Below are positions 1-44,682 of a stretch of DNA of 44,682 bases, piece by piece; positions within the stretch are counted from its first letter, which is position 1, and every line of letters starts with the position of its first letter. Position numbers and translations under genes: made by a program. A model generated the notes under the pieces. It saw nothing but the letters and a program-made list of their open reading frames with translations. It did not search any database and was not told the origin of the DNA. Source of the DNA: Alphaproteobacteria bacterium (GTDB lineage: Bacteria > Pseudomonadota > Alphaproteobacteria > CAAHEQ01 > UBA3637); NCBI GenBank assembly GCA_017412085.1, contig JAFPYS010000007.1, forward strand, positions 1 through 44,682. Reading direction: 5' to 3'.

Positions 1-60
1 CTTGTTCCGCTTTGTGACTTTCTTACGGCTCTTACGAACCAATTGGTTAATTGTAGGCAT
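1..60 (-). CDS. rpsL: 30S ribosomal protein S12, N-terminal fragment
   Basis: The first 20 codons of S12 read leftward and run off the window edge. The protein opens MPTINQLVRKSRKKVTKRNK, matching the conserved start of S12, a small-subunit decoding-centre protein. A ribosome binding site (AAAGGA) lies a few bases upstream of the ATG at 58-60. The gene normally heads the str operon (rpsL, rpsG, fusA, tuf), which would lie outside the window to the left. The assignment rests on the N-terminus only, but this segment is highly characteristic. Confidence 0.93.
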   Translation of the reverse strand, partial: MPTINQLVRKSRKKVTKRNK

Positions 61-251
61 TCTATCCTTTTTCCTTTTACCTTCTTATTAACAAAAAATC
101 TTTCATCAACCTGTTTCAAGCGGACGAAAGCGTTCATTTTTGATCCAACAACCTCTTTGTCATAAGACATTGATTTCGTTGAAAAAACTCCCCGATTTTT
201 CTGGCAATTTCTTTCCGAAGAAACCCCGAAAGTATCGAACAAGTGGGTGCT

Positions 252-280
252 ATTATAACCGATTTTTACGCGTCTGTCAA
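252..280 (-). promoter_or_regulatory. Consensus sigma-70 promoter and long leader of rpsL
   Basis: On the minus strand a perfect -35 box TTGACA (275-280) and a perfect -10 box TATAAT (252-257) are separated by exactly 17 bp. Transcription would start near 245, giving an approximately 185-nt leader (61-245) before rpsL. The leader has a short hairpin (CTTTC/GAAAG arms around 210-230) but I recognise no known leader class. Apart from this promoter I see nothing in 61-359. Confidence 0.85.
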
Positions 281-359
281 CCCCTTTTTTAAAGTTTTTT
301 GAGAAATCACCAGGATGAAAGAACCATTCCCAAAATTAATGCCGTAGAGTTAACTAATT

Positions 360-956
360 TTATATACAGTTGTACATATCCACTTCACCCCAACCAAGAT
401 CTCTTCGCACTTCCTCCGGATTATAATTACCATAGCGCTGACAATCTTCAGTTGCAGCACTTAATGAGTTAGCACACTCTGCCCCCGGCGAATTAACAAA
501 TTTATATCCGGCAGGACACTCTGGATATCCATTGTCAAACGTTGCCGGTACAATACCGGGAAGCATTACATCCCCTAATGTTACAGTAATTGTGAAGGGA
601 CTTGCATTTGGGCAATCGGTTGCCTTGTTGTCAAATTTTGCTTTTACTTGTGCGCACAAGGTTGCATCCGCAATGCCAACAATTTCAATTTGGTTTGTTG
701 TTTGGAATGTAATACTGGTTACACCATCTGGTTTTGACGAACACATCATCTCTTGACCACCCGTTCCAGCGTTTTGTGCCATTCCAAGCATGTAACACAT
801 GTAGGTTGCATTCACAATCTCATTTACCTTGTGTGTGCGTATCGCCGCTGTATATCCCGCAATACCGCCAACAGACAGCACCCCGATAATTGCCAATACA
901 CCCAGCATTTCCACCATACTGCGCCCCGATTCATTTGTTTTACTTACTGTGAACAT
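360..956 (-). CDS. Type IV pilin-like protein 1 (prepilin N-terminus, 8 Cys)
   Basis: This 198-residue protein starts with a class III-type prepilin signal. A short polar leader ends in Gly11, followed by a hydrophobic helix (EMLGVLAIIGVLSVGGIAGY) with Glu at mature position +5. Prepilin peptidase would cut after Gly11, leaving Arg at +1 where Phe is usual. The body (residues 50-198) has eight cysteines and probably folds as a disulfide-stabilised globular domain outside the inner membrane. I do not recognise the body. Two relatives with the same helix occur at 19804-20325 and 35511-35924. No pilus assembly gene lies nearby. A purine-rich site (GGGGCGGGAA) precedes the ATG at 954-956. Whether it is a pilin, a minor pseudopilin or a competence-type fibre subunit cannot be decided. 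Confidence 0.8.
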   Translation of the reverse strand: MFTVSKTNESGRSMVEMLGVLAIIGVLSVGGIAGYTAAIRTHKVNEIVNATYMCYMLGMAQNAGTGGQEMMCSSKPDGVTSITFQTTNQIEIVGIADATLCAQVKAKFDNKATDCPNASPFTITVTLGDVMLPGIVPATFDNGYPECPAGYKFVNSPGAECANSLSAATEDCQRYGNYNPEEVRRDLGWGEVDMYNCI

Positions 957-978
957 TTCCCGCCCCTTTTTTAGTTAT

Positions 979-1012
979 AAAAAAACATCGCTGTGTCGTT
1001 CATCGACAACAG
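979..1012 (-). promoter_or_regulatory. Leader hairpin followed by U-tract upstream of pilin-like gene 1
   Basis: In the leader of the pilin-like gene the arms CTGTTGTCG (1004-1012) and CGACACAG (991-998) form an 8-bp stem with one bulged base. Five bases later comes a run of seven U (979-985). This could be a weak attenuator, or a structure that positions the ribosome site at 957-972. The gap between stem and U-run is longer than in classical terminators, so the role is uncertain. Confidence 0.35.
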
Positions 1013-1046
1013 TCGGCGTTTTTTAAGTTATTATTCCGATTATGAA

Positions 1047-1075
1047 ATGCTAAGCAATACCCCCCCCCGTGTCAA
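1047..1075 (-). promoter_or_regulatory. Promoter of pilin-like gene 1 with G9 tract in the spacer
   Basis: The minus strand carries -35 TTGACA (1070-1075) and -10 TAGCAT (1047-1052) with a 17-bp spacer. The spacer contains nine consecutive G residues (C9 at 1060-1068 on the plus strand). Transcription would start near 1040. A homopolymer between -35 and -10 is the known design of slipped-strand phase-variable promoters such as porA in Neisseria and fim genes in Bordetella. At nine G the spacing is optimal, so this copy would be in the ON state. Confidence 0.65.
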
Positions 1076-1085
1076 AATTATCCTT

Positions 1086-1112
1086 ATTTATCAAGCCCTT
1101 GTCTTGATAAAT
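1086..1112. repeat. 10-bp perfect inverted repeat between divergent promoters
   Basis: The arms ATTTATCAAG (1086-1095) and CTTGATAAAT (1103-1112) are perfect inverted copies separated by 7 bp. The element sits 11 bp upstream of the -35 box of pilin-like gene 1 and about 80 bp upstream of the -35 box of the divergent gene at 1248. Symmetry and position suggest an operator for a dimeric regulator, which I cannot identify. It lacks a U-tract and so does not look like a terminator. Confidence 0.5.
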
Positions 1113-1190
1113 ATCACTTGCCACAAAGTCCCTTACATAACATTTCATGGGATCAGTATAACATATCACCATCTCATGTCAACACTTTTC

Positions 1191-1219
1191 TTGACAAAAA
1201 ACGCTTTTCATGGTATAAT
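1191..1219 (+). promoter_or_regulatory. Consensus sigma-70 promoter of the 1248-2207 gene
   Basis: A perfect TTGACA (1191-1196) and a perfect TATAAT (1214-1219) are separated by exactly 17 bp. The predicted start near 1226 gives a leader of about 22 nt containing AAGGAG (1235-1240). This rules out in-frame start codons upstream of 1226, and the gene should be strongly transcribed. Confidence 0.85.
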
Positions 1220-1247
1220 GGACACATCTAAAAAAAGGAGAATGACC

Positions 1248-2207
1248 ATGGCCACATCACACCCAAGCAAACGACAAATAGGCGAAGGCTTAAGACGCGA
1301 TTTTATTGATTATGGGAGCGTTGGTTCTGCCGATGATCCTACTGTTGCAAATCGCTGTCGTTACGCGTTTGACACATTGGGCGCCAAAAGGAAAAGGACA
1401 CCAAAGAAATCTGTCACAGCCAAACCGGTCGTTCAGGCTCATGTCCCATCCACGGCAAACGCGATACAAATGACCTTTGATGACATGTTGTTTCCGCAGG
1501 CTCCCGCTAAAACCATAAAGGTAACGCCCCCCCCTGCACCACAACCAAAGCCATTAACACCGTCTTTCTTTGCGGCTAATTTAATCTTTCACCCGCAAGA
1601 CAGAACCATTAAGCACAAACAAAGCAGCAGCCATCCAAACATCAATTGGCCATTGTTTGAAAATGTGCTCAAATTATATGCATTCATCAAATTATACAAT
1701 ACTGATTTAACCCCACAACAACGGTTAGACAGAGATACATTGATACAAACCGTTGAGGAGATGGGCAACACCAACCCCGATGGAACGCAAAGAGCTGGAA
1801 GACATCTGAACGCTCTTCAAATTATTGACAAGGCCATGGGGCCAGGAAGACTGGTTGCCCGCGCAAGAGAAGCGGCAAGAAGAAAAAGAAAAAAGGAAGC
1901 AACAACTCAAAAGCCCAAACATCCGTATTTACAACAAGGTTTAATGATAATTCAAGCTCGCACGGAATTACGAGAAATTGCCAAACGGGAATGGGCTGCA
2001 GAACATCTTGATCAAAAAATGTCTTTTGACGCCCTCATCGACTTAGAACGCAGAAGAGATGTGGCAAATAACAGATTATCACAGATAAGCGCAATTACGG
2101 CCGACACATCTCGTGACGAGGATTATCGCCAACGTGTTAACATGACTCAAATGGCGAATACCGTATTTGATACCGTTCGACATGCCTATAAGACTAAAAC
2201 AAAATAA
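1248..2207 (+). CDS. Unknown basic protein, 319 aa
   Basis: I do not recognise this protein. The start at 1248 is chosen because AAGGAG ends 7 bases upstream and the promoter places the transcript start near 1226; an in-frame ATG at 1242 is too close to the ribosome site. Residues 1-60 are polar. Residues 60-125 are rich in Pro, Lys and Ala and look disordered. The rest (about 130-319) looks helical and strongly basic, with an Arg/Lys cluster (ARRKRKKEA) near residue 210. There is no signal peptide or membrane segment, so it is probably cytoplasmic. It diverges from pilin-like gene 1 and abuts smpB tail to tail. The charge suggests nucleic-acid or ribosome contact, but that is a guess. Confidence 0.75.
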   Translation: MATSHPSKRQIGEGLRRDFIDYGSVGSADDPTVANRCRYAFDTLGAKRKRTPKKSVTAKPVVQAHVPSTANAIQMTFDDMLFPQAPAKTIKVTPPPAPQPKPLTPSFFAANLIFHPQDRTIKHKQSSSHPNINWPLFENVLKLYAFIKLYNTDLTPQQRLDRDTLIQTVEEMGNTNPDGTQRAGRHLNALQIIDKAMGPGRLVARAREAARRKRKKEATTQKPKHPYLQQGLMIIQARTELREIAKREWAAEHLDQKMSFDALIDLERRRDVANNRLSQISAITADTSRDEDYRQRVNMTQMANTVFDTVRHAYKTKTK

Positions 2208-2678
2208 TCAATGATTGCGAGCGCGCATAATGCGACCCTGCTCACGCTTCCATTCGCGTTCTTTGATGGTTTGACGTTTGTCGCCCATGTCTTTACCACG
2301 ACACAGCGCAATTTTTACTTTTGCAACCCCTCGTGCATTGAAATATAAATCCAATGGTACGATAGTCAATCCCTTTTGACGAACCGACACAATCAGTTTT
2401 GACAGTTCGGTTTGATGTAATAATAACTTGCGGGGACGTGTAGCATTTTGTTCAACAAAACCACTTTTACCATTTTTATATTCGTCAATATGGGAATTGA
2501 TTAAAAACAGTTCACCTTTATCCGGCGCTACGTAACTTTCGGCGATTTGAGCATGGCCAGCGCGCAAAGATTTAACCTCTGGTCCCGTCAGCATAATTCC
2601 CGCCTCATAGGTATCCAGAATTTCATAATTAAAATGCGCCTTGCGATTGCTCGCTATATTCTCAGAGTTCTTTTTCAT
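2208..2678 (-). CDS. smpB: SsrA-binding protein SmpB
   Basis: SmpB binds tmRNA and delivers it to stalled ribosomes for trans-translation. The 156-residue length is normal. The N-terminus has the family start (SENIASNRKAHFNYEILDTY) with the early NRKA motif, and the core motif TGPEVKSLRAG is at about residues 31-41. The basic tail (DKRQTIKEREWKREQGRIMR) enters the decoding centre. It is the last gene of a minus-strand run and ends one base from the convergent 1248-2207 gene. The ribosome site is weak (AGG). The tmRNA gene itself is not in this window. Confidence 0.95.
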   Translation of the reverse strand: MKKNSENIASNRKAHFNYEILDTYEAGIMLTGPEVKSLRAGHAQIAESYVAPDKGELFLINSHIDEYKNGKSGFVEQNATRPRKLLLHQTELSKLIVSVRQKGLTIVPLDLYFNARGVAKVKIALCRGKDMGDKRQTIKEREWKREQGRIMRARNH

Positions 2679-2687
2679 TTATTAAAC

Positions 2688-2906
2688 CTACAACGAATGT
2701 GATCCATATTTTCTTTGTAAATACAACACATTAGCATCTACTTTCTGAGGATCTGTCCCATTTTTGATTGCATCAGCACGCAACTTCTCTTCTTCTTTCT
2801 TCTGTAACTCAGCAGCCATAGGTCTATCCACCCCCTCTCTGTCCACACCAGAGAGGTATTTCCAACGCCATTCTTCGTAAGCCTTTACGGTCTTGGGATC
2901 CACCAT
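2688..2906 (-). CDS. Small unknown charged protein, 72 aa
   Basis: A 72-residue protein beginning MVDPKTVKAYEEWRWKY. The start at 2906 is preferred over an ATG 15 bases upstream because the only good ribosome site (AAAGGA) falls just before 2906. The sequence is rich in Glu and Lys, with a probable helix or short coiled coil around residues 33-50 (AAELQKKEEEKLRADA). There is no signal peptide or membrane segment. It lies between uvrB (65 bp upstream) and smpB (9 bp downstream) and is probably co-transcribed. I do not recognise the family. Confidence 0.6.
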   Translation of the reverse strand: MVDPKTVKAYEEWRWKYLSGVDREGVDRPMAAELQKKEEEKLRADAIKNGTDPQKVDANVLYLQRKYGSHSL

Positions 2907-2970
2907 GGAACATCCTTTCACTTTTCGAGCATTTTAGCAAATTTCTGCTCTTTTTTCAACAAAAAAGAAG

Positions 2971-4971
2971 TTAAAGCTCTTGAATTTCTAATTCTTCCAA
3001 TTTTTTAATGCGATCACGCAACTGGGCGGCACGTTCAAAATCCAAATCCTCAGCCGCTGCGAACATTTGTTTTTTCAAATCTTCCACCGTTTCCGGCACT
3101 TCATCAATATCTTTAACCGTGTTGCCCGTCAAATCGTTAAAGTCTTTAATCAGGTCTGGGATCGCCTTTTGGATGCCCTTTGGCGTAATATTGTGTTCTT
3201 TATTAAACGCCATTTGTTTGTCGCGCCGACGCTTTGTTTCTGTCAAAGCATAATTCAATGAATCCGTCATTTTATCCGCATATAAAATCACCCGACCTTC
3301 TGCATGCCGTGCCGCACGTCCAATTGTTTGGACAAGCGATGTCGCCGAACGCAAAAAGCCCTCTTTATCTGCATCCAAAATTGCCACCAACGCCACCTCT
3401 GGGATATCTAACCCTTCTCTGAGCAAGTTAATACCCACCAATACATCAAAATCACCTAAGCGCAGCTCACGAATAATCTGGATTCGTTCAAGTGTGTCAA
3501 TATCTGAATGCATATATTTTGCATGCACTCCATTTTCGTTCAGATAATCCGTCAAATCCTCGGCCATTTTCTTTGTCAATGTTGTCACCAACACACGATG
3601 CCCTTTGGCTGATTCAATCTGACATTCGGCAATCAAATCCTCCACCTGTGTGGCAACCGGACGCACAATACATTCTGGATCCAATAAACCTGTCGGTCGA
3701 ATAATCTGCTCTGTAAACACCCCTTTTGTTTGCTCCAATTCCCACGGACCGGGCGTAGCTGACACAAAAATAGTATTTGGACGCATCTGATCCCATTCTT
3801 CAAACGTTAAGGGCCTGTTATCCATACATGACGGCAAACGAAAACCATATTCGGCCAAAGTGGTTTTGCGTGCTCTATCGCCTTTATACATCGCCCCAAG
3901 CTGAGGAATGGTCACATGGCTTTCATCCACGAAAACAAGGGCATCTTTGGGCAAGTACTCAAACAATGTTGGCGGTGCCTCGCCTGGTTTGCGCCCCGTC
4001 AAATGGCGCGAGTAGTTTTCAATCCCCTTACACGATCCCGTTGCTTCCATCATTTCCAAATCATAGCGCGTGCGTTGTTGCAAACGCTCAGCCTCCAATG
4101 GTTTGTTTTCCGCCGCATAAAACGCCAACCTATCTTTCAATTCTTCTTTGATGGTTTTAATTGCTTGACTGAGTGCCGGACGTGGGGTCACATAATGGCT
4201 GGCCGGATAAATAGTAATTTCTGGAAGGGCCATTTTCTTTTTACCCGTCAAAGGATCAAACTCAAACACATCTTCCACCTCGTCCCCAAACAACGAAACG
4301 CGCCATGCTAAATCTTCATAATGGCTGGGGAAAATGTCTAATACATCCCCATTCAAGCGAAAACAACCACGTTCAAAGGCAACATCGTTGCGTTTATATT
4401 GTAATTCGGCCAAACGACGGGTTAAATCTTGCACATCCACCGTATCACCTTTTTTAATAGAAAATGCCATCTGTGAATAGCTTTCCGCATCACCGATACC
4501 ATAAATACACGACACAGAGGCCACCACAATCACATCTCTGCGTTCCAACAAATGCCGCGTTGCGGAATGCCGCAGCCGGTCAATCTGTTCATTTATAGCA
4601 CTATCTTTTTCAATATAAGTATCTGTTTTGGGGATATAGGCTTCCGGTTGATAATAATCATAGTAAGACACAAAATATTCCACCGCATTATTTGGGAAAA
4701 ATGTTTTCATTTCTGAATACAATTGCGCCGCCAATGTTTTATTATGCGCCAAAATCAAAGTGGGCCGCTTCATCTCGGCAATTACATGCGCCATCGTAAA
4801 AGTTTTACCCGAACCCGTAATTCCCAATAAAACCTGATTATGTTCACCGGCTTTCAAACCATCCACCAAGCTTTTGATGGCTTCGGGTTGATCTCCCGCC
4901 GGTGAAAAAGGGGACACCAAATCGAAATCTGCGTCCCCCTGCAAATCCTGTTTTTCATATAAAGGAATCAT
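2971..4971 (-). CDS. uvrB: Excinuclease ABC subunit B
   Basis: UvrB is the damage-verification helicase of nucleotide excision repair, handed DNA by UvrA and recruiting UvrC. The 666-residue length is typical. Visible motifs are Walker A GITGSGKT (50-57), the beta-hairpin region [12 protein letters not shown] (about 103-114), DESH in motif II, the [15 protein letters not shown] and QTIGRAARH helicase motifs, and a C-terminal UVR domain ending in [18 protein letters not shown]. Its start codon overlaps the stop of the upstream membrane gene (ATGA), so the two are translationally coupled. No SOS box is evident, since its promoter would lie far upstream. Confidence 0.97.
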
Positions 4972-6137
4972 TTCTTCTTTTTCCCTTTACTTGTTTTTTT
5001 GTTCTGCTTCTTTGGGGACACATGGGTCGTCTTCTTTGCCTGCGTTTTCTTTTTAGGCGCAGCTTTCTTTTCCTTTTGATCGGGCTTAGCTGGCGCCGTC
5101 CAATTTTCCATTAAGCGCCCGCGTTCTTGCCATAAATTTTTCAGCTGTATTTTCGTCTCTTGCCACATTTGGCGTATACCAGGCGCCGGGGCTCCCCCCG
5201 CCTTAAAGCGATTATACGTATCCACCCAATTGATAACAGCAATTCCTATCAAATAAATAAAAATGTTCTTATTATTTTGCCACACCAACGCCGCAATCAA
5301 AGCAATAATCAACAATTTAAAAAATACAATTCGCATTACAGGTACGGGATTATTTTTTGATAAAACCACACTTAACGCAAACTGCCCTCGGTTCATGCCC
5401 AAAGGATGAAACCCCAATAATCCCAAAACAAAAAAGAAAATTTCAAAAAGATAATAGCTTGTCATCATGAAAACAGAACCATACGAATGTGTTAGCAAAC
5501 ACATAGCAACAATCCCGCCCATAATAAAACCAAGCAAAGCAGAAGCATACGGCCCAAATGATCCCACCATCCTATGCGTCAATACATTCAATAACGCCCA
5601 CAACGGCGCTAGAGCCAACAAACCCAATGTTGCAATTTCCGACGATCCAAATCCGCTTAAAACATACAGGGTTGTAAATGCTATTGCCCACGTTCCTAAT
5701 GTTAAAAAATTCACCAATGGCAATCGATCAAAAAACATCACGGTTCCCATGACAACCATCCAAACTAATGCCACACAGCCGCCATATACCAAATCAATAG
5801 AACCGGGCACAAGCTTTTGCAATGCGTACGTTCCCGCCACACAAACCAACGGCATCCATATTGCTTTTGATTTTAAACTTTCAAAACGAGCCGAGCAGTA
5901 TAATATTGCAAAAGACACCACCACTATCCATGTATACGCCGCTAATGATGGTTTCAAAAAGAAAGCACAACAATATGCAAGTCCCAAAATCAAAGCACCG
6001 AATAAAAACGCTCCCACACCCGCTGGCAAACGATTTACCAGCACATTTTCATCTTGTTTTTTGATCCAAAAACTAAAACCAATAAGCGTGCCAAAATAAA
6101 GACATGCCAAAAAAACAGCAAACCATATTATTTGCAT
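4968..6137 (-). CDS. Unknown polytopic membrane protein with Lys-rich tail
   Basis: A 389-residue protein with about nine or ten hydrophobic helices spread over residues 1-310, followed by a soluble tail. The last 45 residues are almost entirely Lys, Pro, Ala, Gln and Thr (tracts such as [15 protein letters not shown]), probably a positively charged cytoplasmic extension. No catalytic motif stands out. The topology loosely recalls MraY/WecA-type transferases, but their Asp-rich motifs are absent. It follows infA by 20 bp and overlaps uvrB by 4 bp, so it sits in the metK-to-smpB run. The ribosome site is GGGGGAAGG. Confidence 0.7.
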
Positions 6138-6157
6138 ACCTTCCCCCTCATGAATAA

Positions 6158-6379
6158 TTAGGCTTTATGACGGAAAGAAATGCGCCCTTTTGTCAAGTCA
6201 TAGGGGGTCATTTCAATATCCACTTTATCCCCCACCATCACGCGAATGCGGAACTTGCGCATTTTACCAGATGTATGGGCAATAATCTCGTGGCCGTTTT
6301 CCAATTGTACACGGAAAGTCGCATTGGGAAGCGCCTCCATCACAGTACCTGTAAATTGTAAAACTTCTTCTTTTGTCAT
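6158..6379 (-). CDS. infA: Translation initiation factor IF-1
   Basis: IF-1 binds the ribosomal A site with IF-2 and IF-3 during initiation. The start at 6379 gives 73 residues, the normal length; a longer in-frame reading from 6412 lacks support, whereas AAGGAG lies just upstream of 6379. The sequence is a single OB fold with the family segments [20 protein letters not shown] and [15 protein letters not shown] and the C-terminal [11 protein letters not shown]. It lies 47 bp after pheT in the same direction, and no separate promoter or terminator is evident. Confidence 0.96.
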
Positions 6380-6426
6380 TTGTTCTCCTTCGATTTCATT
6401 ATATGAATCCAAATTGCAGAATGCAA

Positions 6427-8790
6427 CTACTTTCTTAATTCGGCTCCTGTATTTTTCGCCACATAGTTTAAAATCTGTTGTGACAATGTTTCAATCTCGG
6501 CATCCGTCAATGTCTTTTCCATAGATTGAATCACAACTTGCACAGCAATCTGCTTTTTACCTTCTGGCAAATGTTCACCTTCATACACATCAAACACAGA
6601 CACCGATTGAATTAAATTCTTATCCACATTTTGAATGCTGGATAACAATTTTTGAGCTTCAACATCCTTATCCATTACAAATGCAAAATCACGCGTCACA
6701 GCCTGATATTGAGATTTCTGGAAGGCTTTTTGCATTTTGTTTTCGCGCTGTTTAACCGGTGGCAACATATCTAAATACACTTCACAAGCGACCACTGGCG
6801 TCTTGATGTCAAATGCTTTTAAAATGCGCGGATGAATTTCACCAAACACGGCCAGCTTATTTTTACCAAGTTGCAAGGAGCCGCTGCGCCCCGGATGATA
6901 CCACGATGGGGCGTTTTTATAAACCACCATATTTTCAGGGGCATCTGCCGCCATCAAAACAGACAAAGCATCTTGTTTGGCATCAAACACATCCACAGGA
7001 CGTTCTGGCTCATTCCACGCTTTTGGCAAATAAGACCCGGCCCGAACAGCACACGCCACCAAGCGTTGTTCGCCACATTTATCGGAATAAAATTCTGGTC
7101 CAACTTCAAACAATTGTACATCTTGAACACCTGTATCTTGGTTGCGCTTCACAGCTGACAACAAATTCGGCACCAAGCTTGGACGCAACTCATCCAAATC
7201 CGACGCAATTGGATTGGACAGCTTGACGCCTTTTGAATCAAAATATTTGGCCAATCTAGAATCCATAAATGACCATGTGATGGCTTGATTGAGGCCACGT
7301 TCAGCCAACGCCCGACGTACAGCCACCTCACGTTTTTGATGAGGCAACAAACTGCCAATCGGTAAGGTATCTGCGCGCATAGGAGCATCTGGCAAGTCAT
7401 CCAGGCCATAAATACGCACTATTTCTTCCACCAAATCGGCAGGCAAGCTGACATCATGCAGACGCCACGAAGGAACCGTAATTTTATTCCCTTTAACCTC
7501 AAAACCAAGAGCGGTTAAAATGCGTTTCATTTCATCTTCTGGTACATCCATACCTGTCAAACGTTTAACCTCACCATAATTAAAGTCAATTGTTTTTGCA
7601 CAATCAGGTGTTTCACCCGCCACAACAATTTCTGATGGTTCCCCACCACACAAATCTAAAATCATTTGTGTTGCACGAGCGTTATCATCAATAGAACTGG
7701 CCGGATCAACGCCACGTTCAAAGCGACTGCGCGAATCAGACATGGCTCCTGTCAACGTCCCGGCTTTTGCAATTTTAGCGGGAACAAAGTAAGCGCTTTC
7801 CAAGAACACATTCACGGTATCCTTTGAAACGGCAGTGTCCACACCGCCCATAATCCCAGCAATGCTTTGCGCCACTTTATCATCCGCCACCACACAAACA
7901 TCTGGCGACAAAGTATACTCTTTGTCATCCAATGCCATCATCTTTTCACCCTCTTTCGCCGCACGAACTGTAATATTTCCAACAACTTTATCGGCATCAA
8001 ACACGTGCAACGGACGACATTCGGCAATATTCAAATAGTTTGTAATATCAACCAAGGCAGAAATAGGACGCAATCCCGCCGCCACTAAGGCCTTTTTCAT
8101 CCAATCCGGGCTTTCGCCATTTTTCACGCCACGAATATAACGCCCCGTATAAATTGGACAAGTGTCAGACTTAATTTCAACCTTGATCGGGGATTCGTAA
8201 GATCCCTTTATCTCGGGCACAGGTTCAACAACCAAGGTTCCAATTCCGGCGGCCGCCAAATCACGCGCCACACCTTTGACACCCAAACAATCCGGGCGAT
8301 TTGGTGTTACATTAAGATCCAAAACCACATCGGCGTTTAACGCTTCTGCGGCTGGTGTTCCGGCTGGTAAATCTGTGTTAAGTTCAATAATACCGGTATG
8401 ATCTTCACCCAACAACAACTCATCTTCGGCACACAACATACCATTGGAATCAACCCCACGAATTTTGCCCACTTCCAGCTTTTCGTTAAATTTTGGAATC
8501 AAACACCCCGGCAAAGCCAAAATGGATTTCAAACCCACGCGCACATTTGGTGCCCCACAAACGATTTGTAAATCTTCCTTGCCATCAAACACACGCAACA
8601 CATGCAAACGATCGGCATTGGGATGTTGCTCAACAGATTTAATTTCTCCAACAATAAATCCTTGCAAGCGGGCGGCCAAATCCTCTACCTCTTCCACTTC
8701 CAAACCGATCATCGTCAGCTTTTCAACGATTTCCTCGGTTGAGGCCTTTGTGTCCAAATATTTCTTTAATGTTGTTAAACTTAATCGCAT
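6427..8790 (-). CDS. pheT: Phenylalanine--tRNA ligase beta subunit
   Basis: PheT pairs with PheS in an (alpha-beta)2 enzyme that charges tRNA-Phe; the beta chain binds tRNA and edits mischarged tRNA-Tyr. The 787 residues are full length. The order is an EMAP-like tRNA-binding domain (about 40-150, with [15 protein letters not shown] and VCGAPNVR), the B3/B4 editing domain, B5 domains ([20 protein letters not shown]), a catalytic-like core, and a C-terminal anticodon-binding FDX-ACB domain ([16 protein letters not shown]). It overlaps the end of pheS by 10 bp, consistent with coupled translation. Confidence 0.97.
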
Positions 8791-9851
8791 TTTTTGCCTC
8801 CATTCAAGGAAAGTCCGCTTGTCACCGTCGGCACATCCAACGGCAAGAATCCATAATGTTTAATCCATTTCATATCAGCTTCAAACATGGGGCGCAAATC
8901 TTTGATGCCATACTTCATCATGGCCAAACGATCCATACCAATACCAAAGGCAAAACCCTGATATTTCTCCGGATCAACACCACAATTCTTCAGCACGCGT
9001 GGATCTACAACACCACATCCGCCCATTTCAAGCCATTCCTTACCAACATTTCTGGCCATCACGCCCCCAATGTCCATTTCATAGGATGGCTCTGTGAACG
9101 GGAAATAAGAAGTTCTGAATCTGAACGACACATCGTCCGTTTCAAAGAACAACTTAAAGAATTCCAACAACACAGAACGCAAATTCGCCAAATTTGTTTT
9201 TTCATCGATCACAAGTCCCTCAATTTGGTGGAACATCGGCGTATGTGTGGCATCATAGTCCCGACGATAGGTACGCCCCGGGCACACAATCTTAATTGGC
9301 GGTTTTTGATTTTCCATCACACGAATCTGAACACCAGATGTTTGAGTACGCAACATATTTTTATTGTCAAAAAAGAATGTTGCCTGCATTTGACGCGCCG
9401 GGTGTTCTGGCGGAATATTTAAGGCCTCAAAGTTATGCCAATCGTCTTCAATATCTGGTCCTTCGGCCAAATCAAATCCCATCTGAGCAAAAATTGTCAA
9501 CGCTTCTTCAATCGCTTGAGTAATTGGATGAATGCGACCGATATGCTGTGGACGACAAGGCAACGTCACATCCACACTTTCCGATTGCAGTTTAGCATTC
9601 AATTCGGCCTCTTCCAACGCCTCTTTTTTGGCTTCAATCGCAGCAGTAATTTCATTTTTTACTGTATTAACAGCGGCGCCAAAAGTCTTCTTTTCTTCCA
9701 CCGACAAAGAACCCAATTCTCTCATCAGGCCTGTTAACGAACCACTTTTACCAATGACGCCAACGCGAATAGCATCTAATTCTGCCAACGTTTTTGCCCC
9801 ATCAATGGCTGGCAACGTCGCTTTTTTAATTTCAGACAATTTTTCTTGCAT
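8781..9851 (-). CDS. pheS: Phenylalanine--tRNA ligase alpha subunit
   Basis: This is the catalytic alpha chain of phenylalanyl-tRNA synthetase. Its 356 residues have an N-terminal coiled-coil tRNA-binding arm (1-90), then a class II core with motif 2 (GRTYRRDYDATHTPMFHQIE, about 210-230) and motif 3 near the end (GIGMDRLAMMKYGI). The residues after motif 3 include a Gly/Ser-rich tail of about 15 residues. AAAGGAG lies upstream of the ATG. metK ends 60 bp upstream, and the genes may form one transcript. Confidence 0.97.
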   Translation of the reverse strand: MQEKLSEIKKATLPAIDGAKTLAELDAIRVGVIGKSGSLTGLMRELGSLSVEEKKTFGAAVNTVKNEITAAIEAKKEALEEAELNAKLQSESVDVTLPCRPQHIGRIHPITQAIEEALTIFAQMGFDLAEGPDIEDDWHNFEALNIPPEHPARQMQATFFFDNKNMLRTQTSGVQIRVMENQKPPIKIVCPGRTYRRDYDATHTPMFHQIEGLVIDEKTNLANLRSVLLEFFKLFFETDDVSFRFRTSYFPFTEPSYEMDIGGVMARNVGKEWLEMGGCGVVDPRVLKNCGVDPEKYQGFAFGIGMDRLAMMKYGIKDLRPMFEADMKWIKHYGFLPLDVPTVTSGLSLNGGKKCD

Positions 9852-9911
9852 AACTGCTCCTTTATTTCAGATGAGCGTTATTTTACAAGAAAATTACACA
9901 AAAATCAAGCG

Positions 9912-10919
9912 TTATTTTAATCCGACGGACGCCCGACAGAGCGATTTGAAAACCGGCGTGTTCAAGCGCAAATCTTCAATCATCTGTTTGGGTGTTTCGG
10001 CAACAACAATGCTTTCTTTTGTAACAACGCCATTTTTAATATATCTTGCTTCGGCGCTTGGCAATTCGCTTTTACCAATACACGACGACAAATACACAAA
10101 GCATTCATCATTGTCTTTCAGCAACTCACCCGCCAACGCGCGCGCCTTGTGATTCAAGGTGACATCCGCCTTTGTGGCATCCTTGCCCCAAGGGCTGCCA
10201 CCCCCGACAGGGCACGCTGTGGAATAAAAATCACAAGCCAATTTTCGCCCCGTCACACCACAATCTGCCACCGCGCTGTGCATTTTATAGGCGCCCGTGC
10301 CATTGATAACCAAACGTTTTGGCTCTTGCCCCAAAACAGAAATCACAAAGGGGCGCACATCCACTTTCGCCCGCATTGGAATCGCCACAACGGCCGTGTC
10401 AATTTTCCCCACTTCGTCCAGTGTGATTTGTGTTTTAATGTCCAATCCAACATCTTCCTCTTCTAACGCTTGTTGATACAAAGCTGCATTTAATTTTCGG
10501 GCCAAATAAAGTTCGGGGGGCAACCCATCTTCCCCCTTGCAAGCATAGCCCACAAACACGCCCTGATCGCCCCAACCGTCCATGTTGACGCCTTGACTAA
10601 TATCTGTTGATTGTGCGCCGATCAGGTTCAGCACGCGCAATTTGCTTGGGTTCATGGCGTCATCTTGCCACACACGACTATATTCTTCGGTATAGCCGAT
10701 ATCGGCCAACGCCCCCTTGGCCACGCTCAATAAATCCGGCATTTCAATTTTGCCCGACACTTCGCCTGCGAAAATGACTGTATTATCTTTTACCATCACC
10801 TCTACGGCATAACGCACCCACGGGTCTTGCTTTAATAATTCATCCAACAAATAACTTGAGATATAATCGGCTGTTTTATCTGGGTGGCCGATAGACACCG
10901 CTTCTGCTGTTTTAAGCAT
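9912..10919 (-). CDS. metK: S-adenosylmethionine synthase, short divergent form
   Basis: MetK makes SAM from ATP and methionine. At 335 residues it is shorter than the usual 380-400. Family landmarks remain: GHPDKTADYISSYLLDELL (11-29), GYACKGEDGLPPELYLARKL in the central domain, DCGVTGRKL, and the phosphate loop GGGSPWGKDATKADVTLNHKA where GGGAFSGKDPTKVDR is usual. The substitutions near the phosphate loop place it in an atypical subgroup. The leader carries a SAM-II-like riboswitch, which supports the assignment independently. AAGGAG lies 8 bases before the ATG, inside that riboswitch. Confidence 0.9.
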   Translation of the reverse strand: MLKTAEAVSIGHPDKTADYISSYLLDELLKQDPWVRYAVEVMVKDNTVIFAGEVSGKIEMPDLLSVAKGALADIGYTEEYSRVWQDDAMNPSKLRVLNLIGAQSTDISQGVNMDGWGDQGVFVGYACKGEDGLPPELYLARKLNAALYQQALEEEDVGLDIKTQITLDEVGKIDTAVVAIPMRAKVDVRPFVISVLGQEPKRLVINGTGAYKMHSAVADCGVTGRKLACDFYSTACPVGGGSPWGKDATKADVTLNHKARALAGELLKDNDECFVYLSSCIGKSELPSAEARYIKNGVVTKESIVVAETPKQMIEDLRLNTPVFKSLCRASVGLK

Positions 10920-10925
10920 AGTTTT

Positions 10926-10994
10926 TTCTCCTTGTTTAGTCCGTTGACGTAGGACAAGTTAGGTTAAATCCACGGTTGCCACTCACCCGAGTGG
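10926..10994 (-). ncRNA. SAM-II-like riboswitch in the metK leader
   Basis: Read on the minus strand, the 75-nt metK leader holds a 6-bp hairpin CCACTC/GAGTGG (10979-10994). The SAM-II signature GATTTAACC follows (10962-10970), and CTAAA (10935-10939) lies just before the ribosome site. A short P1 (10971-10974 with 10948-10951) and a pseudoknot P2 (GTCC 10952-10955 with GGAC 10939-10942) can form in the SAM-II topology. In addition CTTGT (10954-10958) can pair with ACAAG (10931-10935), which overlaps AAGGAG. Ligand binding would hide the ribosome site and switch off metK. P1 is short, so a SAM-V-like or variant SAM-II form is possible. Confidence 0.68.
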
Positions 10995-11003
10995 AACAAT
11001 ATC

Positions 11004-11031
11004 ATTATATCAAATTAAAAATGAAATGCAA
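11004..11031 (-). promoter_or_regulatory. metK promoter
   Basis: A perfect -10 TATAAT (11004-11009) lies 16 bp from a weak -35 TTGCAT (11026-11031). Transcription would start near 10997, immediately before the riboswitch hairpin, so the whole leader is the regulatory RNA. Confidence 0.65.
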
Positions 11032-11042
11032 CAAAAAAATAC

Positions 11043-11071
11043 TTGCATTTTTTTGCCGCTTGACGTATCAT
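11043..11071 (+). promoter_or_regulatory. fdxA promoter
   Basis: TTGCAT (11043-11048) and TATCAT (11066-11071) are spaced 17 bp, with transcription expected near 11078. It diverges from the metK promoter 12 bp away. Confidence 0.55.
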
Positions 11072-11103
11072 GGCCTCGTTCAATTTTTAACAAAGGAGAA
11101 AAT

Positions 11104-11340
11104 ATGCCTTCAGTAGTAAATGATTCATGTGTTTTGTGTGGCGCTTGCGCCGAAGTTTGTCCAGTGGGTGCTTTCCACAAAGGTGAGACACAAATGGTTG
11201 TCGATCCAAACACCTGCATTGATTGCGGTGTTTGCTTGGGTGAATGCCCTCAGGGTGCGATTAAGTCCTCCGATGAAGCGGATGAAAAATGGGTTCAATA
11301 TAACGCAGAAAACGCTGCGAAATTTCCTCCTGCTAAGTAA
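11104..11340 (+). CDS. fdxA: 2[4Fe-4S] ferredoxin, clostridial type
   Basis: A 78-residue low-potential electron carrier. Two cluster-binding motifs are visible: CVLCGACAEVCPVG (about residues 9-22) and CIDCGVCLGECPQG (about 39-52), each with the CxxCxxCxxxCP pattern. There is no extended loop between the second and third Cys of the second motif and no long C-terminal helix, so it is the short anaerobe type. The start at 11104 follows AAAGGAG. Probable partners such as PFOR-type oxidoreductases are not in the window. The symbol is generic. Confidence 0.9.
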   Translation: MPSVVNDSCVLCGACAEVCPVGAFHKGETQMVVDPNTCIDCGVCLGECPQGAIKSSDEADEKWVQYNAENAAKFPPAK

Positions 11341-11348
11341 TTAAGGAG

Positions 11349-11376
11349 CCCCGGGCACTTTGCTCGGGGATTTTTT
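11349..11376 (+). terminator. Intrinsic terminator after fdxA
   Basis: Arms CCCCGGGCA (11349-11357) and TGCTCGGGG (11361-11369) form a 9-bp stem with one G-U pair and a 3-base loop, followed by A and six T (11371-11376). The start codon of the next gene follows directly at 11377, so the 3' arm also supplies the only purine-rich ribosome site (CGGGGA) for that gene. Confidence 0.85.
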
Positions 11377-12318
11377 ATGCCTATTTTTGATGCAACAGAC
11401 GAAAATATCTTAAAGGCCGCCCACCTTATTCAACAAGGCGAGATTGTGGCTTTCCCCACTGAAACGGTCTATGGTTTGGGGGCTGATGCCTATAACCCGA
11501 CCGCTGTTGCTAAAATTTTTGAGGCGAAAAATCGCCCCACCTTTAATCCCTTAATTTCCCATATCGCGGATGTTGATTTTTTGAAAGATTACGCCGAAAC
11601 GGATGCGCGCGTAAAGGCTTTGGCTAAAAAGTTTTGGCCAGGCCCTTTGACGATGGTTTTAAAGCGTAAACAATTTGTTGAATCGTTGGACTTGGCTTGT
11701 GCGGGCTTGCCAACCGTCAGTGTTCGCATGCCCAATCATCCCGTGGCCTTGGAACTCATTCGCAAAAGCGCAACACCGATTGTGGCGCCTTCCGCCAACC
11801 GTTCTCAAAGTATTAGTCCAACCACCGCCGAACATGTTCAACACAGCTTGGGTGATCGTGTGCCGATGATTTTGGATGGTGGCTCATGCGGTGTGGGTGT
11901 GGAATCCACCATCATTGATTTAACCAGCAAAGACATTGTCTTACTTCGTGCTGGCGGTATTCCGATGGAAGAAATTTCCGAATTTTTGAACGAGCCAGTT
12001 TTAATTTCTGGCGGCAATCCAAATCTGCCGTCTTCGCCGGGGCAAATGCTGAAACACTATGCGCCCAAATACGAAACAAGAATAAACGTCATAACTCCCG
12101 CTGATGATGAGTTTATGATTGGTTTTGGTGACATTGATGGACACTTAAATTTAAGCAAGGCCGGGGATTTACGCGAAGCAACCGCCAACTTGTTTGCCTA
12201 TATGCACAAAGCAGAAGAACAAACAAAATACACCAAAATCGCCATCGCCCCCATCCCAATGGAGGGGCTTGGCAGAGCCATTAACGATCGTATTAAACGC
12301 GCTTCGTACAAAGACTAA
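11377..12318 (+). CDS. tsaC: L-threonylcarbamoyladenylate synthase (Sua5/TsaC, long form)
   Basis: This enzyme makes threonylcarbamoyl-AMP from Thr, bicarbonate and ATP for the t6A37 modification of ANN-decoding tRNAs. The 313 residues comprise a YrdC domain (1-200; PTETVYGLGADAYN at about 27-40, KNRPTFNPLISHI, SVRMPNHP, PSANRSQSISPT) and a C-terminal Sua5 domain joined by the linker SSPGQMLKHYAPK. This is the Sua5 rather than the short TsaC architecture. The start sits immediately after the fdxA terminator, so expression probably depends on read-through or an unseen promoter. Confidence 0.94.
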   Translation: MPIFDATDENILKAAHLIQQGEIVAFPTETVYGLGADAYNPTAVAKIFEAKNRPTFNPLISHIADVDFLKDYAETDARVKALAKKFWPGPLTMVLKRKQFVESLDLACAGLPTVSVRMPNHPVALELIRKSATPIVAPSANRSQSISPTTAEHVQHSLGDRVPMILDGGSCGVGVESTIIDLTSKDIVLLRAGGIPMEEISEFLNEPVLISGGNPNLPSSPGQMLKHYAPKYETRINVITPADDEFMIGFGDIDGHLNLSKAGDLREATANLFAYMHKAEEQTKYTKIAIAPIPMEGLGRAINDRIKRASYKD

Positions 12319-13154
12319 TTTTTGATTTCTTGATCTTTCACCGCATACGTCGCAGCAATTTTATCAATCACGGATTGGATATATTTTTCCAATGGTTTCC
12401 CAACACGATAATCCGCCGGCTTCACTGCATTCACACGGTTGTCAGCCACCAGCTGGTCAATCTTTCTGGGTTTGGGTTTTCTGGCATCATACACCGCCAC
12501 CGAATGTCCCCCTTCGGCCTTTACCATTTTCATACAGGGAATATCAGTCAATCCATCTCCCACATAAATCATGTTTTCAAAGGGCATCGGACGAAGCGGG
12601 CGTGGAATATATTTGTTCACAGTTTCATTGTCAGCTAAATCTTCACAACCTTTGTTGATCCGGAAAATAAATTGCGTTTTACTGGTGTAATTCAGCATAA
12701 TGCCCGGCCAAAAAGCTTCACCCCGCTCGTTATACATAAAAGTGGAGGCAAAAATAGTATGGAATTTTTTTGCAATTTTTGTGCCTTCAATCATTTCTTG
12801 CAAGCCGGAGGAAATAATATAATGCCTTAAATCAACACCCTTTCTACGCGCATAAGCATCTATTCTGTCAAACCATTCCGGAACCCCCGCAAACAATTCA
12901 ATGTCTGCCGCAAATTTACGAAAGGCTGCCCGTGTTGGTCGTATTTTTCTTTGTTTCAACTTTTCCAACATCACCCACATATACGCCGCAATATCATCCG
13001 CCTTTTCGCGCAGACCCAACGTATTTGTTTCCTCCCAAAAATCCTTGGCAGATTTTGCTTGAACAGCCCGCAAAAAACCGTACTCTTGCATATTACCCGG
13101 TGAAAGCGTGCCATCGAAATCATAACAGATGGCCATTGGAATCATTTTTTTCAT
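12315..13154 (-). CDS. HAD-superfamily phosphatase
   Basis: A 279-residue HAD-fold hydrolase. Motif I is CYDFDGTLS (about 9-17), with the nucleophile Asp and the acid Asp of DxD; motif II Ser-Ser is in HYIISSGLQEMI; motif IV is in MIYVGDGLTDIPCM, with the GDGxTD metal site. A helical cap lies between motifs I and II. This pattern fits HAD-IB phosphatases of the phosphoserine-phosphatase type, but the substrate is unknown. It follows the TetR gene by 9 bp (AGGAG ribosome site) and ends in a 4-bp convergent overlap with tsaC. Confidence 0.82.
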   Translation of the reverse strand: MKKMIPMAICYDFDGTLSPGNMQEYGFLRAVQAKSAKDFWEETNTLGLREKADDIAAYMWVMLEKLKQRKIRPTRAAFRKFAADIELFAGVPEWFDRIDAYARRKGVDLRHYIISSGLQEMIEGTKIAKKFHTIFASTFMYNERGEAFWPGIMLNYTSKTQFIFRINKGCEDLADNETVNKYIPRPLRPMPFENMIYVGDGLTDIPCMKMVKAEGGHSVAVYDARKPKPRKIDQLVADNRVNAVKPADYRVGKPLEKYIQSVIDKIAATYAVKDQEIKN

Positions 13155-13163
13155 TTTAAGCTC

Positions 13164-13787
13164 CTATTTTCTAAATAATCCTCTATAGAAAACCGTCAAG
13201 ATTTCATCAATTGAGTTGGAGGAATATTCTTTCCATTGCATCGCATCTAAGATAATTTTTTTACGCGACACCAACATAAAAATAGATGAAAACAACATTA
13301 CAACCTGTAAAACAGCTTCTTTATAAGACATCTTCCCCGCATTAGCATCCACCAGTAAATCCACAAAAATTTGACGATACTGGGTATTTAAGCTTTGGAA
13401 AAGAGATTTAAAACAAGCTGACGGTTCAACGTATTCGCGCACAAAAATCATACACATTGCCGTTGTCAATTTGTCCGAGCAAAACAATTCCACAAAGCCA
13501 CGGATAAATCTTTTTAAAAGAATTTCACTTTTTTCAGGACACGGGCGCAAAGCCAACTCACTCTCATACTCTGTCATTTCGTCAGAAAATTTTTCATTCA
13601 AACGAACTAAAATTCTTTTTAAAACTTCCGCATACAAGCCATTTTTATTGCCAAAATAATAGCTAATTGCCGCCACATTCGCTTTGGCCTTGGCTAAAAT
13701 ATCCCGCGTTGCTGTGGGCTCAAACCCCTTCACAGCAAATTCATAAATAGCCGTCTTGACAATTTTCTCTTTTGTATCCGATTTCAT
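13164..13787 (-). CDS. TetR-family transcriptional regulator
   Basis: A 207-residue one-component repressor. The N-terminal 50 residues carry the TetR helix-turn-helix (TATRDILAKAKANVAAISYYFGNKNGLYAEVL), and the C-terminal two thirds are a helical ligand and dimer domain, possibly of the CecR/DUF1956 type. It lies directly downstream of the acyltransferase/acyl-ACP synthetase gene but has its own promoter flanked by inverted half-sites. Auto-repression and control of the lipid gene are plausible. The ligand is unknown; a fatty-acyl compound would suit the neighbourhood. Confidence 0.85.
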   Translation of the reverse strand: MKSDTKEKIVKTAIYEFAVKGFEPTATRDILAKAKANVAAISYYFGNKNGLYAEVLKRILVRLNEKFSDEMTEYESELALRPCPEKSEILLKRFIRGFVELFCSDKLTTAMCMIFVREYVEPSACFKSLFQSLNTQYRQIFVDLLVDANAGKMSYKEAVLQVVMLFSSIFMLVSRKKIILDAMQWKEYSSNSIDEILTVFYRGLFRK

Positions 13788-13796
13788 TTGTTACCT

Positions 13797-13834
13797 CTTG
13801 CGACTATTATATACGTCTTTTTTCAAATCGCAAG
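13797..13834 (-). promoter_or_regulatory. tetR promoter with flanking inverted half-sites
   Basis: On the minus strand -35 TTGCGA (13828-13833) and a perfect -10 TATAAT (13806-13811) are 16 bp apart. The 7-bp inverted copies CTTGCGA and TCGCAAG lie at 13828-13834 and 13797-13803, one over the -35 and one over the predicted start site, 31 bp centre to centre (about three turns). This is a likely auto-operator. Confidence 0.6.
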
Positions 13835-13841
13835 TGTTATT

Positions 13842-16007
13842 TTACGACAGCCCCTTTTCTTTCAAAACCCACTTCTTCAAGGTAATATTATCCGCTTTGC
13901 CTGTCGCAAACAACGGTAACTCTTCTTTGTACATAAATTCAACCGGAATATACAGCTCGCTTAACCCCTTCTTACGAACCTTGTCGGCGAACATTGCCCG
14001 TGAAGCATCTTTATTATTTGTTACCATAATAATTTGCTCACCTTTTTTATCAGATGGAATCGCAATAGCCCCACAACGGAACTCATCTGTACCCCAAATC
14101 TCAACAGCAATATTCTCCACCGCCGTCAATGAAATCATTTCACCTGCAATCTTGGCAAAACGTTTAACACGGTCCACAATTTTCACAAAGCCTAAATCGT
14201 CCACAACGACAACATCTCCCGTATGATACCAACCATCTTTAACGGGTACCAAAACACCGGGATTATCCGCATACAGATAACCCTTCATAATATTCGGGCC
14301 ACGCACCACAAATTCGCCACCTTGCTTGATGCCTTCTACTGGCTCCAAACGATAATCAATGGCGGGCGGCAATTTACCCAGTGTTCCAAACTTATTAAAC
14401 AGTGTATTATTACCACACAGCACCGGAGAACATTCTGTTGTTCCGTATGCTTCCATCAATCGGACACCTAAACGTTCTGACACCAAATCACGGGTTTCTT
14501 GTTTAACAGCCTCTGCACCGGCATAACACAAACGCACATTTCTGAAGTCATGCGGATGTGAAATGTTTGCATAAACTTTATAGAATGTATCCGTGGCTGC
14601 CATCACTGTTACCTTTAATTCATACAGCAATTCGGTAATTGTTCTGTATAAAAGCGGAGATGGGAACAAGAACAATCTTGCACCAGAGAAAATAGCGAAA
14701 AACACACCCACGCACAAACCAAACGAGTGGAACATTGGCAACGAGTTAAACAACAAATCTCGTGCATTTAATTGTTCAAAACAACGCGTCTGATTCACAT
14801 TTGCAATAATATTACTATGCGACAAAACAACACCTTTTGGAGTTCCTTCCGAACCAGAGGTAAACAAGATAACCGCAGGATCCGAGCTCTTCTGATCCAC
14901 CGGAATCTTTTTAATTTTATAGTACCAAACACCACGCAATTTTTCACTCAATTTAATTGTTTTGGCCAAATCTTCAAGATACGTGATTTTAATTTTTTCA
15001 GCCTGCAATGCTTCAATAACCTCTTCTAATTTAGCCTTCATAATAAACGCTTTTGAGGTAATCACGCGCTTAACACAAGCTGTTTTACACATCGTGACAA
15101 CCACAGGTGCTCCCAATGAAAAATTCAGCATCACCGGCACGCGAGCATAGGCCGACAATCCGAAGAAGGAAACAACCGTCGCTACCGCATTTGGCAGGAT
15201 GACTCCCACATTTTCACCCTTGCCAGTAAGCTGAGCAAACTTTTGTCCCAAAACATAGCTCTTCAACAACACATCTTTATACGTTTGTGGTTGACGATTG
15301 ATATCTTCCAAAAATTCCCGGCGTTTAAACCATCCTTCCTTACCATAAATGCGGGTAATACGTACAAAATTCTTGAAAAGCGTAATATTGCTTTTGAAGT
15401 TCATCTCAAAACGCATTTTGTTCAGCAAGTGATACGTCACATCACGCAAATAGTCACGATTTTTCTTTAATTCTTCATTGATTTCAATAAACTTCGGTGC
15501 CCCCACCTTAACCTTGATTTTTGGGAAAGGTCTGTGCGGCAAATTATCTCCTGTCTCTGAAAAGCGGCTATACTCAGCACCACTAATCCAAATGGGCACA
15601 AATGGTGCACCCGTTCTGTCCGCTACAACCGCCGGGGATTCATAAATCTTCATCATGTCCCCATTGTCGGTCATACATCCCTCGGGGAACATAACACAAT
15701 ACCGATTGCTGTTGATAATTTCAATAACATCCTTTGTGTCGGCCACATTAATATAGCTAAATTCACGTTTCTCAGCGTAGTGCATAAAGAACCGAATCCA
15801 TTTGTTGCGATATAATTTTGCATGCAACAAAAACACAGGGTTGTTTGGCAAGAACGCAAACAAAATAACAGGATCTAGCCAAGACACATGGTTCGAAATA
15901 TAAATTCCCTTTTGTGGCCAATCCCCTTCATCTTCAACTTGAAACGAAACACGTACTTTCATTACACGAAAAGCACACCGCAATAAAAAACGAATAAAAC
16001 TTCTCAT
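13842..16007 (-). CDS. aas: Bifunctional acyltransferase / acyl-ACP synthetase (Aas-like)
   Basis: A 721-residue fusion. Residues 1-190 are a PlsC-type acyltransferase with NHVSWLD (39-45, the H-x4-D motif) and FPEG (about 107-110). Residues 220-721 are an AMP-forming acyl-activating enzyme with the P-loop ILFTSGSEGTPKGV, the motif YGTTECSPV, and YHTGDVVVVDDLGF with a downstream DRVKRFAKIAGEMIS hinge. Aas proteins re-acylate lysophosphatidylethanolamine using fatty acid and ACP at the inner membrane. A TetR regulator follows on the same strand. Some relatives act only on exogenous fatty acids, so the exact acceptor is uncertain. A TCCTCC complement (GGAGGA) precedes the ATG. Confidence 0.88.
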   Translation of the reverse strand: MRSFIRFLLRCAFRVMKVRVSFQVEDEGDWPQKGIYISNHVSWLDPVILFAFLPNNPVFLLHAKLYRNKWIRFFMHYAEKREFSYINVADTKDVIEIINSNRYCVMFPEGCMTDNGDMMKIYESPAVVADRTGAPFVPIWISGAEYSRFSETGDNLPHRPFPKIKVKVGAPKFIEINEELKKNRDYLRDVTYHLLNKMRFEMNFKSNITLFKNFVRITRIYGKEGWFKRREFLEDINRQPQTYKDVLLKSYVLGQKFAQLTGKGENVGVILPNAVATVVSFFGLSAYARVPVMLNFSLGAPVVVTMCKTACVKRVITSKAFIMKAKLEEVIEALQAEKIKITYLEDLAKTIKLSEKLRGVWYYKIKKIPVDQKSSDPAVILFTSGSEGTPKGVVLSHSNIIANVNQTRCFEQLNARDLLFNSLPMFHSFGLCVGVFFAIFSGARLFLFPSPLLYRTITELLYELKVTVMAATDTFYKVYANISHPHDFRNVRLCYAGAEAVKQETRDLVSERLGVRLMEAYGTTECSPVLCGNNTLFNKFGTLGKLPPAIDYRLEPVEGIKQGGEFVVRGPNIMKGYLYADNPGVLVPVKDGWYHTGDVVVVDDLGFVKIVDRVKRFAKIAGEMISLTAVENIAVEIWGTDEFRCGAIAIPSDKKGEQIIMVTNNKDASRAMFADKVRKKGLSELYIPVEFMYKEELPLFATGKADNITLKKWVLKEKGLS

Positions 16008-16039
16008 TTTTCCTCCTTACAATTTTTAAAGTATGCCCC

Positions 16040-16068
16040 ATTATAAAATGTTTGAAACAAAAATGCAA
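16040..16068 (-). promoter_or_regulatory. aas promoter
   Basis: On the minus strand TTGCAT (16063-16068) and a perfect TATAAT (16040-16045) are 17 bp apart. An 11-bp odd-centred palindrome TGTTTGAAACA (16050-16060) fills the spacer and could be an operator. Confidence 0.6.
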
Positions 16069-16196
16069 CAATTTTGTAATAAAAGTTTCATAATATTTTA
16101 TAACCAATTAGAAACTATAAATATTTTTATTGTTAAAAAATCCAGGATGAATGCATTATTTTTATTTAATCTTTCAAAATTTTCAAAGTTTTTCTG

Positions 16197-16225
16197 TGGA
16201 CATTCTGTTTTATTTATGTTAAACT
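16197..16225 (+). promoter_or_regulatory. Promoter of the lepB-rnc-era-recO-queH operon
   Basis: TGGACA (16197-16202) and TAAACT (16220-16225) are spaced 17 bp, with a start near 16232 and a short leader containing AAAGGAT. The rest of the 243-bp interval 16008-16250 is AT-rich, and I see nothing else in it. Confidence 0.5.
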
Positions 16226-16250
16226 GACTCTACACTGAAAGGATTATCCT

Positions 16251-17012
16251 ATGGTTGATCAAGTTAAACTGTTTGAAAATCGTCAACAAGCCTTAAAAAA
16301 GCAAAAGAAAAGAGAGTGGTTCCAGCTGTTTTGGCTGGCTTTATTGGCTTTGGTTATACGCTCCTGTGCTTTTGAACCCTATAATATTCCTTCAAGTTCT
16401 ATGGTTCCCACCCTTTTAGTGGGGGATTACTTGTTTATCAGCAAATATGATTATGGCTATTCCAAACATTCTTTTCCTTTTTCAATTCCACTTATCCCGA
16501 GAGGACGTTTGTTTAACAACCCGCCACAACGCGGAGATGTTGTTATTTTTAAATGGCCTAAGGATCAAAAAACAGATTATGTAAAACGCGTCATTGGCTT
16601 ACCAGGCGATACCGTTCAAATGATTGGCGGTCGTCTTTATATTAATGGCACTGTTGTTCCGCGCGAACCCGCGGGGGAAGAAAATTGGCTGACGGAAGCC
16701 GGGTGGCAACGATATAAACACTATATCGAAACTCTTCCCAATGGGGTCCAACATGACATTTACGAGGTGGATGACAACATGGTTTTGGACAACACCGACC
16801 CGATTGAAATTCCTCCAAAATATTATTTCATGATGGGTGATAACCGTGATAATTCTCAAGACAGTCGTTATTTTGGCTTGGTCCACGAAGATTTATTAGA
16901 GGGTAAAGCTCGCCTTATTTTCTACTCAACAAACGGCAACGGTTGGTTCTTCCAATTTTGGCGCTGGACAGAATTTTTGCGCTTGCAGCGTATTTTCACA
17001 AGGATTCAATAA
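16251..17012 (+). CDS. lepB: Signal peptidase I
   Basis: LepB removes signal peptides from exported proteins at the periplasmic face of the inner membrane. The 253 residues have one membrane anchor (about 23-40), then catalytic Ser50 in IPSSSMVPT and Lys112 in DYVKRVIGLPGDTVQ. The C-terminal box MGDNRDNSQDSRYFG confirms the family. It is the first gene of a tight operon, and its stop overlaps the rnc start by one base (TAATG). Confidence 0.96.
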   Translation: MVDQVKLFENRQQALKKQKKREWFQLFWLALLALVIRSCAFEPYNIPSSSMVPTLLVGDYLFISKYDYGYSKHSFPFSIPLIPRGRLFNNPPQRGDVVIFKWPKDQKTDYVKRVIGLPGDTVQMIGGRLYINGTVVPREPAGEENWLTEAGWQRYKHYIETLPNGVQHDIYEVDDNMVLDNTDPIEIPPKYYFMMGDNRDNSQDSRYFGLVHEDLLEGKARLIFYSTNGNGWFFQFWRWTEFLRLQRIFTRIQ

Positions 17013-17644
17013 TGCAAAAATCTTTACGCGATTTGTTTAATAATCCTAATTTGTTTGATCAAGCAATTCAGTTGGCCTCTGGATCGAAAGCTGCTGCTTA
17101 TGAACGATTAGAATTTTTGGGTGATCGTGTTCTGGGATTAGTTGTTGCAGAAATGCTATATCAAACTTATTCAAAAGAAAAAGAGGGGGCGCTTGCTAAA
17201 CGCTTTGTTGCTTTAACACGCGAAGAAACGTTGGCTGACGTTGCTCACCTGTGGCGATTGAATAAACTTGTCAAAACCACAGACTCAGAGTTAAAAGAAA
17301 ACAATTCTGTTTTGTCGGACGTGTGCGAAGCCGTGTTGGGTGCTTTGTATTTAGATCAAGGATTGGAAGCTGTCAAACATCTGATGTTGCCCGTGTGGAT
17401 GCCACTTATGGAATCAAACGCACAAGCACCACAAGATCCTAAATCGGCTTGCCAGGAATGGGCCCAACACAATTTTAAATGCTTACCAATTTATAAAACC
17501 ATAGAGCAAATGGGAACCGAGCATGAGCCTGTTTTCAAGGTGCAAGTTAAAGTTGGCAAATTAACCGCTTTTGGTGTAGGACACAACAAAAAAGAGGCCG
17601 AAAAAGAGGCCGCACGAAATCTTTTGGAGCAGCATCATGGCTGA
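17012..17644 (+). CDS. rnc: Ribonuclease III
   Basis: RNase III cuts double-stranded RNA, including the rRNA precursor. The start at 17012 follows AAGGATT and gives 210 residues, slightly short but complete. The signature ERLEFLGDRVLGL (31-43) and the second acidic site (DVCEAVLGALYLDQG, near 107) are present. A double-stranded-RNA-binding domain fills the last 70 residues and ends KEAEKEAARNLLEQ. It overlaps era by 8 bp. Confidence 0.95.
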   Translation: MQKSLRDLFNNPNLFDQAIQLASGSKAAAYERLEFLGDRVLGLVVAEMLYQTYSKEKEGALAKRFVALTREETLADVAHLWRLNKLVKTTDSELKENNSVLSDVCEAVLGALYLDQGLEAVKHLMLPVWMPLMESNAQAPQDPKSACQEWAQHNFKCLPIYKTIEQMGTEHEPVFKVQVKVGKLTAFGVGHNKKEAEKEAARNLLEQHHG

Positions 17645-18530
17645 ACAAAAATGTGCGTTTGTAGCAATTTTGGGTGCTCCTAATGCGGGCAAATCCACCC
17701 TGTTAAACCATATTATTGGCAGCAAAATTTCTATTGTCTCCCCCAAAGTACAAACAACACGCGGCAAAGTTCGCGGCATTTTCATTAAAGACAATACCCA
17801 GTTGATTTTGGTGGATACCGCTGGTATTTTTAAACCTTCTTGCCGCTTAGATCGTGCCATGGTCGCGGGCGCTTGGACCGAATCTGATGATGCCGACATG
17901 CGCTTGGTTTTGGTTGATGCCACAAAAGGGCTAGATAACAACACAAATCTTATCATTCAAAATCTGACAAAAACAAAAAAAAGAGCCATCTTGGCCATCA
18001 ACAAAATTGATCAAGTAACACCCACAAAACTGGCCACACTTGCAACACAAATCGGCCAAATGGAATTATGGGATGCTGTTTTTTACGTATCTGCTAAAAC
18101 TGGCAAAGGTATTCCAGAGATGATGGATTTTTTATGTACAAAAGCGACAACCTCCCCCTGGCTTTTCGATTCAGATGAAATGACCGATATGCCAGATCGT
18201 TTGTTTGCGGCCGAAGTGACGCGCGAAAAATTATTCATGAATTTAAAAAACGAACTGCCGTATCATCTAACCGTTGAGACAACTGCGTTTAAAGAGGCTG
18301 AAAAATCCATCCGCATTGAACAAAATATTATTGTAGAACGCGCTGCCCATCGTATGATTATCCTGGGGCGCGGCGGGCAAATGATTAAAAAAATCGGACA
18401 ACAATCACGTCTTGAACTGACAAAACAATTACACAAAAAAGTCAGCTTATTTTTATTCGTCAAAGTGCGCGAAAATTGGGCCGAAGATCCGACACAATAC
18501 AAACCATGGGGATTAGATTTCAATGCCTGA
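17637..18530 (+). CDS. era: GTPase Era
   Basis: Era is an essential GTPase that assists 16S rRNA 3'-end maturation and 30S assembly. The 297 residues have G1 GAPNAGKS (13-20), G2 near the VQTTRGK segment, G3 DTAG, G4 NKID and G5 SAKTGKG. A C-terminal KH domain follows, with the VERAAHRMIILGRGGQMIKK loop that grips the anti-SD end of 16S RNA. The placement between rnc and recO is the usual one. Confidence 0.97.
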   Translation: MAEQKCAFVAILGAPNAGKSTLLNHIIGSKISIVSPKVQTTRGKVRGIFIKDNTQLILVDTAGIFKPSCRLDRAMVAGAWTESDDADMRLVLVDATKGLDNNTNLIIQNLTKTKKRAILAINKIDQVTPTKLATLATQIGQMELWDAVFYVSAKTGKGIPEMMDFLCTKATTSPWLFDSDEMTDMPDRLFAAEVTREKLFMNLKNELPYHLTVETTAFKEAEKSIRIEQNIIVERAAHRMIILGRGGQMIKKIGQQSRLELTKQLHKKVSLFLFVKVRENWAEDPTQYKPWGLDFNA

Positions 18531-19221
18531 GTTTACCACGTCAAATGCTATTGTGCTCAGTTCAAAACCTTTGGGTGAAGCCGCTTTCATTGTCAGTCTG
18601 TTTACCGCCGAAAATGGTCGTCATTTGGGTGTTATCAAGAAAAAACATCCACCGGAAATTGGCACCCTTTGCCAAGCCACCTGGAAGGCCCGCCTTTCCG
18701 ATCAACTGGGATCGTTTTACTTGGAAGAAACAAAAGGATATGCCCCTTTGTTGTTGGATGACATGCCACGTCTTAATGTCTTGGCCAATTTATGCGCCAC
18801 CTTGGACAAAAGCTTACCAGAGCGCCAGTTATATCCCGAATTACATGCTCAAACATTAAATTTTTTGGACGCATTAGAACAAAAAGATTTTTATGAAAAT
18901 TATGTTCGTTTTGAGGTTGCATTACTTTCTGCATTAGGTTTTGCCCTAGATTTCAGCGAATGTGCCGGTGGCGGAGACAAAAATGATCTTGCGTATATTT
19001 CCCCAAAAACTGGTCGAGCCGTCAGCCGAGAAAAGGGACGCCCTTATCACGACAAATTATTAAAGCTTCCAAAATTTGTATGGCAAGATGCCCCAGCAAG
19101 TCCAGAAGATTTGGCCGATGGATTGGCTCTAACTGGTCATTTTTTATACAGTCATTTGGGTTCTTTGCCCTCCACACGATCCCGAATTTTAAACGATCTT
19201 CACCGGAGGCAAAATGGATAA
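18523..19221 (+). CDS. recO: DNA repair protein RecO
   Basis: RecO acts with RecR to load RecA on SSB-coated gaps. The 232-residue protein has an N-terminal OB fold (TSNAIVLSSKPLGEAAFIVS, about residues 6-25) and a helical C-terminal domain with the family segment FEVALLSALGFALDFSECA. A full four-Cys zinc site is not obvious, since only Cys in the DFSECAGGG region is seen. It overlaps era by 8 bp and queH by 8 bp, so translation is coupled along the operon. Confidence 0.9.
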   Translation: MPEFTTSNAIVLSSKPLGEAAFIVSLFTAENGRHLGVIKKKHPPEIGTLCQATWKARLSDQLGSFYLEETKGYAPLLLDDMPRLNVLANLCATLDKSLPERQLYPELHAQTLNFLDALEQKDFYENYVRFEVALLSALGFALDFSECAGGGDKNDLAYISPKTGRAVSREKGRPYHDKLLKLPKFVWQDAPASPEDLADGLALTGHFLYSHLGSLPSTRSRILNDLHRRQNG

Positions 19222-19744
19222 ATTATTGTTGTTATCTTGCTGTGCTCCCTGCTCTGTTGGTGTTATTAAAGAATTAGCCGAGAAGGGACAAAATTTTGCT
19301 GTGATGTTTTTTAACCCCAATATTCAGTCCAAAGAAGAATATCAACGACGATTACAAGAAAACAAACGCGTGTGCAAAGATTTAAAGGTGCCCTTTATTG
19401 AAGGAAAATACGTTCCCGAACTGTGGCAACAAGCCACAAAGGGATTAGAAAACGAACCCGAAAAAGGGAAACGCTGTGATGAATGTTTTTATTTTAGGCT
19501 TAAAACCGGCGCCGAATACGCCAAGAAAAATGGATTCACACGCATTTCCTCCGTTTTTGGCATTTCACGATTCAAAGATTTTGATCAAGTTTGCCGCGCC
19601 GGAAAAAAAGTTGAAGCTGAATTTGGCATTCCTTATGACACAACAAACTGGCGTAAAAATGGCGGTCTAGAGAAAGCGGAAAAGCTGGGAAAACAATACA
19701 ATTTATATCGCCAAAGTTATTGCGGATGCAAACCCAAAAAATAA
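19214..19744 (+). CDS. queH: Epoxyqueuosine reductase QueH
   Basis: QueH carries out the last step of queuosine synthesis, reducing epoxyqueuosine in tRNA, and replaces the unrelated QueG. The 176 residues contain the family cysteines: LLSCCAPCS (Cys9, Cys10, Cys13), RCDECFYFRL (about residues 87-96) and the C-terminal YCGCKP. These bind a 4Fe-4S cluster and an adjacent iron. QueH is common in anaerobes and gut bacteria. It is the last gene of the lepB operon, and no clear terminator follows. Confidence 0.92.
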   Translation: MDKLLLLSCCAPCSVGVIKELAEKGQNFAVMFFNPNIQSKEEYQRRLQENKRVCKDLKVPFIEGKYVPELWQQATKGLENEPEKGKRCDECFYFRLKTGAEYAKKNGFTRISSVFGISRFKDFDQVCRAGKKVEAEFGIPYDTTNWRKNGGLEKAEKLGKQYNLYRQSYCGCKPKK

Positions 19745-19747
19745 TGC

Positions 19748-19776
19748 TTGCACTTTTGAAAAAAATTATTTAAAAT
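19748..19776 (+). promoter_or_regulatory. Promoter of pilin-like gene 2
   Basis: TTGCAC (19748-19753) and TAAAAT (19771-19776) are 17 bp apart. Transcription near 19783 gives a leader of about 20 nt consisting mostly of a purine-rich ribosome site (GGGAGAGGAG). The spacer contains a run of seven A. Confidence 0.55.
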
Positions 19777-19803
19777 ACTTTTATCATGGGAGAGGAGAAA
19801 GAT

Positions 19804-20325
19804 ATGAAATACATAAATGAAGCGGGACGAACAATGACCGAGATGTTGGCTGTATTAGCAATCATCGGCGTTTTATCTGTCGGAACAATTGCTGGTTTTC
19901 GTCAAATGATGACAAAGCATCGCATCAACGATATCATTCACACCATTAATTTAAACAGCGTCCAAATTCTGACGGATTTAACACATCACAAATTGGCAAC
20001 GCCTGATGCTATGGATGAATATCTCAAATCCTATGCCGCGAAGTCGGGTAATTATGACATTACATTCAAAGCCCCCAGAGATGCAGATCGAGAGTTTACC
20101 GGTACGGAATTTGTTGCCGAAATTACCGATCAAAAAGGCGACCGCATCAAAGGTTCCATGTGCCGCAAATTGCTGACAACCATGGTTCAAGTAAACGGCG
20201 TTTCCGATATTGATTTCAGCGTTCACAACGAACAAATGCAAGATGGCTCCGTTGAAGATGTTACCATGCGTTTAAGCGGTAAAGCGGTCGATTTAAACGC
20301 GCTGTGCGGTAAAGACGTTTTATAA
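19804..20325 (+). CDS. Type IV pilin-like protein 2
   Basis: A 173-residue relative of the genes at 360 and 35511. The leader MKYINEAG ends in Gly8, followed by RTMTEMLAVLAIIGVLSVG with Glu at mature +5 and Arg at +1. The start at 19804 is chosen because GGAGAGGAG lies just upstream; an ATG at 19786 overlaps that site. The body (35-173) has only two Cys (in GSMCRKL and LNALCGK) and shows no similarity to the other two bodies beyond the helix. It stands alone between queH and rpsA with its own promoter. Confidence 0.8.
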   Translation: MKYINEAGRTMTEMLAVLAIIGVLSVGTIAGFRQMMTKHRINDIIHTINLNSVQILTDLTHHKLATPDAMDEYLKSYAAKSGNYDITFKAPRDADREFTGTEFVAEITDQKGDRIKGSMCRKLLTTMVQVNGVSDIDFSVHNEQMQDGSVEDVTMRLSGKAVDLNALCGKDVL

Positions 20326-20336
20326 TAAAAAAACTC

Positions 20337-20365
20337 TTGATTTTTTTGTAAAAACCTGATATACT
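20337..20365 (+). promoter_or_regulatory. rpsA promoter and structured leader
   Basis: TTGATT (20337-20342) and TATACT (20360-20365) are spaced 17 bp, with a start near 20372 and a 120-nt leader. The leader forms a 7-bp hairpin ATTGGGT/ACCCAAT (20395-20419) and, just before the ribosome site, a second stem CCACGATT/AATCGTTGG with one bulge (about 20447-20466). Ribosomal protein S1 is autoregulated in other bacteria, so these stems may be its target; that is inference. Confidence 0.55.
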
Positions 20366-20491
20366 TACTTCACTTTTCCAGAGTGGAAGGGTCTATTGGG
20401 TTTTGTATTCGCACCCAATTGTTGTTCAGAAGAATACACTAAGTCCACGATTTATAATCGTTGGCCAACCAAAAGAAACTTAAGGTATTTT

Positions 20492-22195
20492 ATGGTAAGT
20501 AAAAAACAAGAAACACCAGAAACAGAAGATTTTGGTGCATTATTAGATGAATATATGGGTACTGACAAATCCTTGCAAGGAAAAACAGTATCTGGAACAG
20601 TAACACGTATTGATGATGACGAAGTGATCGTTGATGTTGGATTAAAATCTGAAGGACGCATTCCTTTGTCCGAATTCGGTGTCCAAGCTGTTCAAGTCGG
20701 CGATATTGTAGAGGTCTTTATTGAACGTTATGAAGATCGCGAAGGTAATGCCGTTTTATCTCGTGAAAAAGCTCGTCGTGAAGAAGCTTGGGGTGATTTA
20801 GAACAAGCCATGACAAAGGGCGAACATGTAAATGGTACAATTTTTGGCCGCGTCAAAGGTGGTTTTACTGTCGATTTAAAGGGAGCTACTGCTTTCTTAC
20901 CTGGCAGCCAAATTGACGTCCGTCCAATTCGTGATATGACCCCATTAATGGGTGTTGAACAACCTTTTGCTATTTTAAAAATGGACAAAGCACGCGGAAA
21001 CATCGTTGTCTCTCGTCGTGCTGTTTTGGAAGAAGCTCGTGCTGAACAAACTTCTGAAATCATCAAGAACTTGTCCGAAGGTCAAGTGGTTGATGGTACT
21101 GTGAAAAACGTCACAGATTACGGTGCCTTTATTGATTTAGGCGGCGTAGATGGTTTGTTGCACGTCACAGATATGAGCTGGAAGCGTATTAACAATCCAG
21201 CGGAAATCTTATCTGTTGGCCAAACAATCAAAGTCCAAATTATTAAATTTAACCAAGAAACAGGCCGTATTTCTTTGGGCTTGAAACAAATGGAAACAGA
21301 CCCATGGGCTGGCGTAGAAGCCAAATTCCATGTGGGCGACAAGTTGTCTGGCAAGATCAGCAACATCACCGATTATGGTGCATTTGTTGATTTGGGCGAC
21401 GGTGTTGAAGGCTTGGTCCACGTTTCTGAAATGAGCTGGACAAAGAAAAACACACATCCAAGCAAGATTGTCACATTAAGTCAAGAAGTGAATGTGATCG
21501 TTTTGGAAGTGGATGAATCTAAACGTCGTATTTCCTTGGGCATGAAACAATTACAAGAAAACCCATGGGAAAAATTCGCCAAAGAACACAAAGTCGGCGA
21601 TGTCATTGAAGGCGAAATTAAGAACGTGATCGAATTCGGTGTCTTCATGTCTTTAACAGAAGACTTGGACGGCATGATTCACAGTTCTGACCTTGCTTGG
21701 GATAAACCAAGTGAAGAAGCCATCAAGGACTACAAGAAAGGTATGACTGTCAAAGCCAAGATTTTGGATATTGATGTCGAAAAAGAACGTATTTCTTTGG
21801 GCATCAAGCAATTGACAGAAGATCCAATGGCTGGTTCTATGGAAGGCCTGAAGAAAGGCGCCGTGGTGACTGCTGTTGTATCCGCCATTGAAGAAAATGG
21901 TCTTGAAGTCGATGTGAATGGTGTGAAAGGTTACATCAAACGCACAGACTTGGCCAAGGAACGTTCCGAACAAAAAACAGAACGTTTTGCCATTGGCGAA
22001 AAAGTGGATGCTAAAGTTGTCTCCGTTGATAACAAAGCCCACAAGGTCAATTTATCCATTAAGGCTCGCGAAATCGAAGATGAAAAACGTGCTTTGGAAG
22101 AATATGGTTCCACAAGCTCGGGCGCCTCTTTGGGCGACATCTTGGGTGCAGCTTTGGAAAAGAAAGCCAAAAAGGCCAAGAAAGACGAAGAATAA
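20492..22195 (+). CDS. rpsA: 30S ribosomal protein S1
   Basis: S1 binds mRNA leaders and helps the 30S subunit start on structured messages. The start at 20492 follows TTAAGG and gives 567 residues, the usual length for the six-domain proteobacterial form. Repeated S1 motifs are easily seen: GTVTRIDDDEVIVDVGLKSE, GTVKNVTDYGAFIDLGGVDG, GKISNITDYGAFVDLGDGVE and GEIKNVIEFGVFMSLTEDLD. A Lys-rich tail (EKKAKKAKKDEE) ends the protein. Codon use looks highly expressed. Confidence 0.97.
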   Translation: MVSKKQETPETEDFGALLDEYMGTDKSLQGKTVSGTVTRIDDDEVIVDVGLKSEGRIPLSEFGVQAVQVGDIVEVFIERYEDREGNAVLSREKARREEAWGDLEQAMTKGEHVNGTIFGRVKGGFTVDLKGATAFLPGSQIDVRPIRDMTPLMGVEQPFAILKMDKARGNIVVSRRAVLEEARAEQTSEIIKNLSEGQVVDGTVKNVTDYGAFIDLGGVDGLLHVTDMSWKRINNPAEILSVGQTIKVQIIKFNQETGRISLGLKQMETDPWAGVEAKFHVGDKLSGKISNITDYGAFVDLGDGVEGLVHVSEMSWTKKNTHPSKIVTLSQEVNVIVLEVDESKRRISLGMKQLQENPWEKFAKEHKVGDVIEGEIKNVIEFGVFMSLTEDLDGMIHSSDLAWDKPSEEAIKDYKKGMTVKAKILDIDVEKERISLGIKQLTEDPMAGSMEGLKKGAVVTAVVSAIEENGLEVDVNGVKGYIKRTDLAKERSEQKTERFAIGEKVDAKVVSVDNKAHKVNLSIKAREIEDEKRALEEYGSTSSGASLGDILGAALEKKAKKAKKDEE

Positions 22196-22215
22196 TTTCG
22201 TCTCAGCTAAAAATA

Positions 22216-22247
22216 AGCGGGCATCAAACGATGTCCGCTTTTTTTAT
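22216..22247 (+). terminator. rpsA terminator (copy 1 of a duplicated terminator)
   Basis: Arms AGCGGGCATC (22216-22225) and GATGTCCGCT (22230-22239) form a 10-bp stem with one G-U pair and loop AAAC, followed by eight T. The same hairpin, loop and T-run recur at 23217-23245. Confidence 0.93.
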
Positions 22248-22256
22248 TTTTTTATC

Positions 22257-22285
22257 TTGACATCAGAATTTATTTCTTTTACACT
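22257..22285 (+). promoter_or_regulatory. Promoter of the structured RNA / beta-barrel gene
   Basis: A perfect TTGACA (22257-22262) and TACACT (22280-22285) are 17 bp apart. Transcription is expected near 22292, at the first base of the helix described in the next entry. Confidence 0.65.
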
Positions 22286-22291
22286 TAAGTT

Positions 22292-22577
22292 GGATGAGCG
22301 GAAAACCGTTTGTCCAAAGTGCCTGAATAAGGTGCGTCAAGAGCCTCGTAAGCTCAAACATAATGGGGTAGTTTGAACACCCTACCCGAAATGGCGTGTT
22401 TCCTTTTCAAAAGTAAATACCCATTTCAGTCCCATCCTTGACTTATGGTCGGGGAGCTTGTGGTGTATGTTCAGGGGTTGTGCCCTTTCGGGGGCATAAC
22501 CTTAAAGGCCACAGGGATCATTATCATTATGTTTTGATTTACGAACTCTCCGACCACCTGATTTTTCAGGTGGTTTT
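22292..22577 (+). ncRNA. Structured RNA of unknown class, leader of beta-barrel gene
   Basis: About 286 nt with two domains. Domain A is closed by GGATG/CATCC (22292-22296, 22433-22437). It holds hairpins CGG-AAAA-CCG, GAGC/GCTC (22341-22355), GGGTAG/CTACCC (22366-22387) and a long stem GAAATGG..CCATTTC extended by GTGTTT/AAATAC (22388-22427). Domain B is closed by a 10-bp helix (22447-22456 with 22546-22555), followed by CTTGTGG/CCACAGG and a 10-bp hairpin with loop TTTCGG (22476-22501). The RNA ends in a terminator at 22554-22577, 25 bp before the next start codon. I could not match it to tmRNA, RNase P, 6S or a known riboswitch. It may be an attenuating leader or a processed small RNA. Confidence 0.6.
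22554..22577 (+). terminator. Terminator hairpin inside the beta-barrel leader
   Basis: Arms CCACCTGA (22554-22561) and TCAGGTGG (22566-22573) form a perfect 8-bp stem with loop TTTT, followed by TTTTAATTTTTT. Its first two bases are shared with the closing helix of domain B (22546-22555), so the two compete slightly. There is no room for a promoter between it and the ATG at 22603, so the downstream gene depends on read-through. Confidence 0.75.
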
Positions 22578-22602
22578 AATTTTTTAACAAAGGAGAAAAA
22601 AT

Positions 22603-23199
22603 ATGAAGAAACTTTTATTATTATCCGCAATCGCTATGGTTGCCACGAGTGCTTCCGCTTTGGAAGTGAAACCTTATGTGGAAGGTAAAGTTACCCACAA
22701 CTGGTTAAAAGCTGAATACAAAGAAACTGGATTTACCAAAGAAAATATGAGAGATAATGTTTTTGGTGGTGCTTTGGAAGTTGGTGCGAAGATCAACCAA
22801 TTTAGAGTTGGTTTAGAAGGTTATTACAATGACAAAATGGAAGATAAACTTTTGAATGTTGTGCCAGTAAAAGGTGAAACAAAAGGTTTCTTCTTGAATG
22901 GCTATTGGGATATTCCAGCAGATATTAAAGTGCCACTTAAACCGTATATCGGTGCTGGTATTGGTTACAGTTGGTTAAAAGAAACCGCCGATCTCAGGGA
23001 CTGGGGGCTTGGAAAAGAAAGTATCAAGGACAAAGATTGGGGTTGGAATGTTGGATTTGGCGTTGGCTATGTCGTCAATGAAAATATTGATTTAACACTC
23101 GGTTACAGATATGAAGATTTGGGTAAAATCAAAGATTATGATAGCAAAACCAAATTTACAAATCATAAAGTATCTTTGGGTTTAAGATATACTTTCTAA
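22603..23199 (+). CDS. Outer-membrane beta-barrel protein (OmpX/Ail-like size)
   Basis: A 198-residue protein with a Sec signal peptide (MKKLLLLSAIAMVATSASA, cut before LEVKPY). The mature part has alternating hydrophobic strands rich in Tyr, Gly and Lys (PYIGAGIGYSWL, WNVGFGVGYVV, IDLTLGYRYEDLG), and the last residue is Phe (SLGLRYTF), the BAM recognition signal. About eight strands fit an OmpX/OmpA-like small barrel. The ligand or role is unknown. AAAGGAG precedes the ATG. The long structured leader upstream implies post-transcriptional control. Confidence 0.85.
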   Translation: MKKLLLLSAIAMVATSASALEVKPYVEGKVTHNWLKAEYKETGFTKENMRDNVFGGALEVGAKINQFRVGLEGYYNDKMEDKLLNVVPVKGETKGFFLNGYWDIPADIKVPLKPYIGAGIGYSWLKETADLRDWGLGKESIKDKDWGWNVGFGVGYVVNENIDLTLGYRYEDLGKIKDYDSKTKFTNHKVSLGLRYTF

Positions 23200-23216
23200 A
23201 TGAAACAAAAGACGAA

Positions 23217-23245
23217 AGCGGGCATCAAACGATGTCCGCTTTTTT
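23217..23245 (+). terminator. Terminator after beta-barrel gene (copy 2)
   Basis: AGCGGGCATC (23217-23226), loop AAAC, GATGTCCGCT (23231-23240), then five T. Nearly 30 bp are identical to the rpsA terminator at 22216. It may also stop the convergent HNH gene, whose stop codon lies at 23244-23246. Confidence 0.9.
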
Positions 23246-23690
23246 ATCCCTTTCTTAAGAAGCGATACCAGTTGCCAGAATTACGAGTTTGCTGCAACAC
23301 TTTGTCAATCCAACCATTATATTCCCGACGCAACGCCACGCGCGGAAAGTCCGGCACATCAATTGTCACCGTCTCGCCCACTTTAATCCCTTTTAACGCC
23401 GGATCAAAACATTTTTTGTTGATAAATTTATGCAAACTGCGCTCAATTAAACACATATTGGAAAACTTATTCAATCCACCGCCTGACAATGGCACAATGT
23501 GATGCACATCAAACCCAGAGGGAGCCAATCCGCGCGAGGCCCGAATTAAATTGATCTCATGGCTATAAGGATTCAACCGTCCCGTCCGATAAAGCCACAG
23601 TACAAACACTTTGTTCAATCGCTTGTGATCAAATTCTTTGCGCAAACGCTTGGTAACTTCTGGTGGTTGCAATGTAAATTTTACCGTCAT
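23244..23690 (-). CDS. Small HNH nuclease-domain protein
   Basis: A 148-residue stand-alone protein with an HNH motif: His63-His64 in FDVHHIVPLSGGG, Asn78 in KFSNMC and His87 in ERSLHKF. These form a beta-beta-alpha-metal site able to cut DNA. No zinc-binding Cys pairs or DNA-recognition domain are obvious; the N-terminal 50 residues are basic. Its ATG abuts the recG stop codon with no gap, and the ribosome site AAGGCGG lies inside recG, so it is co-transcribed with recG. A repair, mobile-element or host-defence role cannot be told apart. Confidence 0.8.
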   Translation of the reverse strand: MTVKFTLQPPEVTKRLRKEFDHKRLNKVFVLWLYRTGRLNPYSHEINLIRASRGLAPSGFDVHHIVPLSGGGLNKFSNMCLIERSLHKFINKKCFDPALKGIKVGETVTIDVPDFPRVALRREYNGWIDKVLQQTRNSGNWYRFLRKG

Positions 23691-25736
23691 TTAATCCGCC
23701 TTTAATAAATGAATTTCTTTATCCTTTTTAAAAAGATATAACATATTTTTTAATGCCTGTCCACGATTTGTTTTGAGCTCTGGGTCTTCCTTTAAAATCC
23801 TTTGCGCTTCCTCATTTGCCAGTGTTAAAAGATTAGCATGCTCCGCCACATCCGCCAATTTAAATAAAGGAATACCGCTTTGACGAATTCCCAAAACCTC
23901 GCCAGCACCCCGCAACTTTAAATCAGTTTCTGCAATTTTAAAACCATCGTCCGATTCTCTGAGCACAGACAATCTTTCGCGCGCCATTTCTGACAACCGC
24001 CCATGCAGTAAAATGCACACAGCTTTTTCTTGTCCGCGTCCCACACGTCCCCGCAATTGGTGAAGCGTCGCCAATCCAAAACGTTCCGCATGTTCCACCA
24101 CCATCAGTCCAGCACTTGGCACATCCACGCCCACCTCAATAACCGTTGTAGAAACAAGAATTTTTGTTTTACCAGAAACGAAGTCCATCATCGCCGCATC
24201 TTTTTCGGCCGCTTTCATCTTGCCATGAACAAGACCCACTTCATCACCAAACAGCTGGCACAACGCTGCATATCTTTTTTCTGCGGCCATTAAATCCGAC
24301 TCTTCTGATTCTTCCACCAACGGACACACCCAATAAACCTGCGTCGGATTATTTTTTAATCTTTCCACTAACGCATCAATTTGCGACAAAGGCATCACAC
24401 GCGTATCAATGGGCTTTCGGCCAGCCGGCTTTTCGTTCAAAATCGACACATCCATATCGCCATAAGCCGTCAAGGCCAACGTCCGCGGGATTGGAGTTGC
24501 CGTCATCACCAACACATTCACCCCTTTTTCCTTTTCAGCCAAAGCAACGCGCTGTTTCACACCGAAACGATGTTGTTCATCGATGATCACCAAACCTAAA
24601 TCATGGAATACAACATTGTCCTCTAACAAAGCATGGGTTCCAATAATGATATTAATTTTTCCCGCCTTTAAATCTGCCAAAATTTGATCGCGTTTTTTAC
24701 CTTTTTCGCGTGCAGTTAAAAGCTCTATGTGAATTTTCAAATCGGCACATAGGTCCTTAATTTTATCAAAATGCTGATGAGCCAAAATATCTGTCGGCGC
24801 TAAAAAAGCCACTTGTGTTTTATTTTCTACCGCTTGCAATGCCGCCAACAATGCAACCACTGTCTTACCTGATCCCACATCTCCCTGTAACAAGCGCGTC
24901 ATCCGATCCGCACTTGCCAAATCATCACGAATTTCTTTTAAACATTTTTGCTGTGCCATCGTCAAAACAAAAGGCAAATTCAATTTCAACTTGTCCTGAC
25001 GTGGCAAGCTTTTACCCTTTTGTTTTTGGTTATATCGCCTAACCAAATGTAATGCTACCTGATTGGCCAATAACTCATCAAATGCTAACCGCTGTCTTGC
25101 CGGTGCTTGAAAATCGACATCATTCAAATTTTTTGGATGATGAGCCTCTTGCACTGCCCTGTACCATGTCGGCCAATGATTTTTTTTGATAATATCCTCA
25201 TCAATTTCTTCTGGCAAATTTGGAAGTGTCGGCATAATTTGATCTATCAATTTACGAATCACCTTACCATTTGCACCCGCTTTCAATGGATAAATTGCTT
25301 CAAATTCTGGTATTTTATCAAGATCACGTTCTATATAATCTGGGTGCAAAACTTTGATAAAACTTCCTTCTTTTACCATATGACCAGACACCCAAACACT
25401 TTGTCCAATTGCCAACTTATTCGTTAAAAAAGAGGCGTGATAATTAAAAAAAACAAGCTGAACTTCACCCCAATCGCTTTCCCCAAACACAATACAAGGC
25501 TGACGACGTGTTCTGGGAATTTGATGTGCTGTCACTGTCATTTTCAAAGTTGCCAACGTATTTTCAACCGGCTCACCTTGTAAAACCTTTCGCTCATTAA
25601 TTCCCGTTGGCAAGTGCCATAAAACATCCACCACCTGCTCACCGCACAAACGACAAAGCCAGGCGCCCAACTTCGGACCAATACCCCGAAATGAGCTTAC
25701 AGAGGCAAACAACGGATTTAATATATCTGGGCGCAT
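23691..25736 (-). CDS. recG: ATP-dependent DNA helicase RecG
   Basis: RecG reverses stalled forks and migrates Holliday junctions. The start at 25736 (MRPDILNPLFASVSSFRGIG) follows TTAGGA and gives 681 residues; an in-frame ATG further upstream would overlap the previous gene. Present are the wedge/OB domain (about 1-220), Walker A LLQGDVGSGKTVVAL, DEQH (motif II), TATPIPRTLALT, and the motif VI region QLRGRVGRGQEKAVC. The C-terminal TRG hook region (DLKLRGAGEVLGIRQSG) is also present. The HNH gene follows without a gap. Confidence 0.96.
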   Translation of the reverse strand: MRPDILNPLFASVSSFRGIGPKLGAWLCRLCGEQVVDVLWHLPTGINERKVLQGEPVENTLATLKMTVTAHQIPRTRRQPCIVFGESDWGEVQLVFFNYHASFLTNKLAIGQSVWVSGHMVKEGSFIKVLHPDYIERDLDKIPEFEAIYPLKAGANGKVIRKLIDQIMPTLPNLPEEIDEDIIKKNHWPTWYRAVQEAHHPKNLNDVDFQAPARQRLAFDELLANQVALHLVRRYNQKQKGKSLPRQDKLKLNLPFVLTMAQQKCLKEIRDDLASADRMTRLLQGDVGSGKTVVALLAALQAVENKTQVAFLAPTDILAHQHFDKIKDLCADLKIHIELLTAREKGKKRDQILADLKAGKINIIIGTHALLEDNVVFHDLGLVIIDEQHRFGVKQRVALAEKEKGVNVLVMTATPIPRTLALTAYGDMDVSILNEKPAGRKPIDTRVMPLSQIDALVERLKNNPTQVYWVCPLVEESEESDLMAAEKRYAALCQLFGDEVGLVHGKMKAAEKDAAMMDFVSGKTKILVSTTVIEVGVDVPSAGLMVVEHAERFGLATLHQLRGRVGRGQEKAVCILLHGRLSEMARERLSVLRESDDGFKIAETDLKLRGAGEVLGIRQSGIPLFKLADVAEHANLLTLANEEAQRILKEDPELKTNRGQALKNMLYLFKKDKEIHLLKAD

Positions 25737-25743
25737 TAAAATC

Positions 25744-26148
25744 CTAACGTTTTTGGATGGGGCGCAACGGACGTGACCATGTTCCATCCGGCAATTTCAC
25801 AGAACCATCGCTATACACAATAGAGTTAAACAGCGGCAATTTGTTAAAATGTTCTATAATCTCTTTACAATCGGACTGCTTACCTTTTTTTTGACGCATC
25901 ATTGCATCCCATTTTGCCTGAGCATATACCTTTGCTTCACGTCTTTCCGCCTCATCTGTAGGGGATTGATTCGCCAAAATTCGAGCTGAAATCAAATCAA
26001 AATCTTCTAATTTCTTGTCAGCGCCACAGGCCATCGCCAAACCCGCCGTCATGCCTAATTGTTCTGCATCAGACATGGCTCGAATATTTTGAGCCTTTGC
26101 CTCACACATTACAAATATCGCCAAAATAAGACTTAAAACATACCGCAT
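25744..26148 (-). CDS. Small exported protein of unknown function
   Basis: A 134-residue protein with a signal peptide MRYVLSLILAIFVMCEAKAQ, probably cut after Gln20 or Ala19, so it is likely periplasmic. The start at 26148 is chosen because AAGGAG lies 9 bases upstream. The mature part is mostly helical and charged, with Cys in MACGADKK and SDCKEI that could form a disulfide. The tail KLPDGTWSRPLRPIQKR is basic. I do not recognise the family. It ends 7 bp before recG and is probably co-transcribed with it. Confidence 0.7.
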   Translation of the reverse strand: MRYVLSLILAIFVMCEAKAQNIRAMSDAEQLGMTAGLAMACGADKKLEDFDLISARILANQSPTDEAERREAKVYAQAKWDAMMRQKKGKQSDCKEIIEHFNKLPLFNSIVYSDGSVKLPDGTWSRPLRPIQKR

Positions 26149-26176
26149 AGGCACCATCTCCTTTTCCTTCGTTTTC

Positions 26177-26206
26177 ATTATAGCCTTCTTTTTACAAAAA
26201 TAACAA
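26177..26206 (-). promoter_or_regulatory. Promoter of the exported protein-recG-HNH operon
   Basis: On the minus strand -35 TTGTTA (26201-26206) and a perfect -10 TATAAT (26177-26182) are 18 bp apart, with a start near 26170. Confidence 0.5.
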
Positions 26207-26225
26207 GCTCTTTTTTATTTTTTTA

Positions 26226-26254
26226 TTGAAAATACAAAAAAAATATCGTATCTT
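26226..26254 (+). promoter_or_regulatory. Promoter of the VirB8-like gene
   Basis: TTGAAA (26226-26231) and TATCTT (26249-26254) are 17 bp apart. The start near 26261 leaves a 19-nt leader with GGAGG, supporting the GTG start at 26280. Confidence 0.45.
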
Positions 26255-26279
26255 AAAACCAACAAAGATGGAGGCAATT

Positions 26280-27083
26280 GTGGCAAATTATCCCGAAACA
26301 CCCCAAGACAAGTTGGAAGCGTATCCTTTAAGGCTGAATGTTTCTGCGTTGCCCGAACGTCGTTTTTTTAAAATGACGCGCACACTCACCGTCTGCGTGG
26401 TTTTATTATCCGCACTTTTAATTTCTCTTGGTGTGTATCTTAATTATCAAATCACCCATCTGGATGTCACCGTACGTCGTGGAGGTGTTTGGCAATTTTA
26501 CCGCATCGATCCCCAAGATAAAAAACTAAAACCAACGGAATCAACCTCTATTGTCATCAATCCGATGCGTCTTATCGTGGAAGAAAAGCTGATGCAATAC
26601 TTAAAAGTGCGTAACAGCACTGTTTGGGCCATAGATACAATGAATTACAATTTTGGTCAAACTGGTCCAATTGCGCAATTATCAGCCCCTAGTGTATTTA
26701 CTGCCTTTGTTCGCGAAGGACAAGCGCTTTTATCGAAAACACGTGGCAATGGTTTAGTGCGCGAAGCGCATATCTATGATTTACGATTGGTCGCTCCAGA
26801 TCTTTGGATGGCCGTTTTGGAAACATTTGATTTACCAATTACAGATGATCTTGTTTCTGCTTGTGCTTGTTCCGATAATTCGAAGGCTTGTTTAAAATGC
26901 AAAATTGATGAGTCAAAAAACAGAGAACGCAAAAAAATTTGGATACGCACTTCATTTAGTCGCCCCAAAACTCTTGCAAACCCATTTGGCGTAAGTGTTG
27001 ACAAGTATGTCTCAACTTTTTTACCCATTCACTCAGAAGCAACTTACTGGGATTTGCCTGCGGATCTTCAGCCCGAAATTTAA
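26280..27083 (+). CDS. VirB8-like single-pass membrane protein
   Basis: The GTG start at 26280 is preferred because GGAGG lies 6 bases upstream; an ATG at 26268 has no ribosome site. The 267-residue protein has a short cytoplasmic N-terminus, one membrane helix (about 33-53, TVCVVLLSALLISLGVYLNY) and a periplasmic domain. Residues 80-195 have the rhythm of the VirB8/NTF2-like fold (YLKVRNSTVWAID, LSAPSVFTAFVREG, APDLWMAVLETFD). A CxC..CxxC cluster (about 199-211) is unusual. VirB8 is a type IV secretion core subunit, but no other T4SS gene is here, so this is a tentative fold-level call. Confidence 0.5.
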   Translation: MANYPETPQDKLEAYPLRLNVSALPERRFFKMTRTLTVCVVLLSALLISLGVYLNYQITHLDVTVRRGGVWQFYRIDPQDKKLKPTESTSIVINPMRLIVEEKLMQYLKVRNSTVWAIDTMNYNFGQTGPIAQLSAPSVFTAFVREGQALLSKTRGNGLVREAHIYDLRLVAPDLWMAVLETFDLPITDDLVSACACSDNSKACLKCKIDESKNRERKKIWIRTSFSRPKTLANPFGVSVDKYVSTFLPIHSEATYWDLPADLQPEI

Positions 27084-28823
27084 TTACATTTTATTGGGCA
27101 CTTTAAGTCCCAACATGTCTGCGCACAACAGAGCCACTTTTAACGTGTAGGCCAATAAATTCAAACGGCTATTTTTCGTCGACTCATCCGCATCTTTAAT
27201 GGAACAATCATGATAGAACAAATTAAAGTCCTGGCATAATTTATACAAATAATCGGCAATCACGTGCGGCGCACGATTATCATAGGCAATCTGCACATTT
27301 TCTGGGAACGTGTAAAGGTTTAGAAGCAACTTACGCTCGGCAGGATTTGTAATCGTTAAAGTGTCGTCTTTTGGCTTACCTAATTTTTCCAGCACAGACT
27401 TCATTCGCACCATCGCATACAACAAATACGGTCCCGTCTTACCCTCTGTGGCCAACATACGATCTTCATCAAAGATATAGTTCTTAACTTTATCATTCAT
27501 CAAATCCATGAACTTCAAAGCGGCCACACCAACCGTATGTGAAATCTCATCTTTTTCTGCGTCCGTTAAATCGCGTCCAATTTCACCGCTTTCCATTTTA
27601 GCTCGCGCCTTTTGCACCGCGGAATCAATTAAAAAACGCAAAGTCGGCACACCACCATCCCGTGTTTTGTATGGTTTATTATCCGCCCCATTGACCGAAC
27701 CAAACGGTTGATATTCCAACTTCACATTTTCCGGCACAATTCCTGTTTTCTTAGCGGTTGCAAACACTTGTGCAAAGTGAAGGCTTTGACGAGCATCCGT
27801 GAAATACAATACAACATCCGGTTTAAATTCCTCCATACGGGCTTCCAATGTGGCCAAATCTGTTGCCGCATACATAGAGGCACCAGCAGAATTCACCAAA
27901 ATCAATGGAGGCGTATCCCCTTCTTGACGAATAATCCATGCCCCATCATCCAATTCGGCAACGCCTGATTTTTTCAATCGTTCAATCATTTCATTGCAAC
28001 GATCATTGACCGTGCTTTCGCCCCACCACAAATCCAAATGCACATTTAATTGTTGCATCAAATCTTGCGTATCAGCCTTGGTTAAATCCACAAATTTCTT
28101 CCATAAATCACGCAAGCCTTTATTACCTTCCTGTAATTCGCGAGTATAGTTTTTGGCCTGCTCCATATACGCTTCATCTTCTTTTGCCTTCGCAGAAGCC
28201 ACGGGATAAGCTTCAATTACATCCGCCAAAGTAAACGGCACTTGATAACCCTTATCATCTTTGTAATCAGCTTTAAAATAAGGCATGTCCGGCCAACGCT
28301 TTTGCAATTCTGTCAGCACCAATCCCATTGGCCGCCCCCAATCGCCCAAGTGTGCATCCCCAATTGTTTTATCACCCGCAAAAGTCATGATGCGCCGCAC
28401 TGCATCACCGATATTTCCAGAACGCAAATGTCCCACATGCATCACCTTGCCAACATTCGGCCCACAATAATCCAACACCACTGTTCGTGGCTTATCCACC
28501 CGTTCATAACCAGCCTTCTCCTGTGTTAAAATGGGCGCTGCTAATTTCGTCAATTCCTCATCTTTAATTTTCATATTGATAAAGCCGGGCCCCGCCACAG
28601 AAACTTCACTGAAAAACGAATCTTTTTTCAATTCTTCTGCAATTTTTTCGGCCACTTCACGTGGATTTTGATGCTGGCTTTTAGCCAAAGCCAATGCCCC
28701 GTTTGCTTGATAATCGGCCAAGTCTGGACGATCCGCCGCCCGCACCAATGTTTGTGCATCTTGATAGCCAGCGGTCTTAAACGCGGCTCCTACTTTTTCA
28801 TTGATAACGGATAACAGATTCAT
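27084..28823 (-). CDS. argS: Arginine--tRNA ligase
   Basis: A class I synthetase of 579 residues. The start at 28823 (MNLLSVINEKV) follows AAGGAG; the reading frame is open further upstream but without support. Present are an N-terminal Add-1 domain, the HIGH-equivalent HVGH in NVGKVMHVGHLRSGNIGD, and a C-terminal DALR anticodon-binding domain ending VALLCADMLGLKVPNKM. No canonical KMSKS is evident, as in most ArgRS. It abuts the VirB8-like gene tail to tail and diverges from gltX. Confidence 0.96.
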   Translation of the reverse strand: MNLLSVINEKVGAAFKTAGYQDAQTLVRAADRPDLADYQANGALALAKSQHQNPREVAEKIAEELKKDSFFSEVSVAGPGFINMKIKDEELTKLAAPILTQEKAGYERVDKPRTVVLDYCGPNVGKVMHVGHLRSGNIGDAVRRIMTFAGDKTIGDAHLGDWGRPMGLVLTELQKRWPDMPYFKADYKDDKGYQVPFTLADVIEAYPVASAKAKEDEAYMEQAKNYTRELQEGNKGLRDLWKKFVDLTKADTQDLMQQLNVHLDLWWGESTVNDRCNEMIERLKKSGVAELDDGAWIIRQEGDTPPLILVNSAGASMYAATDLATLEARMEEFKPDVVLYFTDARQSLHFAQVFATAKKTGIVPENVKLEYQPFGSVNGADNKPYKTRDGGVPTLRFLIDSAVQKARAKMESGEIGRDLTDAEKDEISHTVGVAALKFMDLMNDKVKNYIFDEDRMLATEGKTGPYLLYAMVRMKSVLEKLGKPKDDTLTITNPAERKLLLNLYTFPENVQIAYDNRAPHVIADYLYKLCQDFNLFYHDCSIKDADESTKNSRLNLLAYTLKVALLCADMLGLKVPNKM

Positions 28824-28848
28824 TTTGACTCCTTTTCTTTTGTCCCAC

Positions 28849-28876
28849 ATTGTATCAAATTCCCCCTTGAAAAGCA
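28849..28876 (-). promoter_or_regulatory. argS promoter
   Basis: On the minus strand -35 TTGCTT (28871-28876) and -10 TACAAT (28849-28854) are 16 bp apart. The -35 overlaps the -35 of the divergent gltX promoter, so the two may compete for polymerase. Confidence 0.45.
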
Positions 28877-28895
28877 AGCAAAAATATGATATAAT
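28867..28895 (+). promoter_or_regulatory. gltX promoter
   Basis: TTGAAA (28867-28872) and a perfect TATAAT (28890-28895) are spaced 17 bp, with transcription near 28902 and GAAAGGA before the ATG at 28924. Confidence 0.7.
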
Positions 28896-28923
28896 TTCGG
28901 CTAGATTTAAGAAAGGAAAAAAC

Positions 28924-30570
28924 ATGACGCCTGAGATTTTAGATTTATTGTTTCCTAACAAATTGCCCACGGTGGCTGAGATAGAAGCAAAATATCCTCC
29001 ACGGCAATTACCAGAAGGTGCTGTTGTTTCTCGTCTAGCTCCCAGCCCAACCGGCTATTTACATATTGGTAATTTTTACCAAGGTTTTATGGCGGAACGT
29101 TTGGCACACCAACATAATGGCGTCTTCTTTTTACGCATTGAAGACACCGACCAAAAACGTGAAATCGAAGGTGCTGTAGATGTTGTCTTAAAAGCATTGG
29201 CTCATTATGGTGTTCATCCTGACGAAGGAAGCACTTTGGATAAGGGTGAAGTGGGTGTCTATGCCCCTTATACACAATCTAAACGAAAAGACATTTATCA
29301 AGCGTATGCAAAAGAATTAGTTGCAAAAGGAGCCGCATATCCTTGCTTTTGTTCTGAAGAAGATGTGGAGATGCGTCGTAAAGTTCAAACAAAACAAGGC
29401 CTACGTCCTGGCTATTACGGGTCGTATGCGAAATGCCGCAATTTAACGGATGAAGAAATTTTAGCTAATTTGAAAGCCGGGAAACCTTTCTGCATTCGTT
29501 TAAGATCCACGGGCGATTATTCGAAACGTATCGTTGTGGACGATTTGTTAAAAGGTAAAGTTTCTTTGCCAGAATACGACATTGATGTGGTCATTATCAA
29601 AGCAAATGACGGATTGCCAACATACCATTTTGCCCACTTGATTGACGATCATTTAATGGGCACAACACATGTGATTCGTGGCGAAGATTGGTTGCCTTCC
29701 GTACCATTACATATTCAATTATTTAATTTGATGGGATGGCCATTACCACAATATGGGCATCATGCTTTATTACAAAAGTTGGGCGAAGATGGCAAGCGTC
29801 GTAAAATTTCCAAGCGTTTAGATCCGGAAGCAAATATTGCCTATTTTGCAGAGCATGGTTATCCACAAGATGCAGTATTGGAATATCTGATGAATTTAAT
29901 GAATGCTAGTTTTGAAGATTGGCGCAAAGCAAATCCAACCATTCCCGTGATGGATTTCCCAATGGATATTCACAAAATTTCCAACACGGCCGGGGCTTTG
30001 TTTGATATGGTGAAATTAAACAGCATTGCCCGCGAAGTTGTGGCCCGTATGACCGCCGAAGAAGTATATGATAAAGTGCTGACATGGGCGAAAGAATATA
30101 AGCCTGAATTTGCCACCGTGTTAGAAAACAATCGCGACAAATGCATTGCCATTTTCAACATTGAACGCGGAATTGGCACCAAATCCCGCAAGGATTTATT
30201 CAAATGGGAAGACGCTGAACATGAGATGGAATTTTTCTTCAACCGTCCGGCTTATGATGAAAGTTTGTTGGCTCCGCTGGCTCATGAGGACATTCAAAAA
30301 GTGGCAGCCGAATTTGCGGCAATTTATGATCCAGCAGATGACAATCAGGCCTGGTTTGCAAAAGTCAAACAAGTTGCCGAACAAAATGGTTTTGCAACCG
30401 ACATGAAAGCATACAAGGCCGATCCATCAGGATTCAAGGGCTCCGTGGCAGATGTCGCCAAAATCTTGCGCGTGGCTATCACAGGTCGTGTACAAAGCCC
30501 AGATTTGTGCTCCATTATGAAAATTTTGGGCAAAGATGAAGTGGCTGAAAGGTTAAAAATCAATGGCTGA
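28924..30570 (+). CDS. gltX: Glutamate--tRNA ligase, long clostridial-type
   Basis: A class I synthetase of 548 residues that charges tRNA-Glu (and often tRNA-Gln). The start at 28924 follows AAAGGA. HIGH is HIGN in RLAPSPTGYLHIGN (about 39-52), and KMSKS is KISKR in KRRKISKRLDPEAN. The N-terminal segment LLFPNKLPTVAEIEAKYPPR and the length resemble the about 550-residue GluRS of gut Clostridia more than the 440-475-residue alphaproteobacterial forms; this comparison is from memory. It overlaps slyX by 8 bp. Confidence 0.94.
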   Translation: MTPEILDLLFPNKLPTVAEIEAKYPPRQLPEGAVVSRLAPSPTGYLHIGNFYQGFMAERLAHQHNGVFFLRIEDTDQKREIEGAVDVVLKALAHYGVHPDEGSTLDKGEVGVYAPYTQSKRKDIYQAYAKELVAKGAAYPCFCSEEDVEMRRKVQTKQGLRPGYYGSYAKCRNLTDEEILANLKAGKPFCIRLRSTGDYSKRIVVDDLLKGKVSLPEYDIDVVIIKANDGLPTYHFAHLIDDHLMGTTHVIRGEDWLPSVPLHIQLFNLMGWPLPQYGHHALLQKLGEDGKRRKISKRLDPEANIAYFAEHGYPQDAVLEYLMNLMNASFEDWRKANPTIPVMDFPMDIHKISNTAGALFDMVKLNSIAREVVARMTAEEVYDKVLTWAKEYKPEFATVLENNRDKCIAIFNIERGIGTKSRKDLFKWEDAEHEMEFFFNRPAYDESLLAPLAHEDIQKVAAEFAAIYDPADDNQAWFAKVKQVAEQNGFATDMKAYKADPSGFKGSVADVAKILRVAITGRVQSPDLCSIMKILGKDEVAERLKING

Positions 30571-30763
30571 TACAGATCGTTTGACAGAAATTGAACGACA
30601 CCTTGCCAATTTAGAGGCTCAATTGGACGACTTGAATTCCGTTGTCATTCAACAAGGAAGGAAAATCGATCGTCTGGAAAAGGATTATCGCGCTCTGCGT
30701 GACAGCGTGGATGCATCACTTGTTAAACCTTTGTCCGAAGAAACGCCACCGCCACATTATTAA
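30563..30763 (+). CDS. slyX: SlyX-family coiled-coil protein
   Basis: A 66-residue protein with a heptad-rich coiled coil (residues 5-50, with LTEIERHLANLEAQLDDLN) and the family's Pro-rich ending PPPHY. SlyX proteins are small cytoplasmic trimers or dimers of unknown function. It overlaps the end of gltX by 8 bp and is co-transcribed with it. Confidence 0.85.
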   Translation: MADTDRLTEIERHLANLEAQLDDLNSVVIQQGRKIDRLEKDYRALRDSVDASLVKPLSEETPPPHY

Positions 30764-30771
30764 GATTTGTG

Positions 30772-30800
30772 TTGACATGGAGGCATTTTTATACTATGTT
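30772..30800 (+). promoter_or_regulatory. Promoter placing +1 at the lipoprotein start codon
   Basis: A perfect TTGACA (30772-30777) and TATGTT (30795-30800) are 17 bp apart. With a normal 6-base discriminator, +1 is the A of the ATG at 30807, implying a leaderless message. Confidence 0.55.
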
Positions 30801-30806
30801 GAGGCC

Positions 30807-30926
30807 ATGAAGAAAATTATTTTTATTTTTAGTATTGCTTTTATTTTAGCCGCCTGTGGGCGCATGAGCCCTCCTTGTGCACCAGATGGATCCGTCTATC
30901 CTGTGACATATATCATTAAGGAGTAG
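30807..30926 (+). CDS. Small LptM-like lipoprotein, 39 aa
   Basis: A 39-residue lipoprotein with a signal sequence ending in the lipobox LAAC, so Cys17 is the acylated residue. The following CGRMSPPCAPDGSVYP resembles the CGxxGPxxPP..YP pattern of LptM/YifL-like lipoproteins, which help mature the LPS translocon LptD. A second Cys at position 24 is unusual. The only upstream purines (GAGG) are two bases from the ATG, too close to act as a ribosome site. The lipoprotein call is firm; the LptM call is tentative. Confidence 0.7.
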   Translation: MKKIIFIFSIAFILAACGRMSPPCAPDGSVYPVTYIIKE

Positions 30927-30928
30927 TC

Positions 30929-31507
30929 ATGTCTAAATATAAAGCCCTTGCCATCTTTGGTTCCAGCAGTGATGATATCAATCCACAATTTATCCAACCA
31001 GCATACGATGTTGGTGCCTTGCTAGCTAAAAAAGGTATTACAATGATTTACGGCGTCGGAGACGGCGGTTTGATGGGCGCGGCATTTCGTGGCGTTCGCT
31101 CTGAAAGTGGTAAAGTTTTGGGAATTACAATTCCTGTTTTATTCAAACGCCAATGCGCTGATCCATCTATTTACCAAGAAGGTGAGCTTCAAATTGTTGA
31201 AACTTTGCACGAACGCAAGCACTTGATGATGGAAAGTGCGGACGCCTTGCTAATTATGCCCGGTGGTTGGGGAACGATTGACGAAGTTGCTTCTTTCGGA
31301 GTCCACACTAAAATTGGAGATCGCACAAAGAAGCCCCTGATCTTCCTTAACTTCAAAGGATTTTGGAATCCTATGAAAGAAATGATCGACAATATGTTGG
31401 AAAATGGTGCTGTTAAACCCGATCAAATCGCCTTTGTGGACTTTGCTAATGCACCGGATGAGATTTTTCCCGCCATTGAACGCGCCCAAAAACGAATCTC
31501 AAAATAA
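30929..31507 (+). CDS. LOG-family Rossmann protein (possible nucleotide phosphoribohydrolase)
   Basis: A 192-residue protein of the TIGR00730/LOG family. Motifs are GSSS (11-14), GVGDGGLMGA (about 43-52) and the catalytic PGGWGTIDEV (about 111-120, the PGGxGTxxE box). Bacterial members hydrolyse nucleoside 5'-monophosphates such as AMP or cytokinin nucleotides to base and ribose 5-phosphate. The ATG follows the lipoprotein stop codon by 2 bases, with AAGGAG upstream. The natural substrate is unknown. Confidence 0.88.
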   Translation: MSKYKALAIFGSSSDDINPQFIQPAYDVGALLAKKGITMIYGVGDGGLMGAAFRGVRSESGKVLGITIPVLFKRQCADPSIYQEGELQIVETLHERKHLMMESADALLIMPGGWGTIDEVASFGVHTKIGDRTKKPLIFLNFKGFWNPMKEMIDNMLENGAVKPDQIAFVDFANAPDEIFPAIERAQKRISK

Positions 31508-31510
31508 GTC

Positions 31511-31539
31511 TTTACTTTTAAATACAATTTTGTTATAAT
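31511..31539 (+). promoter_or_regulatory. Promoter placing +1 at the trmN6 start codon
   Basis: TTTACT (31511-31516) and a perfect TATAAT (31534-31539) are 17 bp apart. An in-frame ATG at 31538 lies inside the -10 box and cannot be used; +1 would fall at 31546-31547, the ATG at 31547. Confidence 0.6.
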
Positions 31540-31546
31540 GCCGCAC

Positions 31547-32263
31547 ATGAAAAATGTAACGACAGACGCTTTTTTAAATGGTAAAGTGAAGCTGCGGCAA
31601 TCCGTTAAGGGGTTGCGCGCCACGTCGGATGCCGTTTTGGTGGCCGCCGCGGTTAAGGCCAAACGCAATGATTCTGTGTTGGATGTTGGCGCAGGTAATG
31701 GCGTGATCGGACTTTGTATCGGCGCCAGAGTGCCCGTTCAAGTGACGGCTTTGGAAATTCAAGAAAATTTGGTTCAGTTAATCCAGGAAAATGCAGCCTT
31801 GAATGATCGCAAAATCACCGTTATCCGCACAGACTTATTCCAACGTACAGACCCTTTGAAAGGCAAACAATTTAACCATGTGGTGACCAATCCCCCATTT
31901 TATGACACAACGGGCGCTGCTCGTGCCAACAATGAGCAAGCCAAAGCCTATATGGCAGACTTTAATTTGGATAAGTGGCTGATATATTGCTTAAAACATA
32001 TCCGCGCAAAGGGTACTTTTACTTTGATTCATCGGCCAGAGTTGCTGGGTGAAATCTTGATGATTTTGGAACAAAAGCTGGGGGCCATCGAAATTATTCC
32101 TATTTATTCAAAGGTGGGACAACCAGCCAAGCGGGTCATTGTCCGTGGCACATTGGGATCAAACAAACCGCTTCAATTTTTACCGGGCATTGTTTTGCAT
32201 ACCCAAACAGATAAGCCGACCCCAAGCGCTACACGCGTCTTACGTAACGCTAAAGAACTGTAA
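31547..32263 (+). CDS. trmN6: tRNA1(Val) A37 N6-methyltransferase-like protein
   Basis: A SAM-dependent methyltransferase of 238 residues. Motif I is VLDVGAGNGVIGL (about 44-56), the acidic motif is ALEIQ, and NPPFYD (about 113-118) is the catalytic motif of N6-adenine methylases. The N-terminus (GKVKLRQSVKGLRATSDAVLVAAA) matches the TrmN6/YfiC family, whose substrate is A37 of tRNA1-Val. The start at 31547 has no ribosome site and is probably leaderless. Close relatives may act on other tRNAs or rRNA. Confidence 0.85.
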   Translation: MKNVTTDAFLNGKVKLRQSVKGLRATSDAVLVAAAVKAKRNDSVLDVGAGNGVIGLCIGARVPVQVTALEIQENLVQLIQENAALNDRKITVIRTDLFQRTDPLKGKQFNHVVTNPPFYDTTGAARANNEQAKAYMADFNLDKWLIYCLKHIRAKGTFTLIHRPELLGEILMILEQKLGAIEIIPIYSKVGQPAKRVIVRGTLGSNKPLQFLPGIVLHTQTDKPTPSATRVLRNAKEL

Positions 32264-32297
32264 AAAATCCCCGAGCATCACGCATCGGGGATTTTTT
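32264..32297. terminator. Bidirectional terminator between trmN6 and rplT
   Basis: Arms CCCCGA (32269-32274) and TCGGGG (32285-32290) are extended by AAAAAT on the left and ATTTTTTT on the right. The element therefore has a T-run on both strands and can serve the two convergent transcripts. Confidence 0.88.
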
Positions 32298-32311
32298 TAA
32301 AGCAAATTCGC

Positions 32312-32668
32312 TTATTTCAAAGCATCTTTAGCTTGTTTCACCAAGGCCTCAAATCCTTTCGGATCATTCAAAGCGACATCGGCCAAGACCTTGCGGTCTA
32401 ATTCGATACCGGCTTTTTTCAGGCCATTCATAAAGCGAGAATACACCATGCCATTTGCACGAACGGCCGCATTAATACGAACGATCCACAATTGACGAAT
32501 GTCTGTTTTCTTTGCTTTACGATCACGATAGGCATATTGCAAACCTTTTTCCACTTTTTCTTTAGCAATTGTAAAGACCTTGGAATTACGGCCGCGATAA
32601 CCCTTCGCCAACTTCAAAACTTTGTTATGCTTTGCACGGACAGTCGTGCCACGTTTGACTCTTGCCAT
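32312..32668 (-). CDS. rplT: 50S ribosomal protein L20
   Basis: A 118-residue 23S rRNA-binding assembly protein with the conserved start [23 protein letters not shown], the segment [20 protein letters not shown], and the C-terminal zinc-free globular domain. It begins 3 bp after rpmI. The terminator at 32264-32297 lies just beyond the stop. infC, often upstream of rpmI, is not here. Confidence 0.97.
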
Positions 32669-32671
32669 AGG

Positions 32672-32875
32672 TTACACTCCTTTCCCGTGAATAAAAAACT
32701 TCAAAACTTTGCTCATAGTTGTAGAAGCAACACGAGTACGACGTGCTTGACGTGTACGCTTTTTATCCTTGTGGATAAACAAGTGGCGTTTATTCACGTG
32801 ACCAGTTTTGACTTTACCGTTTTTGGTGAGTTTGCAGCGTTTTTTCACGCAGCTTTTAGATTTTAATTTTGGCAT
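32672..32875 (-). CDS. rpmI: 50S ribosomal protein L35
   Basis: A 67-residue basic protein starting MPKLKSKSCVKKRCKLTKNG. The start at 32875 follows AAAGGAAAG and matches the family; the frame is open upstream but without support. Two Cys (positions 9 and 14) replace the residues usually found there, which is unusual for L35. The rest (KRHLFIHKDKKRTRQARR) is typical. Confidence 0.95.
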   Translation of the reverse strand: MPKLKSKSCVKKRCKLTKNGKVKTGHVNKRHLFIHKDKKRTRQARRTRVASTTMSKVLKFFIHGKGV

Positions 32876-32951
32876 TTTCTTTCCTTTTGTTATTGTTATA
32901 CATGCCCGCGGGGCAGCCAAATTATATTAGCCCTTTTGGGAAACGAGAAGA

Positions 32952-32980
32952 ATTATATCAAATTTCATCGCACTTGTCAA
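32952..32980 (-). promoter_or_regulatory. Consensus promoter of rpmI-rplT, overlapping the murD stop
   Basis: On the minus strand a perfect TTGACA (32975-32980) and a perfect TATAAT (32952-32957) are exactly 17 bp apart. The murD stop codon (32977-32979) lies inside the -35. The 70-nt leader has two short hairpins (CCC-AAAA-GGG and TGCCC-CGC-GGGCA) upstream of the ribosome site, possibly an L20 autoregulatory target. Confidence 0.85.
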
Positions 32981-34149
32981 GGGAATTTTACAGCCGCCTT
33001 AAAATCGTCGCCGCGGGCTTCAAAGTTTTTATACATATTATAACTTGGTGCCGCTGGTGACAGAAGCACGCACCCTCCCCTTGGTGTCACCTGCTTTGCC
33101 AGTGCTACTGCTTCCTTTATCGTTGCGACATGGCAGGGCGTATCAACCCGATCACCCGTTGTCGGTAATGCGATTGCTTGCACACCATTTTCCTTGATAT
33201 ACCGATTCAGTTCCGTATAATCTTGCCCACGATCAAAGCCCCCCACCAACAAAGTGATTGGCCTGCCTTTAAAACTTTCCATCGCACAGATCGCCGTTTC
33301 GGGCGTGGTGGAAATACTGTCATCCACAAAGGTAAGCCCTCCCTGCTCAGCCACAATTTGCAGGCGATGCGCCAACCCATCAAAAGATTGAAAAGCCTGT
33401 TCTGCCCGCATTAAATCCAAGCCAAAATGCTTCAACACAGCCAACACAGCACATGCATTTTGAGCGTTATGAATGCCGCGCAGATTCAAGCTTGAAATCG
33501 GGAAAAGTGTTTTACCTGAATCCACAAAAAAATTGTCTTGGATTTTGATTCCATTGTCGCGGTTATCCAATTGCCATACGCCTTGCGCCCACATGTGACG
33601 TTTATCCGCATAATATTGCTCATGTGTGCCATGCCATTGCAAATGCTCAGGATACAAATTCAACAACACCGTCACATCCGGTCGCCCCACAAAATCCGCA
33701 CACTGATAACTTGATAATTCCGCCACTACATAATCCGCCGACTCATCAACAAAATCCAACAAGGGCACGCCGATATTGCCGCCCAAGCACACCTTTAACC
33801 CATAAGACGTCAATGTGTGTGCAAGCAAGCTGGATGTCGTACTCTTTCCCTTTGTGCCTGTAATCGCAATCACTTTAGTCGCAGGATTCTTATTTGCCAT
33901 AAACAAATTCGTCCCACTTGTAACCACAATGCCCTGCTCTTTTGCTTTGGCGATTTCGGGACGATACAACGACACCCCCGGCGATTTCAGCACAACATCA
34001 GCACCAAAAAGATCATTGACATTATTCTCGGCAACTTCAATTAATGTCGCACTTGGTACATGTTTTTGCATAGCCTTCTTTACCGCCGCACCTTCACGCC
34101 CCATGCCCCAAATGGCGATGCGTTTATGCTCTAAATCTTGCCATAACAT
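32977..34149 (-). CDS. murD: UDP-MurNAc-L-Ala--glutamate ligase (MurD / MurD2)
   Basis: A Mur ligase of 390 residues, short compared with the usual 440-470. The ATP loop ITGTKGKSTT lies at 96-105, the middle domain has LSSYQCADF and NLYPEHLQWH, and the C-terminal domain has DDSISTTPETAICAM and GGFDRG. MurD adds D-Glu to UDP-MurNAc-L-Ala. Here it directly follows murL (26-bp overlap), and in MurL-containing species the partner (MurD2) adds L-Glu instead. That is the better reading here, but it cannot be proved from sequence. It is separated from any dcw cluster. Confidence 0.9.
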   Translation of the reverse strand: MLWQDLEHKRIAIWGMGREGAAVKKAMQKHVPSATLIEVAENNVNDLFGADVVLKSPGVSLYRPEIAKAKEQGIVVTSGTNLFMANKNPATKVIAITGTKGKSTTSSLLAHTLTSYGLKVCLGGNIGVPLLDFVDESADYVVAELSSYQCADFVGRPDVTVLLNLYPEHLQWHGTHEQYYADKRHMWAQGVWQLDNRDNGIKIQDNFFVDSGKTLFPISSLNLRGIHNAQNACAVLAVLKHFGLDLMRAEQAFQSFDGLAHRLQIVAEQGGLTFVDDSISTTPETAICAMESFKGRPITLLVGGFDRGQDYTELNRYIKENGVQAIALPTTGDRVDTPCHVATIKEAVALAKQVTPRGGCVLLSPAAPSYNMYKNFEARGDDFKAAVKFP

Positions 34150-35428
34150 CTTGTAATTCCTCTGGAATTAAATGTTCATCAGACACATCAAATGGCGCGG
34201 CGGCTGGGGGCACTTCTAATGCTTTAACCACAGCATCTTCTTGCCAACAAACATCTTGTTTTAGCCTGTTAAATGCCCACCGGCATTCGTCCACTTCTCC
34301 CACGCACTCAAAGGGCTTATGCCCAGAAAGTCCCAACAATTCACGATATCCTTCCATCTGATTTTCATCATTTAGGGGATTTGTTCCGACGGCGCGAATC
34401 AACGTTTCTTTATTCATAAACGGCGCCAAAATCAAAAACACAAAACGGCATTTATCACAGGCGCCGCACCAACGATCCAGTCGCTTATTCAAATCCAACT
34501 TAAACGCTTTATTACAGCTGGTAAACACATTAAAATAAGCGCTGCATTTTTGGGCAAACAACCGCGCAATATGGGCTTCCGAAATCGGACGCAAAATGGA
34601 AAAATATCGAAAGTCGGGTGTGATGTTTTGTGTCAAATCATAAAACATTTTTTCAAATTCAAACGACTTAGACCACTGATGATTGATGGTCAAATCGCCC
34701 TGTTTCATGTTACCACTATTCGCCGATTTTTCACACGCCATGACAACATACTTTTCCCCGCGCAACAACGCCAACGCCCACAGTAAAAACGCCAAAACAC
34801 CTGTAATGGGAATATGCCCGTTATAAACCTTTCCAGCATTATTTAACTCAATCAGCTTAGGATCTATTGTCCGTTCAAAGGTAAGATATGGTAAGCCAGA
34901 TTTTTCAGCGCAAGCACTTTGTGATTTTGAGCCCCCACAAGCCACACCTGTTGCCGGAATATTAAGCTCTTTCAACAGCTCCATTACCACACACGAATCT
35001 TTACCGCCCCCCACGGGCACCAACGCCTTTGGCATCAAGGGAAATAAAAAGGCTTCTGTTTCCTTTTCTTCAAACGGGAAATGGATCTTACCCTGTAAAT
35101 TCACATCGTTTTTGATTGCGAATTCTCCCAGTCCTTTTAAGTAAAAATCATCAAAAAATTGGGCCTGTTCTTTTGTTAGTGCACCAGACAAAACCTTTAT
35201 TTCCTCCGGCAAAAAAGCTTTGTAATAACTAATCCCCACGGCAATGTGCGCCAAAAACAAAACTTGATTTAGCGCTTGTTCAACCGTCTCATTTAATTCA
35301 AATGGCGCCCCAGGAAACACTATTTTTTCCGTAAATTCCAGACCATTTTCCACATGATAGGAAAAACAAATTTCTCCTGTGTTTTTTTCAAATTTAAATT
35401 GATCAAAATAAAAAATAGACCCCGCCAT
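34124..35428 (-). CDS. murL: UDP-MurNAc-L-Ala-L-Glu epimerase MurL
   Basis: MurL converts the terminal L-Glu of UDP-MurNAc-L-Ala-L-Glu to D-Glu using ATP, replacing glutamate racemase. The 434-residue protein has an N-terminal MurL-type domain (1-125), then the PP-loop-like ALVPVGGGKDSCVVMELL (GGGKDS 140-145). Further conserved-looking segments are MACEKSANSGN and the Cys-rich RWCGACDKCRFVFLILAPF, and the C-terminus is MurL_C-like. Family recognition is from memory of the described Xanthomonas pathway. The overlap with murD supports a shared pathway. TTAGGA precedes the ATG. Confidence 0.83.
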   Translation of the reverse strand: MAGSIFYFDQFKFEKNTGEICFSYHVENGLEFTEKIVFPGAPFELNETVEQALNQVLFLAHIAVGISYYKAFLPEEIKVLSGALTKEQAQFFDDFYLKGLGEFAIKNDVNLQGKIHFPFEEKETEAFLFPLMPKALVPVGGGKDSCVVMELLKELNIPATGVACGGSKSQSACAEKSGLPYLTFERTIDPKLIELNNAGKVYNGHIPITGVLAFLLWALALLRGEKYVVMACEKSANSGNMKQGDLTINHQWSKSFEFEKMFYDLTQNITPDFRYFSILRPISEAHIARLFAQKCSAYFNVFTSCNKAFKLDLNKRLDRWCGACDKCRFVFLILAPFMNKETLIRAVGTNPLNDENQMEGYRELLGLSGHKPFECVGEVDECRWAFNRLKQDVCWQEDAVVKALEVPPAAAPFDVSDEHLIPEELQDVMARFRA

Positions 35429-35446
35429 GTTTAAATCCTAACAGTC

Positions 35447-35475
35447 ACTCTACTTCTTTTGGGTCGTTTTGTAAA
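35447..35475 (-). promoter_or_regulatory. murL-murD promoter
   Basis: On the minus strand TTTACA (35470-35475) and TAGAGT (35447-35452) are spaced 17 bp, just after the pilin-like gene 3 terminator. The start near 35440 gives a very short leader. Confidence 0.45.
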
Positions 35476-35478
35476 GAA

Positions 35479-35505
35479 AAAACTCCCCGTTAAAGTGGGG
35501 AGTTT
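35479..35505 (-). terminator. Terminator of pilin-like gene 3
   Basis: Arms AAACTCCCC (35497-35505) and GGGGAGTTT (35480-35488) form a 9-bp stem with an 8-base loop and continue into TTTTTTC on the minus strand. Confidence 0.9.
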
Positions 35506-35510
35506 CTTAA

Positions 35511-35924
35511 TTATTTTTGTCTAAACGTAATAGACGTTAAAGTGGAACTATTTGGTGGACCATAACTAGAAGAAGTGCTTGTAAATACACCAGAATTAAC
35601 AATCGCCTCTCCAAACGCCTTCATATCCTCAGCGTTTTCCATCACAACTTCCACTTGCGCAGGATTTGAAGAAACACCAGACATTGTCGTGACCCCAGTT
35701 GGATTTGATGCCCCAGGATATGCCGTGCTATAAGCTGTATTATTGCAAGTATGCGTTTCACAATAAATCATCATAATATTTGCTGTATTTAATGCTTCAT
35801 TGACTCTGTGTTTGCGCATAGCCGTTGTATAACCGGCGATACCACCAACGGATAACACGCCGATAATGGCTAACACGCCCAACATTTCGACCATTGAACG
35901 GCCGGATTCATTTTTCAATTTCAT
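35511..35924 (-). CDS. Type IV pilin-like protein 3
   Basis: A 137-residue protein. Leader MKLKNESG (cut after Gly8) precedes RSMVEMLGVLAIIGVLSVGG, the same helix as pilin-like protein 1, with Arg at +1 and Glu at +5. The start at 35924 follows AAAGGAATT; an ATG 21 bases upstream overlaps that site. The body is short and rich in Ser, Thr, Asn and Gly, with two close Cys (YCETHTC) and a repetitive tail (SSSYGPPNSSTLTS), as in an exposed, glycosylatable or variable domain. A terminator follows, and the upstream region is unusually complex (see the repeat, leader and small-RNA entries). Confidence 0.82.
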   Translation of the reverse strand: MKLKNESGRSMVEMLGVLAIIGVLSVGGIAGYTTAMRKHRVNEALNTANIMMIYCETHTCNNTAYSTAYPGASNPTGVTTMSGVSSNPAQVEVVMENAEDMKAFGEAIVNSGVFTSTSSSYGPPNSSTLTSITFRQK

Positions 35925-35945
35925 TTTAATTCCTTTCAAATGCAA

Positions 35946-35997
35946 GGGAGGATGTAGTCTTCCTCCCCGCCTTTGTTAACAAACTTTTTCAGACTAC
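35946..35997 (-). promoter_or_regulatory. Pseudoknot-capable leader of pilin-like gene 3
   Basis: In the message, arms GGGAGGA (35961-35967) and TCCTCCC (35946-35952) form a perfect 7-bp hairpin. Its 8-base loop contains AGACTAC (35954-35960), fully complementary to GTAGTCT (35991-35997) at the predicted 5' end of the transcript. This would make a pseudoknot just upstream of the ribosome site at about 35928-35934. A translational switch is plausible. Confidence 0.55.
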
Positions 35998-36003
35998 TTT
36001 TCC

Positions 36004-36032
36004 AACATACATAAACGTCCCTTTAAAGTCAA
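36004..36032 (-). promoter_or_regulatory. Promoter of pilin-like gene 3, spanning an inverted-repeat arm
   Basis: On the minus strand -35 TTGACT (36027-36032) and -10 TATGTT (36004-36009) are spaced 17 bp, with a start near 35997. The spacer and most of the -10 coincide with the left arm of the 36005-36164 inverted repeat, and five of six -35 bases lie inside the segment between the arms. Confidence 0.6.
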
Positions 36033-36164
36033 CAGGTTTTTGTTGATTTTTAAAATTTTGTCATTTTTTGTCTTATTTATTGATTATATTATATAATTTA
36101 CATTTTTTGTTGTTTTTAACTTCTCTTTTTTTGCCATGCATTTTAAAGGGACGTTTGTGTATGT
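36005..36164. repeat. 23-bp inverted repeat pair flanking 114 bp of AT-rich DNA
   Basis: The left arm 36005-36027 and right arm 36142-36164 are inverted copies matching at 22 of 23 positions (one T/C difference). The arm reads ACATACA(T/C)AAACGTCCCTTTAAA. The 114-bp interior is very AT-rich and has a hairpin TCAACA/TGTTGA (36029-36046) and a promoter-like TTGTCT..TATAAT pointing right (36068-36097). It could be an invertible switch, a miniature transposon or a duplicated operator. No flanking target-site duplication is evident and no recombinase gene is in the window. Confidence 0.75.
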
Positions 36165-36246
36165 GGTTTTTAGGATATAAAAATTATTATTTTTCAATTA
36201 GTAAGATATTTTTGGGTGGAAAATATTCTTTTTTATTAAAAAAGTC

Positions 36247-36275
36247 TTGACAAAAGGTAAAAAATCGGTTAAAAT
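36247..36275 (+). promoter_or_regulatory. Promoter of the small RNA
   Basis: A perfect TTGACA (36247-36252) and TAAAAT (36270-36275) are 17 bp apart, with a start near 36282. Confidence 0.75.
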
Positions 36276-36281
36276 AGGCGT

Positions 36282-36420
36282 ATCCTGTATAAGCAGGACC
36301 AGATGTTTGTGTCATTTAGTCTCCCTATATCAACAGACATCTGTAGCGAGGATTGAGATTACCTCCCCCTTTTTTATTCTCAACTTCGCAGACCCCCGCC
36401 ATTCAAAGCGGGGGTTTTTT
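36282..36420 (+). ncRNA. Candidate small RNA with C-rich anti-SD loops
   Basis: About 139 nt bounded by a strong promoter and a strong terminator. It folds as hairpin TCCTG/CAGGA (36283-36298), then an 11-bp stem (36300-36310 with 36333-36343) with loop containing TCTCCC. A third stem GCGA+TTGAGA/TCTCAA+TCGC (36346-36389) has loop CCTCCCCCTTTTTT. Unpaired CUCCC-type loops are the hallmark of small RNAs that bind ribosome sites, as in alphaproteobacterial CuckooO-type RNAs. It has no open reading frame of note, and valS has its own promoter downstream, so it is a separate gene. I do not recognise its family. Confidence 0.7.
36393..36420 (+). terminator. Small-RNA terminator
   Basis: CCCCCGC (36393-36399) and GCGGGGG (36408-36414) form a perfect 7-bp GC stem with an 8-base loop, followed by six T. 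Confidence 0.95.
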
Positions 36421-36431
36421 GTTAAAATCTA

Positions 36432-36460
36432 TTGACCTTTTTATAATTTTACGTTATCAT
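36432..36460 (+). promoter_or_regulatory. valS promoter
   Basis: TTGACC (36432-36437) and TATCAT (36455-36460) are spaced 17 bp, with transcription near 36467 and AAAGGAG before the ATG. Confidence 0.7.
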
Positions 36461-36492
36461 AACGCCATATTTTTATTTTAAAGGAGTTCGAT

Positions 36493-39135
36493 ATGTTAGA
36501 AAAATCATTTTCCCCAGCAACTGCCGAAGGGGCAATTTATGCGAAATGGCAGGAAAAAGGCCTGTTTGATTGTCATCCAGAATCTGATAAACCAGCCTTT
36601 TCCATCGTAATTCCGCCACCAAACGTTACGGGGAATTTGCATATTGGTCACGCCTTAAACTACTCATTGCAAGATGCGATGTGTCGTTACAAGCGCATGA
36701 AGGGATTTGATGTTTTGTGGCAACCCGGGACGGACCACGCCGGTATTGCAACCCAGATGGTTGTGGAACGCATGTTGGCGAAAGAGGGTGTTTCTCGCCA
36801 TGATTTGGGGCGCGAAAAGTTCTTGGAAAAAGTTTGGGAATGGAAGGCTCAATCGGGTGGCCAAATTGTGAATCAGTTAAAGCATTTAGGTTGTTCTTGC
36901 GATTGGCGTCGTGAACGTTTTACAATGGATGAGGGCTTGTCTGCTGCTGTGCGCAAAGTGTTTGTGCAAATGTATAAAGATGGCTTGATTTATCGCGACA
37001 AGCGGTTGGTGAACTGGGATCCAAAGTTGCAAACCGCTATTTCTGATTTGGAAGTGGTTCAAAAAGAAACCGTGGGTAAAATGTGGTATTTCAAATATCC
37101 GTTGGAAGGGGATGCCAGCAAGTTTATTATGGTTGGTACAACACGTCCAGAAACATTGTTTGGGGATACTGCTGTGGCTGTTTCCGATCAAGATGAACGT
37201 TATAAAGATTTTGTTGGTAAAAATGTGTTGATTCCAATTATCAACAAGCCGATCCCCGTGGTAACGGATGAACACGCTGATCCAGAAAAAGGTACCGGTG
37301 CGGTGAAGATTACGCCCGCCCACGACTTTAATGACTTTGAGGTGGGTAAGCGCCACAATTTGCCGCTTGTCAATTTGCTGACAAAAGAGGCAAAATTGAA
37401 CGAAAACGTGCCTGAAAAATATCGTGGCATGAGTCCGTTGGAAGCCCGTCCAATAGTATTGGAAGATATTAAAGCTTTGGGTTTGTATGATCATGAAGAA
37501 GACAACCCAATGACAATTCCTTATGGCGATCGCTCTGATGTGATCATCGAGCCATGGTTGACCGACCAATGGTTTGTGGATACATCCAAATTGGTGGGCG
37601 CTGCTGTGGATGCTGTGAAAAAGGGTGATACAAAGTTTGTGCCAGATTCTTGGGAGAACATGTATTATTCTTGGATGGAGAACATTCAACCGTGGTGTAT
37701 TTCCAGACAACTTTGGTGGGGACACCAAGTGCCGGTTTGGTATGGGCCGGATGGCAAGATTTTCTGTGAAGAAACGGAAGAAGAAGCCAAGGCTGCTGCC
37801 GAAAAACATTATGGCACTCCAACAGAGCTGACACGTGATACAGATGTCTTGGATACATGGTTCTCATCTGGTTTGTGGGCGTTCTCAACGCTCGGTTGGC
37901 CAAATGAAAATGATGAGCACTTAAAGAAATACTATCCAACATCTGTACTGATTACGGGCTTTGATATTATTTTCTTCTGGGTGGCCAGAATGATGATGAT
38001 GTCTATGTATGCCATGAAACAAGTGCCTTTCCGCGAAATTCACCTACATGGTTTGGTGCGCGATGAAAAAGGTCAGAAAATGTCTAAATCCAAAGGGAAT
38101 GGTATCGATCCATTGGAAATGTGTGATAAATATGGTGCGGATGCTTTGCGCTTCTCGTTGCTGATTCAAGAAGGATCTGGGCGCAGTGTTATAATGAGTG
38201 AAGCTCGTGTTGAAAATTACCGTAACTTTACCACAAAGATTTGGAACGCTGTTCGTTTCTGTGAAATGAACGAATGCAAACGGGTGGAAGGCTTTGATTT
38301 GGCAACGGTCAAATTGCCAGTCAATAAATGGATTATCACGAAAGTGTCCGAAGCTGCTGATACAATCGCTAAATGGTTGGATACTTATGCCTTTAACGAA
38401 GCCAGTAATACGCTTTATCACTTTGTGTGGAACACATTCTGTGACTGGTATTTGGAAGCCATTAAGAATATTTTCTATTCTGATGACGATGCTGCCAAAG
38501 CGGAAACACGTGCTGTGGTTGCCGCTGTGGTGGATGAGATGTTAAAGCTGATTCATCCATTTATGCCATTTGTGTCCGAAGAATTATGGGATAAAACAGC
38601 GGATCGCAAAGAAATGTTGATGGAAACCGCTTGGCCGGCATTAAATGCCTATGAAGACAAAGCTGTGGCCGCCGATCAAGATTGGATTTTTGAGCTTGTG
38701 ACGACGGTTCGTTCGGTGCGTTCCAGCGTAAATATTCCAGCCGCCGCAAAGATTACTTTGAAAGTCAAGGATGCGACCGAGGCTCAACGTAAGAACATTG
38801 AAGATAATGCCGCGATTTTGAAATCTCTGGCAAAAGTGGAAGATATTCAGTTTGTATCTGAAACAGGTGCAGGTGAAGTGGCTCAGGTTGTCGATGGTAT
38901 GACGTTGTTGATTCCTCTGGCTGGTTTAATTGATGTGGCTAAGGAAAAAGAACGTGTGACCAAAGAATTGCAAAATGTCCAATCCTTTGTAGAACGCACG
39001 AAAGCCCAGTTGGCTAATGAAGCGTTTGTTTCCAAGGCGCCAGAACAAGTGGTGGCTGATAAACGCAAGGCTTTGGCCGACAGCGAGCAAGATATTGCTA
39101 AAATGCAAGAAATCTTGAAATTGCTGGGGGCATAA
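36493..39135 (+). CDS. valS: Valine--tRNA ligase
   Basis: A class I synthetase of 880 residues with editing. HIGH is in PPNVTGNLHIGHALN (about 38-52), the CP1 editing domain includes MVGTTRPETLFGDTAVAV, and KMSKS is in GQKMSKSKGNGIDP. The anticodon domain and a C-terminal coiled coil (KEKERVTKELQNVQSFVERT) complete the normal bacterial layout. The ATG follows AAAGGAG. The TIM-barrel gene starts 25 bp downstream. Confidence 0.97.
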   Translation: MLEKSFSPATAEGAIYAKWQEKGLFDCHPESDKPAFSIVIPPPNVTGNLHIGHALNYSLQDAMCRYKRMKGFDVLWQPGTDHAGIATQMVVERMLAKEGVSRHDLGREKFLEKVWEWKAQSGGQIVNQLKHLGCSCDWRRERFTMDEGLSAAVRKVFVQMYKDGLIYRDKRLVNWDPKLQTAISDLEVVQKETVGKMWYFKYPLEGDASKFIMVGTTRPETLFGDTAVAVSDQDERYKDFVGKNVLIPIINKPIPVVTDEHADPEKGTGAVKITPAHDFNDFEVGKRHNLPLVNLLTKEAKLNENVPEKYRGMSPLEARPIVLEDIKALGLYDHEEDNPMTIPYGDRSDVIIEPWLTDQWFVDTSKLVGAAVDAVKKGDTKFVPDSWENMYYSWMENIQPWCISRQLWWGHQVPVWYGPDGKIFCEETEEEAKAAAEKHYGTPTELTRDTDVLDTWFSSGLWAFSTLGWPNENDEHLKKYYPTSVLITGFDIIFFWVARMMMMSMYAMKQVPFREIHLHGLVRDEKGQKMSKSKGNGIDPLEMCDKYGADALRFSLLIQEGSGRSVIMSEARVENYRNFTTKIWNAVRFCEMNECKRVEGFDLATVKLPVNKWIITKVSEAADTIAKWLDTYAFNEASNTLYHFVWNTFCDWYLEAIKNIFYSDDDAAKAETRAVVAAVVDEMLKLIHPFMPFVSEELWDKTADRKEMLMETAWPALNAYEDKAVAADQDWIFELVTTVRSVRSSVNIPAAAKITLKVKDATEAQRKNIEDNAAILKSLAKVEDIQFVSETGAGEVAQVVDGMTLLIPLAGLIDVAKEKERVTKELQNVQSFVERTKAQLANEAFVSKAPEQVVADKRKALADSEQDIAKMQEILKLLGA

Positions 39136-39160
39136 GGGGTGTGTTTGAAAAGGCGGAGCC

Positions 39161-39928
39161 ATGAAAGCAGACATCAGATTATGTGATAATTGTGAGTTTG
39201 ACAAGTATTTTGAAATTGTGAAACGCCAGAAAGTTGGACTGGAATTTCAAACGTTTGCCAACCCGAGCTTGAAGAATGTTAAAAAGCAAGTTAGATATCA
39301 AAAAGACATTGCTAAAAACATCAAGCATAAATCATTGCATGCTCCTTTTGCAGATTTGAATTTGGGCTCTGGAATGCCCAGTCTTCGTAAAGAGACAATG
39401 AAATGGTTTAATTATGCCTATAAAATCGCAAAAGAATTGGGGTGTGATAGCATTGTTGTCCATGACGGGTATGTGCCGTTCACTTCAAAGATTCCCAATT
39501 GGATCCAAAGGGCAAAAACTTTTTGGGAGGAATTTTTTGCGGATAAAGATGATTCTATTACGATAATGATTGAAAACCTGTTGGAATTGGACAGTTCTGT
39601 TATGATGCAAGAAATTGATGCCGTGAATGACAAGCGCTTGAAAATTTGTTTAGATGTGGGCCATGCAAATGCTAATTCTGAGATGTCTGTTTACGATTGG
39701 GTGAAAACATTAAATAAGCGGATTGGCTATATGCATTTGCACAACAATCATGGAAGGGTGAATCGCATCAATAATGACGAGCACAAAGGCTTTGATGAGG
39801 GTACAATTGACTTTAAAAAGCTTATGAAACTTGTTAAACAACATTGTCCCAAAGCCATTTTGGCGGTTGAGACCAACTATGATGGTGCTGAAAAAGCAGT
39901 AGAATTTTTGAAGAAAAACTGTAAATAG
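39161..39928 (+). CDS. Sugar phosphate isomerase/epimerase-like TIM-barrel protein
   Basis: A 255-residue protein of the AP-endonuclease-2/xylose-isomerase-like barrel family. Metal-ligand candidates are His in LHAPF, His in VVHDGY, Glu in MIENLLEL, Asp and His in CLDVGHANANS, His in YMHLHNNHG and Glu in LAVETNYD. The substrate is unknown; relatives act on sugars, hydroxypyruvate, inositols or abasic DNA. AAGGCGGAG precedes the ATG. It follows valS by 25 bp and meets mutL tail to tail with a 3-bp gap. Confidence 0.82.
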   Translation: MKADIRLCDNCEFDKYFEIVKRQKVGLEFQTFANPSLKNVKKQVRYQKDIAKNIKHKSLHAPFADLNLGSGMPSLRKETMKWFNYAYKIAKELGCDSIVVHDGYVPFTSKIPNWIQRAKTFWEEFFADKDDSITIMIENLLELDSSVMMQEIDAVNDKRLKICLDVGHANANSEMSVYDWVKTLNKRIGYMHLHNNHGRVNRINNDEHKGFDEGTIDFKKLMKLVKQHCPKAILAVETNYDGAEKAVEFLKKNCK

Positions 39929-39931
39929 TTT

Positions 39932-41707
39932 TTATTTCCGACCGAACATTTTTTCAATGTCGTCTAATTTCAGCGTGATATAAGTCGGACGTCCGTGGAT
40001 ACATTGACCAGAGGTGCCACAGGCCTCCATTTGACGCAACAGGGCGTTCATTTCATCAATCGTGAGCACGCGACCAGCACGCACCGAACCATGGCAAGCC
40101 ATCCGGGCACAAATGTCCTTCATCTTGTCTTTTAATAACACGGTATCTTCAAAGGTTTTCAAGGTATCAACTAAATCTTGAATCGTTTGTTTGATATCAG
40201 CTTTGTCTAACAGAGCGGGAAGTTCACGCACGGCCACACAATCCGACCCAAAGGCTTCCACAATCCAACCCATCTCTTTCAATTCTTCAGTGCGCGAGGT
40301 CAATAAGCTGACTTCCTCGGGCTTTAAATCAATGATTTCTGGGACTAAAAGCAACTGCGTTTGTGGCTTTTCACCCATGTTTTGCATCATTTTTTCATAG
40401 GTTAGGCGTTCGTGCGCCGCATGTTGATCAACAATCAAGATGGCATCTTCAGCTTGAGAAACGATATATGTTTTGTGAATTTGTGCTTTTGCTAATCCCA
40501 ATGGGGGCAGTTTTTGTTCTGGCGCTGTTTCGGCGGGCTTTTCCACCTTGACGCTGTAGCTGTCGGAGAGGCTTAAAGCCTCTTGTTTCGGTTGGGCGCT
40601 GGGATAGGATGGATAAATGGAATGATAGGATCTAAAAGAGGGGTGTGCTGGTTGTGTATAAGTTGGTTTTTGCTCAGCAGATCCTAGGGGGCCAATGTTG
40701 AGTGTTGAGGCTGTCTTTTGCCCATGTTCGGCCAGGACATTGCGAATGCTAGCCACTAACAAGCCACGAATACGGCCCGCATCGGCAAAGCGAACTTCCG
40801 TTTTAGCGGGCGACACATTCACATCCACTTGATCGCAAGGAACGGATAAAAATAAAGCCAGGACCGGATGACCATCCGACCCATGTCCCATTAGCCCCTG
40901 ATAAGCACCGCGAACAGCCCCTAATAACACCTTATCCTTGACACAACGGCCGTTGACATATAGATATTGTTCGGTGCTTGTGGCGCGGGTATAGGTAGGC
41001 AAGCCCACAAAGCCAGCCAATTTAATGCCTTCATATTCGGACTGAACGGGCAGGGCGTTGTCCTTAAATTCATGCCCAATCACCATCGAAACGCGGTCAA
41101 AAAGATTTTCTGTTGCGGGATAGGAAATCAGTTTTTTGTTTTCATTTTCAAGCGAAAAGGAAATATTCGGATAGCACATGGCCAATTTATCCACCACTTC
41201 GCGCACAGCCATTTGTTCGCTTTGTTCAGATTTTAAGAATTTTAAGCGAGCAGGGGTGGCATAAAATAAATCACGTACTTCGACCGTTGTGCCATAGGTG
41301 GCGGGGGCCGGAACGGGATCTTTTTTGTGACCGGCATCCACTTCAATCATCCAACCGCTTGGCGTTTCTTGTGGACGGGAAGTGATTTTCATCTTTGCCA
41401 CAGAGGCAATGGATGGTAAGGCTTCCCCACGAAAGCCTAAAAAGGTAATGTTTACAAGGTTATCGTCGGGCAATTTGCTGGTCGCATGGCGTTCCACAGC
41501 GAGGGCCAATTCGTCTTTGGTCATGCCCTTGCCGTTATCCGTCACGGAAAAATAAGTTTTGCCGCCTTGATGAATGCGAATATCAATGCGATTGGCCTCA
41601 GCATCAATGGCGTTTTCAATCAATTCTTTGATAGCACTGGCGGGGCGTTCCACCACTTCGCCGGCGGCAATTTGATTGATCAGTGTTTGAGGGAGTAGTC
41701 GCAACAT
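39932..41707 (-). CDS. mutL: DNA mismatch repair protein MutL
   Basis: MutL couples MutS mismatch recognition to strand removal. The start at 41707 (MLRLLPQTLINQIAAGEVVE) follows AAAGGAT; an upstream in-frame ATG lies inside the -10 box. The 591 residues have GHKL ATPase motifs ELIENAIDAEA (about 33-43), DNGKGM and GFRGEALPSIASV, then a variable linker (about 335-400). The C-terminal dimer domain has the CHGSVRAGRVL, CGTSGQCIHGRPT and QHAAHERLTYE segments. An endonuclease-type DQHAAHERxxYE motif is present, so it is probably a nicking MutL; no MutH is seen. Confidence 0.96.
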   Translation of the reverse strand: MLRLLPQTLINQIAAGEVVERPASAIKELIENAIDAEANRIDIRIHQGGKTYFSVTDNGKGMTKDELALAVERHATSKLPDDNLVNITFLGFRGEALPSIASVAKMKITSRPQETPSGWMIEVDAGHKKDPVPAPATYGTTVEVRDLFYATPARLKFLKSEQSEQMAVREVVDKLAMCYPNISFSLENENKKLISYPATENLFDRVSMVIGHEFKDNALPVQSEYEGIKLAGFVGLPTYTRATSTEQYLYVNGRCVKDKVLLGAVRGAYQGLMGHGSDGHPVLALFLSVPCDQVDVNVSPAKTEVRFADAGRIRGLLVASIRNVLAEHGQKTASTLNIGPLGSAEQKPTYTQPAHPSFRSYHSIYPSYPSAQPKQEALSLSDSYSVKVEKPAETAPEQKLPPLGLAKAQIHKTYIVSQAEDAILIVDQHAAHERLTYEKMMQNMGEKPQTQLLLVPEIIDLKPEEVSLLTSRTEELKEMGWIVEAFGSDCVAVRELPALLDKADIKQTIQDLVDTLKTFEDTVLLKDKMKDICARMACHGSVRAGRVLTIDEMNALLRQMEACGTSGQCIHGRPTYITLKLDDIEKMFGRK

Positions 41708-41726
41708 CTTTAAATCCTTTCGTATC

Positions 41727-41756
41727 ATTGTACCAGAAAAAGGAGATAAAAAGCAA
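41727..41756 (-). promoter_or_regulatory. mutL promoter
   Basis: On the minus strand TTGCTT (41751-41756) and TACAAT (41727-41732) are 18 bp apart. The start near 41720 excludes the in-frame ATG at 41726-41728. Confidence 0.5.
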
Positions 41757-41764
41757 GAAAAATA

Positions 41765-41791
41765 AAAAAATCCCCGACTAAATAGCCGGGG
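41765..41791 (-). terminator. Terminator of the second beta-barrel gene
   Basis: On the minus strand arms CCCCGGCT (41784-41791) and AGTCGGGG (41772-41779) form an 8-bp stem with one G-U pair and loop ATTT, followed by A and seven T. Confidence 0.92.
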
Positions 41792-41815
41792 AAATTTTAT
41801 GTCTTCTAAATTAAA

Positions 41816-42592
41816 TTAGAAGTACAAGCGCAAACGAGCACCAACGGCCTTATCATACATATGATCAGCCCATTTTGTCTTGCCGTCTAACAGATAAGAA
41901 CCATAAATACCAACCGTCATGTTCTTTGTCAGATAGTAAGAAGCTTCAGCTTCGGCTGTCAAAGTACGTGTATGGCTGTCTGTTCTGTCGAAAGCCCAAG
42001 CCAAGGCTGTATCCAAGGCCCAAACACCACATTTGCCTTGATAGACACCGACCTTACCGCTGTAACCCCATTTATTTGTTCTCCATTCGCTTGTTTGAGC
42101 AACGGGTGTATGAACCTTAAATGTTGCATATGGCAAGAATGTCTTGAATTGATAACCCAATTTGACTTCTGTGTCGAAGTATTTATATGTACCTTTGACG
42201 CCAGGAGCATCTTGGCCATAGACGGAGGACACTTGCAATTTTGTATTGCAATGCAAAATGTTCCAAGCCAAACCGGCGTTCCAGTCTAAGTCATTGTGAT
42301 CTTTGCTGGATGTACCATCTGCCCATTTTGTCTTTGTCCAATCTTTGGAAACTTCACCAATGATGGCCAAATTGTTCACGATACCAAAAGCCAATTGCTC
42401 TGTGGCGACTTTTGTATAGTCACGATTGCGCCAACCATCATTGTCCTTGAATGTGCTTTCACTGAAGGTACCGGATGTGACAGAAGCCACGTGGCCACCT
42501 TCTGGCAAGAAGAATGGGTTTGTAATATCAGCTGCGGCTGCAGTACCTGCAAAGCCCAACACTGTAAAAGCTAATAAAGTTTGTTTTAACAT
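41816..42592 (-). CDS. Outer-membrane beta-barrel protein, 258 aa
   Basis: The signal peptide MLKQTLLAFTVLGFAGTAAA is cut before ADITNPF. The mature protein has about ten to twelve amphipathic strands (LQVSSVYGQ, TEVKLGYQFKTFLPYATFKV, AEAEASYYL, MTVGIYGSYLL) and ends RLRLYF, with the terminal Phe for BAM assembly. Two Cys (HCNTK and GKCGVW) could form a disulfide. It is rich in Trp and Lys. The family is unknown to me; a porin or adhesin-like surface role is possible. AAAGGAAAA precedes the ATG. Confidence 0.85.
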   Translation of the reverse strand: MLKQTLLAFTVLGFAGTAAAADITNPFFLPEGGHVASVTSGTFSESTFKDNDGWRNRDYTKVATEQLAFGIVNNLAIIGEVSKDWTKTKWADGTSSKDHNDLDWNAGLAWNILHCNTKLQVSSVYGQDAPGVKGTYKYFDTEVKLGYQFKTFLPYATFKVHTPVAQTSEWRTNKWGYSGKVGVYQGKCGVWALDTALAWAFDRTDSHTRTLTAEAEASYYLTKNMTVGIYGSYLLDGKTKWADHMYDKAVGARLRLYF

Positions 42593-42649
42593 GTTTATTT
42601 TCCTTTCATTTAAATGAATACAAAAGAATTATTCTTTCATACGAAAGTA

Positions 42650-42679
42650 AGGGTAAACCAATTTATATACCCATGTCAA
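42650..42679 (-). promoter_or_regulatory. Possible promoter of the second beta-barrel gene
   Basis: A perfect -35 TTGACA (42674-42679) on the minus strand is followed 18 bp on by TACCCT (42650-42655), a weak -10. The leader has a palindrome CTTTC-GTAT-GAAAG (about 42634-42647) that could be an operator or hairpin. Nothing else is seen between 42593 and 42727. Confidence 0.35.
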
Positions 42680-42727
42680 GTAAAAAAATAAAAAAATATT
42701 CTTTTTTTAAAAAATATAAATAATGAC

Positions 42728-42756
42728 TTGACTTTTAAGACAAAATGAATTACAAT
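42728..42756 (+). promoter_or_regulatory. ffh promoter
   Basis: TTGACT (42728-42733) and TACAAT (42751-42756) are spaced 17 bp, with a start near 42763. The 100-nt leader carries the upstream ORF described next. Confidence 0.7.
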
Positions 42757-42784
42757 AACCTCACTTTCCAAGAAGGACTGATTT

Positions 42785-42862
42785 ATGGTCTCTAAGGAGA
42801 TACCCCGTTCGGCGATGGTTCGCTCACCGGGGCGCAACGTGTATGTAAAGGAGTTTGAGTAA
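42785..42862 (+). CDS. 25-codon upstream ORF abutting ffh
   Basis: The ATG at 42785 has its own ribosome site AAGGA (42773-42777). The ORF encodes MVSKEIPRSAMVRSPGRNVY followed by VKEFE and stops with TAA at 42860-42862, directly before the GTG start of ffh. The ffh ribosome site AAAGGAG (42847-42853) lies inside its last codons. A hairpin CCCCG/CGGGG (42803-42832) spans the ORF centre. This suggests translational coupling or a regulatory leader peptide. Codon choice cannot show whether the peptide itself matters. Confidence 0.5.
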   Translation: MVSKEIPRSAMVRSPGRNVYVKEFE

Positions 42863-44251
42863 GTGTTTAACGGTTTGGCAGATAGGCTTTCCAAGGTATT
42901 TGACCGCTTGACGGGGCGGGGTATTATTACCGAAGCCACAATGGATGAAACAGCTCGGGAAATTAAAATTGCTTTGTTGGAAGCGGATGTCGCGTTGCCC
43001 GTTGTAAAAGATTTTATTGCGCGTGTGAAAGAAAAAGCTGTGGGGGCCGAAGTTGTTAAGTCCATTCAACCCGCCCAAATGGTGATTAAAATTGTGCATG
43101 ATGAATTAGTGGCTTTGTTGGGTGAATCCACGCCATTTAACTGGGAACAAAATGCCAGAAATGTTTTATTGATGGTGGGATTGCAAGGTTCCGGTAAAAC
43201 AACATCTTCTGCAAAAATTGCCTTGAAATTGAAAAAAGAAGGCAAAAAGGTGTTGTTGGCCAGCTTGGACACCTATCGTCCGGCTGCTCAAGAACAGTTG
43301 GCTGATTTGGGAAAGACATACGAATTGGATGTGTTGCCGATTGTGACCGGTGAAAAGCCACTTGAAATTACAAAACGCGCTTTGAACGAAGCTAAGTTGG
43401 GTTTATATGATATTTTGATTTTAGATACAGCGGGTCGTTTGCATATTGATGATGAAATGATGGACGAGGTGGCTAAAATCCGCGATTTGTCCCAACCAAA
43501 AGAGACATTGTTGGTGGTGGATGCTTTGATGGGACAAGATGCTGTCAACGTTGCCAAAGAATTTAAGGAAAAAATCGGTATTACAGGGGTTGTTTTAACT
43601 CGCGTGGATGGTGACAGCCGTGGTGGGGCCGCTTTATCTATGCGCGCGGTCACTGGTATGCCAATTCAATTTTTAGGTGTTGGTGAAAAGGCGGACGCGG
43701 TAGAACGCTTTGATGCTAAACGAGTGGCCGATCGCATTTTGGGCATGGGTGATGTGGTTGGTTTGGTGGAAACAGCTATGGAACGCGTGAATCAAGAGGA
43801 TATGCAAGCCCAAGCCATGAAGATGATGTCGGGCAATTTCGACTTGAATGATCTTTTAAAACAGTTACAACAAATTGATAAGATGGGCGATATCAAGGGA
43901 ATGATGAAGATGATCCCTGGTGTGGCCAAATTTTCAAAACAGATTGATCAAGCGGACGTGGATAACCGTTTGATGAAGCGACAGGCGGCCATCATCCTGT
44001 CCATGACACCGGCGGAACGCAAGAACCCCGATATCATAAAGGCCTCGCGTAAACAGCGTATTGCTGCTGGTGCAGGGGTAAAGGTGGAGGATGTGAACAA
44101 GCTGTTGCGCTCGTATGAGCAAATGGCCGATGTCATGAAAAAATTAAAGAAAATGGGCCCCTTTGGCATGATGTCCATGATGAAAAAAATGGGTAATCTG
44201 TTTAAAGGTGGTCAAATAGATAACGGTGGTTTCCCGCCGTTTAAGGTCTAA
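42863..44251 (+). CDS. ffh: Signal recognition particle protein Ffh
   Basis: Ffh binds 4.5S RNA and signal sequences and docks with FtsY for membrane targeting. The 462 residues start at GTG (42863), supported by AAAGGAG upstream. The N domain (1-85) is followed by the G domain with MVGLQGSGKTTSSAK (about 102-116), DTYRPAAQEQL, DTAGRLHID and TRVDGDSRGG. The Met-rich M domain covers about 310-462 (MKMIPGVAKFSKQ, MSMMKKMGNLF). The SRP RNA gene is not in the window. rpsP follows by 24 bp, the usual order. Confidence 0.97.
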   Translation: MFNGLADRLSKVFDRLTGRGIITEATMDETAREIKIALLEADVALPVVKDFIARVKEKAVGAEVVKSIQPAQMVIKIVHDELVALLGESTPFNWEQNARNVLLMVGLQGSGKTTSSAKIALKLKKEGKKVLLASLDTYRPAAQEQLADLGKTYELDVLPIVTGEKPLEITKRALNEAKLGLYDILILDTAGRLHIDDEMMDEVAKIRDLSQPKETLLVVDALMGQDAVNVAKEFKEKIGITGVVLTRVDGDSRGGAALSMRAVTGMPIQFLGVGEKADAVERFDAKRVADRILGMGDVVGLVETAMERVNQEDMQAQAMKMMSGNFDLNDLLKQLQQIDKMGDIKGMMKMIPGVAKFSKQIDQADVDNRLMKRQAAIILSMTPAERKNPDIIKASRKQRIAAGAGVKVEDVNKLLRSYEQMADVMKKLKKMGPFGMMSMMKKMGNLFKGGQIDNGGFPPFKV

Positions 44252-44275
44252 CTTACAACAGAAAGGATAAACAAA

Positions 44276-44682
44276 ATGTCAGTTAGAATTCGTTTAGCCC
44301 GCGGTGGTGCCAAGAAGCGCCCTGTACATAAGATTGTCGTGGCAGACAAACGCTGCCGTCGCGATGGACGGTTTATTGAAGAGTTGGGTTTTTATAATCC
44401 TCTTTTGCCAAAAGACAGCAAAGATGCTTTGCGCATTAATGTTGAAGCTGCAAAGAAATGGATGGCCCAAGGTGCTGAAATCACAGAACGCGTGCAAAAA
44501 TTATTTGCATTGGTTGGTTTGTGTGAAAAGCCTGTAATTCGTGAAACACCGAAGAAATCTGCGCCAAAAGAAAAGGCTCAAGAACGTATGAAGGCTGAAG
44601 CTGAAGCCAAGGCTGCTGCTGAAGAAGCTGCACGTCAGGCCGAAGAAGAAGCCAAGGCCGCTGCTGAAGCTGCTAAGGCTGC
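44276..44682 (+). CDS. rpsP: 30S ribosomal protein S16 with Ala/Lys/Glu-rich extension, right-truncated
   Basis: The start at 44276 follows AAAGGAT. Residues 1-80 match S16 (SVRIRLARGGAKKRPVHKIV, RDGRFIEELGFYNPL, WMAQGAEITERVQKLF). From about residue 95 the protein continues into a helical repeat-like tail of Ala, Glu and Lys (EAEAKAAAEEAARQAEEEA) and is still open at the window edge (135 codons seen). S16 is usually 80-90 residues; extended tails exist in some Alphaproteobacteria. The downstream rimM and trmD genes would be outside the window. Confidence 0.95.
   Translation, partial: MSVRIRLARGGAKKRPVHKIVVADKRCRRDGRFIEELGFYNPLLPKDSKDALRINVEAAKKWMAQGAEITERVQKLFALVGLCEKPVIRETPKKSAPKEKAQERMKAEAEAKAAAEEAARQAEEEAKAAAEAAKA

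Follow-up and report, generated by a model that had tools for sequence, protein, structure and literature searches.

The 44,682-nucleotide stretch of alphaproteobacterial DNA analysed here, hereafter the window, carries next to a type IV pilin-like gene (pilin-like gene 3) a short inverted repeat which, taking segment, enzyme and expression scheme as a whole, is probably a promoter inverton of the Mpi type that controls type IV pilin-like genes. The genome contains paired sites, several copies of the segment in orientations that differ between loci and contigs, and an invertase gene. In the mechanism that we propose from these sequences, the arms of the repeat would be the crossover sites of a serine invertase of the Mpi family, most likely the product of C10:21365-21958, and strand exchange at the paired sites would invert the 132 bp between them. 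The site would split the pilin promoter, the -35 hexamer residing on the segment and the -10 hexamer and the leader in the flank, with the site itself serving as the 17-bp spacer. The assembled state, with TTGACT facing pilin 3, would be ON, and the inverted state, in which TGCATT occupies the -35 position for pilin 3 while TTGACT points at the neighbouring gene, would be OFF. Since several pilin-like genes carry the same switch, differing pilin sets would be expressed across the cell population.

Inverted repeat and split promoter in the window

No other short-range inverted repeat of the window comes close to the one formed by the two arms (23 nt each, 22/23 complementary or 96%, with 114 nt between them), which scores 20 against 12 for the runner-up and 15 for the top score in 30 order-1 Markov copies of the full 44.7-kb window. 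Each arm harbours a 12-bp imperfect palindrome of the general pattern AAASG-NN-CSTTT (Table 1). Serine recombinases exchange strands with a 2-bp stagger, and inversion requires the same centre in opposite orientation. The GA centre of the right core is the reverse complement of the TC centre of the left core, i.e. the same centre in opposite orientation, so that strand exchange would invert the 132-bp segment. Inverted core pairs with matching centres, 100-170 bp apart, number one in the window versus none in 200 Markov copies. Such an anatomy suggests a serine-invertase crossover site resembling the Mpi-type sites of Bacteroides.

A promoter scan placed on the minus strand a TTGACT-17 nt-TATGTT promoter with 9/12 matches, in which five of the six -35 bases of pilin 3 lie within the segment and the arm provides the spacer and most of the -10. 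The promoter element present on the segment is the -35 TTGACT only, not the whole promoter, and it faces the type IV pilin-like gene. As the -10 is fixed in the flank and the -35 lies in the segment, the spacer of 17 bp is formed by the site, and the -35 is the element that inversion would exchange. When the segment is inverted in silico, TTGACT moves to the valS side, its place as -35 of pilin 3 being taken by TGCATT; the corresponding junction words on the pilin side are CCTGTTGACTTTAAAGGGACGTTTATGTATGTTGG (ON) and GCCATGCATTTTAAAGGGACGTTTATGTATGTTGG (inverted), and the window copy is seen in one orientation, that of the assembly. The preliminary description of this DNA had reported the repeat, read the left arm as spacer and -10 of the pilin 3 promoter with five -35 bases inside the segment, and anticipated the exchange of hexamers; these three observations hold, the repeat standing far above chance.

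Table 1. Features of the window at the putative switch and its surroundings
Feature	Position	Strand	Remarks
Type IV pilin-like gene 3, 137 aa	35511..35924	-	N-terminus ESGRSMVEMLGVLAIIGVLS common to paralogues, C-terminus variable
Untranslated leader of pilin-like gene 3	35925..36003	-	Common to C10 and C13 pilins; has hairpin 35946-35967
-10 hexamer TATGTT, in outer arm and fixed flank	36004..36009	-	Promoter scan
Left arm, pilin-side recombination site	36005..36027	-	Predicted from sequence
Left-arm core	36013-36024		AAACG-TC-CCTTT, 12-bp near-palindrome
Proposed invertible segment, central dinucleotide to central dinucleotide	36018..36151	.	Core spacing 132 bp
-35 hexamer TTGACT, inside segment, now facing pilin 3 (ON end)	36027..36032	-	Promoter scan
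TGCATT, hexamer in equivalent slot of the other (OFF) end	36137..36142	+
Right arm, valS-side recombination site	36142..36164	+	Predicted from sequence
Right-arm core	36145-36156		AAAGG-GA-CGTTT, 12-bp near-palindrome
Putative short transcript between switch and valS	36247..36417	+	Promoter TTGACA-17-TAAAAT (11/12), terminator-like hairpin 36390-36417
valS	36493-39135	+

With regard to the gene product, pilin-like protein 3 displays the N-terminal pattern G|RSMVE (Glu at +5), which is typical of type IV pilins and is kept in paralogues that differ elsewhere. Pfam and NCBIfam searches assigned it to no family. Its AlphaFold model, of low confidence (pLDDT 64), consists of a long N-terminal helix and a four-stranded head, and the best PDB matches of the model are Neisseria type IV pilins, which are weak and have non-significant E-values. 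The hairpin in the leader is GC-rich and is conserved in the pilin leaders of C9, C10 and C13, including that of C9, which lacks the switch. On the other side, the stretch preceding valS, in which the preliminary description had seen a small RNA, is indeed bracketed by a strong promoter match and a terminator-like hairpin, and has no Rfam family at the curated cut-off; it represents a possible small RNA or valS leader, and inversion would place the putative transcript downstream of the promoter.

Segment copies and their orientations in the genome

A genome-wide search with TTTAAASGNNCSTTT returned 17 matches versus 2 for the reversed control pattern, and nearly all of them sit at copies of the window unit or at a locus on contig C15. 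As a further site, TTTAAAGGAACG at C13:47156 was rejected as a chance match within an open coding region; the match at C18:42746 looks like coding sequence too. The preliminary description had recommended looking for more copies of the arm, and the segment is found at about six separate loci, i.e. about five beyond the window, some of them oppositely oriented. These copies are positioned on C3 (the window), on C13, at the end of C10 together with the start of C19, at the end of C1, and at the starts of C11, C16 and C9. The recurring module comprises a site, the -35, the segment, a second site and a pilin leader. Two subfamilies can be distinguished by their centre, GA in C3, C13 and C10/C19, and AA in C1, C11, C16 and C9, and the centres agree at both ends of the copy in all pairs of this genome (GA in C3, C19 and C13, AA in C1). 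The segment interior shares 98% identity with the window copy in C19 and 83% in C1, and the second site at C13 is degenerate.

Several dispersed copies of a unit with terminal inverted repeats would also suit a MITE that happens to carry a promoter, as the preliminary description had envisaged. However, on one side the homology extends beyond the repeat, across the leader and into the gene of the pilin, while on the other it ends at the repeat; no target duplication or flanking direct repeat is present at the window copy, and the copies always adjoin pilin leaders or their former neighbours. These features make a mobile element of this kind highly improbable, and we dropped that proposal.

Under the inversion hypothesis, the end of the segment that meets each gene is informative. 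The pilins of C3, C13 and C10/C19 (n=3) face the -35 (ON) end; all three single-pilin loci assembled through are ON. At C1, the interior resembles that of the window copy far more closely if read in the direction of pilin B (83%) than in that of pilin A (45%), and pilin A therefore faces the OFF end; despite this, its leader, -10 and intact frame are present. Pilin B, whose gene is followed by that of a type II/IV secretion ATPase, is joined to the ON end where C1 terminates and to the OFF end where C11 begins in the same assembly, over 123 identical nt. Likewise, the non-pilin flanks of C16 and C9 have 45 nt in common and adjoin opposite ends (OFF in C16, and ON in C9 as judged from two bases). 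Judging by eye from the sequence, we take the C16 flank gene to be groEL, and the product of the C9 flank gene presumably is polynucleotide phosphorylase.

The contigs share at most 123 nt, and therefore the words of a de Bruijn assembly would be at least 124 nt long. From the segment to the first pilin-B-specific base the distance is about 111 nt at both junctions, and both should then be covered by single assembly words, an expectation that depends on the assembler and on the post-processing. Alternatively, the C1 end could belong to a third pilin gene with the same 123 nt as B, in which case pilins A and B would face the OFF end and at least three others the ON end. The C11, C1 and C9 junctions lie at contig ends, where assembly errors concentrate. 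The window unit is absent from DNA-level relatives in the same genus, a search of genome contigs with the arm sequence and the pilin protein found no close second assembly, and a search of viral contigs gave no match.

The sites on C15 are arranged differently. At C15:122802-123503 (L084:3803-4503), three cores that match AAACG-AC/GT-CGTTT perfectly, one of them inverted relative to the other two, lie between the genes of three small secreted proteins of one family. These proteins have 'NWWSAFAWCxANGMHLA' in common, and the one searched against Pfam has no family there. The segment between the last two cores contains a promoter-like TTGACT-17-TATCAA, and the locus looks like a small shuffle among three genes.

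Mpi-family invertase and related elements in the sister genus

The preliminary description had also advised searching the genome for a tyrosine or serine recombinase. Three serine recombinases are encoded, among which the product of C10:21365-21958, with an intact frame, scores 273.5 bits against NF009949, the NCBIfam 'master DNA invertase Mpi family' (cut-off 272), and aligns with PDB entries of Gin-type DNA invertases over a stretch that takes in the N-terminal Ser motif. A second Mpi-like paralogue on C2 stays under the cut-off (233.7 bits). No site adjoins the C10 invertase gene in its own genome. We infer that this invertase acts on the sites described above, that the window copy inverts, and that its orientation sets expression. 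As for other enzyme types, a PF01548 profile search (IS110-like DEDD, Piv type) found no match in the genome, and there are three PF00589 tyrosine recombinases, one Xer-like by NCBIfam and the others of 359 and 601 aa, none having the size of FimB/FimE (roughly 200 aa) in this 86% complete genome. The Mpi family is present in 32 of the 43 genomes of the same bacterial family versus 0 of 14 control genomes. Its genes directly adjoin pilin-like genes at G001:C14, G001:C31, G005:C2, G026:C144 and G032:C239; between the invertase genes and the adjoining pilins of G001, G005, G026 and G032, no repeats were recognisable. In G005, another locus (L144:14-616, on G005:C60) has repeated TGTTTCACGTGAAACA, which look like parS sites.

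Related elements abound in the sister genus, where G028, G065 and G064 contain 161, 120 and 78 matches, respectively, to the pattern TTAAASGNNCSTTT, compared with 5, 5 and 0 for the reversed pattern; the number of distinct sites is lower, as the symmetric site is counted on both strands. Single genomes harbour dozens of such pairs, mostly beside pilin genes. The 40 loci fetched from G064 and G028 contained 36 true pairs, leaving out one adjacent pair formed by two different elements, and 24 of these pairs lay beside a pilin N-terminus. The spacing was 143-145 bp in 30/36 pairs, and the centres were complementary in all 36, five of them being non-TA. Some non-TA pairs (L287, L299, L305 and L309, from G028, G064 and G065) have no adjoining pilin N-terminus. 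Further, L296 and L298 of G064 carry an AAACG half-site at both ends around an ordinary interior, as might result from a swap of half-sites; a palindromic TA centre could permit such an exchange. The sister-genus elements are split promoters as well, with TTGCAW inside, the site as 17-bp spacer and the -10 outside, and 19 loci have a better -10 match on the pilin side than on the other, whereas no locus has a worse one there. At G028:C19 and G065:C5, divergent pilins flank one segment. Several copies have only one intact core, and unpaired cores are found beside pilins in G028. The same end of the segment is turned towards the pilin in 21/23 loci. Unrestricted inversion should produce both orientations, provided that neither state is favoured, and flipping in the sister genus would therefore be biased, selected or rare.

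This orientation bias and the constant spacing of 143-145 bp are in line with another proposal of the preliminary description, a duplicated operator, in which the palindrome would be a transcription factor site located in the promoter spacer and again about 132 bp upstream, acting by DNA looping with no inversion. The promoter spacer, where the cores sit, is also a common operator position, and the sites of the window are 132 bp apart. However, the asymmetric centres match in inverted form at every pair and co-vary between loci, neither of which operators need, and the orientation of the segment relative to the pilin varies between loci and contigs. In addition, the core resembles published Mpi-type sites, and the C15 locus has three cores, two direct and one inverted. 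We thus consider a looping operator pair unlikely, the proposal being weakened by the centres and the opposite orientations.

A further possibility is that past flipping explains the orientations of the paralogues, whereas the window copy no longer inverts and serves as an ordinary ON promoter. The arm mismatch (22/23), the degenerate second site at C13 and the unpaired cores of G028 indicate that copies can decay, and the three of three single-pilin loci assembled through in the ON state would agree with a relic. On the other hand, both window cores keep the consensus and identical centres, and an Mpi-family invertase with an intact frame is encoded, which renders the loss of activity at the window copy quite improbable. 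An active promoter inverton is the reading that we favour, and the ON/OFF switch logic first put forward for this repeat gains support from the arm copies, the Mpi-family invertase and the orientations differing among paralogous loci.

A wider reading, plausible yet held tentatively, is that one Mpi-type invertase system operates throughout the bacterial family as a genome-wide combinatorial switch of a large pilin-like repertoire, with dozens of split promoters per genome, the site as -35/-10 spacer, only the -35 swapped, and divergent pilin pairs exchanged.

Known inversion systems and biological significance

The proposed switch shares with E. coli fimS the ON/OFF promoter inversion for a pilus subunit gene, but FimB and FimE are tyrosine recombinases acting at a single locus, whereas serine-invertase sites are present here at many loci. 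As with Moraxella Piv, DNA inversion would alter type IV pilin expression; however, Piv is an enzyme of the IS110-like DEDD family, absent from the genome here, and it inverts pilin coding DNA, not a promoter. The arrangement of pilins A and B in C1, like that of the divergent pilins at G028:C19 and G065:C5, recalls Campylobacter fetus sapA, in which one promoter segment also lies between divergent homologous surface-protein genes, although the sapA inversion involves a large segment and homologous recombination, as opposed to a 130-145-bp segment with serine-invertase sites.

The closest parallels are with the Mpi systems of Bacteroides, which have in common an Mpi-family serine invertase, one invertase family with many dispersed sites, the half-site (A)AACG/CGTTTAA (the AAAGG half of the window differing by one base), a short segment (132-145 bp here versus 183-186 bp there) and surface structures as output. 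The site consensus ARACGTTCGTN is given for B. fragilis Mpi (Coyne et al. 2003, as cited in PMC8375218), and the site of the B. intestinalis CPS promoters is GTTCGTTTAA (PMC8375218). The B. intestinalis promoter lies in the segment, since its transcripts begin within the proximal repeat, whereas the site here lies between -35 and -10, so that just the -35 would be swapped. Also unlike the Bacteroides systems, the genes concerned are type IV pilin-like genes instead of capsule operons, and the host, to judge from the family-level search, does not belong to Bacteroidota. The number of invertons alone is not new, since up to 181 per genome are known in Mitsuokella multacida (PMC11892184). Our literature search found no described pilin inverton in such bacteria.

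If the proposal is true, pilin variation in an unrelated lineage would be driven by a mechanism known chiefly for varying the capsules of Bacteroides, and the promoter would be compact, with the recombination site doubling as its spacer. The proposal would also account for the many pilin-like genes kept with identical N-termini and variable C-termini. The exact junction sequences given here can be counted in existing metagenomes, with the warning that assemblies break at these sites. Taken together, the sequence data from this genome and from the sister genus suggest that these bacteria vary their surface pilins by promoter flipping.
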